From the IMG/VR virus record IMGVR_UViG_3300006754_000006, positions 1 to 43,879 of that record: DNA of 43,879 nucleotides; one strand, 5' to 3'. The stretch's first letter is position 1, and every line of letters starts with the position of its first letter. Of the stretch, positions 1 to 43,879 are shown piece by piece. Below the pieces are notes generated by a model. That model was not told the DNA's origin. It did no database searches and saw only the letters and a list, made by a program, of their open reading frames with translations. This stretch comes from a virus. The position numbers and the translations under genes are program-made.

Positions 1-123
1 GCGAAGATATTCGGGCACTGCCTGCACAACGAGACGAGAGGCAAGCACTGCCGGGGCTGCAAACAGACATGGGGCACCGAAGAAGCCGTCAAGGAAGCCA
101 GCAAAGAAGCATGGACGGTTTAC
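1..123. repeat. Terminal direct repeat, left copy (assembly overlap)
   Basis: Identical, base for base, to 43757-43879. The reading frame entering at base 1 continues the gene that begins at 43613, so the two copies are one piece of DNA read twice. This is the overlap left when a circular or circularly permuted genome is written linearly. A true short terminal repeat is possible but less likely, because the repeat lies inside a gene. Confidence 0.9.
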
Positions 124-132
124 GAACAATGA
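1..132 (+). CDS. Small zinc-ribbon protein, 3' part (5' part at 43613)
   Basis: This is the last 43 codons of a gene whose start is at 43613 at the other end of the window. Joined, it is a protein of about 91 residues with paired cysteines (DCNC, YCHHC, HCRGC), as in a small zinc ribbon. Its stop TGA overlaps the ATG of the methyltransferase at 129 by four bases, so the two are probably translationally coupled. The complete protein resembles the middle of the 945-1385 product: YWDC-x-C, YIKP and PDSR occur in the same order. Function unknown. Confidence 0.75.
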   Translation, partial: AKIFGHCLHNETRGKHCRGCKQTWGTEEAVKEASKEAWTVYEQ

Positions 133-776
133 CCCCGAAAAAGCAATTCCGGGTACTGGACCTGTACTGTTGCGCTGGTGGAGCCGCCGCTGGATACGCA
201 CGAGACGGAAGCGTCTCAGTCACCGGTATCGACATCGCCCCGCAACCGAACTACCCCTACACGTTTATTCAGGCCGATGTGCTGGTGTGGCTGGCCGAGA
301 ACATGGACTACGTGAAAGCCACCTTCGACATGATCCACGCATCGCCACCCTGCCAAGCCTACCTGCAAGGTGCGAAGTGGGCCGGGAACGAATACCCCGA
401 CCTCATGGAGCCGACCCGCCAACTGCTGATCGAGACTGGCCTGCCCTACGTGATCGAGAACGTCCAGAACAGCCCGCTGATTGACCCGATTCGGTTATGC
501 GGCGAGATGTTCGGGCTGCGGGTGCTCCGGCACCGTCTCTTCGAGAGCAATTTCACGATTCCTGAACCAACCCACATCAAACATCGCCCGATGATTGACG
601 CCACGCACAGCTACTACGCCTGCGTTGCTGGTCACGGCGGCAACAGCTACAGCTTCAAGCTGGAAGACTGGCAAGCGGCTATGGAGATCGACTGGACCAC
701 GAAGAAAGAACTGACGCAGAGCATCCCGCCTGCGTACACCGAGTACATCTGGCAGGAGTTTCTCAATGACGCATAA
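129..776 (+). CDS. Short C5 cytosine DNA methyltransferase
   Basis: The 215-residue product has the core motifs of C5-cytosine methyltransferases: the SAM-binding motif DLYCCAGGAAAG near residue 11, the catalytic S-P-P-C-Q with Cys75, and the E-N-V motif at 110-112. It is much shorter than the usual 330-400 residues and lacks a clear target-recognition domain and the last motifs. Such short forms occur in phages. It presumably methylates phage DNA against host restriction. The ATG at 129 is chosen over an in-frame ATG at 69 because it overlaps the upstream stop (ATGA). The last 11 bases overlap the next gene. Its tail YIWQEFL recurs in the product of 43429. Confidence 0.85.
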   Translation: MTPKKQFRVLDLYCCAGGAAAGYARDGSVSVTGIDIAPQPNYPYTFIQADVLVWLAENMDYVKATFDMIHASPPCQAYLQGAKWAGNEYPDLMEPTRQLLIETGLPYVIENVQNSPLIDPIRLCGEMFGLRVLRHRLFESNFTIPEPTHIKHRPMIDATHSYYACVAGHGGNSYSFKLEDWQAAMEIDWTTKKELTQSIPPAYTEYIWQEFLNDA

Positions 777-948
777 GCTGAAACTACTGCCCATCGCATC
801 AGCGATCTACGACCTACAGGTTGAGCTTTACCAAGCATCGCTGGCAGTGGACGCAGGACAGACCCGGAGCGCCATCATCGCAGACATGGACATCTACCGC
901 AAGAAACTGGATGAGCTACTTGAGAAGCTAGAAAGGACATTTGAATGA
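766..948 (+). CDS. Small helical protein, unknown function
   Basis: Sixty residues, mostly alpha-helical and charged, with a Leu/Lys/Glu-rich C-terminal helix that could form a short coiled coil. No cysteines and no family recognised. It starts inside the end of the methyltransferase gene and its stop overlaps the next ATG (ATGA at 945), so it belongs to a tightly packed early operon. Confidence 0.65.
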   Translation: MTHKLKLLPIASAIYDLQVELYQASLAVDAGQTRSAIIADMDIYRKKLDELLEKLERTFE

Positions 949-1385
949 GCTACATCGGAGACTGGACACCGGACGACTACCTGCAACACCACCTTGAGAA
1001 TGACGCACAGGAAGTTGACCACGCCATCGGGTGCGAACACGCCAACACGAAGCCGGACAGCACCCTGCCGACGCACCCGGCGATCTGCACAGACTGCGGA
1101 GTGCGACTGCTGGCGAAGAGCATTGTCACCACCGCAAAATACTGGGACTGCGAGTGCGACGAGAGCTACATCAAGCCGAAGGGACAGCCCCACTGCCCGG
1201 ACTGCGGAACATGGCACTATGACCAGCCGGACAGCAGAGAGAACGAAGTAGTCAAAGCCGGTCTGCCTCTAGTAGGGACCGTGGGAACATGCAGAAACTG
1301 CCACAAGGTTGCCGACAGCATCACAGTGGACGACGACGGCTACCCGTGGGACGGAAGTCCGAGACGATGGAGCTCATACCACTAA
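945..1385 (+). CDS. Multi-zinc-ribbon protein
   Basis: A 146-residue product with many Cys pairs: C-x2-C near residues 48-51, then DCEC, HCPDC and CRNC. It probably holds two or three zinc knuckles and acts in nucleic-acid or protein contacts; the role is unknown. Its middle (YWDCEC...YIKP...PDSR) matches the small zinc-ribbon gene crossing the window ends, both in protein and in DNA around 1137-1190, so one module has been duplicated. It overlaps the genes on both sides by a few bases. Confidence 0.7.
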   Translation: MSYIGDWTPDDYLQHHLENDAQEVDHAIGCEHANTKPDSTLPTHPAICTDCGVRLLAKSIVTTAKYWDCECDESYIKPKGQPHCPDCGTWHYDQPDSRENEVVKAGLPLVGTVGTCRNCHKVADSITVDDDGYPWDGSPRRWSSYH

Positions 1386-1477
1386 TGTCCCATGACAAAC
1401 GAGTAACCTTGACCATGGCGTTGCTGGCGCTTATACTCTGGATCAGCATAGCCTGTCGAATAACGGCGGTGTACTGA
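1385..1477 (+). CDS. Thirty-residue single-pass membrane peptide
   Basis: The ATG overlaps the last base of the upstream stop, and the stop TGA overlaps the next ATG (TGATG). The 30-residue product has a short polar N-terminus and one hydrophobic segment at about residues 8-22 (LTMALLALILWISIA). It is one of several tiny one-helix proteins in this genome. Function unknown; regulation of a host membrane process or of lysis is a guess. A near-consensus promoter lies inside it. Confidence 0.55.
   Translation: MSHDKRVTLTMALLALILWISIACRITAVY
1409..1437 (+). promoter_or_regulatory. Sigma-70-like promoter inside the small membrane gene
   Basis: TTGACC (1409-1414), a 17-base spacer, then TATACT (1432-1437): five of six matches to consensus at each box. 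Initiation near 1444 would serve the 1477 and 1635 genes. It lies in coding sequence, so chance is possible. Confidence 0.45.
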
Positions 1478-1638
1478 TGAAGCCGAAATGGCAGGATACC
1501 TACAGAGTCACATTCCTGAATAAGGTGTACGAGGTCGACCGACCTACCGGACACAGGCGCGTTATTGGACCGAACCGGGGACCATTTGAGACGGTCGCTG
1601 AACAGATCGCACGAGGGTGCGGAAGGGATCGAAAATGA
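1477..1638 (+). CDS. Small basic protein, unknown function
   Basis: Fifty-three residues, rich in Arg, Lys and Pro, with a short beta-like N-terminus (YRVTFLNKVYEVDR). No family recognised. Start and stop both overlap neighbouring genes (TGATG at 1475-1479, ATGA at 1635-1638), which supports it as a real coupled gene. Confidence 0.5.
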   Translation: MKPKWQDTYRVTFLNKVYEVDRPTGHRRVIGPNRGPFETVAEQIARGCGRDRK

Positions 1639-1811
1639 AGATTAAATCATTCATTCGAGATAGAACTACACTTCACATGGACCAAGAGCTAATGCAGGAA
1701 ATTGATGAATGTGCCCGCAAGATGCAAAGAAGCCGGTCATTCGTTGTTCGTTTGGCAGTCCGGAATTTATACCGGCTCATCGGAGACATCTTCGACGATC
1801 CCACCGAGTAG
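1635..1811 (+). CDS. Ribbon-helix-helix (Arc/CopG-type) DNA-binding protein
   Basis: The 58-residue product fits the ribbon-helix-helix fold: a short basic strand (KIKSFIRDRTTLHMD), then helix A (QELMQEIDECARKM), a turn with SRS, and helix B (FVVRLAVRNLYRLIGD). Such dimers bind short inverted repeats and usually act as repressors. It is the best-looking regulator in the early region and ends only about 0.4 kb from an exact copy of the TTGTCA-2-TGACAA element, which makes it a candidate reader of that element; this is inference. The last 45 bases overlap the convergent gene 1767-2231. The ATG at 1635 is set by the ATGA overlap. Confidence 0.75.
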   Translation: MKIKSFIRDRTTLHMDQELMQEIDECARKMQRSRSFVVRLAVRNLYRLIGDIFDDPTE

Positions 1812-2231
1812 ACCGTGAAGGACGAGTGCTGCACTGGTTTCAAGCTCCACTGTGGCACCGCCCTTACCAAGGCAGGTAGGGCAGATGCCTTCACCGTCCC
1901 AAATGGCACCGCTGGCATCCTTGAGTTTGCCCAGTGTCTGAAGCAAGAGCCGGTGATCCGCAGTCTTACCTTGAGCGGCACCCTTGGCAAGAATACGCAG
2001 GCTCTCGTCAGCATCATCCCAGTCCTGCCCAGTGAGAGCTTCAAGCAGGCGGCGAGTAGACGCAGTGACGTCTTCACGAGCAACCTTAGACTGATCTGCC
2101 ATTCGATGAGCTTCGCCTTCGGGCATGTCTCGACCCAGGATTTTACCGTCAACCTGCGACCGATAGACCCCGGAATTGGGGTAGAACCAAGCGAGAGTGT
2201 CTTTGTAGGTGGTTTCAACACGATTTGTCAT
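1767..2231 (-). CDS. Lone leftward early gene with C-terminal CxxC, possibly leaderless
   Basis: A 154-residue product from the only minus-strand gene in the rightward early arm. The middle is helical and charged, and a CPTCLGKGG zinc-knuckle-like motif sits near residue 117 (only one Cys pair is visible). No family recognised. There is no Shine-Dalgarno sequence: an extended -10 (TGGTACACT on the minus strand, 2240-2248) ends nine bases before the ATG, so the transcript would start at or very near the start codon. The exact 14-bp inverted repeat at 2225-2238 covers the start codon. An autoregulated regulator is a reasonable guess. Confidence 0.6.
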   Translation of the reverse strand: MTNRVETTYKDTLAWFYPNSGVYRSQVDGKILGRDMPEGEAHRMADQSKVAREDVTASTRRLLEALTGQDWDDADESLRILAKGAAQGKTADHRLLLQTLGKLKDASGAIWDGEGICPTCLGKGGATVELETSAALVLHGLLGGIVEDVSDEPV

Positions 2232-2238
2232 GTGACAA
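2225..2238. promoter_or_regulatory. Operator-like inverted repeat TTGTCA-TG-TGACAA
   Basis: A perfect 6-bp inverted repeat with a 2-bp spacer. It covers the start codon of the minus-strand gene and touches its promoter. The same 14 bases occur at 20174 and (as the reverse complement) at 43444, with near-matches elsewhere. A bound protein here would block the leftward gene. Confidence 0.55.
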
Positions 2239-2239
2239 G

Positions 2240-2262
2240 TGTACCACGGAGAAGGACGAACG
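2240..2262 (-). promoter_or_regulatory. Promoter of the leftward early gene (extended -10)
   Basis: Read on the minus strand: TGGTACACT, an extended -10, with GTGACG 17 bases upstream as a weak -35. It would give a transcript beginning at or beside the ATG at 2231. Confidence 0.45.
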
Positions 2263-2290
2263 TCACCTACTCACGGCACCGATTTTAGGG

Positions 2291-2296
2291 TAGAAT
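2291..2296 (+). promoter_or_regulatory. Possible -10 box TAGAAT upstream of the 2313 gene
   Basis: TAGAAT precedes a good Shine-Dalgarno (CAGGAG) and the ATG at 2313. No convincing -35 is seen. It restarts rightward transcription after the divergent gene. Confidence 0.35.
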
Positions 2297-2312
2297 TTTT
2301 TCAGGAGCGATT

Positions 2313-2480
2313 ATGACACGCACATTTGATGATTACGAAGACAGGCACGACGCCTTTAGCGACGCCCCGCCATACTGCCGAGAGAAAGGATCGCCAGTGA
2401 CGGTGATTGTCGATGGAGAGAAGTGGAAGCTATTTTCCTCCGGCAGGGCTGAATACAAGGGGAGAGCAACCCATGAGTAA
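2313..2480 (+). CDS. Small protein, unknown function
   Basis: Fifty-five residues with an acidic N-terminus (DDYED) and a central VTVIVDGEKWKLF beta segment. It has a CAGGAG ribosome-binding site seven bases before the ATG and its end overlaps the next gene by eight bases. It shares a 17-base stretch (around 2358) with the end of the gene at 42849, encoding DAPPY in both. Confidence 0.55.
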   Translation: MTRTFDDYEDRHDAFSDAPPYCREKGSPVTVIVDGEKWKLFSSGRAEYKGRATHE

Positions 2481-2820
2481 ACGCACAGCCCGTAACGCCC
2501 GCTTGTCACGAGACACGTCCCAGCACGGCTTCTGGACCGACCTGATCCAAAAACGTGACGAGCTGGTCCGGTTCGGGGAGCACAGCTACCGTGACAAGGG
2601 CTGGAACTTCACGGACAGGAAGCAGTGGCTTGGCTTCGGCGGGCACGTCTGGCACTACCGGATGCTGAACGATACCGAGATCCGTGTGACCAACAACATG
2701 ATCGGGCATGGCCTGATCCCCGAAGAGTACCTGTGGGCACTCGGCCCCAACGCAGTGAAAGTGAGCTGCCCCGGCATCCTGTGCCCGTGCAGGACTAGAG
2801 CGAATGGAGACTACAGATGA
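2473..2820 (+). CDS. Unknown 115-residue phage protein
   Basis: A basic N-terminus, then a middle rich in aromatic residues (WNFTDRKQWLGFGGHVWHYRM), and a CPGILCPC cluster near the C-terminus. No family recognised. The ATG at 2473 follows GGGGAGAG and the stop overlaps the next ATG (ATGA). Confidence 0.6.
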   Translation: MSKRTARNARLSRDTSQHGFWTDLIQKRDELVRFGEHSYRDKGWNFTDRKQWLGFGGHVWHYRMLNDTEIRVTNNMIGHGLIPEEYLWALGPNAVKVSCPGILCPCRTRANGDYR

Positions 2821-3014
2821 CAGTGACCGAAAACACGTCAACAATACCATGCCGATCGACAAAAGTATCGATCATGTGCGACACTCCAGGGTGTCTATCG
2901 TTTTCGTCTTACGCCGGGAGCAAGGAAGAACGCTTGGCATACCTCAAGTCTACCGGATGGTCGCACTGGAAATCAAAAGACAAGTGCCCAACGTGCATAA
3001 AGGACCAGCGATGA
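2817..3014 (+). CDS. Small zinc-finger-like protein
   Basis: Sixty-five residues with CDTPGC near residue 21 and CPTC near residue 58, the spacing of a four-cysteine zinc ribbon around a short helix (KEERLAYLKSTGW). Start and stop both form ATGA overlaps with neighbours. Function unknown. Confidence 0.6.
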   Translation: MTVTENTSTIPCRSTKVSIMCDTPGCLSFSSYAGSKEERLAYLKSTGWSHWKSKDKCPTCIKDQR

Positions 3015-3253
3015 GTGAAGGATCGGAACTAATCAAACGAGTATGGCGCGAGGACCGGGACGTCCGGGCTCTGTTCCACCACATGAGCAACGAGATCGGG
3101 TTCGACGAAGCCTGCGCCAGGTTCGGCCCGGAGATACTGGGCAAGGACTGGTACGAAGGGAAACTGGCCGCAGCCTGCCGCATCATGCGGGAATGGAACA
3201 CCGAGCGCGGGCAGCACCTGATCGACCACCTGATCAAAGGAACAAAAAAATGA
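3011..3253 (+). CDS. Small helical protein, unknown function
   Basis: Eighty residues, all-helical in appearance, with mixed charge (IKRVWREDRDVRALF, EACARFGPEIL, CRIMREWNTERGQ). No motif recognised. The ATG at 3011 overlaps the stop of the zinc-finger gene and its own stop overlaps the next ATG at 3250. Confidence 0.6.
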   Translation: MSEGSELIKRVWREDRDVRALFHHMSNEIGFDEACARFGPEILGKDWYEGKLAAACRIMREWNTERGQHLIDHLIKGTKK

Positions 3254-3480
3254 CAACGCCACTCAGAATCGGGACCGTCATAAAGAATATGTCCAACAAA
3301 ATCGGGTCTGAATCTAGCATTGACCCCCGAAACAAACTAAATGAGTTGACGGCAAAAGAATGGATCCCCGAGACAATTTCGGTATGGACACGAAAAGGAC
3401 TTGGGGCAAAACACCCCGATACGAAAATCGAACGACACAGGAGCATGGGAGGCATCTATGACCGAGGACTTGGCGAGTAA
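3250..3480 (+). CDS. Stand-alone piece resembling the N-terminus of a DNA methylase
   Basis: Seventy-six residues. The segment NELTAKEWIPETISVW followed by KGLGAKHP resembles, from memory, an N-terminal segment (L-T-G-K-E-W...KG-G) found before the catalytic domain in some phage and metagenomic N4/N6-type methylases. Here no SAM-binding or DPPY/NPPF motif follows; the protein ends at residue 76. It may be a truncated remnant or a module working alone. The ATG at 3250 overlaps the upstream stop (ATGA), so it is still built into the operon. Confidence 0.55.
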   Translation: MTTPLRIGTVIKNMSNKIGSESSIDPRNKLNELTAKEWIPETISVWTRKGLGAKHPDTKIERHRSMGGIYDRGLGE

Positions 3481-3820
3481 GTACATGGCCGTGGACCGCA
3501 AATCGTTCAACGGCACAATTATGACCGAGGTAGTCAAGCGCAAAGAGAACCCGCGCGACGACCGGGACCACTGGATCACGCAGAGCGGCGGCAACCACGT
3601 CGGCAGCGGTAAGTGGCGACCGGCAACGCCAGAAGAGATTGCCTACTTCGAAGAGAGAATGGAGTTCAACAAAAAATGTCACATGTTCCACGCAGCGAAG
3701 GACCTGTTCAGAGCGGGGCTAGGCCCGGACCCAAGGGCATCAAGTTCATCGCAGACATCCGTGTCGGAGAGTACGGACAGGATGAGCCCTGCTTCGGATC
3801 AAGAGAGACTGTTTCAGTAG
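3458..3820 (+). CDS. Unknown protein, C-terminal half possibly out of frame
   Basis: A 120-residue frame starting inside the end of the previous gene. Up to about residue 90 it reads like a normal protein (KWRPATPEEIAYFEERMEF, AAKDLFRAGLG). After that it is Ser/Pro-rich and looks like an unread frame, while the overlapping frame from 3733 looks coding. Either two genes overlap here or one gene carries a -1 frameshift near 3725-3735. Confidence 0.5.
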   Translation: MTEDLASKYMAVDRKSFNGTIMTEVVKRKENPRDDRDHWITQSGGNHVGSGKWRPATPEEIAYFEERMEFNKKCHMFHAAKDLFRAGLGPDPRASSSSQTSVSESTDRMSPASDQERLFQ

Positions 3821-3990
3821 TTCTGACCAAGAACGACCAGCGCGTCGCCGTGACATGGGACACGAAGAACCAGTGCTGGGCGATGCAGGCGCTGGACGGT
3901 CGGCACCTGGCACTGGTTTTTATCGGCTCGAACAGGACGCTGCGGTTCAAGATCGCTGGCACCGTTGACAAACCAGACCTATCCGAGTAG
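3676..3990 (+). CDS. Overlapping frame with beta-rich C-terminal domain
   Basis: The convincing part starts at about 3733 (KGIKFIADIRVGEY) and runs to the stop at 3988: alternating hydrophobic strands (VSVVLTKNDQRVAVTWDT, LALVFIGSNRTLRFKIAG) suggest a beta domain. No good start codon lies near 3733. The ATG at 3676 is the nearest, but the first 19 residues from it look like out-of-frame sequence. It may be the frameshifted end of the 3458 gene. The stop TAG forms part of the -10 box of the next promoter. Confidence 0.4.
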   Translation: MSHVPRSEGPVQSGARPGPKGIKFIADIRVGEYGQDEPCFGSRETVSVVLTKNDQRVAVTWDTKNQCWAMQALDGRHLALVFIGSNRTLRFKIAGTVDKPDLSE

Positions 3991-3993
3991 AAT
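3965..3993 (+). promoter_or_regulatory. Near-consensus sigma-70 promoter
   Basis: TTGACA (3965-3970), exactly 17 bases, then TAGAAT (3988-3993). This is a perfect -35 and a five-of-six -10. Transcription from about 4000 gives a short leader with GGAGA before the ATG at 4023. Confidence 0.7.
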
Positions 3994-4022
3994 TAGGCTA
4001 TCCCCGAATGGAGAAGATAGAC

Positions 4023-4688
4023 ATGGCAGAAAAAGAACCAACACCCGCCCCAACAGAAGCGCCGAAAAAGTCGCCAGCCCCGGAACAGCCAACCGCGGAG
4101 GATCTTGCAGGATCGATCGCGGGGTTCGGAGGGGCGTTCAAGGAAATCTCTTTGAACGTTAGCAAAACAGAGAGCACGAAGGTCGACGGCAAATTCATGA
4201 GCGTCGGGATCAACGCCGGAAGCGTGCTTGCTGTGGTCGAAGACTCCGATACGGACATGCTGGCAGATCTGCAACTTGCGTGGCTAGAGGCTCGCGTCAA
4301 GATCGCGCTAGAACGTGGCGTCGCAGAACTGCGCGAACTGGAAGCATCGAAACCTGCTCCTGTTGCGGTACCGGTCGGGGCACCTGCTCCAGCAGGAGCA
4401 CCAGCACAGGCACCGCAGGGCGCAGTGTCCGGCAAGCAGGCGTTCGACGTGGACGGAACCTGGGTCATGACCCCGGCCCGGACTACCGGCGGCGAGCCTG
4501 TGATGAATTTCAAATGGGGCCGGTTTGTGAAGTACGGAATTCCTTGCTACAAAGAGGTAGCAAACGCTATCTTGCCCGAAGGATGGGAGTCATGGCCCAT
4601 CAAAGATTACGCCGTAGAAGGATTTTCAACTGTCTTTGCACAGATGAAGGCCGATGGAAATCCGGCGAAAATTACCGGGGTCGAATAG
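4023..4688 (+). CDS. Unknown early protein with Pro/Ala-rich linkers
   Basis: The 221-residue product has a Pro/Ala/Glu-rich N-terminus (about 1-25), a first domain at about 30-105 (FKEISLNVSKTES... VLAVVED, then a long helix), a second Ala/Pro linker at about 107-135, and a C-terminal domain (DGTWVMTPAR, FKWGRFVKYGIPCYKEVANAILPEGWESWP). No family recognised; two domains joined by flexible linkers would fit a DNA-binding or scaffold role, but that is a guess. The ATG at 4023 is preferred over 4008 because GGAGA sits nine bases before it. It is the first gene after a strong promoter, so it is probably abundant. Confidence 0.7.
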   Translation: MAEKEPTPAPTEAPKKSPAPEQPTAEDLAGSIAGFGGAFKEISLNVSKTESTKVDGKFMSVGINAGSVLAVVEDSDTDMLADLQLAWLEARVKIALERGVAELRELEASKPAPVAVPVGAPAPAGAPAQAPQGAVSGKQAFDVDGTWVMTPARTTGGEPVMNFKWGRFVKYGIPCYKEVANAILPEGWESWPIKDYAVEGFSTVFAQMKADGNPAKITGVE

Positions 4689-4694
4689 CCTCCG

Positions 4695-4703
4695 TGGTAC
4701 AAT
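4695..4703 (+). promoter_or_regulatory. Extended -10 promoter for the replication leader
   Basis: TGG-TACAAT, an extended -10 with no good -35. The same TGGTACAAT occurs on the minus strand before the scaffold/capsid genes (22968-22976). Initiation near 4710 would make a leader of about 100 bases that folds into the attenuator-like structure before the ATG at 4812. Confidence 0.5.
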
Positions 4704-4742
4704 AATAAAGGACGCCCTGCCTGGAAACAGGACGCCCGGAAT

Positions 4743-4811
4743 AGCGAGGGGTAGCTCGCCATCAACACGAGTATACCACATACCCCTCGCTTCCACAGGA
4801 GGGGTTTTTCT
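4743..4811 (+). promoter_or_regulatory. Attenuator-like leader: antiterminator versus terminator
   Basis: Two exclusive hairpins share one arm. (a) AGCGAGGGGTA (4743-4753) pairs with TACCCCTCGCT (4781-4791), 11 perfect base pairs, with a small inner CTCG/CGAG stem. (b) ACCCCTC (4782-4788) pairs with GAGGGGT (4799-4805), seven base pairs followed by a T run (4805-4809), an intrinsic terminator. Forming (a) removes the 5' arm of (b). The 3' arm of (b) also holds the Shine-Dalgarno AGGAGG for the ATG at 4812, so (b) would block both transcription and translation. The trigger may be an opposing RNA from 4763. Confidence 0.65.
4770..4778 (-). promoter_or_regulatory. Candidate antisense promoter inside the leader
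   Basis: On the minus strand the sequence reads TGGTATACT, an extended -10, in the loop of the antiterminator hairpin. The 11-mer TGTGGTATACT is repeated exactly before the minus-strand gene at 40644, where it is placed as a promoter. Transcription would run leftward from about 4763 across 4743-4753 and produce an RNA complementary to the antiterminator's 5' arm. The -35 region is poor. Confidence 0.45.
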
Positions 4812-5000
4812 ATGACCAACGACCAGAATGTGTCGCAGATAGAGAGAGCATACGGCATAAACGCCGTATTGGACATCATGGAGAGCGACACGAGACAGCA
4901 CGGAAGGCAATACAGCAACAAGAGATCGCACGGTGAGTGGTTCGCACTGACACCAGAAGACATCGCAGAGATTTGCTCAATTCCTGGAGAAAGCCAATAA
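4812..5000 (+). CDS. Small protein at the head of the replication operon
   Basis: Sixty-two residues. The C-terminal HGEWFALTPEDIAEI recalls the end of T5orf172/GIY-YIG-type domains, but the nuclease core is absent, so the resemblance may be superficial. Its expression sits directly behind the terminator/Shine-Dalgarno hairpin. Its stop overlaps the ATG of the initiator-like gene at 5000 (TAATG), so the leader would control both. Function unknown. Confidence 0.6.
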   Translation: MTNDQNVSQIERAYGINAVLDIMESDTRQHGRQYSNKRSHGEWFALTPEDIAEICSIPGESQ

Positions 5001-5788
5001 TGACAGCAACCATCGTGGTCAAAAACTTCGTCCAAGTACCGTTCGATCTCTCAAAGAAACACGGAGCGATCCCCGCTCACGTGGCAGCCATTGTGTACTA
5101 CTACGCATCAATGAGCGATGGCGTTTGCAGGGCAGCACAGAGTCTCATGGCAAAAGAAACTGGAATGAGCAGGAAAACCATAAACACTCACCTGGGCGCC
5201 CTGTGCAAGAAGGGTGTAATCGAAAAGGTTTACAAGGGAGGCCCCAGCCGGCCCTGCCACTACAAGCCCCTCTTTGAATTCAAGCACAAAATCACCGCCG
5301 AAATGAGCACCGAGTACAAACCTGTCCCGAACGCACAGACCCCTTTGGGAACAGACGACACAGAGAAAAGCGCAACCCCCGATTCGTCTGTGCAAGATGT
5401 GCCCAAGAGTATAGTACAAGCACCTAGTACAGAACCAGTACAGAACATAAGTACTTCACCGGCAGAGCCGGATGTGCCGAAAGAACAATATGTGGACACT
5501 CATCAAGAGATGATTACAGCGATTTGCACTGCCTGTGGCTACGACCCGCGACTGATGGCAGGTCGCGTTGCCAAGCCCGCCAGTGAGCTACGCAAGTCCG
5601 GCTACACAGCCAAGCAGGTTCTCGACGGCTTCTACGCCGATGGTGGCTTTTGGAAAACAGTGTGCCACTGGGGAAGACAGGGCCAACTACCCAGGCCCGC
5701 TCAAATCAAAGAGCTTATCCAGCAAGCTGTGTCACATGACAAACCACTGTCCGCCGCCGACGAACTAGAGCGAAGGAGATCAGGATGA
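5000..5788 (+). CDS. Winged-helix replication-initiator-like protein
   Basis: A 262-residue protein. Residues about 25-85 form a helix-turn-helix with wing (HVAAIVYYYASMSD, SLMAKETGMSRKTINTHLGALCKKGVIEKV), as in phage replisome organisers of the lambda O / DnaD type. A polar linker follows at about 90-170. The C-terminal domain (about 170-262: AICTACGYDPR, YTAKQVLDGFYADGGFW) could contact the helicase loader. It lies upstream of the DnaC-like ATPase, the usual initiator-then-loader pair, and probably opens the phage origin. The ATG at 5000 is coupled to the upstream stop. The 3' end contains a 13-of-14 match to the TTGTCA-2-TGACAA element. Confidence 0.7.
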   Translation: MTATIVVKNFVQVPFDLSKKHGAIPAHVAAIVYYYASMSDGVCRAAQSLMAKETGMSRKTINTHLGALCKKGVIEKVYKGGPSRPCHYKPLFEFKHKITAEMSTEYKPVPNAQTPLGTDDTEKSATPDSSVQDVPKSIVQAPSTEPVQNISTSPAEPDVPKEQYVDTHQEMITAICTACGYDPRLMAGRVAKPASELRKSGYTAKQVLDGFYADGGFWKTVCHWGRQGQLPRPAQIKELIQQAVSHDKPLSAADELERRRSG

Positions 5789-5961
5789 CTACGAAGTTCA
5801 CAATCAAGTGTCCGTCCTGCAGCACCGAGCACGAGTGTCACGTCAATGGAAAAATGAGCGTGGGCTCGCGAGGTGAAATCTGGCGCGACAAAGAGAGCGG
5901 CGGGTGCGGCAGAAGCATCAAGTTCTTAGTGGTGCCAAATAGTTCAGATACGCAACACTGA
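5785..5961 (+). CDS. Small zinc-ribbon protein between initiator and loader
   Basis: Fifty-eight residues with KCPSC at residues 8-12 and further cysteines at 18 and 38 (GGCGRS), a probable zinc ribbon. The ATG overlaps the initiator stop (ATGA). It may assist replication or regulation; nothing more can be read. Confidence 0.6.
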   Translation: MTTKFTIKCPSCSTEHECHVNGKMSVGSRGEIWRDKESGGCGRSIKFLVVPNSSDTQH

Positions 5962-5993
5962 GTAACTTTACTCCGGATTTTGAAAGGACACCC

Positions 5994-6911
5994 ATGACCA
6001 GCACCGACCCAAGATACGTAACGATCTGGCCCGAAACCTGGCTCCCGTTCACGGAGCCGAAGCACCCGGCCCTGATCCGCAAAAACGACCGGTTCCCGAG
6101 CATGAAGTCCGACTACCTGAACATCAACGGCGAAGCCTGTGGCAACTGCAACGGAGCCGGCGACATTTCGTCCATCGTCGCTGATCCCGGCAACTGGGAG
6201 AAGTCGCTGCAGTGGCACCCATGGACCAATACTGAAGGACATGACGAAGGCAGGCTCATAGAGGGCAGCGTCGAGCAAGCCCCGTGCCCCGTGTGCCGCG
6301 GCGGAGCGTTGCTGGAGTTCCTGTTACTGCACTCCGGTATCAGGGGCAAAGTTCTGGACGGCAAGCAAATGGAGACGATCCAGCTTGGCGTTCCGCTCGA
6401 CGGACAAGTCACAGCGACAGACGCAGCCAAGTCCGCGTGCGCAGAACGTCCGCTCCGCTCGTGGCTGTTCCTGTACGGAGCGAACGGCAGCGGGAAGTCG
6501 CACATTCTCATCGGCATGGTGAACAGCGCACGGATGCACACCAAGGTCGAGTACCTTACGACCACGGCCATGCTTGGCAAGATCCAGGCGACGTACGGCA
6601 ACGACGCTCGAACCGACCAAGTAATCAAGCACTATTCCGAGATCCCCGTGCTGGCACTGGACGAAATGGGCGCAGCCAGGTGGACGGAGTGGGCAGGGGA
6701 ACAACTCTCAAACATCATCGGCGAGCGGTACACCAACGACCTGCCGACGTGGATCGCATCGGACGTTGACCCACTGACACTGGAGAAACAGGGACCAGCA
6801 GCGAAGCGCATCCTGTCCCGGTGCTCACGCGACCTGCCCAACGGAATGACTGGGTGGCAGGAAGTAACGGGCAAGGATCTGCGACCGAGACTGCAGCAGG
6901 CACTGCGATGA
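5994..6911 (+). CDS. dnaC-like: DnaC/IstB-type helicase loader (AAA+ ATPase)
   Basis: A 305-residue ATPase with Walker A GANGSGKS (162-169), Walker B VLALDEMG (219-226) and an R-x-x-S-R-C-S-R-D segment near the end, like the arginine finger of helicase loaders. Before the ATPase there is a zinc-knuckle pair, CGNC (49-52) and CPVC (98-101), as in DnaC/primosomal proteins with cysteine-rich N-termini. It should load the host replicative helicase at the phage origin with the upstream initiator. No helicase or polymerase gene is visible, so the phage relies on the host replisome. GAAAGGA precedes the ATG at 5994 by a few bases. Confidence 0.85.
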   Translation: MTSTDPRYVTIWPETWLPFTEPKHPALIRKNDRFPSMKSDYLNINGEACGNCNGAGDISSIVADPGNWEKSLQWHPWTNTEGHDEGRLIEGSVEQAPCPVCRGGALLEFLLLHSGIRGKVLDGKQMETIQLGVPLDGQVTATDAAKSACAERPLRSWLFLYGANGSGKSHILIGMVNSARMHTKVEYLTTTAMLGKIQATYGNDARTDQVIKHYSEIPVLALDEMGAARWTEWAGEQLSNIIGERYTNDLPTWIASDVDPLTLEKQGPAAKRILSRCSRDLPNGMTGWQEVTGKDLRPRLQQALR

Positions 6912-7342
6912 TGCAGTACGGTCCCAGATACGGCAAAGGCAACGTGATGGACCCGCTCACAAAGAGCAAGAGACATGACACCATGACCATTGTCTTCTGC
7001 CCGACCGGGGACTTCAAAGCAGGGGCTGAGTTGACAGGCTTTGCCGCAACGGTTATGATGGGGTTCATTCCATCGGGGACCATAGCCACTGACGAAGACT
7101 ACGGCAAGTACAAAGTTGATGGCTACAAACTGCTGCCGCTCGACCAGCCAGTCCTCAAGCCCAGGTCGGGGCGCGGAACGAGGCAAGGGAAACTCGCAGC
7201 AGAAGACGTAGTCATCATCAAGAGAATACTCAGGAACAAAAGTTACCTTGGTATCAAGAGAGACTTAGCAAAAAGGTTCCGTGTCTCAAGACAAGCGATA
7301 GATGCTATTTTCTGGGGACGGACATGGAAACACATCTCATAA
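6908..7342 (+). CDS. Helix-turn-helix protein
   Basis: 144 residues. The C-terminal 50 (VVIIKRILRNKSYLGIKRDL, AKRFRVSRQAIDAIFWGRTW) look like the helix-turn-helix found at the ends of phage HNH/AP2-type endonucleases, with the typical VS..aI..I..g..W pattern. The N-terminal part (about 1-85) has no recognised fold and no HNH residues. It is probably a DNA-binding protein. The start overlaps the loader stop (ATGATG at 6908). A near-consensus promoter lies within it. Confidence 0.6.
   Translation: MMQYGPRYGKGNVMDPLTKSKRHDTMTIVFCPTGDFKAGAELTGFAATVMMGFIPSGTIATDEDYGKYKVDGYKLLPLDQPVLKPRSGRGTRQGKLAAEDVVIIKRILRNKSYLGIKRDLAKRFRVSRQAIDAIFWGRTWKHIS
7031..7059 (+). promoter_or_regulatory. Near-consensus sigma-70 promoter inside the HTH gene
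   Basis: TTGACA (7031-7036), 17 bases, TATGAT (7054-7059): perfect -35, five-of-six -10. It would drive the genes from 7352 onward, including the GroES-like gene, independently of the replication leader. It lies in coding sequence, so expression data would be needed. Confidence 0.6.
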
Positions 7343-7351
7343 GGAGCGGGT

Positions 7352-7618
7352 ATGATCGAACGCGCTGCATGCAGAGCATGCGGACACATGATGTGGGACC
7401 GGTGCCTGATCTGCCGCACGGACGCGACGTGCCTGTCCTCGCCCGTGTTCGGATACCGGCAGAGCATGTTCTCAATCAGCGACTTCGGCATGTCCCTGCA
7501 AATGGGCTTGTGGCCGGAAGGGTCTACGTGGCAGATACTGCGGCCCCGGACAGGCGACGAGATCGAGTACATCGTAGATGGTGCGGAGCTTCGCATCCAA
7601 ACAATCAGGAGAATTTGA
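7352..7618 (+). CDS. Cysteine-rich protein, unknown function
   Basis: Eighty-eight residues starting with a compact CRAC...CLIC zinc-knuckle (residues 7-21), followed by a hydrophobic and aromatic stretch and TWQILRPRTGDEIEYIVDG. AAGGAG precedes the ATG. Its stop overlaps the next ATG (TGATG). No family recognised. Confidence 0.6.
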   Translation: MIERAACRACGHMMWDRCLICRTDATCLSSPVFGYRQSMFSISDFGMSLQMGLWPEGSTWQILRPRTGDEIEYIVDGAELRIQTIRRI

Positions 7619-7935
7619 TGCTAATTCCGAACGACGACACACTGGTCCTCATGGGTATTGAAGGGGACTTCCGAGAAACCCCAATCCTTATCGCAGCCGG
7701 GGGCGGGTTCCATGGCTACTGCGAGGTAATCGAGGCAGCACCAGATGCAAAATACAAGGCAGGGGAGATTGTCCTTGTCCCCGACTTTGTAGTCAAGGGC
7801 AAGCAGATGCCGTTCAAGGGCAAGACGTACTTGCACTGCAAGAGCGCGGACGTGATCGCCAAGGTCGAAGGCGAAGCCCGTACCCCGGTAGAAACCTTCA
7901 ATGCACCAGGTTCCCCCAAGAATGAGGGTCACTAA
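7618..7935 (+). CDS. GroES/Cpn10-like co-chaperonin
   Basis: A 105-residue protein that follows the GroES plan from end to end: an N-terminal IPNDDTLVLM strand like the P-L-x-D-R-V of GroES, a Gly-rich mobile-loop-like region (about 16-32), a CEVIEAAPD strand, then KAGEIVLVP (G-D-x-V), a short roof-like loop, and KTYLHCKSADVIAKVEG, matching the conserved ESDILAVIE end. Phages such as T4 (Gp31) carry their own co-chaperonin to help GroEL fold the capsid protein; the same role is likely here. The match is by pattern, with low identity. It sits in an early operon, far from the capsid gene. Confidence 0.65.
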   Translation: MLIPNDDTLVLMGIEGDFRETPILIAAGGGFHGYCEVIEAAPDAKYKAGEIVLVPDFVVKGKQMPFKGKTYLHCKSADVIAKVEGEARTPVETFNAPGSPKNEGH

Positions 7936-8153
7936 TGCCTAAGTGCACTCGCTGCCAGAACGCAGTGCCGGACGTGATGATGGAGGGCAGCGTCTGTGTC
8001 GATTGCGTCGGTATCCCGACAGCACCGATTCATGTGTGCCAGTTCGATCGGCATATCAACGCAGAGGTCGAAGGCACGATCGAGATGTGCAGTTGCGGTA
8101 AGTGGCGGTCATGTACAGCCGAGGAAGTCACGAAGTGGGACGGCGACTACTAG
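7935..8153 (+). CDS. Small zinc-ribbon protein
   Basis: Seventy-two residues with CTRC (4-7), CVDC (22-25) and later C-S-C-G, so one four-cysteine zinc site is likely with a possible second site. The ATG overlaps the GroES-like stop (TAATG). Function unknown. Confidence 0.6.
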   Translation: MPKCTRCQNAVPDVMMEGSVCVDCVGIPTAPIHVCQFDRHINAEVEGTIEMCSCGKWRSCTAEEVTKWDGDY

Positions 8154-8154
8154 C

Positions 8155-8439
8155 ATGGCTGACAAGCGGTGGAAGGTGTTCGAGAGAAGAATAGCTGAGT
8201 TGTTCGGGGGCAAGCGGGCATGGCAAGAGAACGGAGAGGACGTGTCACATGACATCTACTCCATCGAGTGCAAGACCCGCGAGGATTACCCGAAGTGGTT
8301 CACCGACGCAGTGGAGCAAGCCAAGAGACACGCACCAGAAGGCAAGGTGCCACTCACCATCTTTCACAGAGTCGGGGACCAATACACGGAAGCAAAGGTA
8401 GTAATCACACTTTCTGACTTCCTCGACTGGTTTGTGTAG
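8155..8439 (+). CDS. PD-(D/E)XK nuclease, Holliday-resolvase-like
   Basis: Ninety-four residues with the resolvase-type layout: Glu10 in the first helix (WKVFERRIAELFGG), then D33 and E38-x-K40 (DIYSIECKT), and a helix with conserved Gln/Lys (DAVEQAKRHA). This is the PD-(D/E)XK core of archaeal Hjc and of small phage resolvases. It could cut branched DNA during replication or before packaging. The gene starts at 8155, two bases after the previous stop. A 12-of-14 match to the operator-like repeat lies at 8242. Confidence 0.7.
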   Translation: MADKRWKVFERRIAELFGGKRAWQENGEDVSHDIYSIECKTREDYPKWFTDAVEQAKRHAPEGKVPLTIFHRVGDQYTEAKVVITLSDFLDWFV

Positions 8440-8498
8440 CCCCGTGAGGTCACAGGAGCCCCTCTACCAACTAGAGAGGGCAGAACAGGTACAAATAG

Positions 8499-8870
8499 AT
8501 GACAGCAGAGAAAAGGCTCACAGAGCTACAGCACAGGATGTTGAACCTAATTGCAGAAGCAGGGTCACAGATCGCTGCCGCAAGGATCTTGGACGTGGAC
8601 GACGCCCTGCTTCACAAGGTAGCAAAGAAAGGGCACATCCCAAGAGACAGGGAGACGAGAGCGAAGTTCGGGTTGCCGTATGACCCGGACATCGAGACGC
8701 CGCAAGACGTTCACGTTGAGCCGGGATCTTGGCTTCCGTTCCCAAGCAGGGAGTGCAACGTGAAGCGGAGCAAGTGTAAAGAGGTCAAAGCAGGGGTAAC
8801 GAGACACTTCATCCCCAACCATCCGAAGCGCAGAAAAGGCTATCTGTGCCAACCAAGAAGGGACCAATAA
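8499..8870 (+). CDS. Helix-turn-helix plus cysteine-rich protein
   Basis: 123 residues. The N-terminal half (LTELQHRMLNLIAEAGSQIAAARILDVDDALLHKVAKKG) resembles a repressor-type helix-turn-helix. The C-terminal part has C85, C92 and a late Cys near 117 in a basic surrounding (NHPKRRKGYLC), possibly a zinc finger. A 60-base gap precedes it with a small hairpin (CCCTCT/AGAGGG) that lacks a T tract. Probable DNA-binding protein, target unknown. Confidence 0.55.
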   Translation: MTAEKRLTELQHRMLNLIAEAGSQIAAARILDVDDALLHKVAKKGHIPRDRETRAKFGLPYDPDIETPQDVHVEPGSWLPFPSRECNVKRSKCKEVKAGVTRHFIPNHPKRRKGYLCQPRRDQ

Positions 8871-9208
8871 TGGACATCATCCAAGTTGTATCAGATCTGA
8901 AGGACGCCCGCATCAACGAGCTGGAAGCAATCGGAGTACTGGCCGATGGCGAGGCAGACCTGAAGCGCGAAGAAGCCAGTGCCCTGTACCACGGACGCGA
9001 GGATGGAACTATCATCGGCAAGACCGTGAGTGACCGCGCCGAATCCGGCATCATCTTCCTCGCCACGCACCCGGGATTCCAAGGGACACTGTCCGGCGTC
9101 AAGTTGCTGCGGCACACCACCGCCGAAGCTCGTATCGAGCGCCAGTACCAAGAGGATCTGCTGTCCGCTATGAAGGCAGTGCTGGCCCCCATGAGCAGTG
9201 GCGCGTAG
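8870..9208 (+). CDS. Unknown helical protein
   Basis: 112 residues, with charged helices at both ends (LKDARINELEAIGVLADGE, ARIERQYQEDLLSAM). No motif recognised. Start and stop overlap neighbours by one base (TAATG; TAGTG). Confidence 0.6.
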   Translation: MDIIQVVSDLKDARINELEAIGVLADGEADLKREEASALYHGREDGTIIGKTVSDRAESGIIFLATHPGFQGTLSGVKLLRHTTAEARIERQYQEDLLSAMKAVLAPMSSGA

Positions 9209-9795
9209 TGGAGAAACTAACACTGGACAAGATCATCCCGGTCGAAGTCCAGCACCGGCTCGGAGCGTCCGCACTAAAGATCAGTGACGGATGCTTCGAG
9301 ATCGGCGACCTTACTGCAGAGCTTGCAGATGAGTGGACCACGCTGGTAGACGGACGTCGCGAGTGGATCATCCCGACAGATGACTACTACTCTGCGATCG
9401 CAACAATCATCGGTAGGTCAGCAGCCACGGCCAGAACGTACGAGAGCGTGGCCCGCGGCGTACCAAAGGAAACGAGGGACGCATGCCCCGAACCGTATAC
9501 GTTCGGACACCACAAGGCGTTGCTACCGAAGAGTAAAGGCAATCACGATGCCCATGTGCGTCTTGCCGAAGACTTCGCGGCAACAGCAGACGAGTTCGGA
9601 GGCACAATCGGGTCAGTCGACGCTTTGAGGGTATGGCTAGACAAGGACAGCCCGGTGCCGAGTTTCTGGCGCAGGGTCAAGAAGCTGGTTGAGATCGGTA
9701 AAGAGCTGGTAGAAACAGAGGAAGTTCCTGATACAATCAAGGCCGGTATCCGTGCGCTACTGGTGGTGACTGAGCCCCTTCTCCCCAAGGAGTAG
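9208..9795 (+). CDS. Unknown protein with HTH-like segment, GTG start
   Basis: A 195-residue product starting with GTG that overlaps the previous stop. The segment YYSAIATIIGRSAATARTYESVARGVPKE looks like a helix-turn-helix of the ParB/KorB kind, followed by YTFGHHKALLP, which recalls the 'susceptible to the start' part of such proteins. The C-terminus is helical. A DNA-binding role is plausible, unproven. Confidence 0.55.
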   Translation: MEKLTLDKIIPVEVQHRLGASALKISDGCFEIGDLTAELADEWTTLVDGRREWIIPTDDYYSAIATIIGRSAATARTYESVARGVPKETRDACPEPYTFGHHKALLPKSKGNHDAHVRLAEDFAATADEFGGTIGSVDALRVWLDKDSPVPSFWRRVKKLVEIGKELVETEEVPDTIKAGIRALLVVTEPLLPKE

Positions 9796-9797
9796 CT

Positions 9798-11105
9798 ATG
9801 GCAGGCAATCGCGGTTGGACACAAGATGAAGACACACTCGCCCTCGCGGGGTCCGATGTTATCGGAAGAACGACATCGGCAACGTATCAGCGCCGGCTGA
9901 AGCTGTTGCTGCTCAAGTCAGAGGAGGGCAACGGCCAGGAGCCGGACGATGGGCTCGATGAGGTCAAGATCGAGAAGAGCGGAGCGCAGACGGTTTACAC
10001 TGCATCCCCGGAGCGTCAGATCAAATCACTCGAAGATCTGATCGAGTACATGGACATCGACACCGATCGCTTTGCGCTGCCCAAGGTTGTGTTCAATTAC
10101 TGGGGAGGACAACATCAGGTCAAGGCGTGGGCTGTCGACAAAGAGCCTATCGCTATCGAGCCAGTCATCCAGCCGGTCAATGTTGAGCTTGGTTTCCTGC
10201 CAGAGCACAAAGTACCGCACCGCGACTACAGGGTGGCGCTCATCTTGTCCGACACGCACTTCGGGTCCCTGCGCAGTCTCCGTACCGGAAAGCTGACGCC
10301 GTTCCATGACCGCCTGGCGCTGAGTGCCGCGCTGAAACTCGCTCACTACCTGCGCCCGGACATCATCATCGTGGCCGGCGACATCCTCGACCTTGCAGAC
10401 TGGTCCGACAAGTTCGCCCGGTCGCCACAGATGTACTGGACCACGCAACCGTCCGCTCTTGAAGCGGCCTGGTGGCTGGCGCAGTTCAAGGCGACACTGA
10501 ACGAAGATGGCGAGATGGTCGCCATGCCCGGTAATCACGATAACCGCATGGGGCTGTCGATTACCAATCACCTGAAGGAGGCGTACGGCCTGCGTTCTGT
10601 GGACGGCATCGAGATGGCTCCGGTTCTTAGCGTCGAGAACCTGCTTGGCTTCAAAAGCCTGGGCATTGACTACCGCGACGGCTATCCAGAAGCAGAAGTC
10701 TGGATCAATGAACACATGGGAATCTCTCATGGAAACGTGGCGAAATCCGGTGCTGGGAAGACAGCAACTGCCATGCTGAATAAGGGCATCATGCAGAGCC
10801 GGGGATACGGACACATCCACAAACGGGAGATCGTGTGGCGCAAGGTCCGGTCGAAGTACAATCAGTTCAAGAACGTATGCGCCTGGTCATGGGGTTGCTT
10901 GTGCCGGACAGACGGCACGGTTCCCGGGTCGACGCTGGAGCAGGACTGGCAACAGGGCGTGGGCGTTGTGCACTTCGACGACGACTATGCTCATCCGTCC
11001 ATCGCCGCCATCAATGACGGCAAGTTGTTCTGGAGCGGCAACCAGTTCGCCGGCGATGATCTTACTGACCAGATCAGAGAGGATGTAGGATGGGTAGCGC
11101 TGTAA
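9798..11105 (+). CDS. Calcineurin-like metallophosphoesterase
   Basis: 435 residues with all signature motifs in order: D-T-H at 152-154 (SDTHFG), G-D-x-x-D at 194-198, G-N-H-D at 245-248 and G-H-I-H at 338-341, binding two metal ions. An N-terminal 45-residue basic helical piece (GWTQDEDTLALAG... TSATYQRRLKLL) resembles a SANT/homeodomain-type DNA-binding helix bundle, followed by a linker to about 140. It may act on nucleic-acid phosphates. Families with this core include SbcD/Mre11 nucleases and small phosphatases; the size and the possible DNA-binding end favour a DNA-related role, but this is inference. Confidence 0.8.
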   Translation: MAGNRGWTQDEDTLALAGSDVIGRTTSATYQRRLKLLLLKSEEGNGQEPDDGLDEVKIEKSGAQTVYTASPERQIKSLEDLIEYMDIDTDRFALPKVVFNYWGGQHQVKAWAVDKEPIAIEPVIQPVNVELGFLPEHKVPHRDYRVALILSDTHFGSLRSLRTGKLTPFHDRLALSAALKLAHYLRPDIIIVAGDILDLADWSDKFARSPQMYWTTQPSALEAAWWLAQFKATLNEDGEMVAMPGNHDNRMGLSITNHLKEAYGLRSVDGIEMAPVLSVENLLGFKSLGIDYRDGYPEAEVWINEHMGISHGNVAKSGAGKTATAMLNKGIMQSRGYGHIHKREIVWRKVRSKYNQFKNVCAWSWGCLCRTDGTVPGSTLEQDWQQGVGVVHFDDDYAHPSIAAINDGKLFWSGNQFAGDDLTDQIREDVGWVAL

Positions 11106-11182
11106 ACATCGAGGCAGCCACGCGCGCTGGTGACCTACTCCCCCGGAGCAGAATTCTTGAGATGCTAGGCTTGCATGAGTAG
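11090..11182 (+). CDS. Possible 30-residue peptide
   Basis: An ATG at 11090 inside the end of the phosphoesterase gene opens 30 codons whose end overlaps the next gene by eight bases. The peptide is amphipathic (IEAATRAGDLLPRSRILEMLGL). Overlaps on both sides suggest translational coupling, but the evidence is slight. Confidence 0.35.
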   Translation: MGSAVNIEAATRAGDLLPRSRILEMLGLHE

Positions 11183-11591
11183 AGTGACTCGTGTCCGCCT
11201 GACGCCGATGCAGTCCATCGCTCTGCGCCGGGACGAAATCTGGCCCATGGGTCAGTGCGAGTTGCGGGGGTATGGCGGTGCCCCCTGCGACCGCTCCCGG
11301 CACCTGCATCACATCATCAGCCGACACCTGATGTCAAAGTATCCCAAGGCAAAGAAGTACGCAGAGAGCCACGACGATATGTTCATCGCCAACGTCTGCG
11401 GACACCATAATGCCGGGACGAAAGAGGCAGACCACTCCCCGGCACGGCAGCTCCTTGTCTACAAGAGAGTGAAGAAGTATGGAAACGAGAAAGTAGCCCA
11501 CCACTACGGTAAGCTACAGTCTCTAATGTTCGGTTGGTACGAGTACGATATTAGCGTCGTGTTGGACTACTCTGGTGCGCTTTCTGCGTAA
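11175..11591 (+). CDS. HNH-type endonuclease
   Basis: 138 residues with a zinc-bound HNH arrangement: Cys28 and Cys38, the double His at 45-46 (HLHHIISRH), and IANVCGHHN at 71-79 (Cys75, His77-78, Asn79). Such small HNH proteins act as homing endonucleases or as packaging co-factors. It is last in the rightward arm and far from the terminase. Its last 41 bases overlap the convergent holin-like gene. Confidence 0.7.
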   Translation: MSRVTRVRLTPMQSIALRRDEIWPMGQCELRGYGGAPCDRSRHLHHIISRHLMSKYPKAKKYAESHDDMFIANVCGHHNAGTKEADHSPARQLLVYKRVKKYGNEKVAHHYGKLQSLMFGWYEYDISVVLDYSGALSA

Positions 11592-11844
11592 CAATCCACG
11601 CTCCACCGATCAGAAGAACGGGTACCGCCCACGGCGAAATAGCCGCAACTAGATCGGGGTCGCGCAGCAGCGCCGTTGCTCCGAGCCCGAGGCCAATGGA
11701 CAGCGCCAGTACGATCAGTGACCGCACCTTAGTGTGCAGTGCGTGCCAGAAGCCGAACTCCTCAAGCCCCCAACTCGCCACGTAGCTTGTGACCACGAAC
11801 GCACCAGCGCCCGCCAGATAACTCAATGCCTGTTCAAATTCCAT
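11551..11844 (-). CDS. Holin-like membrane protein
   Basis: Ninety-seven residues with three hydrophobic stretches: about 8-25 (LAGAGAFVVTSYVASWGL), 41-60 (VRSLIVLALSIGLGLGATAL) and 70-86 (ISPWAVPVLLIGGAWIV), then a short basic tail. This fits a class I holin in size and layout. It lies next to another small membrane protein and one gene from the peptidase, forming a lysis cassette. Confidence 0.6.
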   Translation of the reverse strand: MEFEQALSYLAGAGAFVVTSYVASWGLEEFGFWHALHTKVRSLIVLALSIGLGLGATALLRDPDLVAAISPWAVPVLLIGGAWIVTQKAHQSSPTRR

Positions 11845-11845
11845 C

Positions 11846-12124
11846 TTACCCTCCAGCGGCCCGAAAACCGAGCCACGTAAGTGTTGCTGTCACGGCTGCG
11901 CCAATGGCTTTGGACCAGTTGCCGAGCCTGTCGATTTGTCTCTGTTGATCGTCGAGTCTATCCTCTACTTTATCCGAGTAGACGTCGATGTGTTTCATAA
12001 TGCGCAATTCCGACGCAGTCCGCTTGTCGTCCTGTCTCCGCTCCCGCTCCTGTCCTTGTTGCTGGAGGTCAAGCACTGCTTTGTAGTGTGTTTCTGGTGT
12101 GATGCTGGTCGGATTGACTGTCAT
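11846..12124 (-). CDS. Small coiled-coil protein with C-terminal membrane helix
   Basis: Ninety-two residues: a charged coiled-coil (about 15-65) followed by one hydrophobic helix at about 72-88 (AIGAAVTATLTWLGFRAAG). It starts two bases upstream of the holin-like gene. It could be a second holin component or a holin regulator. Confidence 0.55.
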   Translation of the reverse strand: MTVNPTSITPETHYKAVLDLQQQGQERERRQDDKRTASELRIMKHIDVYSDKVEDRLDDQQRQIDRLGNWSKAIGAAVTATLTWLGFRAAGG

Positions 12125-12202
12125 GTTGCCCTCGTTACGTCGGATTGTGTACCTCGCCTGATTTGTTCAAGCGCACCTGTGCCTTTCTGTCCTGTCGGAC
12201 TG

Positions 12203-12826
12203 TTACAAATCGTCACCCTGTTCAACGTGATGTCGCCATAGCCGGTCCACTGCGTCGGGCGGCACTACGATCGAACCACCACCAGGCAAGTCTCCGTATT
12301 CGAACTTTTGATTGACCTTCAGGACGCGGTATGTCGAGTTGTTGTCAAGTTTGTTCTCGATCCGAGATTGCTGGAACAAGTCGAACGGGACGCGCATAAA
12401 TTCACCGCCCGTGTTTCCTGGCATCCACAGAGGATCATGGACAATAAAGCCCGCGACGCCATACCCCACAACAAGGAACCAGTGCCCCTTTGTATAGCTA
12501 CTTTCGGTCAATCCGCGGGTTGAGTATGTTCCGTAGTGGACCAGGGCGATGACTGGCCTACCCGCATCAATCTCTGCGATGATTGAGGCTTCTTGCATAG
12601 CCGTTACTGTACTTGTAACACCATACTTGCTCAAAATTCTCAGCAGGTACCAAGTCCCGAGCGGGCGGTCAGCGAAGATCCTGCTTTTGGTGTACAGGAC
12701 ATCAACTGTTCCGTGGATTCCGATGCCGTCCAAAACCATTGCGCAGCACGCCGGACCACAATCGTTTCGAAACTCATCGGCGCCGGGTCCCTTTTGGGAT
12801 CTGTACGGGATCTTTAGAACCTTCAT
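12203..12826 (-). CDS. C39-like cysteine peptidase, probable cell-wall lytic enzyme
   Basis: 207 residues with the papain-like C39 pattern: catalytic Cys23 in NDCGPACCAM, His115 in GHWFLVVGYG and Asp131 in IVHDPLW. C39-like domains cut peptides and, in phages, can cut wall cross-links. No classic amidase, lysozyme or CHAP domain is visible in the window, and this gene sits beside the holin-like genes, so it is the best endolysin candidate. The ATG at 12826 is set by an ATGA overlap with the upstream stop. Confidence 0.7.
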   Translation of the reverse strand: MKVLKIPYRSQKGPGADEFRNDCGPACCAMVLDGIGIHGTVDVLYTKSRIFADRPLGTWYLLRILSKYGVTSTVTAMQEASIIAEIDAGRPVIALVHYGTYSTRGLTESSYTKGHWFLVVGYGVAGFIVHDPLWMPGNTGGEFMRVPFDLFQQSRIENKLDNNSTYRVLKVNQKFEYGDLPGGGSIVVPPDAVDRLWRHHVEQGDDL

Positions 12827-13038
12827 TCGTCTTCCGGCTTCTTCCGGATACCCACTGTCGCACCGATCGTACCGTCCGTGCGGAACGCTGGTTCCGGCAC
12901 AAGGACGCAACCATGATGCTCCAGTACCTCGTTCACTGCTTCGGCGCACTTCTTTACAGCAACTACGTCCATCGCTTTTAGTTGCGCAGCCAGTTGCTTC
13001 TTGGTCGGCTTCTTTGCCGCCTCTGGTTTCTTCGTCAT
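12823..13038 (-). CDS. Small basic protein, unknown function
   Basis: Seventy-one residues: a Lys/Ala/Pro-rich N-terminus (KKPEAAKKPTKKQ), a helix (AAQLKAMDVVAVKKCAEAVNEVLEHHG) and a short beta end. GAAAGG lies before the ATG. The stop overlaps the peptidase start. No family recognised. Confidence 0.55.
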   Translation of the reverse strand: MTKKPEAAKKPTKKQLAAQLKAMDVVAVKKCAEAVNEVLEHHGCVLVPEPAFRTDGTIGATVGIRKKPEDE

Positions 13039-13070
13039 TGTCTACCTTTCTGCCTTAAAGGGCCATTGAA

Positions 13071-13319
13071 CTATTCTAACACAGCCTCGTGCGAGCCGAA
13101 TAGGGAGTCGATCTCTTTTTGACTCAGGGCTTCTCCCTTGCGCAACCGCGCTCGTCCTTGATTGCGTAATTTTACGGAGTCTTTAGCATCTCGTCGCCTA
13201 GCGATAGACTTAATCTTCAATGTCTCTCTATCCTCTATCTCGTTGGTAGTCAAAGGCAACTCGACCACCTCCTTTGTTTGTTGATTGACATCCATACTCA
13301 GACCGTGTTTGTCGGCCAT
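13071..13319 (-). CDS. Small charged protein, unknown function
   Basis: Eighty-two residues, highly charged, with a basic middle (KIKSIARRRDAKDSVKLRNQGRARLRKGE) and a helical C-terminus. It begins two bases after the fibre gene ends. No family recognised; the position suggests a fibre-associated or lysis-module protein. Confidence 0.55.
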   Translation of the reverse strand: MADKHGLSMDVNQQTKEVVELPLTTNEIEDRETLKIKSIARRRDAKDSVKLRNQGRARLRKGEALSQKEIDSLFGSHEAVLE

Positions 13320-13321
13320 AG

Positions 13322-15562
13322 TTACCCTCCTAGTCCATATAGACTAAATCTACCAGTCAAGTTTCCGACATCTGCAAACAATGTAATTGATGTGATAGCT
13401 TCAGCAAAGTTCGTAGCCCCGGCCGCGGTAATTGCCTTTGGGACACTAGCACGGTATAGCCACGATCCCGAACCAAGGGCGCTGTGCGAGATGCCTGTCT
13501 CGGCATAGTTAGGAAAATAAATCGTCAATGGCTCGTAATAATCCGATCCGAAAGGATGAGTGCTGTGCGCCACTCCACCCACGATCATCTCTGAGTCACT
13601 GTCGTCGTGAGAACTGGCGGGGGTGTTGGCGTCACTATGGTCTCTGGCCCAGATATAATCACTAGCCCCACTACGTCCATTCATTCGGCATTGCATATAT
13701 ATTGCGGCCCCGCTCGAAACCCCGCCTCCGATCAATAGCAAATGCTCGTAGTCTTGAGAAATAGAACTGATCGTTACGCTCGCAACCCCGCTTGGCGTGA
13801 TTGTAACTAGATGCGCGCCCATCGCGCCGCCGCCCCCGGCCGCACCAAGTTGCACGTCCGTCCCTGCATCGTCTGTGAACATCGGTACGTTCGGCGTGTC
13901 GCTCTTGACCCAGAACTGGCCGTAATTCGCGACGTCAGCAACTGCAGCGGCGCTCTCCCCAACAAAGAACCCCTTCTGCAGTGTAAGGGTCTGTGCTTCG
14001 TCGAACCGACCCGCTTCTGTTCCGGTCGGGGTTGTCTGGTTCGCAGCCGTCCAGAAAACGATGGCCGTGGACGCGTTTAGGTCGCTCGATCCACCACCGA
14101 TGTTCAGTGCGTTCTCTGTGGCAGTCGAGTACGAGTAAAGCAGAGCCATGTCCTCTTCTGCATTCGCATAGTGGACCTGTCCCATACGCTGTGTCTTGTT
14201 TGTATTGTTTGTTCGTGTTGTAGCATCGGACCCATCGGCTCCGAGCTTCAATACCTGACCGCCCTTCGAAATATCCAGGGCTCCGGTCATCGTTCCTGTG
14301 CCGTCGATCTCTACAAGGTCCGGGTGGATATGAAGAGCATCGGCGTCACTGCCGTCCGTAAGCGTCTCCAACTCCGCGCCAGTAGCAGTCGTGTCACTGT
14401 GCGAAGCGATCGTGTGCGCTGGACTAGTGGTCAGCGAAAACTCTGTGCCGGCATCGTTCTTGAAGTACAGTAGACTGTCCGACGACTTAATGTAGAGCGC
14501 ACCATAGTTCGATTCTGGAGTATCGGGCGCAGCGCGTTCTCCGATAATCAGCGGCCACTGAATGGTCAAGTTCCCGGCTTCTGTAAACCGACCCGCTTCA
14601 CTTGCGCCTGTAGTCACATTGTCCGCAGACGTGTGGAAGACAATCTCAGTTGCGTTGTTCATGTCGCTGGAGCCGCCCCCGATATTCAGGGAATTGGTGT
14701 CGGTTGTGGTGTAATTCCACATGACGGCCATTGGCTCTTCGGCGTTTGTATAGTGCGGGATTCCCCACCCCCCGACCTTGTTCTGTGAGTTAGTTCGAGT
14801 GTTGCTCGCGCTGTCTGCCCCAATAACCATGGCCGGAACAATGCCCTCGTATAGGTCAAGTCCGTACTGGGGAACGGCACCCTCTGGTGAGATGCCGAAG
14901 TAATTTGCCTTTGTCGTTACGTATGAAGTACCAAGATTGTCGTCAGAGACAACCTGAATGAATGCTTCCTGCTGGCTCCCACCGTCTCCGTCAGAGACAG
15001 CGATGAGCTTCGCGCGAGCGATCGTGCTAACCGAGTCATGCGTGGTCTTGAGTACACTGTCTACCTCAAGTCCGTCTGCCGACTTGAAAGAGTAGATCTC
15101 CGTGTGCATATTATCGGTTGCGTCGTCGAATGTGATAGTCTGAGCAGCGCCAACGTTCTCTTCGCCCTGTGGCACGGTGATCGTGATGCCGCTAGCTCCA
15201 ATAACTACAGACCCAGCCCCGGCCAAGAGCTTGCCAGTCGTTGCGCTGATACCGACCTGCAGGACGTCGTTATTCACGCCTACCAGGTTCCACGTATCAG
15301 ACCCATAGGCCACTGGCGGGTAGAAGATCCCTACGCCATTCCATCCATCGCCGCGCTGCTTGCCGTTGCCGACCATAATGTTAGCTTTGTTGATGTCACC
15401 AACGTCGTCCGTGATCTGTGACAACTTGCGCAGAGGAGCTGCTCCGCCAAAGTCTTGCACAGCACCCTCAATGACGTTCGCTGACAACAGAAGCGAAGCC
15501 CGCTCGTTCGCATCGAGATTGTCACCAACTCCCTTAATTAGAAGTTCTGCAAACTGCTTCAT
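13322..15562 (-). CDS. Tail fibre / receptor-binding protein with internal duplication
   Basis: 746 residues, mostly beta-rich, with an N-terminal helical piece and Gly/Ser/Thr-rich strands. A segment of about 130 residues occurs twice (coding 14827-14432 and 14251-13844): both copies share HY-NAEE-MA, LNIGGGSSD, EAGRF-EA and NYG--(Y/W)(I/V)KS in the same order. The NYG-x-x-W-V-K-S pattern is common in phage fibre repeats. The C-terminus (GAHLVTITPSGVASVTISSI ... FSLYGLGG) looks like a receptor-binding head of trimeric fibres. The start at 15562 is chosen by ATGA overlap with the previous gene. Confidence 0.75.
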   Translation of the reverse strand: MKQFAELLIKGVGDNLDANERASLLLSANVIEGAVQDFGGAAPLRKLSQITDDVGDINKANIMVGNGKQRGDGWNGVGIFYPPVAYGSDTWNLVGVNNDVLQVGISATTGKLLAGAGSVVIGASGITITVPQGEENVGAAQTITFDDATDNMHTEIYSFKSADGLEVDSVLKTTHDSVSTIARAKLIAVSDGDGGSQQEAFIQVVSDDNLGTSYVTTKANYFGISPEGAVPQYGLDLYEGIVPAMVIGADSASNTRTNSQNKVGGWGIPHYTNAEEPMAVMWNYTTTDTNSLNIGGGSSDMNNATEIVFHTSADNVTTGASEAGRFTEAGNLTIQWPLIIGERAAPDTPESNYGALYIKSSDSLLYFKNDAGTEFSLTTSPAHTIASHSDTTATGAELETLTDGSDADALHIHPDLVEIDGTGTMTGALDISKGGQVLKLGADGSDATTRTNNTNKTQRMGQVHYANAEEDMALLYSYSTATENALNIGGGSSDLNASTAIVFWTAANQTTPTGTEAGRFDEAQTLTLQKGFFVGESAAAVADVANYGQFWVKSDTPNVPMFTDDAGTDVQLGAAGGGGAMGAHLVTITPSGVASVTISSISQDYEHLLLIGGGVSSGAAIYMQCRMNGRSGASDYIWARDHSDANTPASSHDDSDSEMIVGGVAHSTHPFGSDYYEPLTIYFPNYAETGISHSALGSGSWLYRASVPKAITAAGATNFAEAITSITLFADVGNLTGRFSLYGLGG
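13844..14827. repeat. Two related fibre modules (internal duplication)
   Basis: Coding for the two copies lies at about 14432-14827 and 13844-14251, with a period of about 192 residues. The copies are diverged at DNA level, so this is an old duplication. Confidence 0.6.
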
Positions 15563-15930
15563 CCAGTCCCTAGCCTTTGAAGAATAACTCGGTCGGCGTC
15601 TTCCTGAGAACTCACGTCTTTCTGCCAAAAAATAACCAGTGGATTTGTAGACCCCTTCAAGTCCTGCTCCACCTGAATGAACTTGAACCTGTCTTCCTGT
15701 CCCATGTCACCTTCGTGCCAGTAGTCTCCGTGAAAGAACACCGGCGTAGGCAGTGGCACAGTAGAGTTGACCATCCAGTCAATCACCTGTCCGCCACGCA
15801 CCCGGCGTCCATTGTGGAACTCGGCCTGGTACTCAAAGCTGTGCCGAAGTTTATAGAGCGCCTTCGACAGCCACAGCTCCTCTTTAGATCCTACAGGCTT
15901 GCCCTGAATCTTCTCTGTTGACTCGGGCAT
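15559..15930 (-). CDS. VSR/DUF559-like PD-(D/E)XK nuclease in the tail module
   Basis: 123 residues. After GSKEELWLSKAL (Glu17-18) come QVIDWMV (Asp51) and PVFFHGDYWHEG (66-73), matching the very-short-patch-repair endonuclease pattern of a conserved Asp and an F-V-D-G-x-F-W-H-like segment; the RFKFIQVEQDL helix follows. A single-strand or mismatch nicking role is expected from the fold. It is coupled to the tail hub gene (TAATG at 15930) and the fibre gene (ATGA at 15562), so it is made with virion proteins. It might instead be a degenerate homing nuclease. Confidence 0.6.
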   Translation of the reverse strand: MPESTEKIQGKPVGSKEELWLSKALYKLRHSFEYQAEFHNGRRVRGGQVIDWMVNSTVPLPTPVFFHGDYWHEGDMGQEDRFKFIQVEQDLKGSTNPLVIFWQKDVSSQEDADRVILQRLGTG

Positions 15931-18482
15931 TAGACCTCAATGAGGTTGAACTGCAGAACGTGAGACTCCTCTTCTCCGGGGTAGAAGAAGATCGGACGCA
16001 TAGCCCCAAGGTCAAGCAGAACAGTCTTTGTGTCCATCGGATCAAATACAGCAATCATCGACAACGGAACAACCGTTGAGCTGCCCCAGGCCAGCAACAA
16101 AAGCTCTGCCTGTTGCACTGACGTGTAGTTCGGGTCGTCGTCGCCTTCCAGTGTCGTTGCAAGGTCTTCGATCCGGCACTGCACGTTGTACCGGTACTTC
16201 GGGTCGATACGGGTCAGCGACTCAAGGACAGTTGCCTTGACCCGCGGAGACTTCGTGTTGTCCGTCGTAATCAGGCGCACTCGGAAGCGTAGCCGGCGCC
16301 CGACTGCAGCGTTTGCCGCGGACAGGCTGATCTCTTGTGTCGGCACAGTGAAGAACGTGCCTGTGATGGCAGTCCATGCGGTGTCGTCGTCCGTCTGCCA
16401 CTCGGCCTCGACGTACTGAGCGTCCTCCACAAGCCCTTCTGTGAAGAGCTTCAGGCTGTTGAAGAACTTCGGCACGTCCTGCAGGTTGGCGTAGATCCAC
16501 GAACTTGTCACGGTCGACTCGTGCGTGAAGCGGGCGTTCGTGTCATAGAACGGGTCGCGCGTCTCGGCAGCATGCCCAAGCCACACAAGATCATTCCCCT
16601 GCATGAACCATAGCCGGTCCTGTGTCGGGCCGGGGATAACCTCAAAGCTCATCGCTCGAATGCGCTCACCCTTCGGCGCGCGGTAGACCTCGTGCCAGTC
16701 TCTGCCGGCATTCTCCAGAATACTTGAATACCCGGATGAACCGGCATCCACTGCTGCCCAGAACTTTCCAGCGTACCCGACCATAGAAACGACCGGCCCC
16801 TGGCGCCCGGACGGAAGCCCGGCATCACGGGATGGCCCAACGTCATCAAGGTTGTTTCTGTAGAACCGCTCAACGCTGTGTAGGAGCGGGAAGTACAGGT
16901 ACACGTTGTGCACGAGCGGGTTGACGCCGTTGTTCTCAGACGCCACGCTGCTCATTTCGTCAACATCCATTTGTTCCGGAACATCGCTGGATGTCATAAA
17001 CCAGGCGCTGTCCTCTTTCATCACAGTAAGCTCTTTCGGAGATCCGAAAGCTGTCAACCCAGTAATCAGGGCATCTTGATCTCCGACCGGAACCTCTGTG
17101 CCGAACGCAAGATCACCTCCGTTAGAGAAGTTTACCGCCGTGGCTCGTGACACACTCACGTCGCCGTTGGTGTCGCTATTCTGCGCTCTCCAAACTTGCA
17201 GACCGTCAATGTAGTGCCGTACCTTCTCGAAGAAGTCTGCCGTATTCGATCCGTCAGCATCGTTCTGTCGCGTCCATGTCCCCGAGCTGTTGAACTCGTT
17301 GTACCTGTGAGCGATCGTCGATCCTTGGGCGAACAACACCATGTCCTTCACTACAAGTACATCCGTCACACCGGCTGTAAGGCCGGATGTTACACTGCTC
17401 CACACGTCTGAGCCAAGGATAACGTAGGCAGAACCGGATGCACCTGCAGTTGGCGTTACGCCCCATGCAGCCACTGTCAGGGTATCCGACGTGTTGGAAG
17501 CAATAGCTCGCCAGAAGCCCTTGCCCGTTCCGTCTACGATCTTTACAACCGCTCCGGCCCACTGGTTCACTGTCCATGATTTTGTTGAATCTTTCAGAGT
17601 TGTGGACGTCTGTGCCCCAGTCGCCACGCCTCGGTCGCCGTTCATTTCCAGCGTCGCTGCGCCGTCACTGTCCGGTCGGGTAACGAAATACTGGGCGCCT
17701 TTGTAGCGGAACAGGTGCCCCGTCTGTGCAACGTCAGCGGCGACCATGCGGAAGTACGGGTCCGATCCATCTGTGCCTACTTCCCAGTGATCTGTGGCAT
17801 CGTCAGCAGCAGAGCCGGCTACGCCAATGTGATATGTTGTTGTCGCTGACAGCGCCTGGACCGAAGGCCACGTAAGCACAACGAGCTCGGACTGGAACGG
17901 CTCTTGATCCGCCACGGCCAGTGTAACTGTCTTCAACACGGACCCAGGTGAACCGCCGCTGTCAGCGTGCAGTGTCACAGTCAGCGCTGCGTTCGGGGTA
18001 CCGACCTTCCGGACCCAGAGCATAATCTTCGCTGCGCTATAAGATGAACTAGCGACAAACGACTTCGAGTTTACTGTATCCGTTACGGTGGCGAACGTCG
18101 TTGACCCGGGCATGGACTGATCCATGTCTCGGTGGCCGGACGTGTACGTCTCTTGTGGTCCGGACAAGATCCCGCCCTGGCGCGACGTTAGAGCCCGGTA
18201 GCTGTCAAAGAACCGGCTCCGGTCCCGCTCGAACTCCTCCTGCGCACGGCCCCCGCTCCAATCGTCCTGCGGGATCGGTCGCCATGGGTAATCAAAGTCG
18301 TCGTACCGGCCACCGCCACCTGTTGCCAGGATCGTGCGCTGCGCCGGAGCTTTGGTAACAGCAGTCTCGTCCTCGGTGCCGTCTCCGTCACAAAGGATGA
18401 AGCCAAGCGTGTTGCTGTCTGCGTCAGTGAGCTTGAAGTGCCACTGCGGTTCGTCTTGAGTAGTCAGAATACTGGGTGCCAT
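15930..18482 (-). CDS. Large tail hub / nozzle-like protein
   Basis: 850 residues, beta-rich. An N-terminal region of about 120 residues leads to a jelly-roll-like carbohydrate-binding module at about 130-245 (SKSFVASSSYSAAKIMLWVRK, TTTYHIGVAGSA), then propeller-like repeats with Trp-Asp-Gly turns and a C-terminal beta domain with DIPKFF-like segments. In short-tailed phages a large beta protein after the connector is the tail hub or nozzle. The ATG at 18482 overlaps the upstream stop region (TAATAATGG spacing). Confidence 0.6.
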   Translation of the reverse strand: MAPSILTTQDEPQWHFKLTDADSNTLGFILCDGDGTEDETAVTKAPAQRTILATGGGGRYDDFDYPWRPIPQDDWSGGRAQEEFERDRSRFFDSYRALTSRQGGILSGPQETYTSGHRDMDQSMPGSTTFATVTDTVNSKSFVASSSYSAAKIMLWVRKVGTPNAALTVTLHADSGGSPGSVLKTVTLAVADQEPFQSELVVLTWPSVQALSATTTYHIGVAGSAADDATDHWEVGTDGSDPYFRMVAADVAQTGHLFRYKGAQYFVTRPDSDGAATLEMNGDRGVATGAQTSTTLKDSTKSWTVNQWAGAVVKIVDGTGKGFWRAIASNTSDTLTVAAWGVTPTAGASGSAYVILGSDVWSSVTSGLTAGVTDVLVVKDMVLFAQGSTIAHRYNEFNSSGTWTRQNDADGSNTADFFEKVRHYIDGLQVWRAQNSDTNGDVSVSRATAVNFSNGGDLAFGTEVPVGDQDALITGLTAFGSPKELTVMKEDSAWFMTSSDVPEQMDVDEMSSVASENNGVNPLVHNVYLYFPLLHSVERFYRNNLDDVGPSRDAGLPSGRQGPVVSMVGYAGKFWAAVDAGSSGYSSILENAGRDWHEVYRAPKGERIRAMSFEVIPGPTQDRLWFMQGNDLVWLGHAAETRDPFYDTNARFTHESTVTSSWIYANLQDVPKFFNSLKLFTEGLVEDAQYVEAEWQTDDDTAWTAITGTFFTVPTQEISLSAANAAVGRRLRFRVRLITTDNTKSPRVKATVLESLTRIDPKYRYNVQCRIEDLATTLEGDDDPNYTSVQQAELLLLAWGSSTVVPLSMIAVFDPMDTKTVLLDLGAMRPIFFYPGEEESHVLQFNLIEV

Positions 18483-18485
18483 TAT

Positions 18486-19358
18486 TTATCCAATTAGCGT
18501 CGTAGCCGGACGTCGCCCAAAGTCGCTTGTTCGTGACTTTGTTAGCCCCATAGTGTGTCGCTGTCTCTTGAGCTTGCGGATCGGGAAGTCTACCTTCGCT
18601 CTCGCAAATGCACTGCGCGCCGCCTGACTCTGTGGCAAAAGCGACTTGTCTCGTGTTCCACGGCGCTGTACTCTCTCGAACAGCGCGGCAGCAACAGCTC
18701 CCCACACGACGATGTCAATGTGAACCTGTTCGTCGATCGTGTCTGTGGGCTCTGTCAGCGCAGAGTGCGGAGCCATGTAGTCCAGACGAATGCGCCGCCC
18801 AGAAGGATAGTCCTTCGGAACGAACAATCTTGTTGGGCCGGTCTGCTTCCAGTTCGGCACAGCCTCCCACAAAGAATCGTTCACGTTGGACCGATTAGCA
18901 ACGTACACGGCTTTTAGTTCCCGCCGTGCCGCTGCAGGAATGTCGTACTCGCTCGTCGAAGAGGAGATCGTCAAAGACGTGATGTCTGTTGAAGGAATAG
19001 CCAGTGAGCCAAGCGTGTCGTTGGCCTTCTCGATCAGTTCCTGCAGGTCGTACCTCTTCTTCGCAATAGCATAGCGGTCACCAGCAGCGATCGCCGCGGT
19101 AAGAGTCTCGAGCAGCGTCACTGTATTCGTGGACTGCGCAAAGTCAGTGATCTCGGACCACTCGCCCTGTGGGGCAGCGCCGGCACCAGCAGAGTCACGG
19201 ATGATCCAGACCGTTCCGTCGTTCCATGCGTCGTCGATCTCGTCGCGGCGCGCAGTGTCGATCAGTGTCGTTGTGGTTCCACCGGTCGCCTTGCCCTCGG
19301 ACAGTTGCCCCAGGCGCTTTGCGATCCTGTAGGTAGCTTCAAAAAGTGTGTATGCCAT
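18486..19358 (-). CDS. Head-tail connector / adaptor-like protein
   Basis: 290 residues with an N-terminal helix (YTLFEATYRIAKRLGQLS), a beta middle, a helix (LQELIEKANDTLGSLA) and a C-terminal helical part (IDIVVWGAVAAALFERVQRRGT) ending in a basic tail. The position between capsid genes and the tail hub fits a head-completion adaptor. Call rests on synteny and general features. Confidence 0.55.
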   Translation of the reverse strand: MAYTLFEATYRIAKRLGQLSEGKATGGTTTTLIDTARRDEIDDAWNDGTVWIIRDSAGAGAAPQGEWSEITDFAQSTNTVTLLETLTAAIAAGDRYAIAKKRYDLQELIEKANDTLGSLAIPSTDITSLTISSSTSEYDIPAAARRELKAVYVANRSNVNDSLWEAVPNWKQTGPTRLFVPKDYPSGRRIRLDYMAPHSALTEPTDTIDEQVHIDIVVWGAVAAALFERVQRRGTRDKSLLPQSQAARSAFARAKVDFPIRKLKRQRHTMGLTKSRTSDFGRRPATTLIG

Positions 19359-19520
19359 TTAGTTATCCACCAAGACGACGTCGAAAGCACTTCCGGCAGC
19401 TACGGCTGGCGCGGTCGTCAATAGCGCCCTAACTTCAATATCCGTTTTTTCTGCAACCTCTCCAGTCGCTTGTGCGGCAACATGGAACGGTGCCTGAGTG
19501 ATGGCCTTGGGCTGTCCCAT
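19359..19520 (-). CDS. Small structural-module protein
   Basis: Fifty-three residues, Ala/Val/Thr-rich (HVAAQATGEVAEKTDIEVRALLTTAPAV... FDVVLVDN without gaps in between counted). Its stop abuts the ATG of the connector gene (TAAATG), and it starts one base after the previous gene ends. Possibly a head-decoration or joining peptide; unknown. Confidence 0.5.
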   Translation of the reverse strand: MGQPKAITQAPFHVAAQATGEVAEKTDIEVRALLTTAPAVAAGSAFDVVLVDN

Positions 19521-19521
19521 G

Positions 19522-19827
19522 TTACTCGTACCAGATGTACGCTACCGCGCCGACACCGGTCAGGGTCGCAAACGCACCGACCGAGAACTGGACCGGACCA
19601 AGATGGCCTGTGTCCTGCAGTACGCCCTGTCCTTCAGCGGGAACTGCGTCTTGTATCAAGTTGTCGCCAGTTGCCGTGAGTCCGTTCTGGATCACGAGCG
19701 TGCTGTCCACGAACCCGGCATTCACGAGCTGCCACGCTCGGATGCGGCCCGGAGCGCCAAGAACCTGTGCTGGCGTAGCTGTAACCACGCGCAAAACCTT
19801 CCATCTCTGCGTTGTTGGGATTGGCAT
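19522..19827 (-). CDS. Small structural protein, beta-rich
   Basis: 101 residues with regular strands and Gly turns (KVLRVVTATPAQVLG, RIRAWQLVNAG, TLVIQNGL, GVGAVAYIWYE). An AGGAG site lies before the ATG. It looks like a head-decoration or head-tail joining protein. No specific family recognised. Confidence 0.55.
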   Translation of the reverse strand: MPIPTTQRWKVLRVVTATPAQVLGAPGRIRAWQLVNAGFVDSTLVIQNGLTATGDNLIQDAVPAEGQGVLQDTGHLGPVQFSVGAFATLTGVGAVAYIWYE

Positions 19828-19845
19828 TGTATTCTCCTGTTATTT

Positions 19846-20574
19846 TTACGTAAAGCCGACGCCCAAGTGAGCGCAAGCCACTGACCAGTCGACGAGAACC
19901 TCATACTCTGCAGCATCAATGGCTCGACAGAGTGCCAGGTCTTCCCCGCCACCTTCCAGATTGTATGGCGATCGTCCGATCGCTTCAGCAACGTCTCGGT
20001 GCATAATCAGGCATCCTGCGCCCAATGCTGAGACTGCCTCCAGCCCTGTACCCGCCTCGTGGCGAGGGTTGTACAGAGGGTGTCCGTTCTCGGGATCAAC
20101 TTTCCCATTATCGTCGTAAACGACAGGGTACTCCATCCCGCCTTTCATTCTGTACCAGCCACCAACGAACGGTTTGTCATGTGACAACAGCCGGTCGAGG
20201 AAATCGGGTGGCGGTAGTACGTCGCTGTCCAGCATCACGAGCCACGGCGTCTCTGAGTGCTCAAGGAAATTGTCGTGGATCATGTTTCGTGCAGTTGGCA
20301 GATACGTTGATCTTGAGGTTGATACCTCGTCCCACGGCATCATACCAAGCCGAAGGGTGTTGATCGTCCAGAGCGAGTAACTGATCTCGTCGAACGGAAA
20401 GCCCCATGAGATTGCGAACATGCGGAGCTTTACAACTTCTTCCGTGACCTCGGTCGTCTCGTTCCCAACCTTGCGGAACAGTTGCCGTTTCTTGGGTACG
20501 TGCTTGGCAAGCTCTTCCTGATACGGTTTTGGCTTGTGTTTCAGGTAGCTCTTGCGTGGCCTGTTCCGTGCCAT
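19846..20574 (-). CDS. GT-A-fold glycosyltransferase
   Basis: 242 residues. WLVMLDSDVLPPPDFLDRLL carries a DxD motif (116-118) that binds metal and the sugar nucleotide; GGGEDLALCRAI near 207-218 carries the E-D acid pair typical of GT2/Anp1-like enzymes; and a late His (CAHLG) may complete the metal site. The N-terminal 45 residues are very basic. It lies inside the structural operon between a terminator and the small head genes, so it may glycosylate a virion protein, or act on modified DNA bases or cell-surface sugars. It contains an exact copy of the operator-like repeat (20174). Confidence 0.7.
   Translation of the reverse strand: MARNRPRKSYLKHKPKPYQEELAKHVPKKRQLFRKVGNETTEVTEEVVKLRMFAISWGFPFDEISYSLWTINTLRLGMMPWDEVSTSRSTYLPTARNMIHDNFLEHSETPWLVMLDSDVLPPPDFLDRLLSHDKPFVGGWYRMKGGMEYPVVYDDNGKVDPENGHPLYNPRHEAGTGLEAVSALGAGCLIMHRDVAEAIGRSPYNLEGGGEDLALCRAIDAAEYEVLVDWSVACAHLGVGFT
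20174..20187. promoter_or_regulatory. Operator-like inverted repeat TTGTCA-TG-TGACAA, second exact copy
   Basis: Identical to 2225-2238 but inside the glycosyltransferase gene. In phages such as L5, repressor sites within transcribed DNA ('stoperators') block elongation; this copy could be one. Coding chance is an alternative. Confidence 0.4.
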
Positions 20575-20588
20575 TGGTATCCATTCTG

Positions 20589-20612
20589 AAAAGGGGCCGG
20601 TTTCCCGGCCCC
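20589..20612 (-). terminator. Intrinsic terminator after the capsid genes
   Basis: On the minus strand: GGGGCCGG, a four-base GAAA loop, CCGGCCCC, then TTTT. The 8-bp all-GC stem with a tetraloop should be efficient. It ends the scaffold-capsid transcript and separates it from the glycosyltransferase and tail genes. Confidence 0.85.
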
Positions 20613-20631
20613 AGCTTCACTATGTTACTAC

Positions 20632-21000
20632 TTAGGCGTCGTAGAGAGGAATCTGGTACTCTGCGGCCCCGATAAAAACAGTCAGGAACCCATTTTCCAC
20701 GTCGGTCTGTGGATCAGCAGTCATACCGTCATTTGTCTCGTCGAAGACACCAACCACCATTGCTACCCAGTCGGTGTCTGCACCTGCCTCGTCAACCTTC
20801 TGCCAGATGTGGGGAGTGTCGTCAGTCGCATTGACCTGCGCATAGATAGTCCCCTTCTGAGCGGAAAGAAACGGGCTAGCATCGCCGTCCGGTGTCCCCT
20901 GTCCCCAGTAGAGGCCAGGAGCGACTTCGGGAGCCAGTGCCGGCTGTGCCAGAACTGGATCAGGGTTCACAATGGGGAACCAACCAAGAGATGTACCCAT
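20632..21000 (-). CDS. Head-decoration-like protein, unknown
   Basis: 122 residues, Asp/Ala/Pro-rich, beta-like (GTIYAQVNATDDTPHIWQKV, WVAMVVGVFDE, FLTVFIGAAEYQIPL). It directly follows the major capsid gene and is the last gene before the terminator, the usual place for a capsid-stabilising protein. Confidence 0.55.
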   Translation of the reverse strand: MGTSLGWFPIVNPDPVLAQPALAPEVAPGLYWGQGTPDGDASPFLSAQKGTIYAQVNATDDTPHIWQKVDEAGADTDWVAMVVGVFDETNDGMTADPQTDVENGFLTVFIGAAEYQIPLYDA

Positions 21001-21010
21001 TTGATCCTCC

Positions 21011-22147
21011 TTACGCTGTGGTGCTGAAGCCAGAGATGATGGCGTGAGCGTTTTCGTAAGCTGCTACGAAGCCGTACTCACCAACAACCTGACCGTAACC
21101 ACCGTCCGCAGTGTCGCCAACCTTGCCGAGATTCTCGTAGAAGAAGTCCTCAAGAGTGATGAACCCAGCGTATCGGGTGTCCAGCATGTACAGGTTCGCT
21201 GCAGGGCAGTGCCGGTCAAGAACAACGTCAACCGTCAATCCAAGAGGCATTGTGATTGTGTCGATCTCGATACCGCCCAGTCGCTCTGATCGCTCAGTTC
21301 GAACGTAGCCCTGGTAGAAGTCGGCAATCTTTCGCTTGCCCCACGAGTTGACAAGCAACAGATTCGGTGCACCACCGGCGTCAAAGGCGTCCTGCAGACC
21401 GTCTTCAACATCCTTCTGCGTCAGCACGGCTGAAGACCGAGCGTCCACATTGGTAGTGATAAGCGCTCCCAGACCACCGAACGACCGCGGAGCAGTCGCT
21501 GATCCAACCTTCTTCTGGCCGTGGTAAAGGGCCAGGTTCAGTTGCATCATCTTCTCGTCCATCGCCTTGTCGATCTCACGGTTCACGACGTTGTCGATCC
21601 CGTACTGCTTCAGCAGGGCGTTTGTTCGAGAAATCTCGATCGTCTTCTGGAAAATCTGTGAGTAATTGATCACAGATGTTGCCTCTGTCATCGGGCTGTC
21701 GCCCGCGTCAGCGCCTTCCAGTCGAGCGTTTGTTCGGATGTAGATTGTAGCGTCAGAGGCAAATGTCGCCTGCGTTCCGCCGAATCCACGAGTCACGGTG
21801 ATGTCGTTGGTTGAAATCGCAGAAACCCACATATACTCAAGCAGAATCTGGATCACGTCGCCGACCTGGAACTTAGCGCCAGTTGTCACGGTGAATGTTG
21901 CGACTGTGGTGTCGTCAGTCACATCGGCGTCGTCACCAACAGTGTCGGATCGTGACACGAATGTGTCCTGCAGCCACTCATAGTTCTTGCCGGGGGTGTT
22001 CGCAAATGCGAACTTGCTCTCGTTTCGAAGACCGAGCGAGTTAAGACCCGCAATCGACATCGGATCGGCAAGGATAATCCGGTCTGTAACCGTTCTCTTG
22101 TGCGGAACGGTTGCTTCGTACGAGTGAAGTTGTCCAGCGAATGCCAT
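21011..22147 (-). CDS. Major capsid protein (SU10/DUF5309-like)
   Basis: 378 residues. The N-terminal TVTDRIILADPMSIAGLNSLG, the central NYSQIFQKTIEISRTNALLKQYG and the late LTVDVVLDRHCPAANLYMLDTRY match the SU10-type major capsid family (HK97 fold) as I remember it. A beta insertion at about 70-130 (VATFTVTTGAKFQVGDVIQI) is typical. It lies after the scaffold-like gene and before a decoration-like gene. CAGGAG precedes the ATG. Confidence 0.8.
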   Translation of the reverse strand: MAFAGQLHSYEATVPHKRTVTDRIILADPMSIAGLNSLGLRNESKFAFANTPGKNYEWLQDTFVSRSDTVGDDADVTDDTTVATFTVTTGAKFQVGDVIQILLEYMWVSAISTNDITVTRGFGGTQATFASDATIYIRTNARLEGADAGDSPMTEATSVINYSQIFQKTIEISRTNALLKQYGIDNVVNREIDKAMDEKMMQLNLALYHGQKKVGSATAPRSFGGLGALITTNVDARSSAVLTQKDVEDGLQDAFDAGGAPNLLLVNSWGKRKIADFYQGYVRTERSERLGGIEIDTITMPLGLTVDVVLDRHCPAANLYMLDTRYAGFITLEDFFYENLGKVGDTADGGYGQVVGEYGFVAAYENAHAIISGFSTTA

Positions 22148-22172
22148 TTCTTACTATCTCCTGAAGGGGTGC

Positions 22173-22931
22173 CTACCGAGCGCCCATGGTGTCTTCAAGG
22201 AAATCGACTTCGACGAGGTGAACTCCTTTCTTTGCCCACTTCTCACGAATTTCTCGACCCTTGGCAGATCCCTGTCCGCGCGCGTCAAGCATCTCAGCTT
22301 TAGCGGTCGCTACATCGTCGGGATGCACGTTGTTCTGTCCCATCTCGTTCTGTAGCCCGCTAGGACTATTGTTGCTTGCTTGCTTCTTGCGCCGCTTTCC
22401 GAACCGCTCCGCAACTTCCTTCCACTCTTCGTTGTTGAGCTTCTCCCTGTACTGGGAAACAAGTTCCAAGTACTCGGGGTCATCGAACGCCACGCCGTAA
22501 TCAGTAAGGATTTGCGCTGTAATTGCCGTACGGTACTCGTTTCCGGTACCGGCTTCGGTTGCTTGCGTCGTTCCTGCACCGCTGCCAGGCGATTCAGGTG
22601 CGAGTTGATCGTTCAGTAGAGCCTCCATCTGCATCGAACGAAGACCTGCGTTCATGTCTCCACCGGCTGCTTCGGTTGCTTTCTGAAGTTGCTCAACAAG
22701 AGGCGTCAGCACCTTTAGCTCTTCCAGACCGCTGATTCTCCGGTCCTTCACGCTTTGGGCTGCCTTCACAGCAGTTTCCTGCATGTGGGGTTGCAACGCT
22801 TTCGCAAGTTCTACAACGGCTTCGGGGGTCAGTCCTGAAAGTAGCTGACCAGATGGTTGCTGTGAAGCGTTGGGGTTGGCATCCCCAGGCTCCCCTTTGC
22901 CACCTGCGCCTTCCTGAATTGGGTCCGTCAT
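22173..22931 (-). CDS. Scaffold-like protein
   Basis: 252 residues, rich in Glu, Gln, Ala and Gly, with long helices and little hydrophobic core; the C-terminus is basic (GKRRKKQ) and ends in a mixed helix (REIREKWAKKGVHLVEVDF). This composition and its place just before the capsid gene fit an assembly scaffold. The ATG at 22931 is preferred over 22952 because GGAG lies within the longer version's first codons. Confidence 0.65.
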   Translation of the reverse strand: MTDPIQEGAGGKGEPGDANPNASQQPSGQLLSGLTPEAVVELAKALQPHMQETAVKAAQSVKDRRISGLEELKVLTPLVEQLQKATEAAGGDMNAGLRSMQMEALLNDQLAPESPGSGAGTTQATEAGTGNEYRTAITAQILTDYGVAFDDPEYLELVSQYREKLNNEEWKEVAERFGKRRKKQASNNSPSGLQNEMGQNNVHPDDVATAKAEMLDARGQGSAKGREIREKWAKKGVHLVEVDFLEDTMGAR

Positions 22932-22967
22932 CCTTGTTTGTGCTCCTTTCATCTATTTGATGCAATC

Positions 22968-22976
22968 ATTGTACCA
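22968..22976 (-). promoter_or_regulatory. Extended -10 promoter for scaffold and capsid genes
   Basis: TGGTACAAT on the minus strand, identical to the element at 4695-4703. No clear -35. It gives the scaffold and capsid genes their own transcript, ending at the terminator at 20589-20612, and so raises capsid over the other structural genes. Confidence 0.5.
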
Positions 22977-22985
22977 TATGACGAT

Positions 22986-25900
22986 TTACTGCTCTGCCAG
23001 CTGCCGCAACGACTGCTGTGCCAGCTCCAGAACTTGTTGCCCGGTCAGCCCCATCTGCTCTCCGACTGTGTCCAGCCGGCGCATCAGAATCGGCGGAACG
23101 TCCTGTCCCCGCACCGAGTCAATTACCAGTGCCGACGCAGGGATCCCCATTGTTACTTGCCACTCACCCCACGTGAAGTTCGGCTGCTGCTCCTGTACTT
23201 CTCTCAGCGCAGCATCGGACTCGTACTTCGGTAGTCGCGTAGGATCTTCCTCGATGTACGGAGCGATGTTTGGGTTTCTGTACAAGAAGCTCTCTCGCCA
23301 TGACCAGTATTCAACCAGTTCTGGGTGAGCCTTCTTGAAGTCTCTTCGCGCCTTGCCTTCATCCATCTGGTAGTATTCCTTCTGCAGATCGTACAGATCG
23401 TCAGGGAATAGCTGGTCCTTCGCGTCGTAGAACACTTGAACTTGATAGGCTGTTTGGCTATTTACGAACGGGATTTTGGCGTCATCGGGCACGGTAAGAA
23501 TACCCGGAACGTCGCCGCCCATCTGGTTTAGCCACATGCCCAAGACTTCAGGGCTCACGTTATCTGAGTTTCTCGTGTCCCGGTTCAGCATCAGGTTCAC
23601 GAACTGGTCCCCCAGTGCGTCTCGTACCTGCTGCTGGTGCAGCTTCGGCAGATCGTAGTACCGGCTGTAAACCTGGTCAACCATGAATTTCTGCAGGCGA
23701 TCACCAGGGCTATCGTACAGTGCCAATCGAGCTCGACTTTCCGGGTGCTCGTCGAAGTAGTCCTGGAATGCCATGTCGTCGCCGCCGCGGTGCGCCTCGG
23801 CTGCTTGTCCGAACTCGTCCTGTAGCTGTCGCGCCCGTTCCTCTCCGGGCGGGTAGATAGCCAGCGGGATACCCATGATCGAGCCAAACGCACGAACGCC
23901 GTACTCTTTCCCGGCACGCCTCGTCGCCTCGTCAAACGTATCACCCTGTCTGTCCACCATAGCACGCATGGCCTCGTCCGCAGTGATCGTTCCCTCTGCC
24001 GCCATGTTCGACAGCATGCGATCCACGCGATAGTCGTCCCACTGATCGAACTCGGGAAGCCCCATGAAGCGGCGCATAGTTGCTTCGATGTTGAAACCTC
24101 CGCCTGGTAAACCGACGAAAGTGTCGATGCCGAACAGGGCGGACAGTCCCTTGATCGTTCGTGTAGCGGGCAGCAACGGGCCGGGCTGTACCTGTTCGCC
24201 GGCCAGCGCCTGCATCGCCCATGTAATCGGTAGGTGAGGCGAGAACATCATCTGCATGTAGTCAAGAACACCGTCTTTGTCTTGTGACACATTCTTGAAT
24301 GCCTTCTGCCAGTCCGGGCCACTTTGCGTTTGCACGGCACTGTTGAAGGCAGCTTCTGTGATCTCGCCCTCGTCACGCATGTTTTCTAGCATGCGCAATG
24401 TTCGGGCGTTCGCCTGTTCCTTGTCTGTCCGTGCGGCCTCAAGCGGCTCGAAGAACTCGTCGAGTGGCAACCCAATTCTTAGCGGATTAGCGTACAGCGG
24501 ACCCATCCAGTCCTCCCAAAATGGGAGCTTGCCAACAACACCCTGTAGCGGCGTTTCGCCATAGCCGGTCATTCTGTTGGGCCAGCCTGGGCGCGCCCTT
24601 GTCTGCTCGAACATCTTCTTGATTCGCAAGTACGTTGTCAGAGCAAACGGACGCTCGATGCTGTGTAGCACCCAGTTATAAACGCTGTGCGTAGCCCAGA
24701 ACTGGTACGGGAAGATCGCCCCGGCCATAGTGTCGAATCGTGTTCGTCTGCTGTAATTCAGCAGCGCAGCGTCTCGACGGAACTCGGCCACTTGCATACC
24801 AACTTGGCGCTCTTTTCCAAGAGAGTCGCTTGCGTGGTTCAGGTACTCCATCAGTTGTTGCTGCGCCTGGTCTGGAATCTCCAAATCGGTCAAGTTGACG
24901 CGCTTCTCGTTAGCCATCTTGATTGCGCTATTTTCTAGTTCGGAGAAGATGCCAGCGCCCTGATCCAGATACAGCTCGTTCATGCCCTGTGCGCGCCTGT
25001 CCGTAGGTGGACGGATGCTGTTGGCGTCGTAGAACGCGCGTGGCTCCGCACTGGCGGCGCTACCGGCGCGGCTAGTCCCTGCAGGCCATACCTGTTGTGA
25101 TGGGAACGGATCAACCACGTCCGGACCATAGACGTACTCGTGCATACCGTCCGGCCAGAACTGGGTGTCCTCCTGGAACCATCGCTCCAGCGCAGCCTCT
25201 ATCTGATCCTCTGATCTGCCAAGCAAGTCGAGCATGCGTGGCTCATCAGGAACTCTATTAGGCGGCATCAGTGGGCGACCAAGTTCATCGACGCCAAGAT
25301 TTCGTCGGCCATAAGTGTCAGTAATAAGTAGCTTCAGGCGATCTGCGATTGGATCGACCTTCTTCTCTGTTCCTGCGATGATTCGCGCTAGGGCATCCTG
25401 TGTTCCTGTCTTGTTGCTCGAATAACCCTCTGTTAGATACCAGTGTCCAGCGCGGCCCGGTCCTTGTCCAGATACCTCTCCGGTGATCGGGTCGTGGAAT
25501 CTTCGCCCTGGCCCGGCATTTACATCATTGAGCAAGTCCTGCGCTCTCGCCTTGATTGCTTCCGCTGCATAAGGAGGTAGGTCGTCAACCTGGAACGACG
25601 CCAGCTCTTCTGCGGTGTACCTCTCTGGTTTGATACCTCCCTGCGCAGGAGGTTGAATGCCGCCAGTAATATCTCCGGCACCCTCAGCAAGGGACTCTCC
25701 AAGAGCAGCCGCTTCGTCAACTTCATCTCCCAGGAACGCAGGAGGGACATCGTCGATGTTCTCAACGGCGTCCGTCACAGATGCACGCGCGTCCGCCACT
25801 TCTGGCAGCGGTGCCCGTGCGTCCTCTGGCAGGCGTAGCTCGAAGCGTGCTTGTGCCTCTGGATCGCCACGCATCAGCTTCTGGTACCACTGTTCCGCAT

Positions 25901-28900
25901 CGGCAACGACTTGCTGGTTGCGGATACGTCTTTGCAGGGCCGGTCCATCAAGGAACGCGGCTTTCTCGCCGTCCTCAACTCGTAGGCCGTTGGCGCGGTA
26001 CATATCTTCGCCGGTGTCAATCATTTGTGACTGTCGAAGTTCACGGATTTCCTGACGAGCGACCGTGTACAAAGCGCGCTCGTGATCGCCGTCAATCAAT
26101 CGGGCGACCTCGCCGTCAATCCGAGTCCACTCCTTCACTTCGGCTGCAGTTAGTTTCTGGTACTCCACGCGTCTCACGTCTGAAATGCGCGCCCACTCTG
26201 CGGCCTTCGCCTCGTCGTTGTCAAACTTGCGCTCAAAGAACAAATCAAGGCGCTTCGCGTCGTCTGTGTAATAATCCTCAAAGTTAGACGCTCGTCTCTG
26301 GAATGCGCGTGACAAGTCTTCGCTCACCGGCACATTGTTTCGGCGCAGCTGGTCCAGCATGCCGTCAATCTGGCCTTGCTGCACTGACCGAGAGCGAGAG
26401 AATGATGCCTTGTTGCGCTGCTTCCATCGCTTCAATGCGCGCGCTCGTTCCGCTCCATCCTCGATAGCGCGAATAGCAGGAATCTGATCCTGCACGTTGC
26501 GCAGGTGCCCGGAATACATACCCATCTCGTCGGCCATAACCTCGCCAAGAACGCGAGTGGCAGCGCCGGCTCCATCAGGGGCGTTGATCTCTTGCCAGAA
26601 CAGTGTCTCTCGCAAGAGGACTGACTGCTCGTCCATGTGGGCAGTGATTGTTGCCTCTAGCTCCGTGAATACCCGCCTAATTTCAGTAGCATCGCCTGAG
26701 TGAATTGCATCCACCATGGGCTTCTCAAGCGCCATCAACCAGTCACGAGGTAGCGAGTCTCGCAGTCGGTCTGCGTCAACGCCCAGTTTCTCTGCGGCGT
26801 CGCCAATCACTGATCCAAGATTGGCATTCAAGTTGCCAGACGTAAGCGTCCGCATAACCTCTTCTGGTGACCACGCACTAGCGATCGCCCCCTCAAGGGC
26901 ATTTGCCACATCATCTCCAACCATGCCTCGCAGCGCAGGATTGAATGTGTCAATGGTCTGGAAGCCCTTCCCGGCCAACCAGTTATTCTTCATGTGGTCC
27001 AAATATCCAGCAGTCATCGCGCGAGCAGAGGCCGATGCCTCTATCTTCGACGCTGCTTGACCCATGTCAAACTTAGACAGAACAGAACCTGACATAATCC
27101 GGTCGACTGTCTTCTTTATAGCACCGGGCCCGCCCATCTCTGCAAAACGGAATGCTTGAACGGCATCCTGATACGCTTTGCCGATCTTCGACTTAGCAAC
27201 GTCCGCACTGAGTTCGGCGGGACCCATACCGCTCCATAGGCGAGGAGGTAGAACGCCGACAGAATCCGCCCAAAACTTCTGGATGTCCGGTAGGCCCATT
27301 GTTCCAAGCCCACGAGCGAGTAGTGTGATCTCGTTATTCCACAGATTGCGCACAGCGTAGCCGGGGTTCAAGCGCAAGAACATAAGCGTTTCCAGCGCCT
27401 TGAGTTCGTCTGCCGCTTTAGCAAAGAAACCGACCGACTCAAGTCCGAACGCGCCGATTGCTGTCTTCGCCCCATGCTCGATAACTCGCTGTAGCAGTTC
27501 CGCCTTGAATGAGTTGACACTGTATGCCGCGTCTCCCTTTGAGAAGATGCTACCGAGCGTGTTCAAACCTTCTTCTGTGATATTTCCGAACTGAAGTCCG
27601 TCTCGCAAGCGCTCAAGGTCGGCAACCAGCATACCCTCGGGTGGCATCTTCGACAAATCCTGGATAGACGCAAAGATGTCTGCGCCTCCGCCTTCGGCCA
27701 GTCGCCCAACAAGATCGTCGAGTCCAATCCCTGTCAAATTTGAAACACGAGCCAACATAGCCGCATCGTCTGAGTGACGTGCCGTGGCCTCTGCCAAAGC
27801 ACCAACCCCGAGGTTCGCTCCCTTCAAGTACGTCAAGCTTGCCCGCCCCGAAAGGGTCAGGTTATTCAATTCGAACGCCGACGCTCCCTGCGTGGCTCTA
27901 TTGATAGTACCCACGATCTCGTCAATACTTGAGGATTTGCGGATCATGTCTTGAATATTAAGTGTCAGGTCGCCAATAACTTGTACTGCGCGGCTGTGCG
28001 GTGTAATGCGGAACAGGTTCCACGGCAGCAGTCTGGCGATTGGCTTCACGTCCTTGAATGCCTTGCCATAGATCGCTGCAGCTTGTGCCGTTAACGGAAT
28101 GCCGCCACCGAGATTTACTATCAGCTTCTCCCAAGGAGACAGCGCCAGCCCTTCTGCGGCGGCAAGCGCCTCTGCGGATCGCACCGCATCTGTTGCGTGG
28201 GCAGCGACAGTCTCGAAGTCCTCAATATCTCCGAGTTTATCGAATACTTTCAGGGCTTCCTGCGACTCCAGGCGCATAGCGGCAAGCGCAGCATCGTCGA
28301 TACGGCCGAGCTTGTGCAACGCATTGGCTCGCGAAGTTGCGATCCGCGATGGCAGCTTTAGCCTCGGAAGAATAAGTTGTAGCGGGTCAAGAAAGATGTG
28401 CCCGAACGTATCTTGCACGGCGGCTCGAATACCAAGAGCGCCCAGTCCCTCAAGCATTGATGCTTGGATTTCCTCGATAGGTTCGCCGTTTGCCAGTCTC
28501 TTTCGGGCCTCGGCAAGCCCCGCCGTCCCCGGCAGGCCAATTGTGTTGTCATCAAAAACAATCTGCCCAAGAGTTACCGAATGTACTCCTGGAATCTTCG
28601 CGAAGTCCCATGCAAGCGTACCGGCCTCCCACGCATAACCGGAGGTCTCCTTGAACTCATCAAGCGTTCCGTCTCGCCGTGCGGCGTTCCACTGCGCAAC
28701 AAGTCCAGTTGTGCGCTCTAGTCCCTCTGCAAGAACATCGAGCTTGGCAAGCAAGCGCCCCGGCCAGCTTTCACCCATCCAAGTCATAAAGTCCATCGCA
28801 TTGCTGCCTTGTAGCTTCGGGATCCCCGTGGTGTACAGCCACCGCTCTGTCGTCGTTAGCTGCTCCCAGTTTAAGGGATCTGCCACTGGATTCAGTCCCG

Positions 28901-29108
28901 GCTTATGTCCGCTTGCTCCAATTACGCCTGGGGCGGCACCGCGCCCTGCAGTTCCTACGCCGCCCTGTTTTGTGGCAACGCCGGCTGCTAGATCGGGTAC
29001 CTGTCCTTCGAGTTGCTCCTCAATAAGCTGAAATCCGCCCGGGAATTGCTTTGTATTTGGTGCACCTGGTGGGTCGGTTGGTATGATCGGGGCTTTAGGA
29101 AATGTCAT
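22986..29108 (-). CDS. Giant 2040-residue virion-associated protein
   Basis: One uninterrupted frame of 6.1 kb, 14% of the genome. Mostly helical and charged, with hydrophobic segments such as LMFLRLNPGYAVRNLWNNE (middle) and FPYQFWATHSVYNWVLHSIE near residue 1575. The N-P-G-Y-A-V-R-N-L pattern recalls large internal or 'polyvalent' phage proteins. I see no reliable lytic transglycosylase, polymerase or protease motif. A gene of this size in a short-tailed phage is usually an ejected internal protein, but its position between portal-linked genes and the scaffold is where a MuF-like head protein usually lies. ATG follows the previous stop with no gap. Confidence 0.6.
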   Translation of the reverse strand: MTFPKAPIIPTDPPGAPNTKQFPGGFQLIEEQLEGQVPDLAAGVATKQGGVGTAGRGAAPGVIGASGHKPGLNPVADPLNWEQLTTTERWLYTTGIPKLQGSNAMDFMTWMGESWPGRLLAKLDVLAEGLERTTGLVAQWNAARRDGTLDEFKETSGYAWEAGTLAWDFAKIPGVHSVTLGQIVFDDNTIGLPGTAGLAEARKRLANGEPIEEIQASMLEGLGALGIRAAVQDTFGHIFLDPLQLILPRLKLPSRIATSRANALHKLGRIDDAALAAMRLESQEALKVFDKLGDIEDFETVAAHATDAVRSAEALAAAEGLALSPWEKLIVNLGGGIPLTAQAAAIYGKAFKDVKPIARLLPWNLFRITPHSRAVQVIGDLTLNIQDMIRKSSSIDEIVGTINRATQGASAFELNNLTLSGRASLTYLKGANLGVGALAEATARHSDDAAMLARVSNLTGIGLDDLVGRLAEGGGADIFASIQDLSKMPPEGMLVADLERLRDGLQFGNITEEGLNTLGSIFSKGDAAYSVNSFKAELLQRVIEHGAKTAIGAFGLESVGFFAKAADELKALETLMFLRLNPGYAVRNLWNNEITLLARGLGTMGLPDIQKFWADSVGVLPPRLWSGMGPAELSADVAKSKIGKAYQDAVQAFRFAEMGGPGAIKKTVDRIMSGSVLSKFDMGQAASKIEASASARAMTAGYLDHMKNNWLAGKGFQTIDTFNPALRGMVGDDVANALEGAIASAWSPEEVMRTLTSGNLNANLGSVIGDAAEKLGVDADRLRDSLPRDWLMALEKPMVDAIHSGDATEIRRVFTELEATITAHMDEQSVLLRETLFWQEINAPDGAGAATRVLGEVMADEMGMYSGHLRNVQDQIPAIRAIEDGAERARALKRWKQRNKASFSRSRSVQQGQIDGMLDQLRRNNVPVSEDLSRAFQRRASNFEDYYTDDAKRLDLFFERKFDNDEAKAAEWARISDVRRVEYQKLTAAEVKEWTRIDGEVARLIDGDHERALYTVARQEIRELRQSQMIDTGEDMYRANGLRVEDGEKAAFLDGPALQRRIRNQQVVADAEQWYQKLMRGDPEAQARFELRLPEDARAPLPEVADARASVTDAVENIDDVPPAFLGDEVDEAAALGESLAEGAGDITGGIQPPAQGGIKPERYTAEELASFQVDDLPPYAAEAIKARAQDLLNDVNAGPGRRFHDPITGEVSGQGPGRAGHWYLTEGYSSNKTGTQDALARIIAGTEKKVDPIADRLKLLITDTYGRRNLGVDELGRPLMPPNRVPDEPRMLDLLGRSEDQIEAALERWFQEDTQFWPDGMHEYVYGPDVVDPFPSQQVWPAGTSRAGSAASAEPRAFYDANSIRPPTDRRAQGMNELYLDQGAGIFSELENSAIKMANEKRVNLTDLEIPDQAQQQLMEYLNHASDSLGKERQVGMQVAEFRRDAALLNYSRRTRFDTMAGAIFPYQFWATHSVYNWVLHSIERPFALTTYLRIKKMFEQTRARPGWPNRMTGYGETPLQGVVGKLPFWEDWMGPLYANPLRIGLPLDEFFEPLEAARTDKEQANARTLRMLENMRDEGEITEAAFNSAVQTQSGPDWQKAFKNVSQDKDGVLDYMQMMFSPHLPITWAMQALAGEQVQPGPLLPATRTIKGLSALFGIDTFVGLPGGGFNIEATMRRFMGLPEFDQWDDYRVDRMLSNMAAEGTITADEAMRAMVDRQGDTFDEATRRAGKEYGVRAFGSIMGIPLAIYPPGEERARQLQDEFGQAAEAHRGGDDMAFQDYFDEHPESRARLALYDSPGDRLQKFMVDQVYSRYYDLPKLHQQQVRDALGDQFVNLMLNRDTRNSDNVSPEVLGMWLNQMGGDVPGILTVPDDAKIPFVNSQTAYQVQVFYDAKDQLFPDDLYDLQKEYYQMDEGKARRDFKKAHPELVEYWSWRESFLYRNPNIAPYIEEDPTRLPKYESDAALREVQEQQPNFTWGEWQVTMGIPASALVIDSVRGQDVPPILMRRLDTVGEQMGLTGQQVLELAQQSLRQLAEQ

Positions 29109-29849
29109 CTAAAACCGCCATGCCGTTACCCGATTGGTTGACTGATCGCCAGTACCAAAGGACGTTCCGAAACTTTGCGCTGATGCCTTGCGCCGACGAC
29201 TACCGCCGCCGCTGCTGTCGTCTGTTGGTTTCGTAAACGGGACTCTGTGCAAGTTTCCAGTGACAGGGTCGATCCGGTACCAGCCCCGCTCGACGAGTGC
29301 CTGGGCATCAACATCTGCCCACAAGGGGTGACTTAGTGTGGATGCAAGAATTACGCCCGGTCGGATGCCGTGTGCAAGAATGTCCCGTTGCCAGGCTGCG
29401 TTCTTGTAGGCATCGTCAAATCCTCGAGCAACAGGAGGCTTTGTGATCGTCTTTGGGTGCGGAGCCGAACGAGCCTGTGTCGCGGTGGGCGCAGAGTACC
29501 TCGACACTAGAACGTCTTGTGGTGGCGAAGGGGTAGTCCCAGAAAGAAACGCTTGATCTAGCGACGATACGGGTTCTGGAGCACGAAAGAAACCACCTGA
29601 CAGCACAGGGCTTCCAAACAATGGGTTTGCCAATGCGTCAGCGACAGACACCCGCGGTTGTGATACGGGCGTAGCGAACGGAGTCTTTGTTATACTAGGC
29701 GATTTGGTCGCCAGCTTCAGACTGTCGAACGTCAGCGCCGTTCTGGACTGGAACAGCCTGTCCGCCAAGGTCTGCCACTGGTCGTCCGGGGGCGGCGGCG
29801 GTGGCGGGCCCGGTACTCTCGGCGCTGCTGTGAACTGCTTTACTGCCAT
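29109..29849 (-). CDS. Pro-rich protein between portal and giant gene
   Basis: 246 residues. A run of prolines near residue 15 leads into WQTLADRLFQSRTALTFDSLK, then a Ser/Pro/Thr-rich disordered middle and a C-terminal part with FDDAYKNAAWQRDILAHG and WYRIDPVTGNLHRVPF. No family recognised. The first 155 bases overlap the previous frame, and this frame looks more like real coding sequence there. Confidence 0.6.
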   Translation of the reverse strand: MAVKQFTAAPRVPGPPPPPPPDDQWQTLADRLFQSRTALTFDSLKLATKSPSITKTPFATPVSQPRVSVADALANPLFGSPVLSGGFFRAPEPVSSLDQAFLSGTTPSPPQDVLVSRYSAPTATQARSAPHPKTITKPPVARGFDDAYKNAAWQRDILAHGIRPGVILASTLSHPLWADVDAQALVERGWYRIDPVTGNLHRVPFTKPTDDSSGGGSRRRKASAQSFGTSFGTGDQSTNRVTAWRF

Positions 29850-29979
29850 CTTCCGTCTCCTGCTCTAGCCGATCACCGTAGAAATCTGCCAGAAACTCCT
29901 GCTCGATACGATCTATTTCTTCCGTTGCCTCAAGCTCCAAGAGGTCGAGCTTGCGTTGTGAAAACCCGCCAATCGTCAT
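29695..29979 (-). CDS. Small helical protein, 3' end overlaps next gene
   Basis: Ninety-four residues as an open frame. The first 45 (KLDLLELEATEEIDRIEQEF, LADFYGDRLEQE) form a convincing acidic helix; the rest (Ala/Pro/Gly-rich) lies in the overlap and looks like unread sequence. Either the C-terminus is real and disordered, or a +1 frameshift near 29850 joins it to the Pro-rich protein. The ATG overlaps the portal stop (TAATG). Confidence 0.5.
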   Translation of the reverse strand: MTIGGFSQRKLDLLELEATEEIDRIEQEFLADFYGDRLEQETEDGSKAVHSSAESTGPATAAAPGRPVADLGGQAVPVQNGADVRQSEAGDQIA

Positions 29980-31886
29980 TATAGTGACCCTCCTACTTGA
30001 GCCCCGCCACGCGTTTGTCCTGTGACAGCTTCACGCGTCGTGCCGGCTGGATCATTTGTCGCTGGCGGTAGATTGCCCTGATTCGGGTCGAACAGTGGCG
30101 GTCCTTCTGCGCCTGGACCTGGTCCGCCCGGACCTGGTCCGCCCGGACCAGCAGCGGCACTGCCTTCTGCCGCGGCTTGTTCGTTCTGCTCCTGAATCAT
30201 CTGCATAGCCAATTGCTGTGCAAGTTGTTGCAGTTGCTCACTTTCGACAGCCATCATCTTCTGCTTACGAGCCTCGACCATTGTGAGTTGGAACTGTTCC
30301 TTCGTCCACTCTTCCATGTAGCCCTCGGCGTCTGTCACGCCAAGTTCTTCAAGGATGGCTCGGATTGGGAAGCCCGGGATACCGGATGCAAGCTGGATTG
30401 CCGTGGCGACCTTTTGTTGCCGGTCGGTAGGAACGTCCGCAACCAGCGTGATTGCCAAGTTCAGAGCGGACGGATCAATAGCTTCTGAGTCGATCGAGAA
30501 TAGCTCGATATCTTTGTCGCGGGAACTGAACCCATGAATCTTGATCCCAGATCTGTGCGCCCACATAAGCATAGCTGAGTAAGCGGACTCGTAGAACCGC
30601 TCCCCCACCTGTTTATAAGGCAGAAGTTGTCCCACGGCTGTCCGGACGCGAAGATTGAACCCGGCAAAGCTCTCACCTGGCGCAGTCTCGCCGCTGATTA
30701 GAACGCGAGCGACCGTAGCTTTCTCGATGTCAGCCACGAAGCGATCGACAGACTCTCGAAGCGCAGGGTCAAGCAGGTCCTTTGCCAGTTTCTCTGCAGC
30801 GTGCCCGGCGGGAACGTGGATCTCCGGAACCGCAGACTCCCCGTACTCAACAGTAACTGAGTCCGGGTTCGGGCCAGTGATCTTTAGGCCAGGCTGCGAT
30901 CCTTTTGTTAGCGACTCGGAGAACATTACGCTGCCGGCGATGTTTGCGTTCAGCCACAGCTCTGACTTCCACACAGGCCACAAGAGCGGCTGTCGAGAGA
31001 ACTGGTTATCGGACGCAAGTTCCGTTCCGCCAGTTGCTACAGCCCACGGAATGAACCCGTATGCGTTCTCAGCCGGGCCTGGACGGCCCTTCTTTTTCAA
31101 CTGCACCTTGAAAGCAACGTTACCTTCGGATGCATTCTCCCCCTCCGACAGCCATACTGCTCGATAATCGTAGTCAATCCAATCGCGCATCACGAACTTG
31201 TCGTCTGCCTTCACCTTGTCCTTGGCTAGAGCCATCTGCAACTTGTGGAGCCCGCTGCCCCAGAAGTTCACAGCTTCCGCCGCCGTTACGACGCTCACAG
31301 ACAGCACGGACTCAAGCATGTAATCCGACCATCGCATGTGGACGCCCATCGGGTTCTTGAGCGAAACAGAGAACTGCCCGTAGGACAGCGCCCGCTTCTG
31401 TCGCGTTGTGTTTCCACCGAATGCTTCAATGGACTTGATTTGGGACGGAAGGTGAATGACGTTCGCTACAATCTCATCATAAATCAAGGCGCTGCGGATC
31501 ACATCGGCCCGGAACGTGGAACGACGCCGTGCAGCTCCGTCCATTTGCCACTTCAGTGCCTGCTCCCACTTATTCGCCTCTGTCTTGGCCTCGTCGCTGG
31601 TTGGCGACGCACCGGTCGGAAGCATCTTGAGCACTGTCGACGGATGGATACTCAAATCCTCGTCCAGTTTCGACAGCGTCCGCTTGGCGCCGCTAAAGGC
31701 ATCGTACGGCGCAGTCTGCCGGATCGCACGAACGTATGGCAGGGCGTCCAGTTCCTCTGGAAGGTTGAACTCCAGGTTTACGATGCGCTCGACGCCCATC
31801 TGCATAACCCGAAGCGGAGCGTCTCGATCGTTCAGATCCTTGGCTTGCTCAACGTACCAGCCAATCTGTGTTCTCGGATTCGGCAT
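29979..31886 (-). CDS. Portal protein (by synteny)
   Basis: 635 residues following the terminase with one intervening base. The layout fits portals: an N-terminal helical and mixed part, a central beta/alpha body, a long late helix rich in Gln/Met/Glu (about 560-600: RKQKMMAVESEQLQQLAQQL) and a Gly/Pro-rich flexible end. No short signature can be cited; position and size make the call. It would form the DNA channel at the head vertex. A 15-bp tandem repeat in DNA encodes part of the Gly/Pro end. Confidence 0.7.
   Translation of the reverse strand: MPNPRTQIGWYVEQAKDLNDRDAPLRVMQMGVERIVNLEFNLPEELDALPYVRAIRQTAPYDAFSGAKRTLSKLDEDLSIHPSTVLKMLPTGASPTSDEAKTEANKWEQALKWQMDGAARRRSTFRADVIRSALIYDEIVANVIHLPSQIKSIEAFGGNTTRQKRALSYGQFSVSLKNPMGVHMRWSDYMLESVLSVSVVTAAEAVNFWGSGLHKLQMALAKDKVKADDKFVMRDWIDYDYRAVWLSEGENASEGNVAFKVQLKKKGRPGPAENAYGFIPWAVATGGTELASDNQFSRQPLLWPVWKSELWLNANIAGSVMFSESLTKGSQPGLKITGPNPDSVTVEYGESAVPEIHVPAGHAAEKLAKDLLDPALRESVDRFVADIEKATVARVLISGETAPGESFAGFNLRVRTAVGQLLPYKQVGERFYESAYSAMLMWAHRSGIKIHGFSSRDKDIELFSIDSEAIDPSALNLAITLVADVPTDRQQKVATAIQLASGIPGFPIRAILEELGVTDAEGYMEEWTKEQFQLTMVEARKQKMMAVESEQLQQLAQQLAMQMIQEQNEQAAAEGSAAAGPGGPGPGGPGPGAEGPPLFDPNQGNLPPATNDPAGTTREAVTGQTRGGAQVGGSL
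30117..30149. repeat. Short tandem repeat in the portal gene
   Basis: About two copies of a 15-bp unit (cctggtccgcccgga) encode the Gly-Pro-Gly-Gly-Pro tail of the portal. Copy number may vary between isolates without shifting the frame. Confidence 0.7.
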
Positions 31887-31887
31887 A

Positions 31888-33432
31888 TTATCCTCTTACC
31901 CCTGCGAGTGCTGTCCACGGATTTGTCTTCTTCTTCTTGCGTACAAGCGCCTTCTGCCTGTCAACAGGAACCCACAGGTGAGGCGCCGCCAATCTCAGTG
32001 CATAGTATACAGCATCGAGTGCATCGTCGTGCGGTGCGTTCGGCCACAGAAGCCACTGGGCACGGAACGCTTTCAGGAACGGTGTGTCCGCGTTGCTGAT
32101 CCAGACACGTCCGAACTCGAAGTGCGGGGCCATCTCGATCTCGAACTTCTGGCCCTTGCTCTTGTTTTGTCCGGTGTCGCCAACTACAGGCAGTACCGTA
32201 TTCAACAGCATGGCGTTGTGGAAAAGCTCTCCCTTGCCGGCGGTTTCGATCGCAACGCCCTGCAGAGTCAAGAACGATTCGCAGATGGCCTTGGACTTCT
32301 GCTCTGCCTCTCCCTGGGACATCTTCTCCATATAGCCGTCTTGGACAATAACTCCGCCGCCCGGGATGACCCGGACCCACGCCATAGCGAAGTAATCGCG
32401 CTTCTTGTCCTTCAACTTGTCTCTTGTTGAGGCGAAGTCGATGCCCACATACACGGGCCAGTCGTTTTTAATGTCTTCAACCGGGTATTCGTGCAACCAC
32501 TCCGGCTTCAGGTTGATGCCCTTTGCTGCGTCGAGGTTTAGCAGGAACATCCGGGCGAACTCCAGTGTTCCGGATCGCTTCCGCGCCTTCTCGATCTCTT
32601 CAAGGTCAAACACTTCAGGCCAAGTCAAAGTGACCCATTGGCCCATTTCTTCGTAGTAAACTGCGCCGGCGTCGCCTTCTTCGGCGTCCACATAGACCGG
32701 CGTCTTCATCACGCCGAACTCCCCAGTCGCTGCGACGTATGACAAAACATCGTTGTAGGTCCACGGAGTACCGATGAACACCACCCACGTCGTCGGGGTG
32801 ATTACAGGGAACAGCGTCCCGGTAACAATCTTGTTCACCATGGCGCTCTCTTTTTCAGACGCCGTGTTCTTCTCGTTGTTGATGTCGTCTGCAAAAAGTG
32901 ATCCGTCGGGGTGTTTCCCGATGATCTGTCCGGACGTGTACCCGAGCCCAACGAACGAAGCGTCCTTGGACGTCTTCTTGCGCCGGAACTGCTTGTAATC
33001 CATGGACAGATCCACGACCTCGTATCCGCCCGCACCCCAGCGTACATCTTTATCTTCGTGAATGTCAGGGAAGGCAAAAGAGAAGCCGGTGTTATGTTCA
33101 ACGAAATCCGCAATCTGTGAGCTGTTGTCCTGTGCGATGCCGTCACCGACCTGGATCAGCAACTGAGACTTGTGCGAGTCGATTGCGAGACGGTAGGCTC
33201 CGAACGTGTTGGTAATCGTAGTGGTCTTGGTGCTTCCCCGGAAAGCGTAGATCACTGTACCGCGTCCCTTGGAGTGGTCATCGTAGATCTGGTCGATCCA
33301 GCCACGAGCATGCTTCGGCAGCGGTCGGTTATGGACAAGGATGTAGAACGCTTCGAAACCGTTCGGTGTATCAGACGCGACAAGATCGCGGACCTTGTCC
33401 AGTCCCTTTTTGTCAAGATACAGTTTTGCCAT
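31888..33432 (-). CDS. terL: Large terminase subunit (TerL)
   Basis: 514 residues. ATPase: a Walker-A-like FRGSTKTT (64-71), unusual in having S-T-K-T rather than G-K-T/S, and Walker B SLFADDI (178-184). Nuclease: VGIDFAST with Asp332, AIETAG with Glu396 and HDDALDA (468-474), giving the RNase-H-like acidic triad. It packages DNA through the portal. No small terminase is recognised. No Shine-Dalgarno precedes the ATG; TACAAT lies six bases upstream, so the transcript may be leaderless. Confidence 0.85.
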   Translation of the reverse strand: MAKLYLDKKGLDKVRDLVASDTPNGFEAFYILVHNRPLPKHARGWIDQIYDDHSKGRGTVIYAFRGSTKTTTITNTFGAYRLAIDSHKSQLLIQVGDGIAQDNSSQIADFVEHNTGFSFAFPDIHEDKDVRWGAGGYEVVDLSMDYKQFRRKKTSKDASFVGLGYTSGQIIGKHPDGSLFADDINNEKNTASEKESAMVNKIVTGTLFPVITPTTWVVFIGTPWTYNDVLSYVAATGEFGVMKTPVYVDAEEGDAGAVYYEEMGQWVTLTWPEVFDLEEIEKARKRSGTLEFARMFLLNLDAAKGINLKPEWLHEYPVEDIKNDWPVYVGIDFASTRDKLKDKKRDYFAMAWVRVIPGGGVIVQDGYMEKMSQGEAEQKSKAICESFLTLQGVAIETAGKGELFHNAMLLNTVLPVVGDTGQNKSKGQKFEIEMAPHFEFGRVWISNADTPFLKAFRAQWLLWPNAPHDDALDAVYYALRLAAPHLWVPVDRQKALVRKKKKTNPWTALAGVRG

Positions 33433-33438
33433 GCTTGT

Positions 33439-33444
33439 ATTGTA
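33439..33444 (-). promoter_or_regulatory. Possible -10 box directly before terL
   Basis: TACAAT on the minus strand, six bases before the ATG at 33432, after an intrinsic terminator. A promoter is needed here because the upstream transcript ends; the spacing would put the start of RNA at the ATG. No -35 is seen. Confidence 0.35.
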
Positions 33445-33454
33445 CTACATACGC

Positions 33455-33477
33455 AAAAAGCCCCAGTTAGGGGGCTT
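33455..33477 (-). terminator. Intrinsic terminator between tRNA and terL
   Basis: On the minus strand: AAGCCCC, a six-base loop, GGGGCTT, then TTTT. It ends the transcript carrying the methyltransferase genes and the tRNA. Confidence 0.85.
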
Positions 33478-33498
33478 CGTACGGGTCTACGCCAAAGG

Positions 33499-33570
33499 CG
33501 CAGCGAGCACGATTCGAACGTGCATCTCGCGGATTTGGAGGCCGGAATCGTCCCATTGGACCACCGCTGC
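33499..33570 (-). tRNA. tRNA, probable anticodon CCA (Trp), imperfect anticodon stem
   Basis: On the minus strand: acceptor stem GCAGCGG/TCGCTGC (one G-U pair), T arm GCACG-TTCGAAT-CGTGC perfect, five-base variable loop, and anticodon loop CTCCAAA (anticodon CCA). The D arm is short (GTC/GAC possible). The anticodon stem has two mismatches (27-43 C/C and 31-39 C/T), so the gene may be degenerate or misfolded here. No CCA is encoded at the 3' end. It lies between the methylase island and the terminator before terL. Confidence 0.6.
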
Positions 33571-33576
33571 GTATAG

Positions 33577-33702
33577 GTCGAGTGGCGGGAAATTGCGAAC
33601 CTACTTGAAATCTCCACAGAAGGAAAATCGAAGACAAAATTAATATCCGAGATTCGTGCTTCGTCTGACCACTATCAGGACATATTGCGAGATTTTGCAT
33701 AG
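33577..33702 (+). pseudogene. Open frame without a start, HTH-like remnant
   Basis: A plus-strand frame of 41 codons in AT-rich DNA begins right after a TAG in the tRNA. It reads REIANLLEISTEGKSKTKLI then SEIRASSDHYQDILRDF, which resembles the start of a winged-helix regulator (such segments are common in archaeal HTH proteins). There is no start codon. It is probably the truncated edge of a foreign gene, or chance. Confidence 0.3.
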
Positions 33703-33723
33703 AGAAAATTACATAAATAAGAG

Positions 33724-34410
33724 CTACCAAATTGACTTCGAGGCTTTCAAGGATGCCTCAATCTTGGACATGTTTTCGAACGGCATTTCCAATAATCTTT
33801 GCTTTAATTCTCTCCTTTCAATATCTGCTTGAATAATAAACTCCTCTAACTCCAATTGATAGTCTAGCGGAGGGACTGGCACTTGTATGCTAAAGAGGTC
33901 ATCCTTTTGCAGTCTTGGCAAAGCAGTACCCGTTTGAAATCTCCCTACAACGGAACTCACGAAGCATGAGGCTAGCACACTTCTAAAAAGATAAGGCCGG
34001 ACATGCTCAGATTTGGGCCGCAATACGTAAAACTCCGTAGAACAAATACCTTCATCTACTCCTTGGCCAGCCGCGATATACACTTTATTTAAGTTTGGGC
34101 GTAGTCGCCCATAAAGCACATCAAATTGAGAAAATATCTTTGACCGCGATTTTACTTCAATACCATTCCTTGAATGAAATTTCACAAGGTCGCCAGTATT
34201 TGATTCTACATTTTCTAATCCAAGGTAATTGAAAATCTTTCTGGGCTGCAATTTAGGTTCTATTGCTTTTGTCTGCTCAGTGATTAGTTCTCCCACGCGC
34301 ATCATGGGAAACTCACTTTTTGAGATTCTCACATCATAGTCAAGGTAGTAAGCGGGATTCCACCGTGAATTCTCCAGCAAATCATTAAATCGTGCTCTTC
34401 CCGTTTTCAT
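33724..34410 (-). CDS. Single-TRD type I specificity-like subunit (HsdS-like)
   Basis: 228 residues with one target-recognition domain: FNYLGLENVES, FDVLYGRLRPNLNKVYIA, EGICSTEFYVLRPK and the conserved end GTALPRLQKDDLFSIQVPVPP followed (a few residues on) by a coiled-coil helix. Full HsdS proteins have two such halves; half-length forms can dimerise. It lies downstream of the N6 methylase, as hsdM-hsdS pairs do. It is AT-rich compared with the structural genes. The ATG at 34410 is preferred to an in-frame TTG at 34419. Confidence 0.75.
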   Translation of the reverse strand: MKTGRARFNDLLENSRWNPAYYLDYDVRISKSEFPMMRVGELITEQTKAIEPKLQPRKIFNYLGLENVESNTGDLVKFHSRNGIEVKSRSKIFSQFDVLYGRLRPNLNKVYIAAGQGVDEGICSTEFYVLRPKSEHVRPYLFRSVLASCFVSSVVGRFQTGTALPRLQKDDLFSIQVPVPPLDYQLELEEFIIQADIERRELKQRLLEMPFENMSKIEASLKASKSIW

Positions 34411-34412
34411 AA

Positions 34413-35273
34413 CTACCAACCTTCCTCCCTGATGAAAGCGTGAAATTCACTGGCCAGTTCCCAAATATCTAATCCATCCTTGTTTCTCCCTGTCGCGTCA
34501 TACCCAACATTGTCAACACTCCCCATGAAAACGAGGTAATCATTTGGGAGGACCTCTCCACTTTTGAGCTTTCTGCAGAACAATATGCTTGTACGAATAT
34601 TTGCTCCAAACGGTGAAAATGCTTCCACTGGGAGGCTGACAATTCCACGCACAGAAACAACTCTGGCTAGCCATTTCCTCACATACTGAAATTTTTGTGT
34701 CGCGAGGATGCTTTCAGGGAGGACTATTCCCATTCGCCCCCCAGGCCGAAGAAATTGAATTGCTCTCTCGAGACCGAGCACTTCAATTGGAACACTTTTA
34801 CGATTTTTGGAGAGTTCAAATTCGCCCAGTTCAGCAATTGCGTCAGCCCGAAGGATTGAGCCAAATGGAGGATTCGTCAGCACCACATCAAAGGTTCCGG
34901 GTTGAAGGTCATTGTAATTGTCAAAGTTTAAGAGCGCATCCACGTTCCGAATGTTGCAATGACCATCTTCGTTCAGACGCATTGAGGTCATTGCAATTCT
35001 CACCATCCGGTCACTCTTTTCAATTCCGTGCAGTTTCCCTAATGAGTATTTATTAATCTGGTTTTGATTTAATTCCGGGTTCAAACGTCGAACATGGTTA
35101 AGGCAATGAGTTAGGAAATGTCCAGAACCACAAAATGGGTCAAGCACTAAATCGCTGCTTGTTGGGTTGGCAATCGCCACCATGAAATTGATGACCACGT
35201 TGGGAGTAAAATATTGCCCCATCCCTGAACGAATAGCTGGCGTCAAAACACCTTGAAATACTCGCCCTTTCAA
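34413..35273 (-). CDS. N6-adenine methylase, HsdM-like, N-terminally truncated
   Basis: The frame holds the catalytic core: G-Q-Y-F-T-P (19-24), SAM-binding DPFCGSGHFL (45-54) and NPPF (134-137), then a C-terminal part with RPGGRMGIVLPESIL. HsdM-type proteins normally have about 150-200 residues before G-Q-x-F-T-P; here only about 40 codons fit before an in-frame TAA (35337-35339), and no ATG or GTG lies in them. TTG at 35273 is the only plausible start. The TAA is also the stop of a GC-rich phage gene (35337-35480) in the same frame, so this is a recombination junction. Activity is uncertain. Confidence 0.7.
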   Translation of the reverse strand: MKGRVFQGVLTPAIRSGMGQYFTPNVVINFMVAIANPTSSDLVLDPFCGSGHFLTHCLNHVRRLNPELNQNQINKYSLGKLHGIEKSDRMVRIAMTSMRLNEDGHCNIRNVDALLNFDNYNDLQPGTFDVVLTNPPFGSILRADAIAELGEFELSKNRKSVPIEVLGLERAIQFLRPGGRMGIVLPESILATQKFQYVRKWLARVVSVRGIVSLPVEAFSPFGANIRTSILFCRKLKSGEVLPNDYLVFMGSVDNVGYDATGRNKDGLDIWELASEFHAFIREEGW

Positions 35274-35336
35274 ATCAACGTCAGTCTTGGCATCAATTGG
35301 TACATCTACCTCGCCAACCCAATCGTTGATCTGTTG

Positions 35337-35480
35337 TTACAGGTGCAAGTACAGCCGGCCCCGGGCCGCCTTTGATGCGGCGCGGACGCCGATGATCTTC
35401 TTGTCAAGCTCCTCGATTCTCTTCTTCCCAAATATTACGTTCCCTTTCTGAGTCTTTGAATGAACTCGTATGTGCTCCAT
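35337..35480 (-). CDS. Small basic helical protein at the island junction
   Basis: Forty-seven residues (NVIFGKKRIEELDKKIIG then VRAASKAARGRLYLHL), GC-rich phage-type DNA. The ATG at 35480 lies inside the end of the preceding gene. Its stop marks the boundary with the truncated methylase. No family recognised. Confidence 0.55.
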   Translation of the reverse strand: MEHIRVHSKTQKGNVIFGKKRIEELDKKIIGVRAASKAARGRLYLHL

Positions 35481-35623
35481 CGGCGTAGCCGGATCTTCTT
35501 CTCGTAACTGTCCACAATGTCGGCAATAGCTCCCATCAAGCCGCTCTCTGGGATGTCGACCGGTTGCGGAGCGTCCGCATCAGACGTGCATAGTGGCTTC
35601 ATGTCGATATCACCGCTATCCAC
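35435..35623 (-). CDS. Small acidic-to-basic protein, unknown
   Basis: Sixty-two residues with an acidic N-terminus, a helix (MGAIADIVDSYEKKIRLRR) and a basic end. It overlaps the genes on both sides by tens of bases. No family recognised. Confidence 0.45.
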   Translation of the reverse strand: MDSGDIDMKPLCTSDADAPQPVDIPESGLMGAIADIVDSYEKKIRLRRWSTYEFIQRLRKGT

Positions 35624-35709
35624 AAAAACCCGAGGATGACAATGACAACAGCCAGAACAAAGCCCACCAGGTTCTCGCCGTTTCTCGGTCGCATAGCTCT
35701 CGCTGTCAT
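35599..35709 (-). CDS. Thirty-six-residue single-pass membrane peptide
   Basis: A basic N-terminus and one strong hydrophobic helix (LVGFVLAVVIVILGFLWIAV, residues 15-34). Start at 35709 overlaps the previous stop (ATGA). Third of several tiny membrane proteins in the window. Confidence 0.55.
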   Translation of the reverse strand: MTARAMRPRNGENLVGFVLAVVIVILGFLWIAVIST

Positions 35710-35885
35710 TTCATACTCTCCGTGATCTTCTTTTGCGCTGCCTGGAACTTCTCGATACCGTCCCGCGCCGAAGCGCACGGTTCGCACGTACAGTGCTTCA
35801 TCACGAGCTTTTCGAGTTGCGCCACAAGAGGAACTGATGCTGCGAACCCCTCCGCAAGCGCCGCTCTGTGCCTTCGCTCATTCAT
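35706..35885 (-). CDS. Small helical protein with CxxC
   Basis: Fifty-nine residues: helices flank a CTCEPC motif near residue 33. Start ATG at 35885 overlaps the upstream stop by eight bases; stop overlaps the next ATG. Unknown function. Confidence 0.5.
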   Translation of the reverse strand: MNERRHRAALAEGFAASVPLVAQLEKLVMKHCTCEPCASARDGIEKFQAAQKKITESMK

Positions 35886-36159
35886 CGGCAGCTCCTCCAA
35901 ATCCCACATCGATCCGCTTCGCCAGTTTCCGCAACCAGATCGCTACGTTTCTGCGCAGGTGCCGGACCAGCGTCGGGCTCGTTTCAATCGTCCGCCCCCG
36001 CCACGTCAGTTCTCGGGACATGCCCGTTTCAAGATCCGCCACGTTCTCGGTCCCGCACTTGCACAGCCACTTGCGACTGGACAGTGCCCGATCGGACCAG
36101 AGCATTGTAACATGGTCGCAGTGCCCGCACAGGGTTCGGGTCAGGCGGAGACTGGTCAC
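35878..36159 (-). CDS. Zinc-ribbon protein with GTG start
   Basis: Ninety-three residues. CGHC (11-14) and CKCG (33-36) form a likely zinc ribbon, followed by a basic helical part (LVRHLRRNVAIWLRKLAKR). The GTG start overlaps the previous stop (GTGA). Possibly DNA binding. Confidence 0.55.
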   Translation of the reverse strand: MTSLRLTRTLCGHCDHVTMLWSDRALSSRKWLCKCGTENVADLETGMSRELTWRGRTIETSPTLVRHLRRNVAIWLRKLAKRIDVGFGGAADE

Positions 36160-36416
36160 GTATTGTGACCGCGCCAGAGACAGTGCGGGAACCGGACGAC
36201 GACACGGGACATTTCTTTGTTACGCTTCTCCATGTGCAAGAACCTCGTTTTCTTTCTGCCGGACGATGATTTTGTGTCCAGCAATATTGGCCCCTCGGGG
36301 AGCCGAACAGATTCAATCTCAATGATTGTTGTGGACCTTGCATTAACGTATCGATATTGTCGATGGGAATCCAAATCATTAATCGCACGAACCAAATCAG
36401 CCACAGCAAGTCTCAT
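36156..36416 (-). CDS. Unknown protein downstream of C5 methylase
   Basis: Eighty-six residues: a helix (LAVADLVRAINDLDSHRQY), a beta middle (STTIIEIESVRLPEGPILLD) and a basic end. Its ATG overlaps the stop of the C5 methyltransferase (ATGA), so the foreign methylase is joined cleanly to this phage operon. No family recognised. Confidence 0.5.
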   Translation of the reverse strand: MRLAVADLVRAINDLDSHRQYRYVNARSTTIIEIESVRLPEGPILLDTKSSSGRKKTRFLHMEKRNKEMSRVVVRFPHCLWRGHNT

Positions 36417-37528
36417 GATTCACTCTCCAGGAAGGCTTTCAATGACTCAGCCAAACCTCTTGCCATAAGGTAAGGTACACCATTCCCAACTCCTTTGAAC
36501 ATAGCAGTTAGAGACATGGTTCCGGGTAGTTCAAAGTCCTTTGGCATTGACTGAATAGCAAGTGCCTCAGAGACTGTGATTCGTCGAGCTTTATATGGAT
36601 GCAGATGAACTTCATTGTTACCATATGCAGCTGTAGGCGAATAGCGCCATCGATGAAGACGCTTGTACGATTTCTTGGAATCGTCACCTTCGGGAATTAT
36701 CTTAAATTTCGCAAGGCCTGCTCGAGGTTTGAAACCGTGAATTGAGTTGGGATGTTTATGAACAGCGTTCTTGCGAAACCAATAGTCTACAGTCAGGTCT
36801 TCAATTATCCCTGTTGGCTTTGGAAGTTGAGCCCCTTCCTTAAAGTCATCAACGTCCGGCCAAGAACACCAGGCGACCTCACTCATAGAGTATTTTATAA
36901 TTTTGTCCCACGGAAAATCTATCCGGTTTTCATTTGCCAGGCTCGAATCATATCCAAGTGAATCCAACAGCGTTTTCTTAAATCCAAAGAGAATGATTCT
37001 GTCCCTATCCTGAGGAACACCATATTCGAGCGCATTAGCTAACTTCTCTGTGAGATGATAACCGTGGTGATTCGCCCGCTCCTTCAGTTCCTCATAGAAC
37101 CTCCTATGCCTCTTTGTTCTCCATAGTCCCTTTACATTTTCGAATAAAAAGAAATCGGGAGAGTACTTGATTATTAAATCGAAGTAAGCCAGTGAGAGGA
37201 TGCCTTTTTCTCCCTCACGTCCTCGATTTTTTCCACCTACAGAAAAATCTGGACACGGAGGTCCTGCAATAAACCCGACAATATTCCCTTCTTGAACCTC
37301 ACTCTTGACAATCGAACTCAAATCCATCTCGTTGGAAATATCTTGAATTCCTCCCAGGTGATACCCATAAGAAGGCTTCTTCATACCCAGGACTTTTCTT
37401 GAGTGTTGGTAACCGTCCATGAATTTCTCAGATAATTCATTAACAAGAACTACCTCGAACCCTTCATCCTCAAAGCCCAAGTCTAAGAAACCAATTCCAC
37501 TGAAGAACGAAAATATCTTGGTGACCAT
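36413..37528 (-). CDS. C5 cytosine DNA methyltransferase (full length)
   Basis: 371 residues with the full motif set: I (FSFFSGIGFLDLGFE), IV (AGPPCPDFS, Cys92), VI (FENV, 129-132), VIII (QDRDR, 173-177), IX (RRITVSEALAIQSMP) and X (GNGVPYLMA). The region between VIII and IX is the target-recognition domain. Start ATG 37528 is used; an in-frame GTG lies three codons earlier. No restriction partner is seen nearby. Base composition is AT-rich compared with the structural genes. Likely role: methylation of phage DNA to escape restriction. Confidence 0.9.
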   Translation of the reverse strand: MVTKIFSFFSGIGFLDLGFEDEGFEVVLVNELSEKFMDGYQHSRKVLGMKKPSYGYHLGGIQDISNEMDLSSIVKSEVQEGNIVGFIAGPPCPDFSVGGKNRGREGEKGILSLAYFDLIIKYSPDFFLFENVKGLWRTKRHRRFYEELKERANHHGYHLTEKLANALEYGVPQDRDRIILFGFKKTLLDSLGYDSSLANENRIDFPWDKIIKYSMSEVAWCSWPDVDDFKEGAQLPKPTGIIEDLTVDYWFRKNAVHKHPNSIHGFKPRAGLAKFKIIPEGDDSKKSYKRLHRWRYSPTAAYGNNEVHLHPYKARRITVSEALAIQSMPKDFELPGTMSLTAMFKGVGNGVPYLMARGLAESLKAFLESES

Positions 37529-37854
37529 TCTGCCCACATCCCTAATCCTGAATCAATTCCGCAAATCATCGTGATGCCGATAATATTACTAGTCAAGGCA
37601 ATAGCGGGCAATCATAATCAAACGATTTCCAAATCCATCATTCCAAGATTCCTTTACCTTAATCCTAGTTTGAGCCCCAGACTGAAAAGTCTTCGACCTT
37701 CCCATTCAATAACAATTTCGGCAGCATGATTGCGGCCATCAAAAACGGACATAAGCAATCTCTCAACATGATCCATTTCTCGTTTGATGGCGCATTCCCA
37801 TGAATCCGGTATGCAAAGCGCTTCACTTTTTCCTCAAAATAAATCTCCCCTCAC
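37529..37854. other. AT-rich gap between two methyltransferase genes
   Basis: No complete gene. A minus-strand frame without a start codon (37654-37833) reads like the C-terminal end of a protein; see next entry. The remaining part shows no hairpin with T run and no convincing promoter. Confidence 0.5.
37654..37833 (-). pseudogene. C-terminal gene remnant
   Basis: About 60 codons following a TGA, without a start codon: DSWECAIKREMDHVERLLMS then VFDGRNHAAEIVIEWEGRR to the TAA. It looks like genuine protein sequence (amphipathic helix, then two strands). It could be the end of a companion gene, such as a restriction or repair nuclease, lost by deletion. Identity unknown. Confidence 0.35.
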
Positions 37855-38925
37855 TTAGCGCTGAACCATTTTTAGATCCGGAATTTTTTCAGAGTTGTTC
37901 GCAATCGTCTGCAGAACAGCCGCAATGATCTGCCTGCCGGCTAATGGGGGCACGGCCATACCAATCTGCCTGCGAACGCTTTGCTTCTTGCCCACAAATT
38001 CAAAATCATCAGGAAATGTCTGCAGTCGAGCACGCTCGCGATTTGTCAGAGCTCTCGGTTCGCTCCAATGGTAAATGTGGGTACCGCCGCCGCCACTTCC
38101 GGTAACCGTGTACGCCGGCTTGTTTGGGTGGAGCCGTCGGTAGATCATGCTCAGCTTGGCCCGTTTAACATTCAAACGGAGATGATCTGGAATACTTTCG
38201 CTCCAAGCATTATCACCAGGCTTGATATGGTTCAGCCGCTCGACGACCCGCGATGCGTGATTCGTGGGCTCCTGATTTGGAGCGCTCTCTGGGATAGGAT
38301 GTCCTTGAAGTGCATCATATGCGGAAATCCAATCTTTTACATGTGGAGTTGTAGGGATCGGGGGCGTAAATTGGATTTCCAGATCATTTCTGAAACCAAC
38401 TATGATGATCCGGTGTCTTTTTTGAGGTATTCCATATTGCTCGAAACGGTACAGCTGCTGGTGAATACCATATCCCATGCCAGCGTTCTGCAGTTCATAC
38501 AGGATTTTTCCGAAGGCCTCTCCCTCATTTGCACTGGTAAGGCCGCTCACGTTCTCAGCCACAAAGCAAATTGGATTGTGCGCCTCCAAAGCTTTCACCC
38601 CATACGTATATAGCGGGCCAAACTCACCCTCGAAGCCTTTCCGCTCACCAACAACGCTATAATCGTTGCATGGGAAACCGAACGCGAGAATATCAATCGG
38701 TGCAAGGCTGGTTAATTCAAGCTCACGAATATCGGATTCGTAAACTGTGTCTTTCACACCATCGCAGATGTTAAGAATATATGTCTCACATGCATCGTGG
38801 TCATTATCGGTGGCCCACTGATGCCGAATTGTGTAGACCTCCCCATTATTCTTAGCAGACGCTTCCATCGCTCCGTATGCAAGGCCTCCGGGGCCGCTGA
38901 AAAGTTCACCGTACCGCAGCTCCAT
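37855..38925 (-). CDS. C5 cytosine DNA methyltransferase, second full-length enzyme
   Basis: 356 residues: motif I (ELFSGPGGLAYGAM), IV (FGFPCNDYS, Cys86), VI (AENV, 123-126), VIII (PQKRHR, 167-172), IX (RALTNRERARLQTFPDDFEF) and X (RRQIGMAVPPL). It is only distantly similar to the enzyme at 36413, so the two probably recognise different sites. A 325-base gap with a gene remnant separates them. It starts the AT-rich island from the right. Confidence 0.9.
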   Translation of the reverse strand: MELRYGELFSGPGGLAYGAMEASAKNNGEVYTIRHQWATDNDHDACETYILNICDGVKDTVYESDIRELELTSLAPIDILAFGFPCNDYSVVGERKGFEGEFGPLYTYGVKALEAHNPICFVAENVSGLTSANEGEAFGKILYELQNAGMGYGIHQQLYRFEQYGIPQKRHRIIIVGFRNDLEIQFTPPIPTTPHVKDWISAYDALQGHPIPESAPNQEPTNHASRVVERLNHIKPGDNAWSESIPDHLRLNVKRAKLSMIYRRLHPNKPAYTVTGSGGGGTHIYHWSEPRALTNRERARLQTFPDDFEFVGKKQSVRRQIGMAVPPLAGRQIIAAVLQTIANNSEKIPDLKMVQR

Positions 38926-38969
38926 TCAGAAACCCTCAACAGTCTTGGGATCGATCAACGATAAATTCC

Positions 38970-39164
38970 TCACTCTCGAAATAGTCTTAGATTTTCTTCC
39001 AATATCCCTTTTGCATAGCATAGCCCCAGTTCCGCAACAAGATCCTGTTCGACCCTGTAGTGCCGGATCGCCTCGCACTTGTAGCAGATACACTTGTGGC
39101 TGTATCCGTGGATCACGAGGTGCTTGATGACCTTCAGTAGTGAGAACTCCCTTTTAGAAATCAC
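38970..39164 (-). CDS. Small cysteine-containing protein, GTG start
   Basis: Sixty-four residues with CICYKC near residue 25-30 and a helical remainder. GTG at 39164 overlaps the upstream membrane-peptide gene by 11 bases. Unknown. Confidence 0.5.
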   Translation of the reverse strand: MISKREFSLLKVIKHLVIHGYSHKCICYKCEAIRHYRVEQDLVAELGLCYAKGILEENLRLFRE

Positions 39165-39246
39165 GAATCACCAATGTAAGAAAAACGAACAGGACGATAG
39201 AATACAATGCCAATCCCAACACGAACGGCCACCACGGTCCTGTCAT
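39154..39246 (-). CDS. Thirty-residue single-pass membrane peptide
   Basis: MTGPWW leader and one long hydrophobic helix (VLGLALYSIVLFVFLTLVI). The ATG overlaps the end of the FmdB-like gene. Similar in size and layout to the peptides at 1385, 35599 and 42728. Confidence 0.5.
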   Translation of the reverse strand: MTGPWWPFVLGLALYSIVLFVFLTLVIRDF

Positions 39247-39443
39247 TTGCCTTTTGCCTTTCTGCGCCAGCCCTTACCCGGTCTGGTCGCTCCCTGCATC
39301 CGAAAGTCCGGTGCGTTCAGCCGCCGGCGCATGACACCGTCACAGCTCTTGCAGCCGGACAAGAATCCGTCCCGGTCCCCGATGCTGACGCGGAACGTGT
39401 CGCAGTATCCGCACTTGTCACATTCGAACTCGTAGAAGGGCAT
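39243..39443 (-). CDS. FmdB-type zinc-ribbon protein
   Basis: Sixty-six residues opening with MPFYEFECDKCGYCDTF, the hallmark of FmdB-family zinc ribbons (M-P-x-Y-E-Y-x-C-x-x-C-G), with the second pair CKSC at about 31-34. The family is called 'regulatory' but has no proven function. ATG at 39443 overlaps the upstream stop (TAATG). Confidence 0.7.
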   Translation of the reverse strand: MPFYEFECDKCGYCDTFRVSIGDRDGFLSGCKSCDGVMRRRLNAPDFRMQGATRPGKGWRRKAKGK

Positions 39444-39715
39444 TACTTGACCCTCGCAAAAACGCCGTTGACTCTTTGTCTGACTCTTTGTCTGACTTCT
39501 TCCTTGGTCAATTCTCTCGTGCAAGCAAATCGAGCAACGCAGACCGCGCCACCACCGGACAGTAGACCCCAGTCGTGCTCGTGATGCTCCATGCACTCAT
39601 GCACTTTTACGTCCTCGCACATCTCCTGTAGCGCATCGTTTACCACCTTCTCGGTCAGTACGCCGCTTCCGCACCTGGCGCAGTCCCGGGTCGGGTTGTG
39701 GCAGTTACAGGTCAT
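39443..39715 (-). CDS. Cysteine-rich protein, unknown
   Basis: Ninety residues. CNCHN and CARC at the N-terminus form a zinc-knuckle-like motif; HECMEHHEH is a further metal-binding-like stretch. The C-terminus contains a duplicated V-R-Q-R encoded by a 12-bp tandem repeat. Unknown function. Confidence 0.55.
   Translation of the reverse strand: MTCNCHNPTRDCARCGSGVLTEKVVNDALQEMCEDVKVHECMEHHEHDWGLLSGGGAVCVARFACTRELTKEEVRQRVRQRVNGVFARVK
39470..39493. repeat. 12-bp tandem repeat (two copies)
   Basis: gactctttgtct occurs twice in a row; on the minus strand it encodes repeated V-R-Q-R near the end of the 39443 gene product. Confidence 0.8.
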
Positions 39716-39718
39716 AAG

Positions 39719-39940
39719 TCACTCCACGTAGTCATCGCAGATCACAATCGACATATCGTCCCGGTCAACAACTAAATCCCATGAAAGCATGCCACTCCGC
39801 TTGTCCAGACACAGCAACTGCTCCAGCGTCTCGACCTCGACGTAATACGCAGTGTCGCCCCATTCGTCTGGCGGACCCTCTGTGGCAATCGAGACTGGAC
39901 GTACGTTATGGTTGCTGGCTCGTTTGATACGGAATCGCAT
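39719..39940 (-). CDS. Unknown 73-residue protein
   Basis: A basic start (MRFRIKRASNHNVRPV), then WGDTAYYVEVETLEQLL, then an acidic end (DRDDMSIVICDDYVE). GGAGG lies before the ATG, and a recognisable promoter is upstream. No family recognised. Confidence 0.55.
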   Translation of the reverse strand: MRFRIKRASNHNVRPVSIATEGPPDEWGDTAYYVEVETLEQLLCLDKRSGMLSWDLVVDRDDMSIVICDDYVE

Positions 39941-39958
39941 CAGTCACCTCCGAACCGT

Positions 39959-39988
39959 ATCGTACCACGGGACAGCGGATCGGGTCAA
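39959..39988 (-). promoter_or_regulatory. Promoter for the small cysteine-rich gene cluster
   Basis: On the minus strand: TTGACC, an 18-base spacer, TACGAT, with TGG before the -10 (extended form). It lies at the end of the HNH/GCRC gene and drives 39940 and downstream genes. Confidence 0.55.
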
Positions 39989-40644
39989 GCGGCGAAGCGA
40001 GGCGCAGGACGACCGTACTTGCGCATGTGGTACTTGTCAGCACGAGCAAGTTTACACTTGTCGCACCGGCAGCCCGTTTTGGAGTAGCACTGGAGTGTTC
40101 CGTGTGTATACTTCTTTTTGGGCCGCGGCTCCGTTGTCCCGTACCTCCCGAGACGATACGCCTCAGTTCGCGCCACCTTGCACTCGTCACACCTGCAGCC
40201 GTTGTGGTAACAAGCCGCTGTTCCGTGTGTGTCCTTCTTGAACGGGGGCTTACCTGCAGGCCCATACACCTTCAACTCACGCGCCAGTACACAAGGCTCG
40301 CACCTGCATCCCCTCCTGTACTTCGCATGCGTACCGCACGGAGACTTAGCCCTTCCCCTCGCAGCTGCCGAATTGCACTCCATGTGACTGTACGCGATGT
40401 TGTCCAGGTCAAAGTACAGGCCAGCAGGATCGTCACTGTGCAGCCACGGTACCTTGTGTTCGATACTGAACTCTTCGAGCGTGTCGATCCGCTCTCCGCA
40501 CTGGAAGCACAGGTCCAGCTCCAGTCTCTGCGCTTGGTCGTACAGAAGTCGCCGCATCAACCTGCGACGTGCCGTGACCCTGTTCTGTCCTAGCTGCGCG
40601 TTCATCATTTCGTGCCTCTTACGGCTATACCCTTTGGTTGCCAT
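39985..40644 (-). CDS. HNH protein with three GCRC zinc repeats
   Basis: 219 residues. The N-terminal half is an HNH nuclease: C-x2-C at 46-49 (CFQCG), E-H at 62-63, N82, H87 and C-N at 90-91. The C-terminal half holds three repeats of the form (H/C)GT-x3-Y-x2-GCRC-x2-C-x2-AR at about 103-128, 140-169 and 181-211, each with three cysteines and a His for zinc and DNA contact. Such repeats occur in actinobacterial phage proteins. It could be a homing endonuclease or a regulator. GGAGGAG precedes the ATG at 40644. Confidence 0.75.
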   Translation of the reverse strand: MATKGYSRKRHEMMNAQLGQNRVTARRRLMRRLLYDQAQRLELDLCFQCGERIDTLEEFSIEHKVPWLHSDDPAGLYFDLDNIAYSHMECNSAAARGRAKSPCGTHAKYRRGCRCEPCVLARELKVYGPAGKPPFKKDTHGTAACYHNGCRCDECKVARTEAYRLGRYGTTEPRPKKKYTHGTLQCYSKTGCRCDKCKLARADKYHMRKYGRPAPRFAA

Positions 40645-40663
40645 TTACTCCTCCGCATATACC

Positions 40664-40672
40664 AGTATACCA
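40664..40672 (-). promoter_or_regulatory. Extended -10 promoter for the leftward arm
   Basis: On the minus strand: TGGTATACT about 20 bases before the ATG at 40644, within TGTGGTATACT, an 11-mer shared with the leader at 4770-4780. The nearest -35-like sequence is CTTTTT 16 bases upstream of the -10. Coordinates are accurate to a few bases. Confidence 0.5.
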
Positions 40673-40698
40673 CACTTGTGCACACAAAAAGGGGGCCA

Positions 40699-40908
40699 AT
40701 GGCAAATTCGACGTCGATCCTACCGCAGACCCAACCCCCCCCAGCACCACAAGAACAAAGACAACGTGGTGCCACCTACCCACCCGTCCCAGTCCAGCCC
40801 GCTCCCGAACAGGTGCGGACCTGTACCGCCACTGCACACACTGTACCAGTACTGCACGCACTGGCGCCCGCACATGGTACGGCACAGCCACAAGCACAGC
40901 CTGAATAA
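40699..40908 (+). CDS. Possible Pro/Gln/Ala-rich 69-residue protein
   Basis: ATG preceded by AGGGGG; the product is almost entirely low-complexity (QTQPPPAPQEQ, PVPVQPAPEQ, APAHGTAQPQAQ). It may be real and disordered, or a chance frame in control DNA. It is the only frame here with a plausible ribosome-binding site. Confidence 0.25.
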   Translation: MANSTSILPQTQPPPAPQEQRQRGATYPPVPVQPAPEQVRTCTATAHTVPVLHALAPAHGTAQPQAQPE

Positions 40909-41123
40909 CGCAACAGCCCGGACCGCAAACAGCCGCGGCCCAGTCCGTTGCGGACGAACCGCCCCCGTGGCGGTCCAGAACACCGCACAGGCCCGGTTCG
41001 GACCAGTGCAGCATGGTGCGGACTGATACAGACACGCTAGGACGAGTTGCCCCGACCGGACACTGACCCCGTCCCGCACTGCCCAAACTGTCCGAAGCTG
41101 TCCGAAGCGGACCAGATGCGGAC
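40814..41123. repeat. Iteron-like cluster of CGGAC/GTCCG elements
   Basis: I count eight CGGAC and three GTCCG in 310 bp, including four exact TGCGGAC (40814, 40949, 41017, 41117) and a tandem pair CTGTCCGAAG (41088-41097, 41098-41107). About one would be expected by chance. Suits binding sites for a replication initiator, partition protein or repressor. Confidence 0.6.
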
Positions 41124-41179
41124 CCGCTCGGCTCAAGCTCTTACCTACTACCACAACAGGCACAGCCAGGTCGTCGGTT

Positions 41180-41193
41180 TTGTCCTGTGACAC
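41180..41193. promoter_or_regulatory. Near-match to operator-like repeat (12/14)
   Basis: TTGTCC-TG-TGACAC, two mismatches from the exact element, about 90 bases before the TTGACA box of the rightward promoter. Confidence 0.35.
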
Positions 41194-41218
41194 ACGATTT
41201 TAGAACACCCGTACGATG

Positions 41219-41290
41219 TGACATTTGTCAAATCCCAACCCCCAATTACTCGACGAAATGTCATAAAATTCGGCAAAACGCTTGACATTT
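41219..41290. repeat. TGACATTT cluster
   Basis: TGACATTT at 41219-41226 and 41283-41290, and its inverse AAATGTCA at 41256-41263. The first is part of TGACA-TT-TGTCA. The last overlaps the TTGACA box of the rightward promoter, so a bound protein would repress the right arm. Confidence 0.45.
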
Positions 41291-41310
41291 TCCAAAACCC
41301 GGCGATCATG
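41282..41310 (+). promoter_or_regulatory. Possible rightward promoter (TTGACA box)
   Basis: TTGACA at 41282-41287, but the -10 region 17 bases on (ATCATG or near it) is weak. It precedes the first rightward gene by 50 bases and lies in the TGACATTT cluster; an activator may be needed. Confidence 0.4.
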
Positions 41311-41360
41311 TTAGTAGTCAGCCCGACACCCCGGTCGCCGCTGACACCGGAGGCAAAATC

Positions 41361-41627
41361 ATGTTACAGCGCAAACTGCACAAGAGCATCAGACAGCACG
41401 GGCACGAATTCAGCACAGGAACGATGACCGAAAGCGAGTTTGTAAGCGAAAGAGAGTATTTTTCCCTTCGGCAGGATCACCACAGTGAGACGGCATGGCT
41501 GGATGACGACACGAGCCACGAGCTCACAATCGAGTTTCCCGGCGAACTGGGCATCTCGGTTGTGTACACCAAGCTCGTCATATCATGCTCGTGGCTCGGT
41601 AGCACGTACGAACTCGACAGCAACTAG
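41361..41627 (+). CDS. First gene of the rightward arm, unknown
   Basis: Eighty-eight residues: basic start (LQRKLHKSIRQHGHEF), helical acidic middle, beta end (LTIEFPGELGISVVYTKLVISCSWLG). CGGAGG lies before the ATG. No family recognised; position suggests it is made very early. Confidence 0.6.
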   Translation: MLQRKLHKSIRQHGHEFSTGTMTESEFVSEREYFSLRQDHHSETAWLDDDTSHELTIEFPGELGISVVYTKLVISCSWLGSTYELDSN

Positions 41628-41654
41628 CCCGCCATACAACAGGAGAATATCGGC

Positions 41655-42281
41655 ATGGCACAGCACCTGATCACGCTCAGTAAAAACAATAGCAAGCTAC
41701 AGGCGACCCAACGCGACACAGGCAAGCGCACGCACGCCTTCGATCTACCCGCTGGTAAGACTTGCCCCCAAGCCGGGACGTGCCGAGAAATCTGCTATGC
41801 GACCCGCTCAGAACGATACCCGGCAGTTATCGCCATGCGACAGCGCAATCTAGAAGCCGTCAAAGGCCTGCTCAATAAAGGCGAGTTGCCCACGAACATG
41901 GCCGCGGAGCTCGTCCGCAACAAAACCGCTATACTCCGCTGGCATTCATCCGGGGACGTATTCAATCTCAAATATGCGCGGGCAATCATTGCTACAGCCA
42001 AGCTGACGCCGACCGTCTCGCATTTCGTCTACACCAAGAATTACAAAGCATGGCGATTATTCAAGAATGCCAACCTTCCCAATTTACAGGCAGTGTTCAG
42101 CCTCGGCAGTAAGCACGATGAACTTGCACTGAGCGACCCGGAAATCAACGTGTGTAAGATCAAACACCCCGGTGACAAAGCGACGTTCTCGGTTCTTTGC
42201 AACGGAACGACCGACAGCCACAAGGCCAGCGACTATTACGCGATCAAGAACTGGCAATCATTCGAGATAGAACTACACTAG
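41655..42281 (+). CDS. Gp88-like phage protein with Cys cluster
   Basis: 208 residues. The pattern KTCPQAGTCREICYAT (Cys37, 43, 47), WHSSGDVFNLKYA (about 95-107) and FVYTKNYKAWRLF (about 123-135) matches my memory of the 'gene product 88' domain known from mycobacteriophages, whose function is unknown. The C-x5-C-x3-C arrangement could hold a metal or iron-sulphur cluster. A GGAG site lies before the ATG at 41655. Confidence 0.7.
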   Translation: MAQHLITLSKNNSKLQATQRDTGKRTHAFDLPAGKTCPQAGTCREICYATRSERYPAVIAMRQRNLEAVKGLLNKGELPTNMAAELVRNKTAILRWHSSGDVFNLKYARAIIATAKLTPTVSHFVYTKNYKAWRLFKNANLPNLQAVFSLGSKHDELALSDPEINVCKIKHPGDKATFSVLCNGTTDSHKASDYYAIKNWQSFEIELH

Positions 42282-42379
42282 GCCCCGGCAAGCATAGCAC
42301 AGAGAACCGAGCAGGAGCCCGCAAGCCCTGCCCGGTGCCCTGAGCAGACCGACACAGGACCAGAACAGGAGCCAATACG

Positions 42380-42499
42380 ATGACCTGCAAAAATGTACAA
42401 GTTTACTCAAGCGCATACTACAGCCTTCTCCGACGCGGCTGGCTGCACCTACGGACCGACCGCCAGACACAAAACGCCATTATGGTACGGGGAAACTGA
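42380..42499 (+). CDS. Small basic protein, unknown
   Basis: Thirty-nine residues, Tyr/Arg-rich (YSSAYYSLLRRGWLHLRTDR). GGAG precedes the ATG by about eight bases. The stop overlaps the next ATG (TGATG), which supports coupling. Confidence 0.5.
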   Translation: MTCKNVQVYSSAYYSLLRRGWLHLRTDRQTQNAIMVRGN

Positions 42500-42723
42500 T
42501 GGCCTACAAATCGCTTATGATTGACACAGTAAACGGCTTGAGCCCGCAGGTTACAGTGTGCTGGGCGGGCTTCGGTGTAGCGCATTGCGGCCGGCGCTAC
42601 AGCCCCACAGACGCCACCCTGAAACGGCTGGAAGACCTCGCCAATGATCCCCCGCCGAACATGATAACAAGGGTGGGCATCTACAAAGAAGGCGTATTTG
42701 TCCACTTGACCCGATGGAGCTAG
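42499..42723 (+). CDS. Unknown 74-residue protein
   Basis: Mixed alpha/beta in appearance (QVTVCWAGFGVAHCGRRY, ATLKRLEDLAND, VGIYKEGVFVHL). No family recognised. Start coupled to the upstream stop. Confidence 0.55.
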   Translation: MAYKSLMIDTVNGLSPQVTVCWAGFGVAHCGRRYSPTDATLKRLEDLANDPPPNMITRVGIYKEGVFVHLTRWS

Positions 42724-42727
42724 GCCA

Positions 42728-42820
42728 ATGACCATACAAGACGCACTGAGCCTAGCCCAGACCATAGCACTTCTTGTGGCACTGGGAGCGATTGCAACAG
42801 CGATTAAGCACAGCCGATAG
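42728..42820 (+). CDS. Thirty-residue single-pass membrane peptide
   Basis: One hydrophobic helix (AQTIALLVALGAIATAI) with a short basic end. The ATG is four bases after the previous stop. Unknown role. Confidence 0.5.
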   Translation: MTIQDALSLAQTIALLVALGAIATAIKHSR

Positions 42821-42848
42821 TTGTCACAAGACACAAGGAGCGGAAGCG

Positions 42849-43421
42849 ATGTATTCAGCGAATGACGCAAGAATTATTGAGCTAGACACAATTTTCAATA
42901 ACGAAGACGACGGCGAGACGCACTTCACCTACCGCGTAACCTTCAAGGCGAATTTGCGAACATCGGCAGAGATTGTTGAAGAGTGCAGAGCGATAACCAT
43001 TTGCGACCTGCCCGCCTGCAACGATGCGTCAATAATTAGATCGTCGGTAATCACAGAAGACAAACCAATACATCATATCTACAACACCAGAGCGCACAGC
43101 ATGACGGTGACCATTGTCACGACCTCGCCAGCATGGACACAGCTTCTCGGCGACCTGCTCGGCTACAGCTACGAAATCAGCAAAATCATCAGACGCCGTG
43201 ACGAAGCCGAAACCGCGGTATTTTCAGTGGGACCGTTCCGCACAGTGGAAGACGCAGAGACCCAAGGACAGAAGGAAGTGGCCGAACGAAGCGCCAACGA
43301 TGGGTTGGCCCAGTGCCCTATGTGCGACGACTGGACCAACGACGCCCCGCCATACTCGCTGGGCAACAATGACAAACTATGCTACCAGTGCTGGAGAGCG
43401 GGCACATGGGGAGAGCCATAA
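42849..43421 (+). CDS. Early protein with C-terminal zinc ribbon
   Basis: 190 residues. The N-terminal part is beta-rich (THFTYRVTFKANLRTSAEI). The C-terminus carries CPMC and CYQC (about 160-183), a zinc ribbon, around TNDAPPY that shares a 17-base stretch with the 2313 gene. ATG at 42849 follows AAGGAGCGGAAG. Function unknown. Confidence 0.6.
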   Translation: MYSANDARIIELDTIFNNEDDGETHFTYRVTFKANLRTSAEIVEECRAITICDLPACNDASIIRSSVITEDKPIHHIYNTRAHSMTVTIVTTSPAWTQLLGDLLGYSYEISKIIRRRDEAETAVFSVGPFRTVEDAETQGQKEVAERSANDGLAQCPMCDDWTNDAPPYSLGNNDKLCYQCWRAGTWGEP

Positions 43422-43428
43422 CCTGCGC

Positions 43429-43608
43429 ATGCTAATGGGGCGTTTGTCACATGACAACCAAGACGAACGGTACTTCACCGACACGAGCATAGCCTTCATA
43501 CTAGAACCAGATTACATCTGGCAGGAATTTCTCAAGCCCTGCCCCCACCCGGAAACAATCATCGCCTTGGTGTGGCAGACTTCTGCACCATCTGCGGAAA
43601 GCGAGTAG
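43429..43608 (+). CDS. Mosaic small protein with methylase-like tail, probable frameshift
   Basis: The frame reads FILEPDYIWQEFLKPCPHPE, whose YIWQEFL is encoded by DNA 22/23 identical to the end of the methyltransferase at 744-766. After CPHPE this frame looks non-coding, while the -1 frame continues GVADFCTICGKRVGA to a TGA at 43614 that overlaps the next ATG. CPH...C-x2-C would make a zinc site if the frames were joined. Either a sequencing or mutational indel near 43550-43570, or a frameshift site. The start ATG at 43429 is the nearest in frame. Confidence 0.5.
   Translation: MLMGRLSHDNQDERYFTDTSIAFILEPDYIWQEFLKPCPHPETIIALVWQTSAPSAESE
43444..43457. promoter_or_regulatory. Operator-like inverted repeat TTGTCA-CA-TGACAA, third exact copy
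   Basis: Reverse complement of the copies at 2225 and 20174, so the same site in the other orientation. It lies 15 bases into the 43429 gene. Confidence 0.5.
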
Positions 43609-43612
43609 GCGC

Positions 43613-43879
43613 ATGACCTTCGACAACTGCACGACCACGGTAGAATACTGGGACTGCAACTGTGCCACAGAATATATCAAGCCGCAAAGGATGAAGTACT
43701 GCCATCACTGCGGAGCATTCCGCGACTTCTGCCCCGATAGCAGGGTCATGGAAGTGGCGAAGATATTCGGGCACTGCCTGCACAACGAGACGAGAGGCAA
43801 GCACTGCCGGGGCTGCAAACAGACATGGGGCACCGAAGAAGCCGTCAAGGAAGCCAGCAAAGAAGCATGGACGGTTTAC
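43613..43879 (+). CDS. Small zinc-ribbon protein, 5' part (continues at base 1)
   Basis: Start of the gene that ends at 132. ATG at 43613 overlaps the TGA of the -1 frame of the preceding gene (ATGA). Read here: YWDCNC, YIKP, YCHHCG, PDSR, then HCRGC near the edge. The window ends inside it. Confidence 0.75.
   Translation, partial: MTFDNCTTTVEYWDCNCATEYIKPQRMKYCHHCGAFRDFCPDSRVMEVAKIFGHCLHNETRGKHCRGCKQTWGTEEAVKEASKEAWTVY
43757..43879. repeat. Terminal direct repeat, right copy
   Basis: Exact copy of 1-123; see that entry. Confidence 0.9.

Follow-up and report, generated by a model that had tools for sequence, protein, structure and literature searches.

Antisense attenuation is a classical means of setting plasmid copy number. 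Whether a tailed phage could control its replication genes in a similar way is the question raised by a leader of about 115 bp in IMG/VR virus record IMGVR_UViG_3300006754_000006, which comes from an uncultured virus and may be incomplete. The window analyzed here is the whole record, 43,879 bases. A preliminary description of this DNA had proposed that an antisense RNA, made from an opposing promoter, decides between an antiterminator and a terminator ahead of the replication genes.

Gene neighborhood of the leader

The record encodes an SU10-type capsid protein and a distant terminase. Its genes are mostly rightward to the left of ~11.6 kb, and the structural genes are leftward. The leader lies between a rightward gene that ends at 4688 and a rightward replication block (Table 1). 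The preliminary description had placed an initiator and a helicase loader downstream, and the O-like and DnaC-like matches agree with this, with a 62-aa ORF sitting between the leader and the initiator. The stop codon of this ORF overlaps the initiator start (TAATG), through which the two could possibly be translationally coupled, and the initiator gene also has its own GGAG. The similarity of the 62-aa ORF (4812-5000) is to the C-terminal tail of GIY-YIG nuclease-like phage proteins; it has no nuclease domain. The 4000-7400 region had no DNA-level relative among 50,697 phage records.

Within the initiator gene, AGTAC occurs four times with 11-13-nt spacing (5413-5453), and the record has just two such clusters of a 5-base word. 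This cluster is a candidate for origin iterons, in a lambda-like position. A tRNA-Trp (CCA) gene is present at 33497-33570 (minus strand), beside the terminase, and several DNA methyltransferase genes are spread over both sides of the record. Searches for an integrase, ParA, and HTH_3 gave no match in the record, which may be incomplete, and so lend no support to a temperate or phage-plasmid lifestyle.

Table 1. Features of the leader and of the replication block that follows it
Feature	Position	Strand	Details
Sense extended -10, TGGTACAAT	4695-4703	+	predicted start ~4710
Antisense terminator	4701-4737	-	12-bp hairpin 4737-4710, then TTTATTATT; -18.8 kcal/mol
Predicted antisense RNA	4702-4764	-	~60 nt, two hairpins; ends predicted from promoter and terminator
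Sense leader RNA	4710-4811	+	ahead of the 4812 ORF; ends predicted by sequence
Antiterminator, 11 bp	arms 4743-4753 and 4781-4791	+	-23.7 kcal/mol including inner hairpin; pairing probability ~1 in free leader
Early sense hairpin, GCGAG-GGGUAG-CUCGC	4744-4759	+	MFE of nascent transcript ending at 4768
Antisense extended -10, TGGTATACT	4778-4770	-	inside antiterminator loop; predicted start ~4763
Intrinsic terminator	4782-4811	+	7-bp stem 4782-4788/4799-4805, 10-nt loop, then TTTTCT; -12.1 kcal/mol
62-aa ORF	4812-5000	+	first gene after leader; phrog_4284, E=8e-8; gene-like codon use
Replication initiator, O-like, winged helix	5000-5788	+	phrog_678, E=1.7e-9; HTH_24, E=2.6e-5
58-aa ORF	5785-5961	+	between initiator and loader
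DnaC-like helicase loader (AAA+)	5994-6911	+	phrog_50, E=5.2e-24; IstB and DnaA ATPase domains

An antiterminator and a terminator with a common arm

The two alternative hairpins that had been read from the sequence are perfect inverted repeats (11/11 and 7/7 pairs) and share one arm. As also described earlier, the 3′ arm of the terminator contains the AGGAGG (Shine-Dalgarno) of the ATG at 4812. When every hairpin followed by a T-rich tail was ranked on both strands of the whole record, the sense terminator (4782-4805, -12.1 kcal/mol) was the strongest on the plus strand. The short stem (7 bp) and the modest U-run of this terminator count against the attenuation reading.

Both strands were also scanned for a layout consisting of a word, its complement, and the word again within 15 nt, followed by a T-run. 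At word length 7, the leader switch was the single instance in the window on either strand. Dinucleotide shuffles contained at least one such layout in 1 of 150 cases at word length 7 and in 8 of 150 at length 6, figures that are somewhat weakened by the fact that the scan criteria were set after the feature was known. The same scan of the other natural phage sequences compared gave only matches with weak tails. Folding of the 118-nt leader stretch gave z = -3.7 for either strand.

Two other kinds of leader were considered. Leader-peptide attenuation of the trp type is excluded if transcription starts at 4710, because there is no ATG, GTG, or TTG in 4710-4811. A riboswitch or known leader family was likewise rejected: Rfam gave no match at gathering thresholds, and none up to E=10 in 4600-4900.

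Predicted opposing promoters and a predicted antisense RNA

The extended -10 reported on the opposite strand at 4770-4778 is present as TGGTATACT, and a related site on the plus strand precedes the leader. A recognizable -35 is absent at both of these predicted promoters, a point against the attenuation reading. The motif TGGTA[CT]A[AC]T, which was defined from the two leader sites alone, was found at three sites outside the leader, located 7, 16, or 20 nt before same-strand gene starts; this gene-proximal placement (3/3) compares with 2.7% of positions expected. Since all three extra copies closely precede same-strand genes, TGGTA[CT]A[AC]T is probably a promoter class of the phage itself. 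Only one of the five motif sites, 4778(-), has no gene behind it, and it is most simply explained as the promoter of a ~60-nt noncoding RNA. The 9-mer of this site recurs unchanged upstream of the leftward gene starting at 40644. A leaderless mRNA is suggested for the leftward gene 1767-2231, whose ATG comes 7 nt after the end of the motif TGGTACACT (2231-2246, minus strand).

On the minus strand, the top terminator-like hairpin of the record is 4737-4710. It would stop the predicted antisense RNA at ~60 nt, leaving a gap of ~12 nt to the upstream gene, whose stop is at 4688. That the best terminator-like hairpin of each strand sits in one leader counts in favor of the attenuation reading. As positioned, the opposing promoter motif and its own terminator would yield an RNA that covers the 5′ arm of the antiterminator and not the terminator. 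This predicted RNA is fully complementary to the sense 5′ leader and folds into two stem-loops (-31.3 kcal/mol). The loop of its hairpin GCGAG-CUACCC-CUCGC is fully complementary to the sense loop GGGUAG, and the sense hairpin 4744-4759 is a candidate for the first contact (kissing loop) with CUACCC. Another leftward terminator-like hairpin, at 5060-5083 (minus strand, -12.3 kcal/mol), is the second-strongest in the record and lies at the 5′ end of the initiator gene; it could be the end of a further leftward RNA.

Every sequence-level part of the control logic that had been proposed was thus found in the leader. Within ~115 bp the switch looks complete, with a predicted promoter and a terminator in each direction and two alternative folds.

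Folding of the leader with and without a blocked 5′ end

The folds reported here are equilibrium calculations and do not describe kinetics. In the free full leader, the antiterminator had P~1 and the terminator P~0, and blocking 4710-4763 changed these values to 0 and ~1, respectively. This is the switch from antiterminator to terminator that the preliminary description had predicted for a masked 5′ leader. Stepwise blocking from the 5′ end produced the flip only on entering the 5′ arm of the antiterminator, at 4744-4746, and the pairing probability of the terminator was ~1 with at least 4710-4746 blocked. When the antisense RNA and the sense leader were folded jointly, they gave a continuous duplex with the terminator hairpin intact. 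The Shine-Dalgarno region also pairs with the 5′ leader in the free fold, which counts against the attenuation reading; because of this pairing, the "on" state may be less open to translation than a pure attenuation model would want.

Search for related leaders

IMG/VR was queried with the initiator, the 62-aa protein, the loader, the terminase, the protein at 9208-9792, and a 17-base leader pattern. The initiator was further searched against species genomes, and DNA or protein against phages and plasmids. These searches recovered terminase relatives only, and neither the IMG/VR scans (initiator, 62-aa protein, loader, and terminase) nor the species-genome scan (initiator) revealed a locus with the same replication module. 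The 62-aa query gave five loci, with matches over short stretches (19-41 residues), and the matches to the 17-base pattern were all in unrelated sequence. In none of these collections (IMG/VR, phages, plasmids, and genomes) was a homologous leader detected, which counts against the attenuation reading.

G001 is the nearest phage whose replication module is comparable, with a terminase that is 42% identical and a loader that is 23% identical. Its leader (L020 5060-5226) has a long hairpin before a small ORF and an initiator, and the whole leader folds with z = -5.3. This hairpin is not followed by a U-run, the G001 leader lacks a terminator with a shared arm, and no site in it is terminator-like or sigma-70-like; because of these absences the switch is judged not conserved at this distance. 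The G001 initiator gene carries four iterons of 17-24 nt, about 24 nt apart (L020 5639-5735). The sequence TATGTGGT(G)ATAC occurs within the leader hairpins of the window (4770-4781) and of G001 (L020 ~5163-5175), on opposite strands; the local alignment score of TATGTGGT-ATAC was reached in 2 of 300 shuffles.

Proposed mechanism and alternative readings

From what was obtained directly, namely the sequence elements and how rare they are, folds that exclude one another, and the gene identities, we think it probable that the leader is a transcription attenuator of the replication operon controlled by an antisense RNA, similar to those of pT181 and pIP501. RNA polymerase would start at ~4710, and the small hairpin 4744-4759 would form first in the emerging leader. 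The 11-bp antiterminator, being stronger, would replace it and let transcription pass through the 62-aa ORF to the initiator and loader genes. The promoter within the antiterminator loop would fire leftward and produce the ~60-nt antisense RNA, ended by its own terminator. This RNA would pair with the 5′ leader, perhaps loop to loop first (GGGUAG with CUACCC), and take the antiterminator's 5′ arm, leaving its 3′ arm free to form the terminator, with a stop at ~4805-4811. The ribosome-binding site would be buried too. Since antisense RNA would be made from each genome copy, the initiator would be synthesized less as copies build up. What we infer here is that the promoters work, that the antisense RNA is made in the phage's life cycle and acts by termination, and that genome dosage feeds back on the initiator. 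The first downstream gene is the 62-aa ORF and not the initiator, which counts against the attenuation reading.

In this phage, whose record gave no match to an integrase or to ParA, countertranscript attenuation of the plasmid kind might, we tentatively suggest, sense genome dosage during infection and thereby limit or time the synthesis of the initiator. If this is true, the phage would own a copy-number control with sense and antisense promoters of one class, and tailed phages could gauge their own genome dosage by RNA. The leader would also offer a compact (~115 bp), testable example and a wider link between plasmid and phage replication control.

One structural switch fits termination and translation alike. 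Antisense RNAs control plasmids R1 and pMV158 at translation, and in the leader the pairing of 4799-4805 with 4782-4788 would bury the Shine-Dalgarno in the terminator 3′ arm and block the 62-aa ORF, and the initiator as well through coupling at the overlapping stop and start codons. Such control would need neither the T-run directly after the hairpin nor a hairpin that is the top terminator-like site of the plus strand, and the initiator has a GGAG of its own; we consider it unlikely. A shade less probable is an attenuator run by a protein or other ligand, for example by feedback from the initiator, with the opposing promoter separate or weak. Many leader attenuators are under protein or ligand control, and the antiterminator/terminator pair is self-sufficient, but the orphan promoter motif and the genome's top leftward terminator-like site, which frame the 5′ arm of the antiterminator, would be left unexplained, and Rfam returned no match.

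An opposing promoter just before an O-like initiator gene is placed as in lambda, which would suit transcription interference of the lambda pO kind, where leftward firing into the rightward promoter would regulate transcription through the origin and the RNA would matter little. This reading does not predict the shared-arm switch, which is far above chance, and it seems improbable to us. The absence of any regulation, with a constitutive terminator, a fortuitous -10, and arms that match by chance, agrees with the occurrence of the leader in one genome only, without covariation, and -10-like motifs are common in general. It is nevertheless very improbable, given that ~115 nt combine the best terminator of each strand with a shared-arm switch of perfect 11-bp and 7-bp stems and with the promoter motif in duplicate. 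The last alternative, and the one to which we give the least credence, is that a 51-aa peptide (ATG at 4763, stop at 4607) is translated from a leaderless mRNA that starts at the leftward promoter. The ATG is 7 nt past the -10, a spacing near that of the putative leaderless gene at 2231, but the strong terminator 4737-4710 would cut this message at ~60 nt. The codon score of the 51-aa ORF was -0.143, versus -0.16 (sd 0.15) for antisense frames and 0.30 (sd 0.13) for genes, and the ORF was rejected.

Comparison with known systems

In pT181, an antisense RNA that is fully complementary to the 5′ leader frees the terminator, with a presumed kissing-loop start (PMC4878617). The phage leader is like the repC/RNAI pair in that a sense leader has antiterminator-or-terminator folds and an antisense RNA, predicted here from the sequence, matches its 5′ part. 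It differs in belonging to a tailed phage, in having an O-like initiator and a DnaC-like loader instead of RepC, in the 62-aa ORF that comes first, and in the short antisense RNA predicted (~60 nt). In pIP501, the convergent RNAIII leads to premature termination of the rep mRNA, with opposing transcription (PMC4981023). The likeness to this Inc18 plasmid is an antisense promoter convergent within the leader, a predicted one in the phage; the differences are a 136-nt RNAIII, a 329-bp leader, and the repressor CopR in pIP501, compared with a phage sense leader of ~100 nt. The HTH_3 search of the possibly incomplete record gave no match for a Cop-type repressor such as those of pIP501 and pAMbeta1.

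The folds, the repeats, and the layout scan together place a mutually exclusive antiterminator and intrinsic terminator in a replication leader. The leader would work like those of pT181 and pIP501, but by sequence it falls outside those replicon families, its initiator being of the phage O-like type. The initiator matched phage O-like families and had no relative in plasmids; a pT181- or Inc18-related Rep was absent.

Partial precedents exist among phages. The replication genes of satellite phage P4 are stopped by RNA-dependent premature termination involving the CI RNA, which is made from the same strand (PMC4825925). Processing of the P4 sense leader transcript yields the CI RNA, whose pairing partners are seqA and seqC, whereas the regulator predicted here would come from the opposite strand and its own promoter and would be complementary by position. 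Lambda pO is a leftward promoter just ahead of the O gene that makes a short terminated RNA and influences replication, presumably mainly by convergence (PMC3985674). The phage locus would share with pO/OOP a leftward promoter before the initiator, predicted here at 4778(-), and a short RNA that would be terminated, here at 4737-4710. It is unlike lambda in the 62-aa ORF between the predicted promoter and the initiator, in an RNA that would cover the replication leader, and in the presence of an attenuator. OOP is antisense to cII, and the predicted phage RNA is not: it would end before the upstream gene, where there is no cII-like match. In Cluster A mycobacteriophages, a noncoding RNA is needed for prophage-origin replication (PMC7157519). 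This is similar to the phage studied here in that a phage-encoded noncoding RNA, predicted in our case, is tied to replication, but the Cluster A RNA is implicated in initiation, without a Rep protein and next to parABS, whereas the present locus has an initiator gene and the record no ParA match.

As far as the exact layout is concerned, the earlier statement that none was known in a phage replication module stands; in its wider sense it is limited by the RNA-dependent termination of P4 (PMC4825925) and by lambda pO (PMC3985674). We found no report of the exact combination in a phage in the literature, within partial open-access coverage. What appears to be new is the exact antisense-attenuator layout before a phage initiator, the mechanism itself being already known from plasmids.
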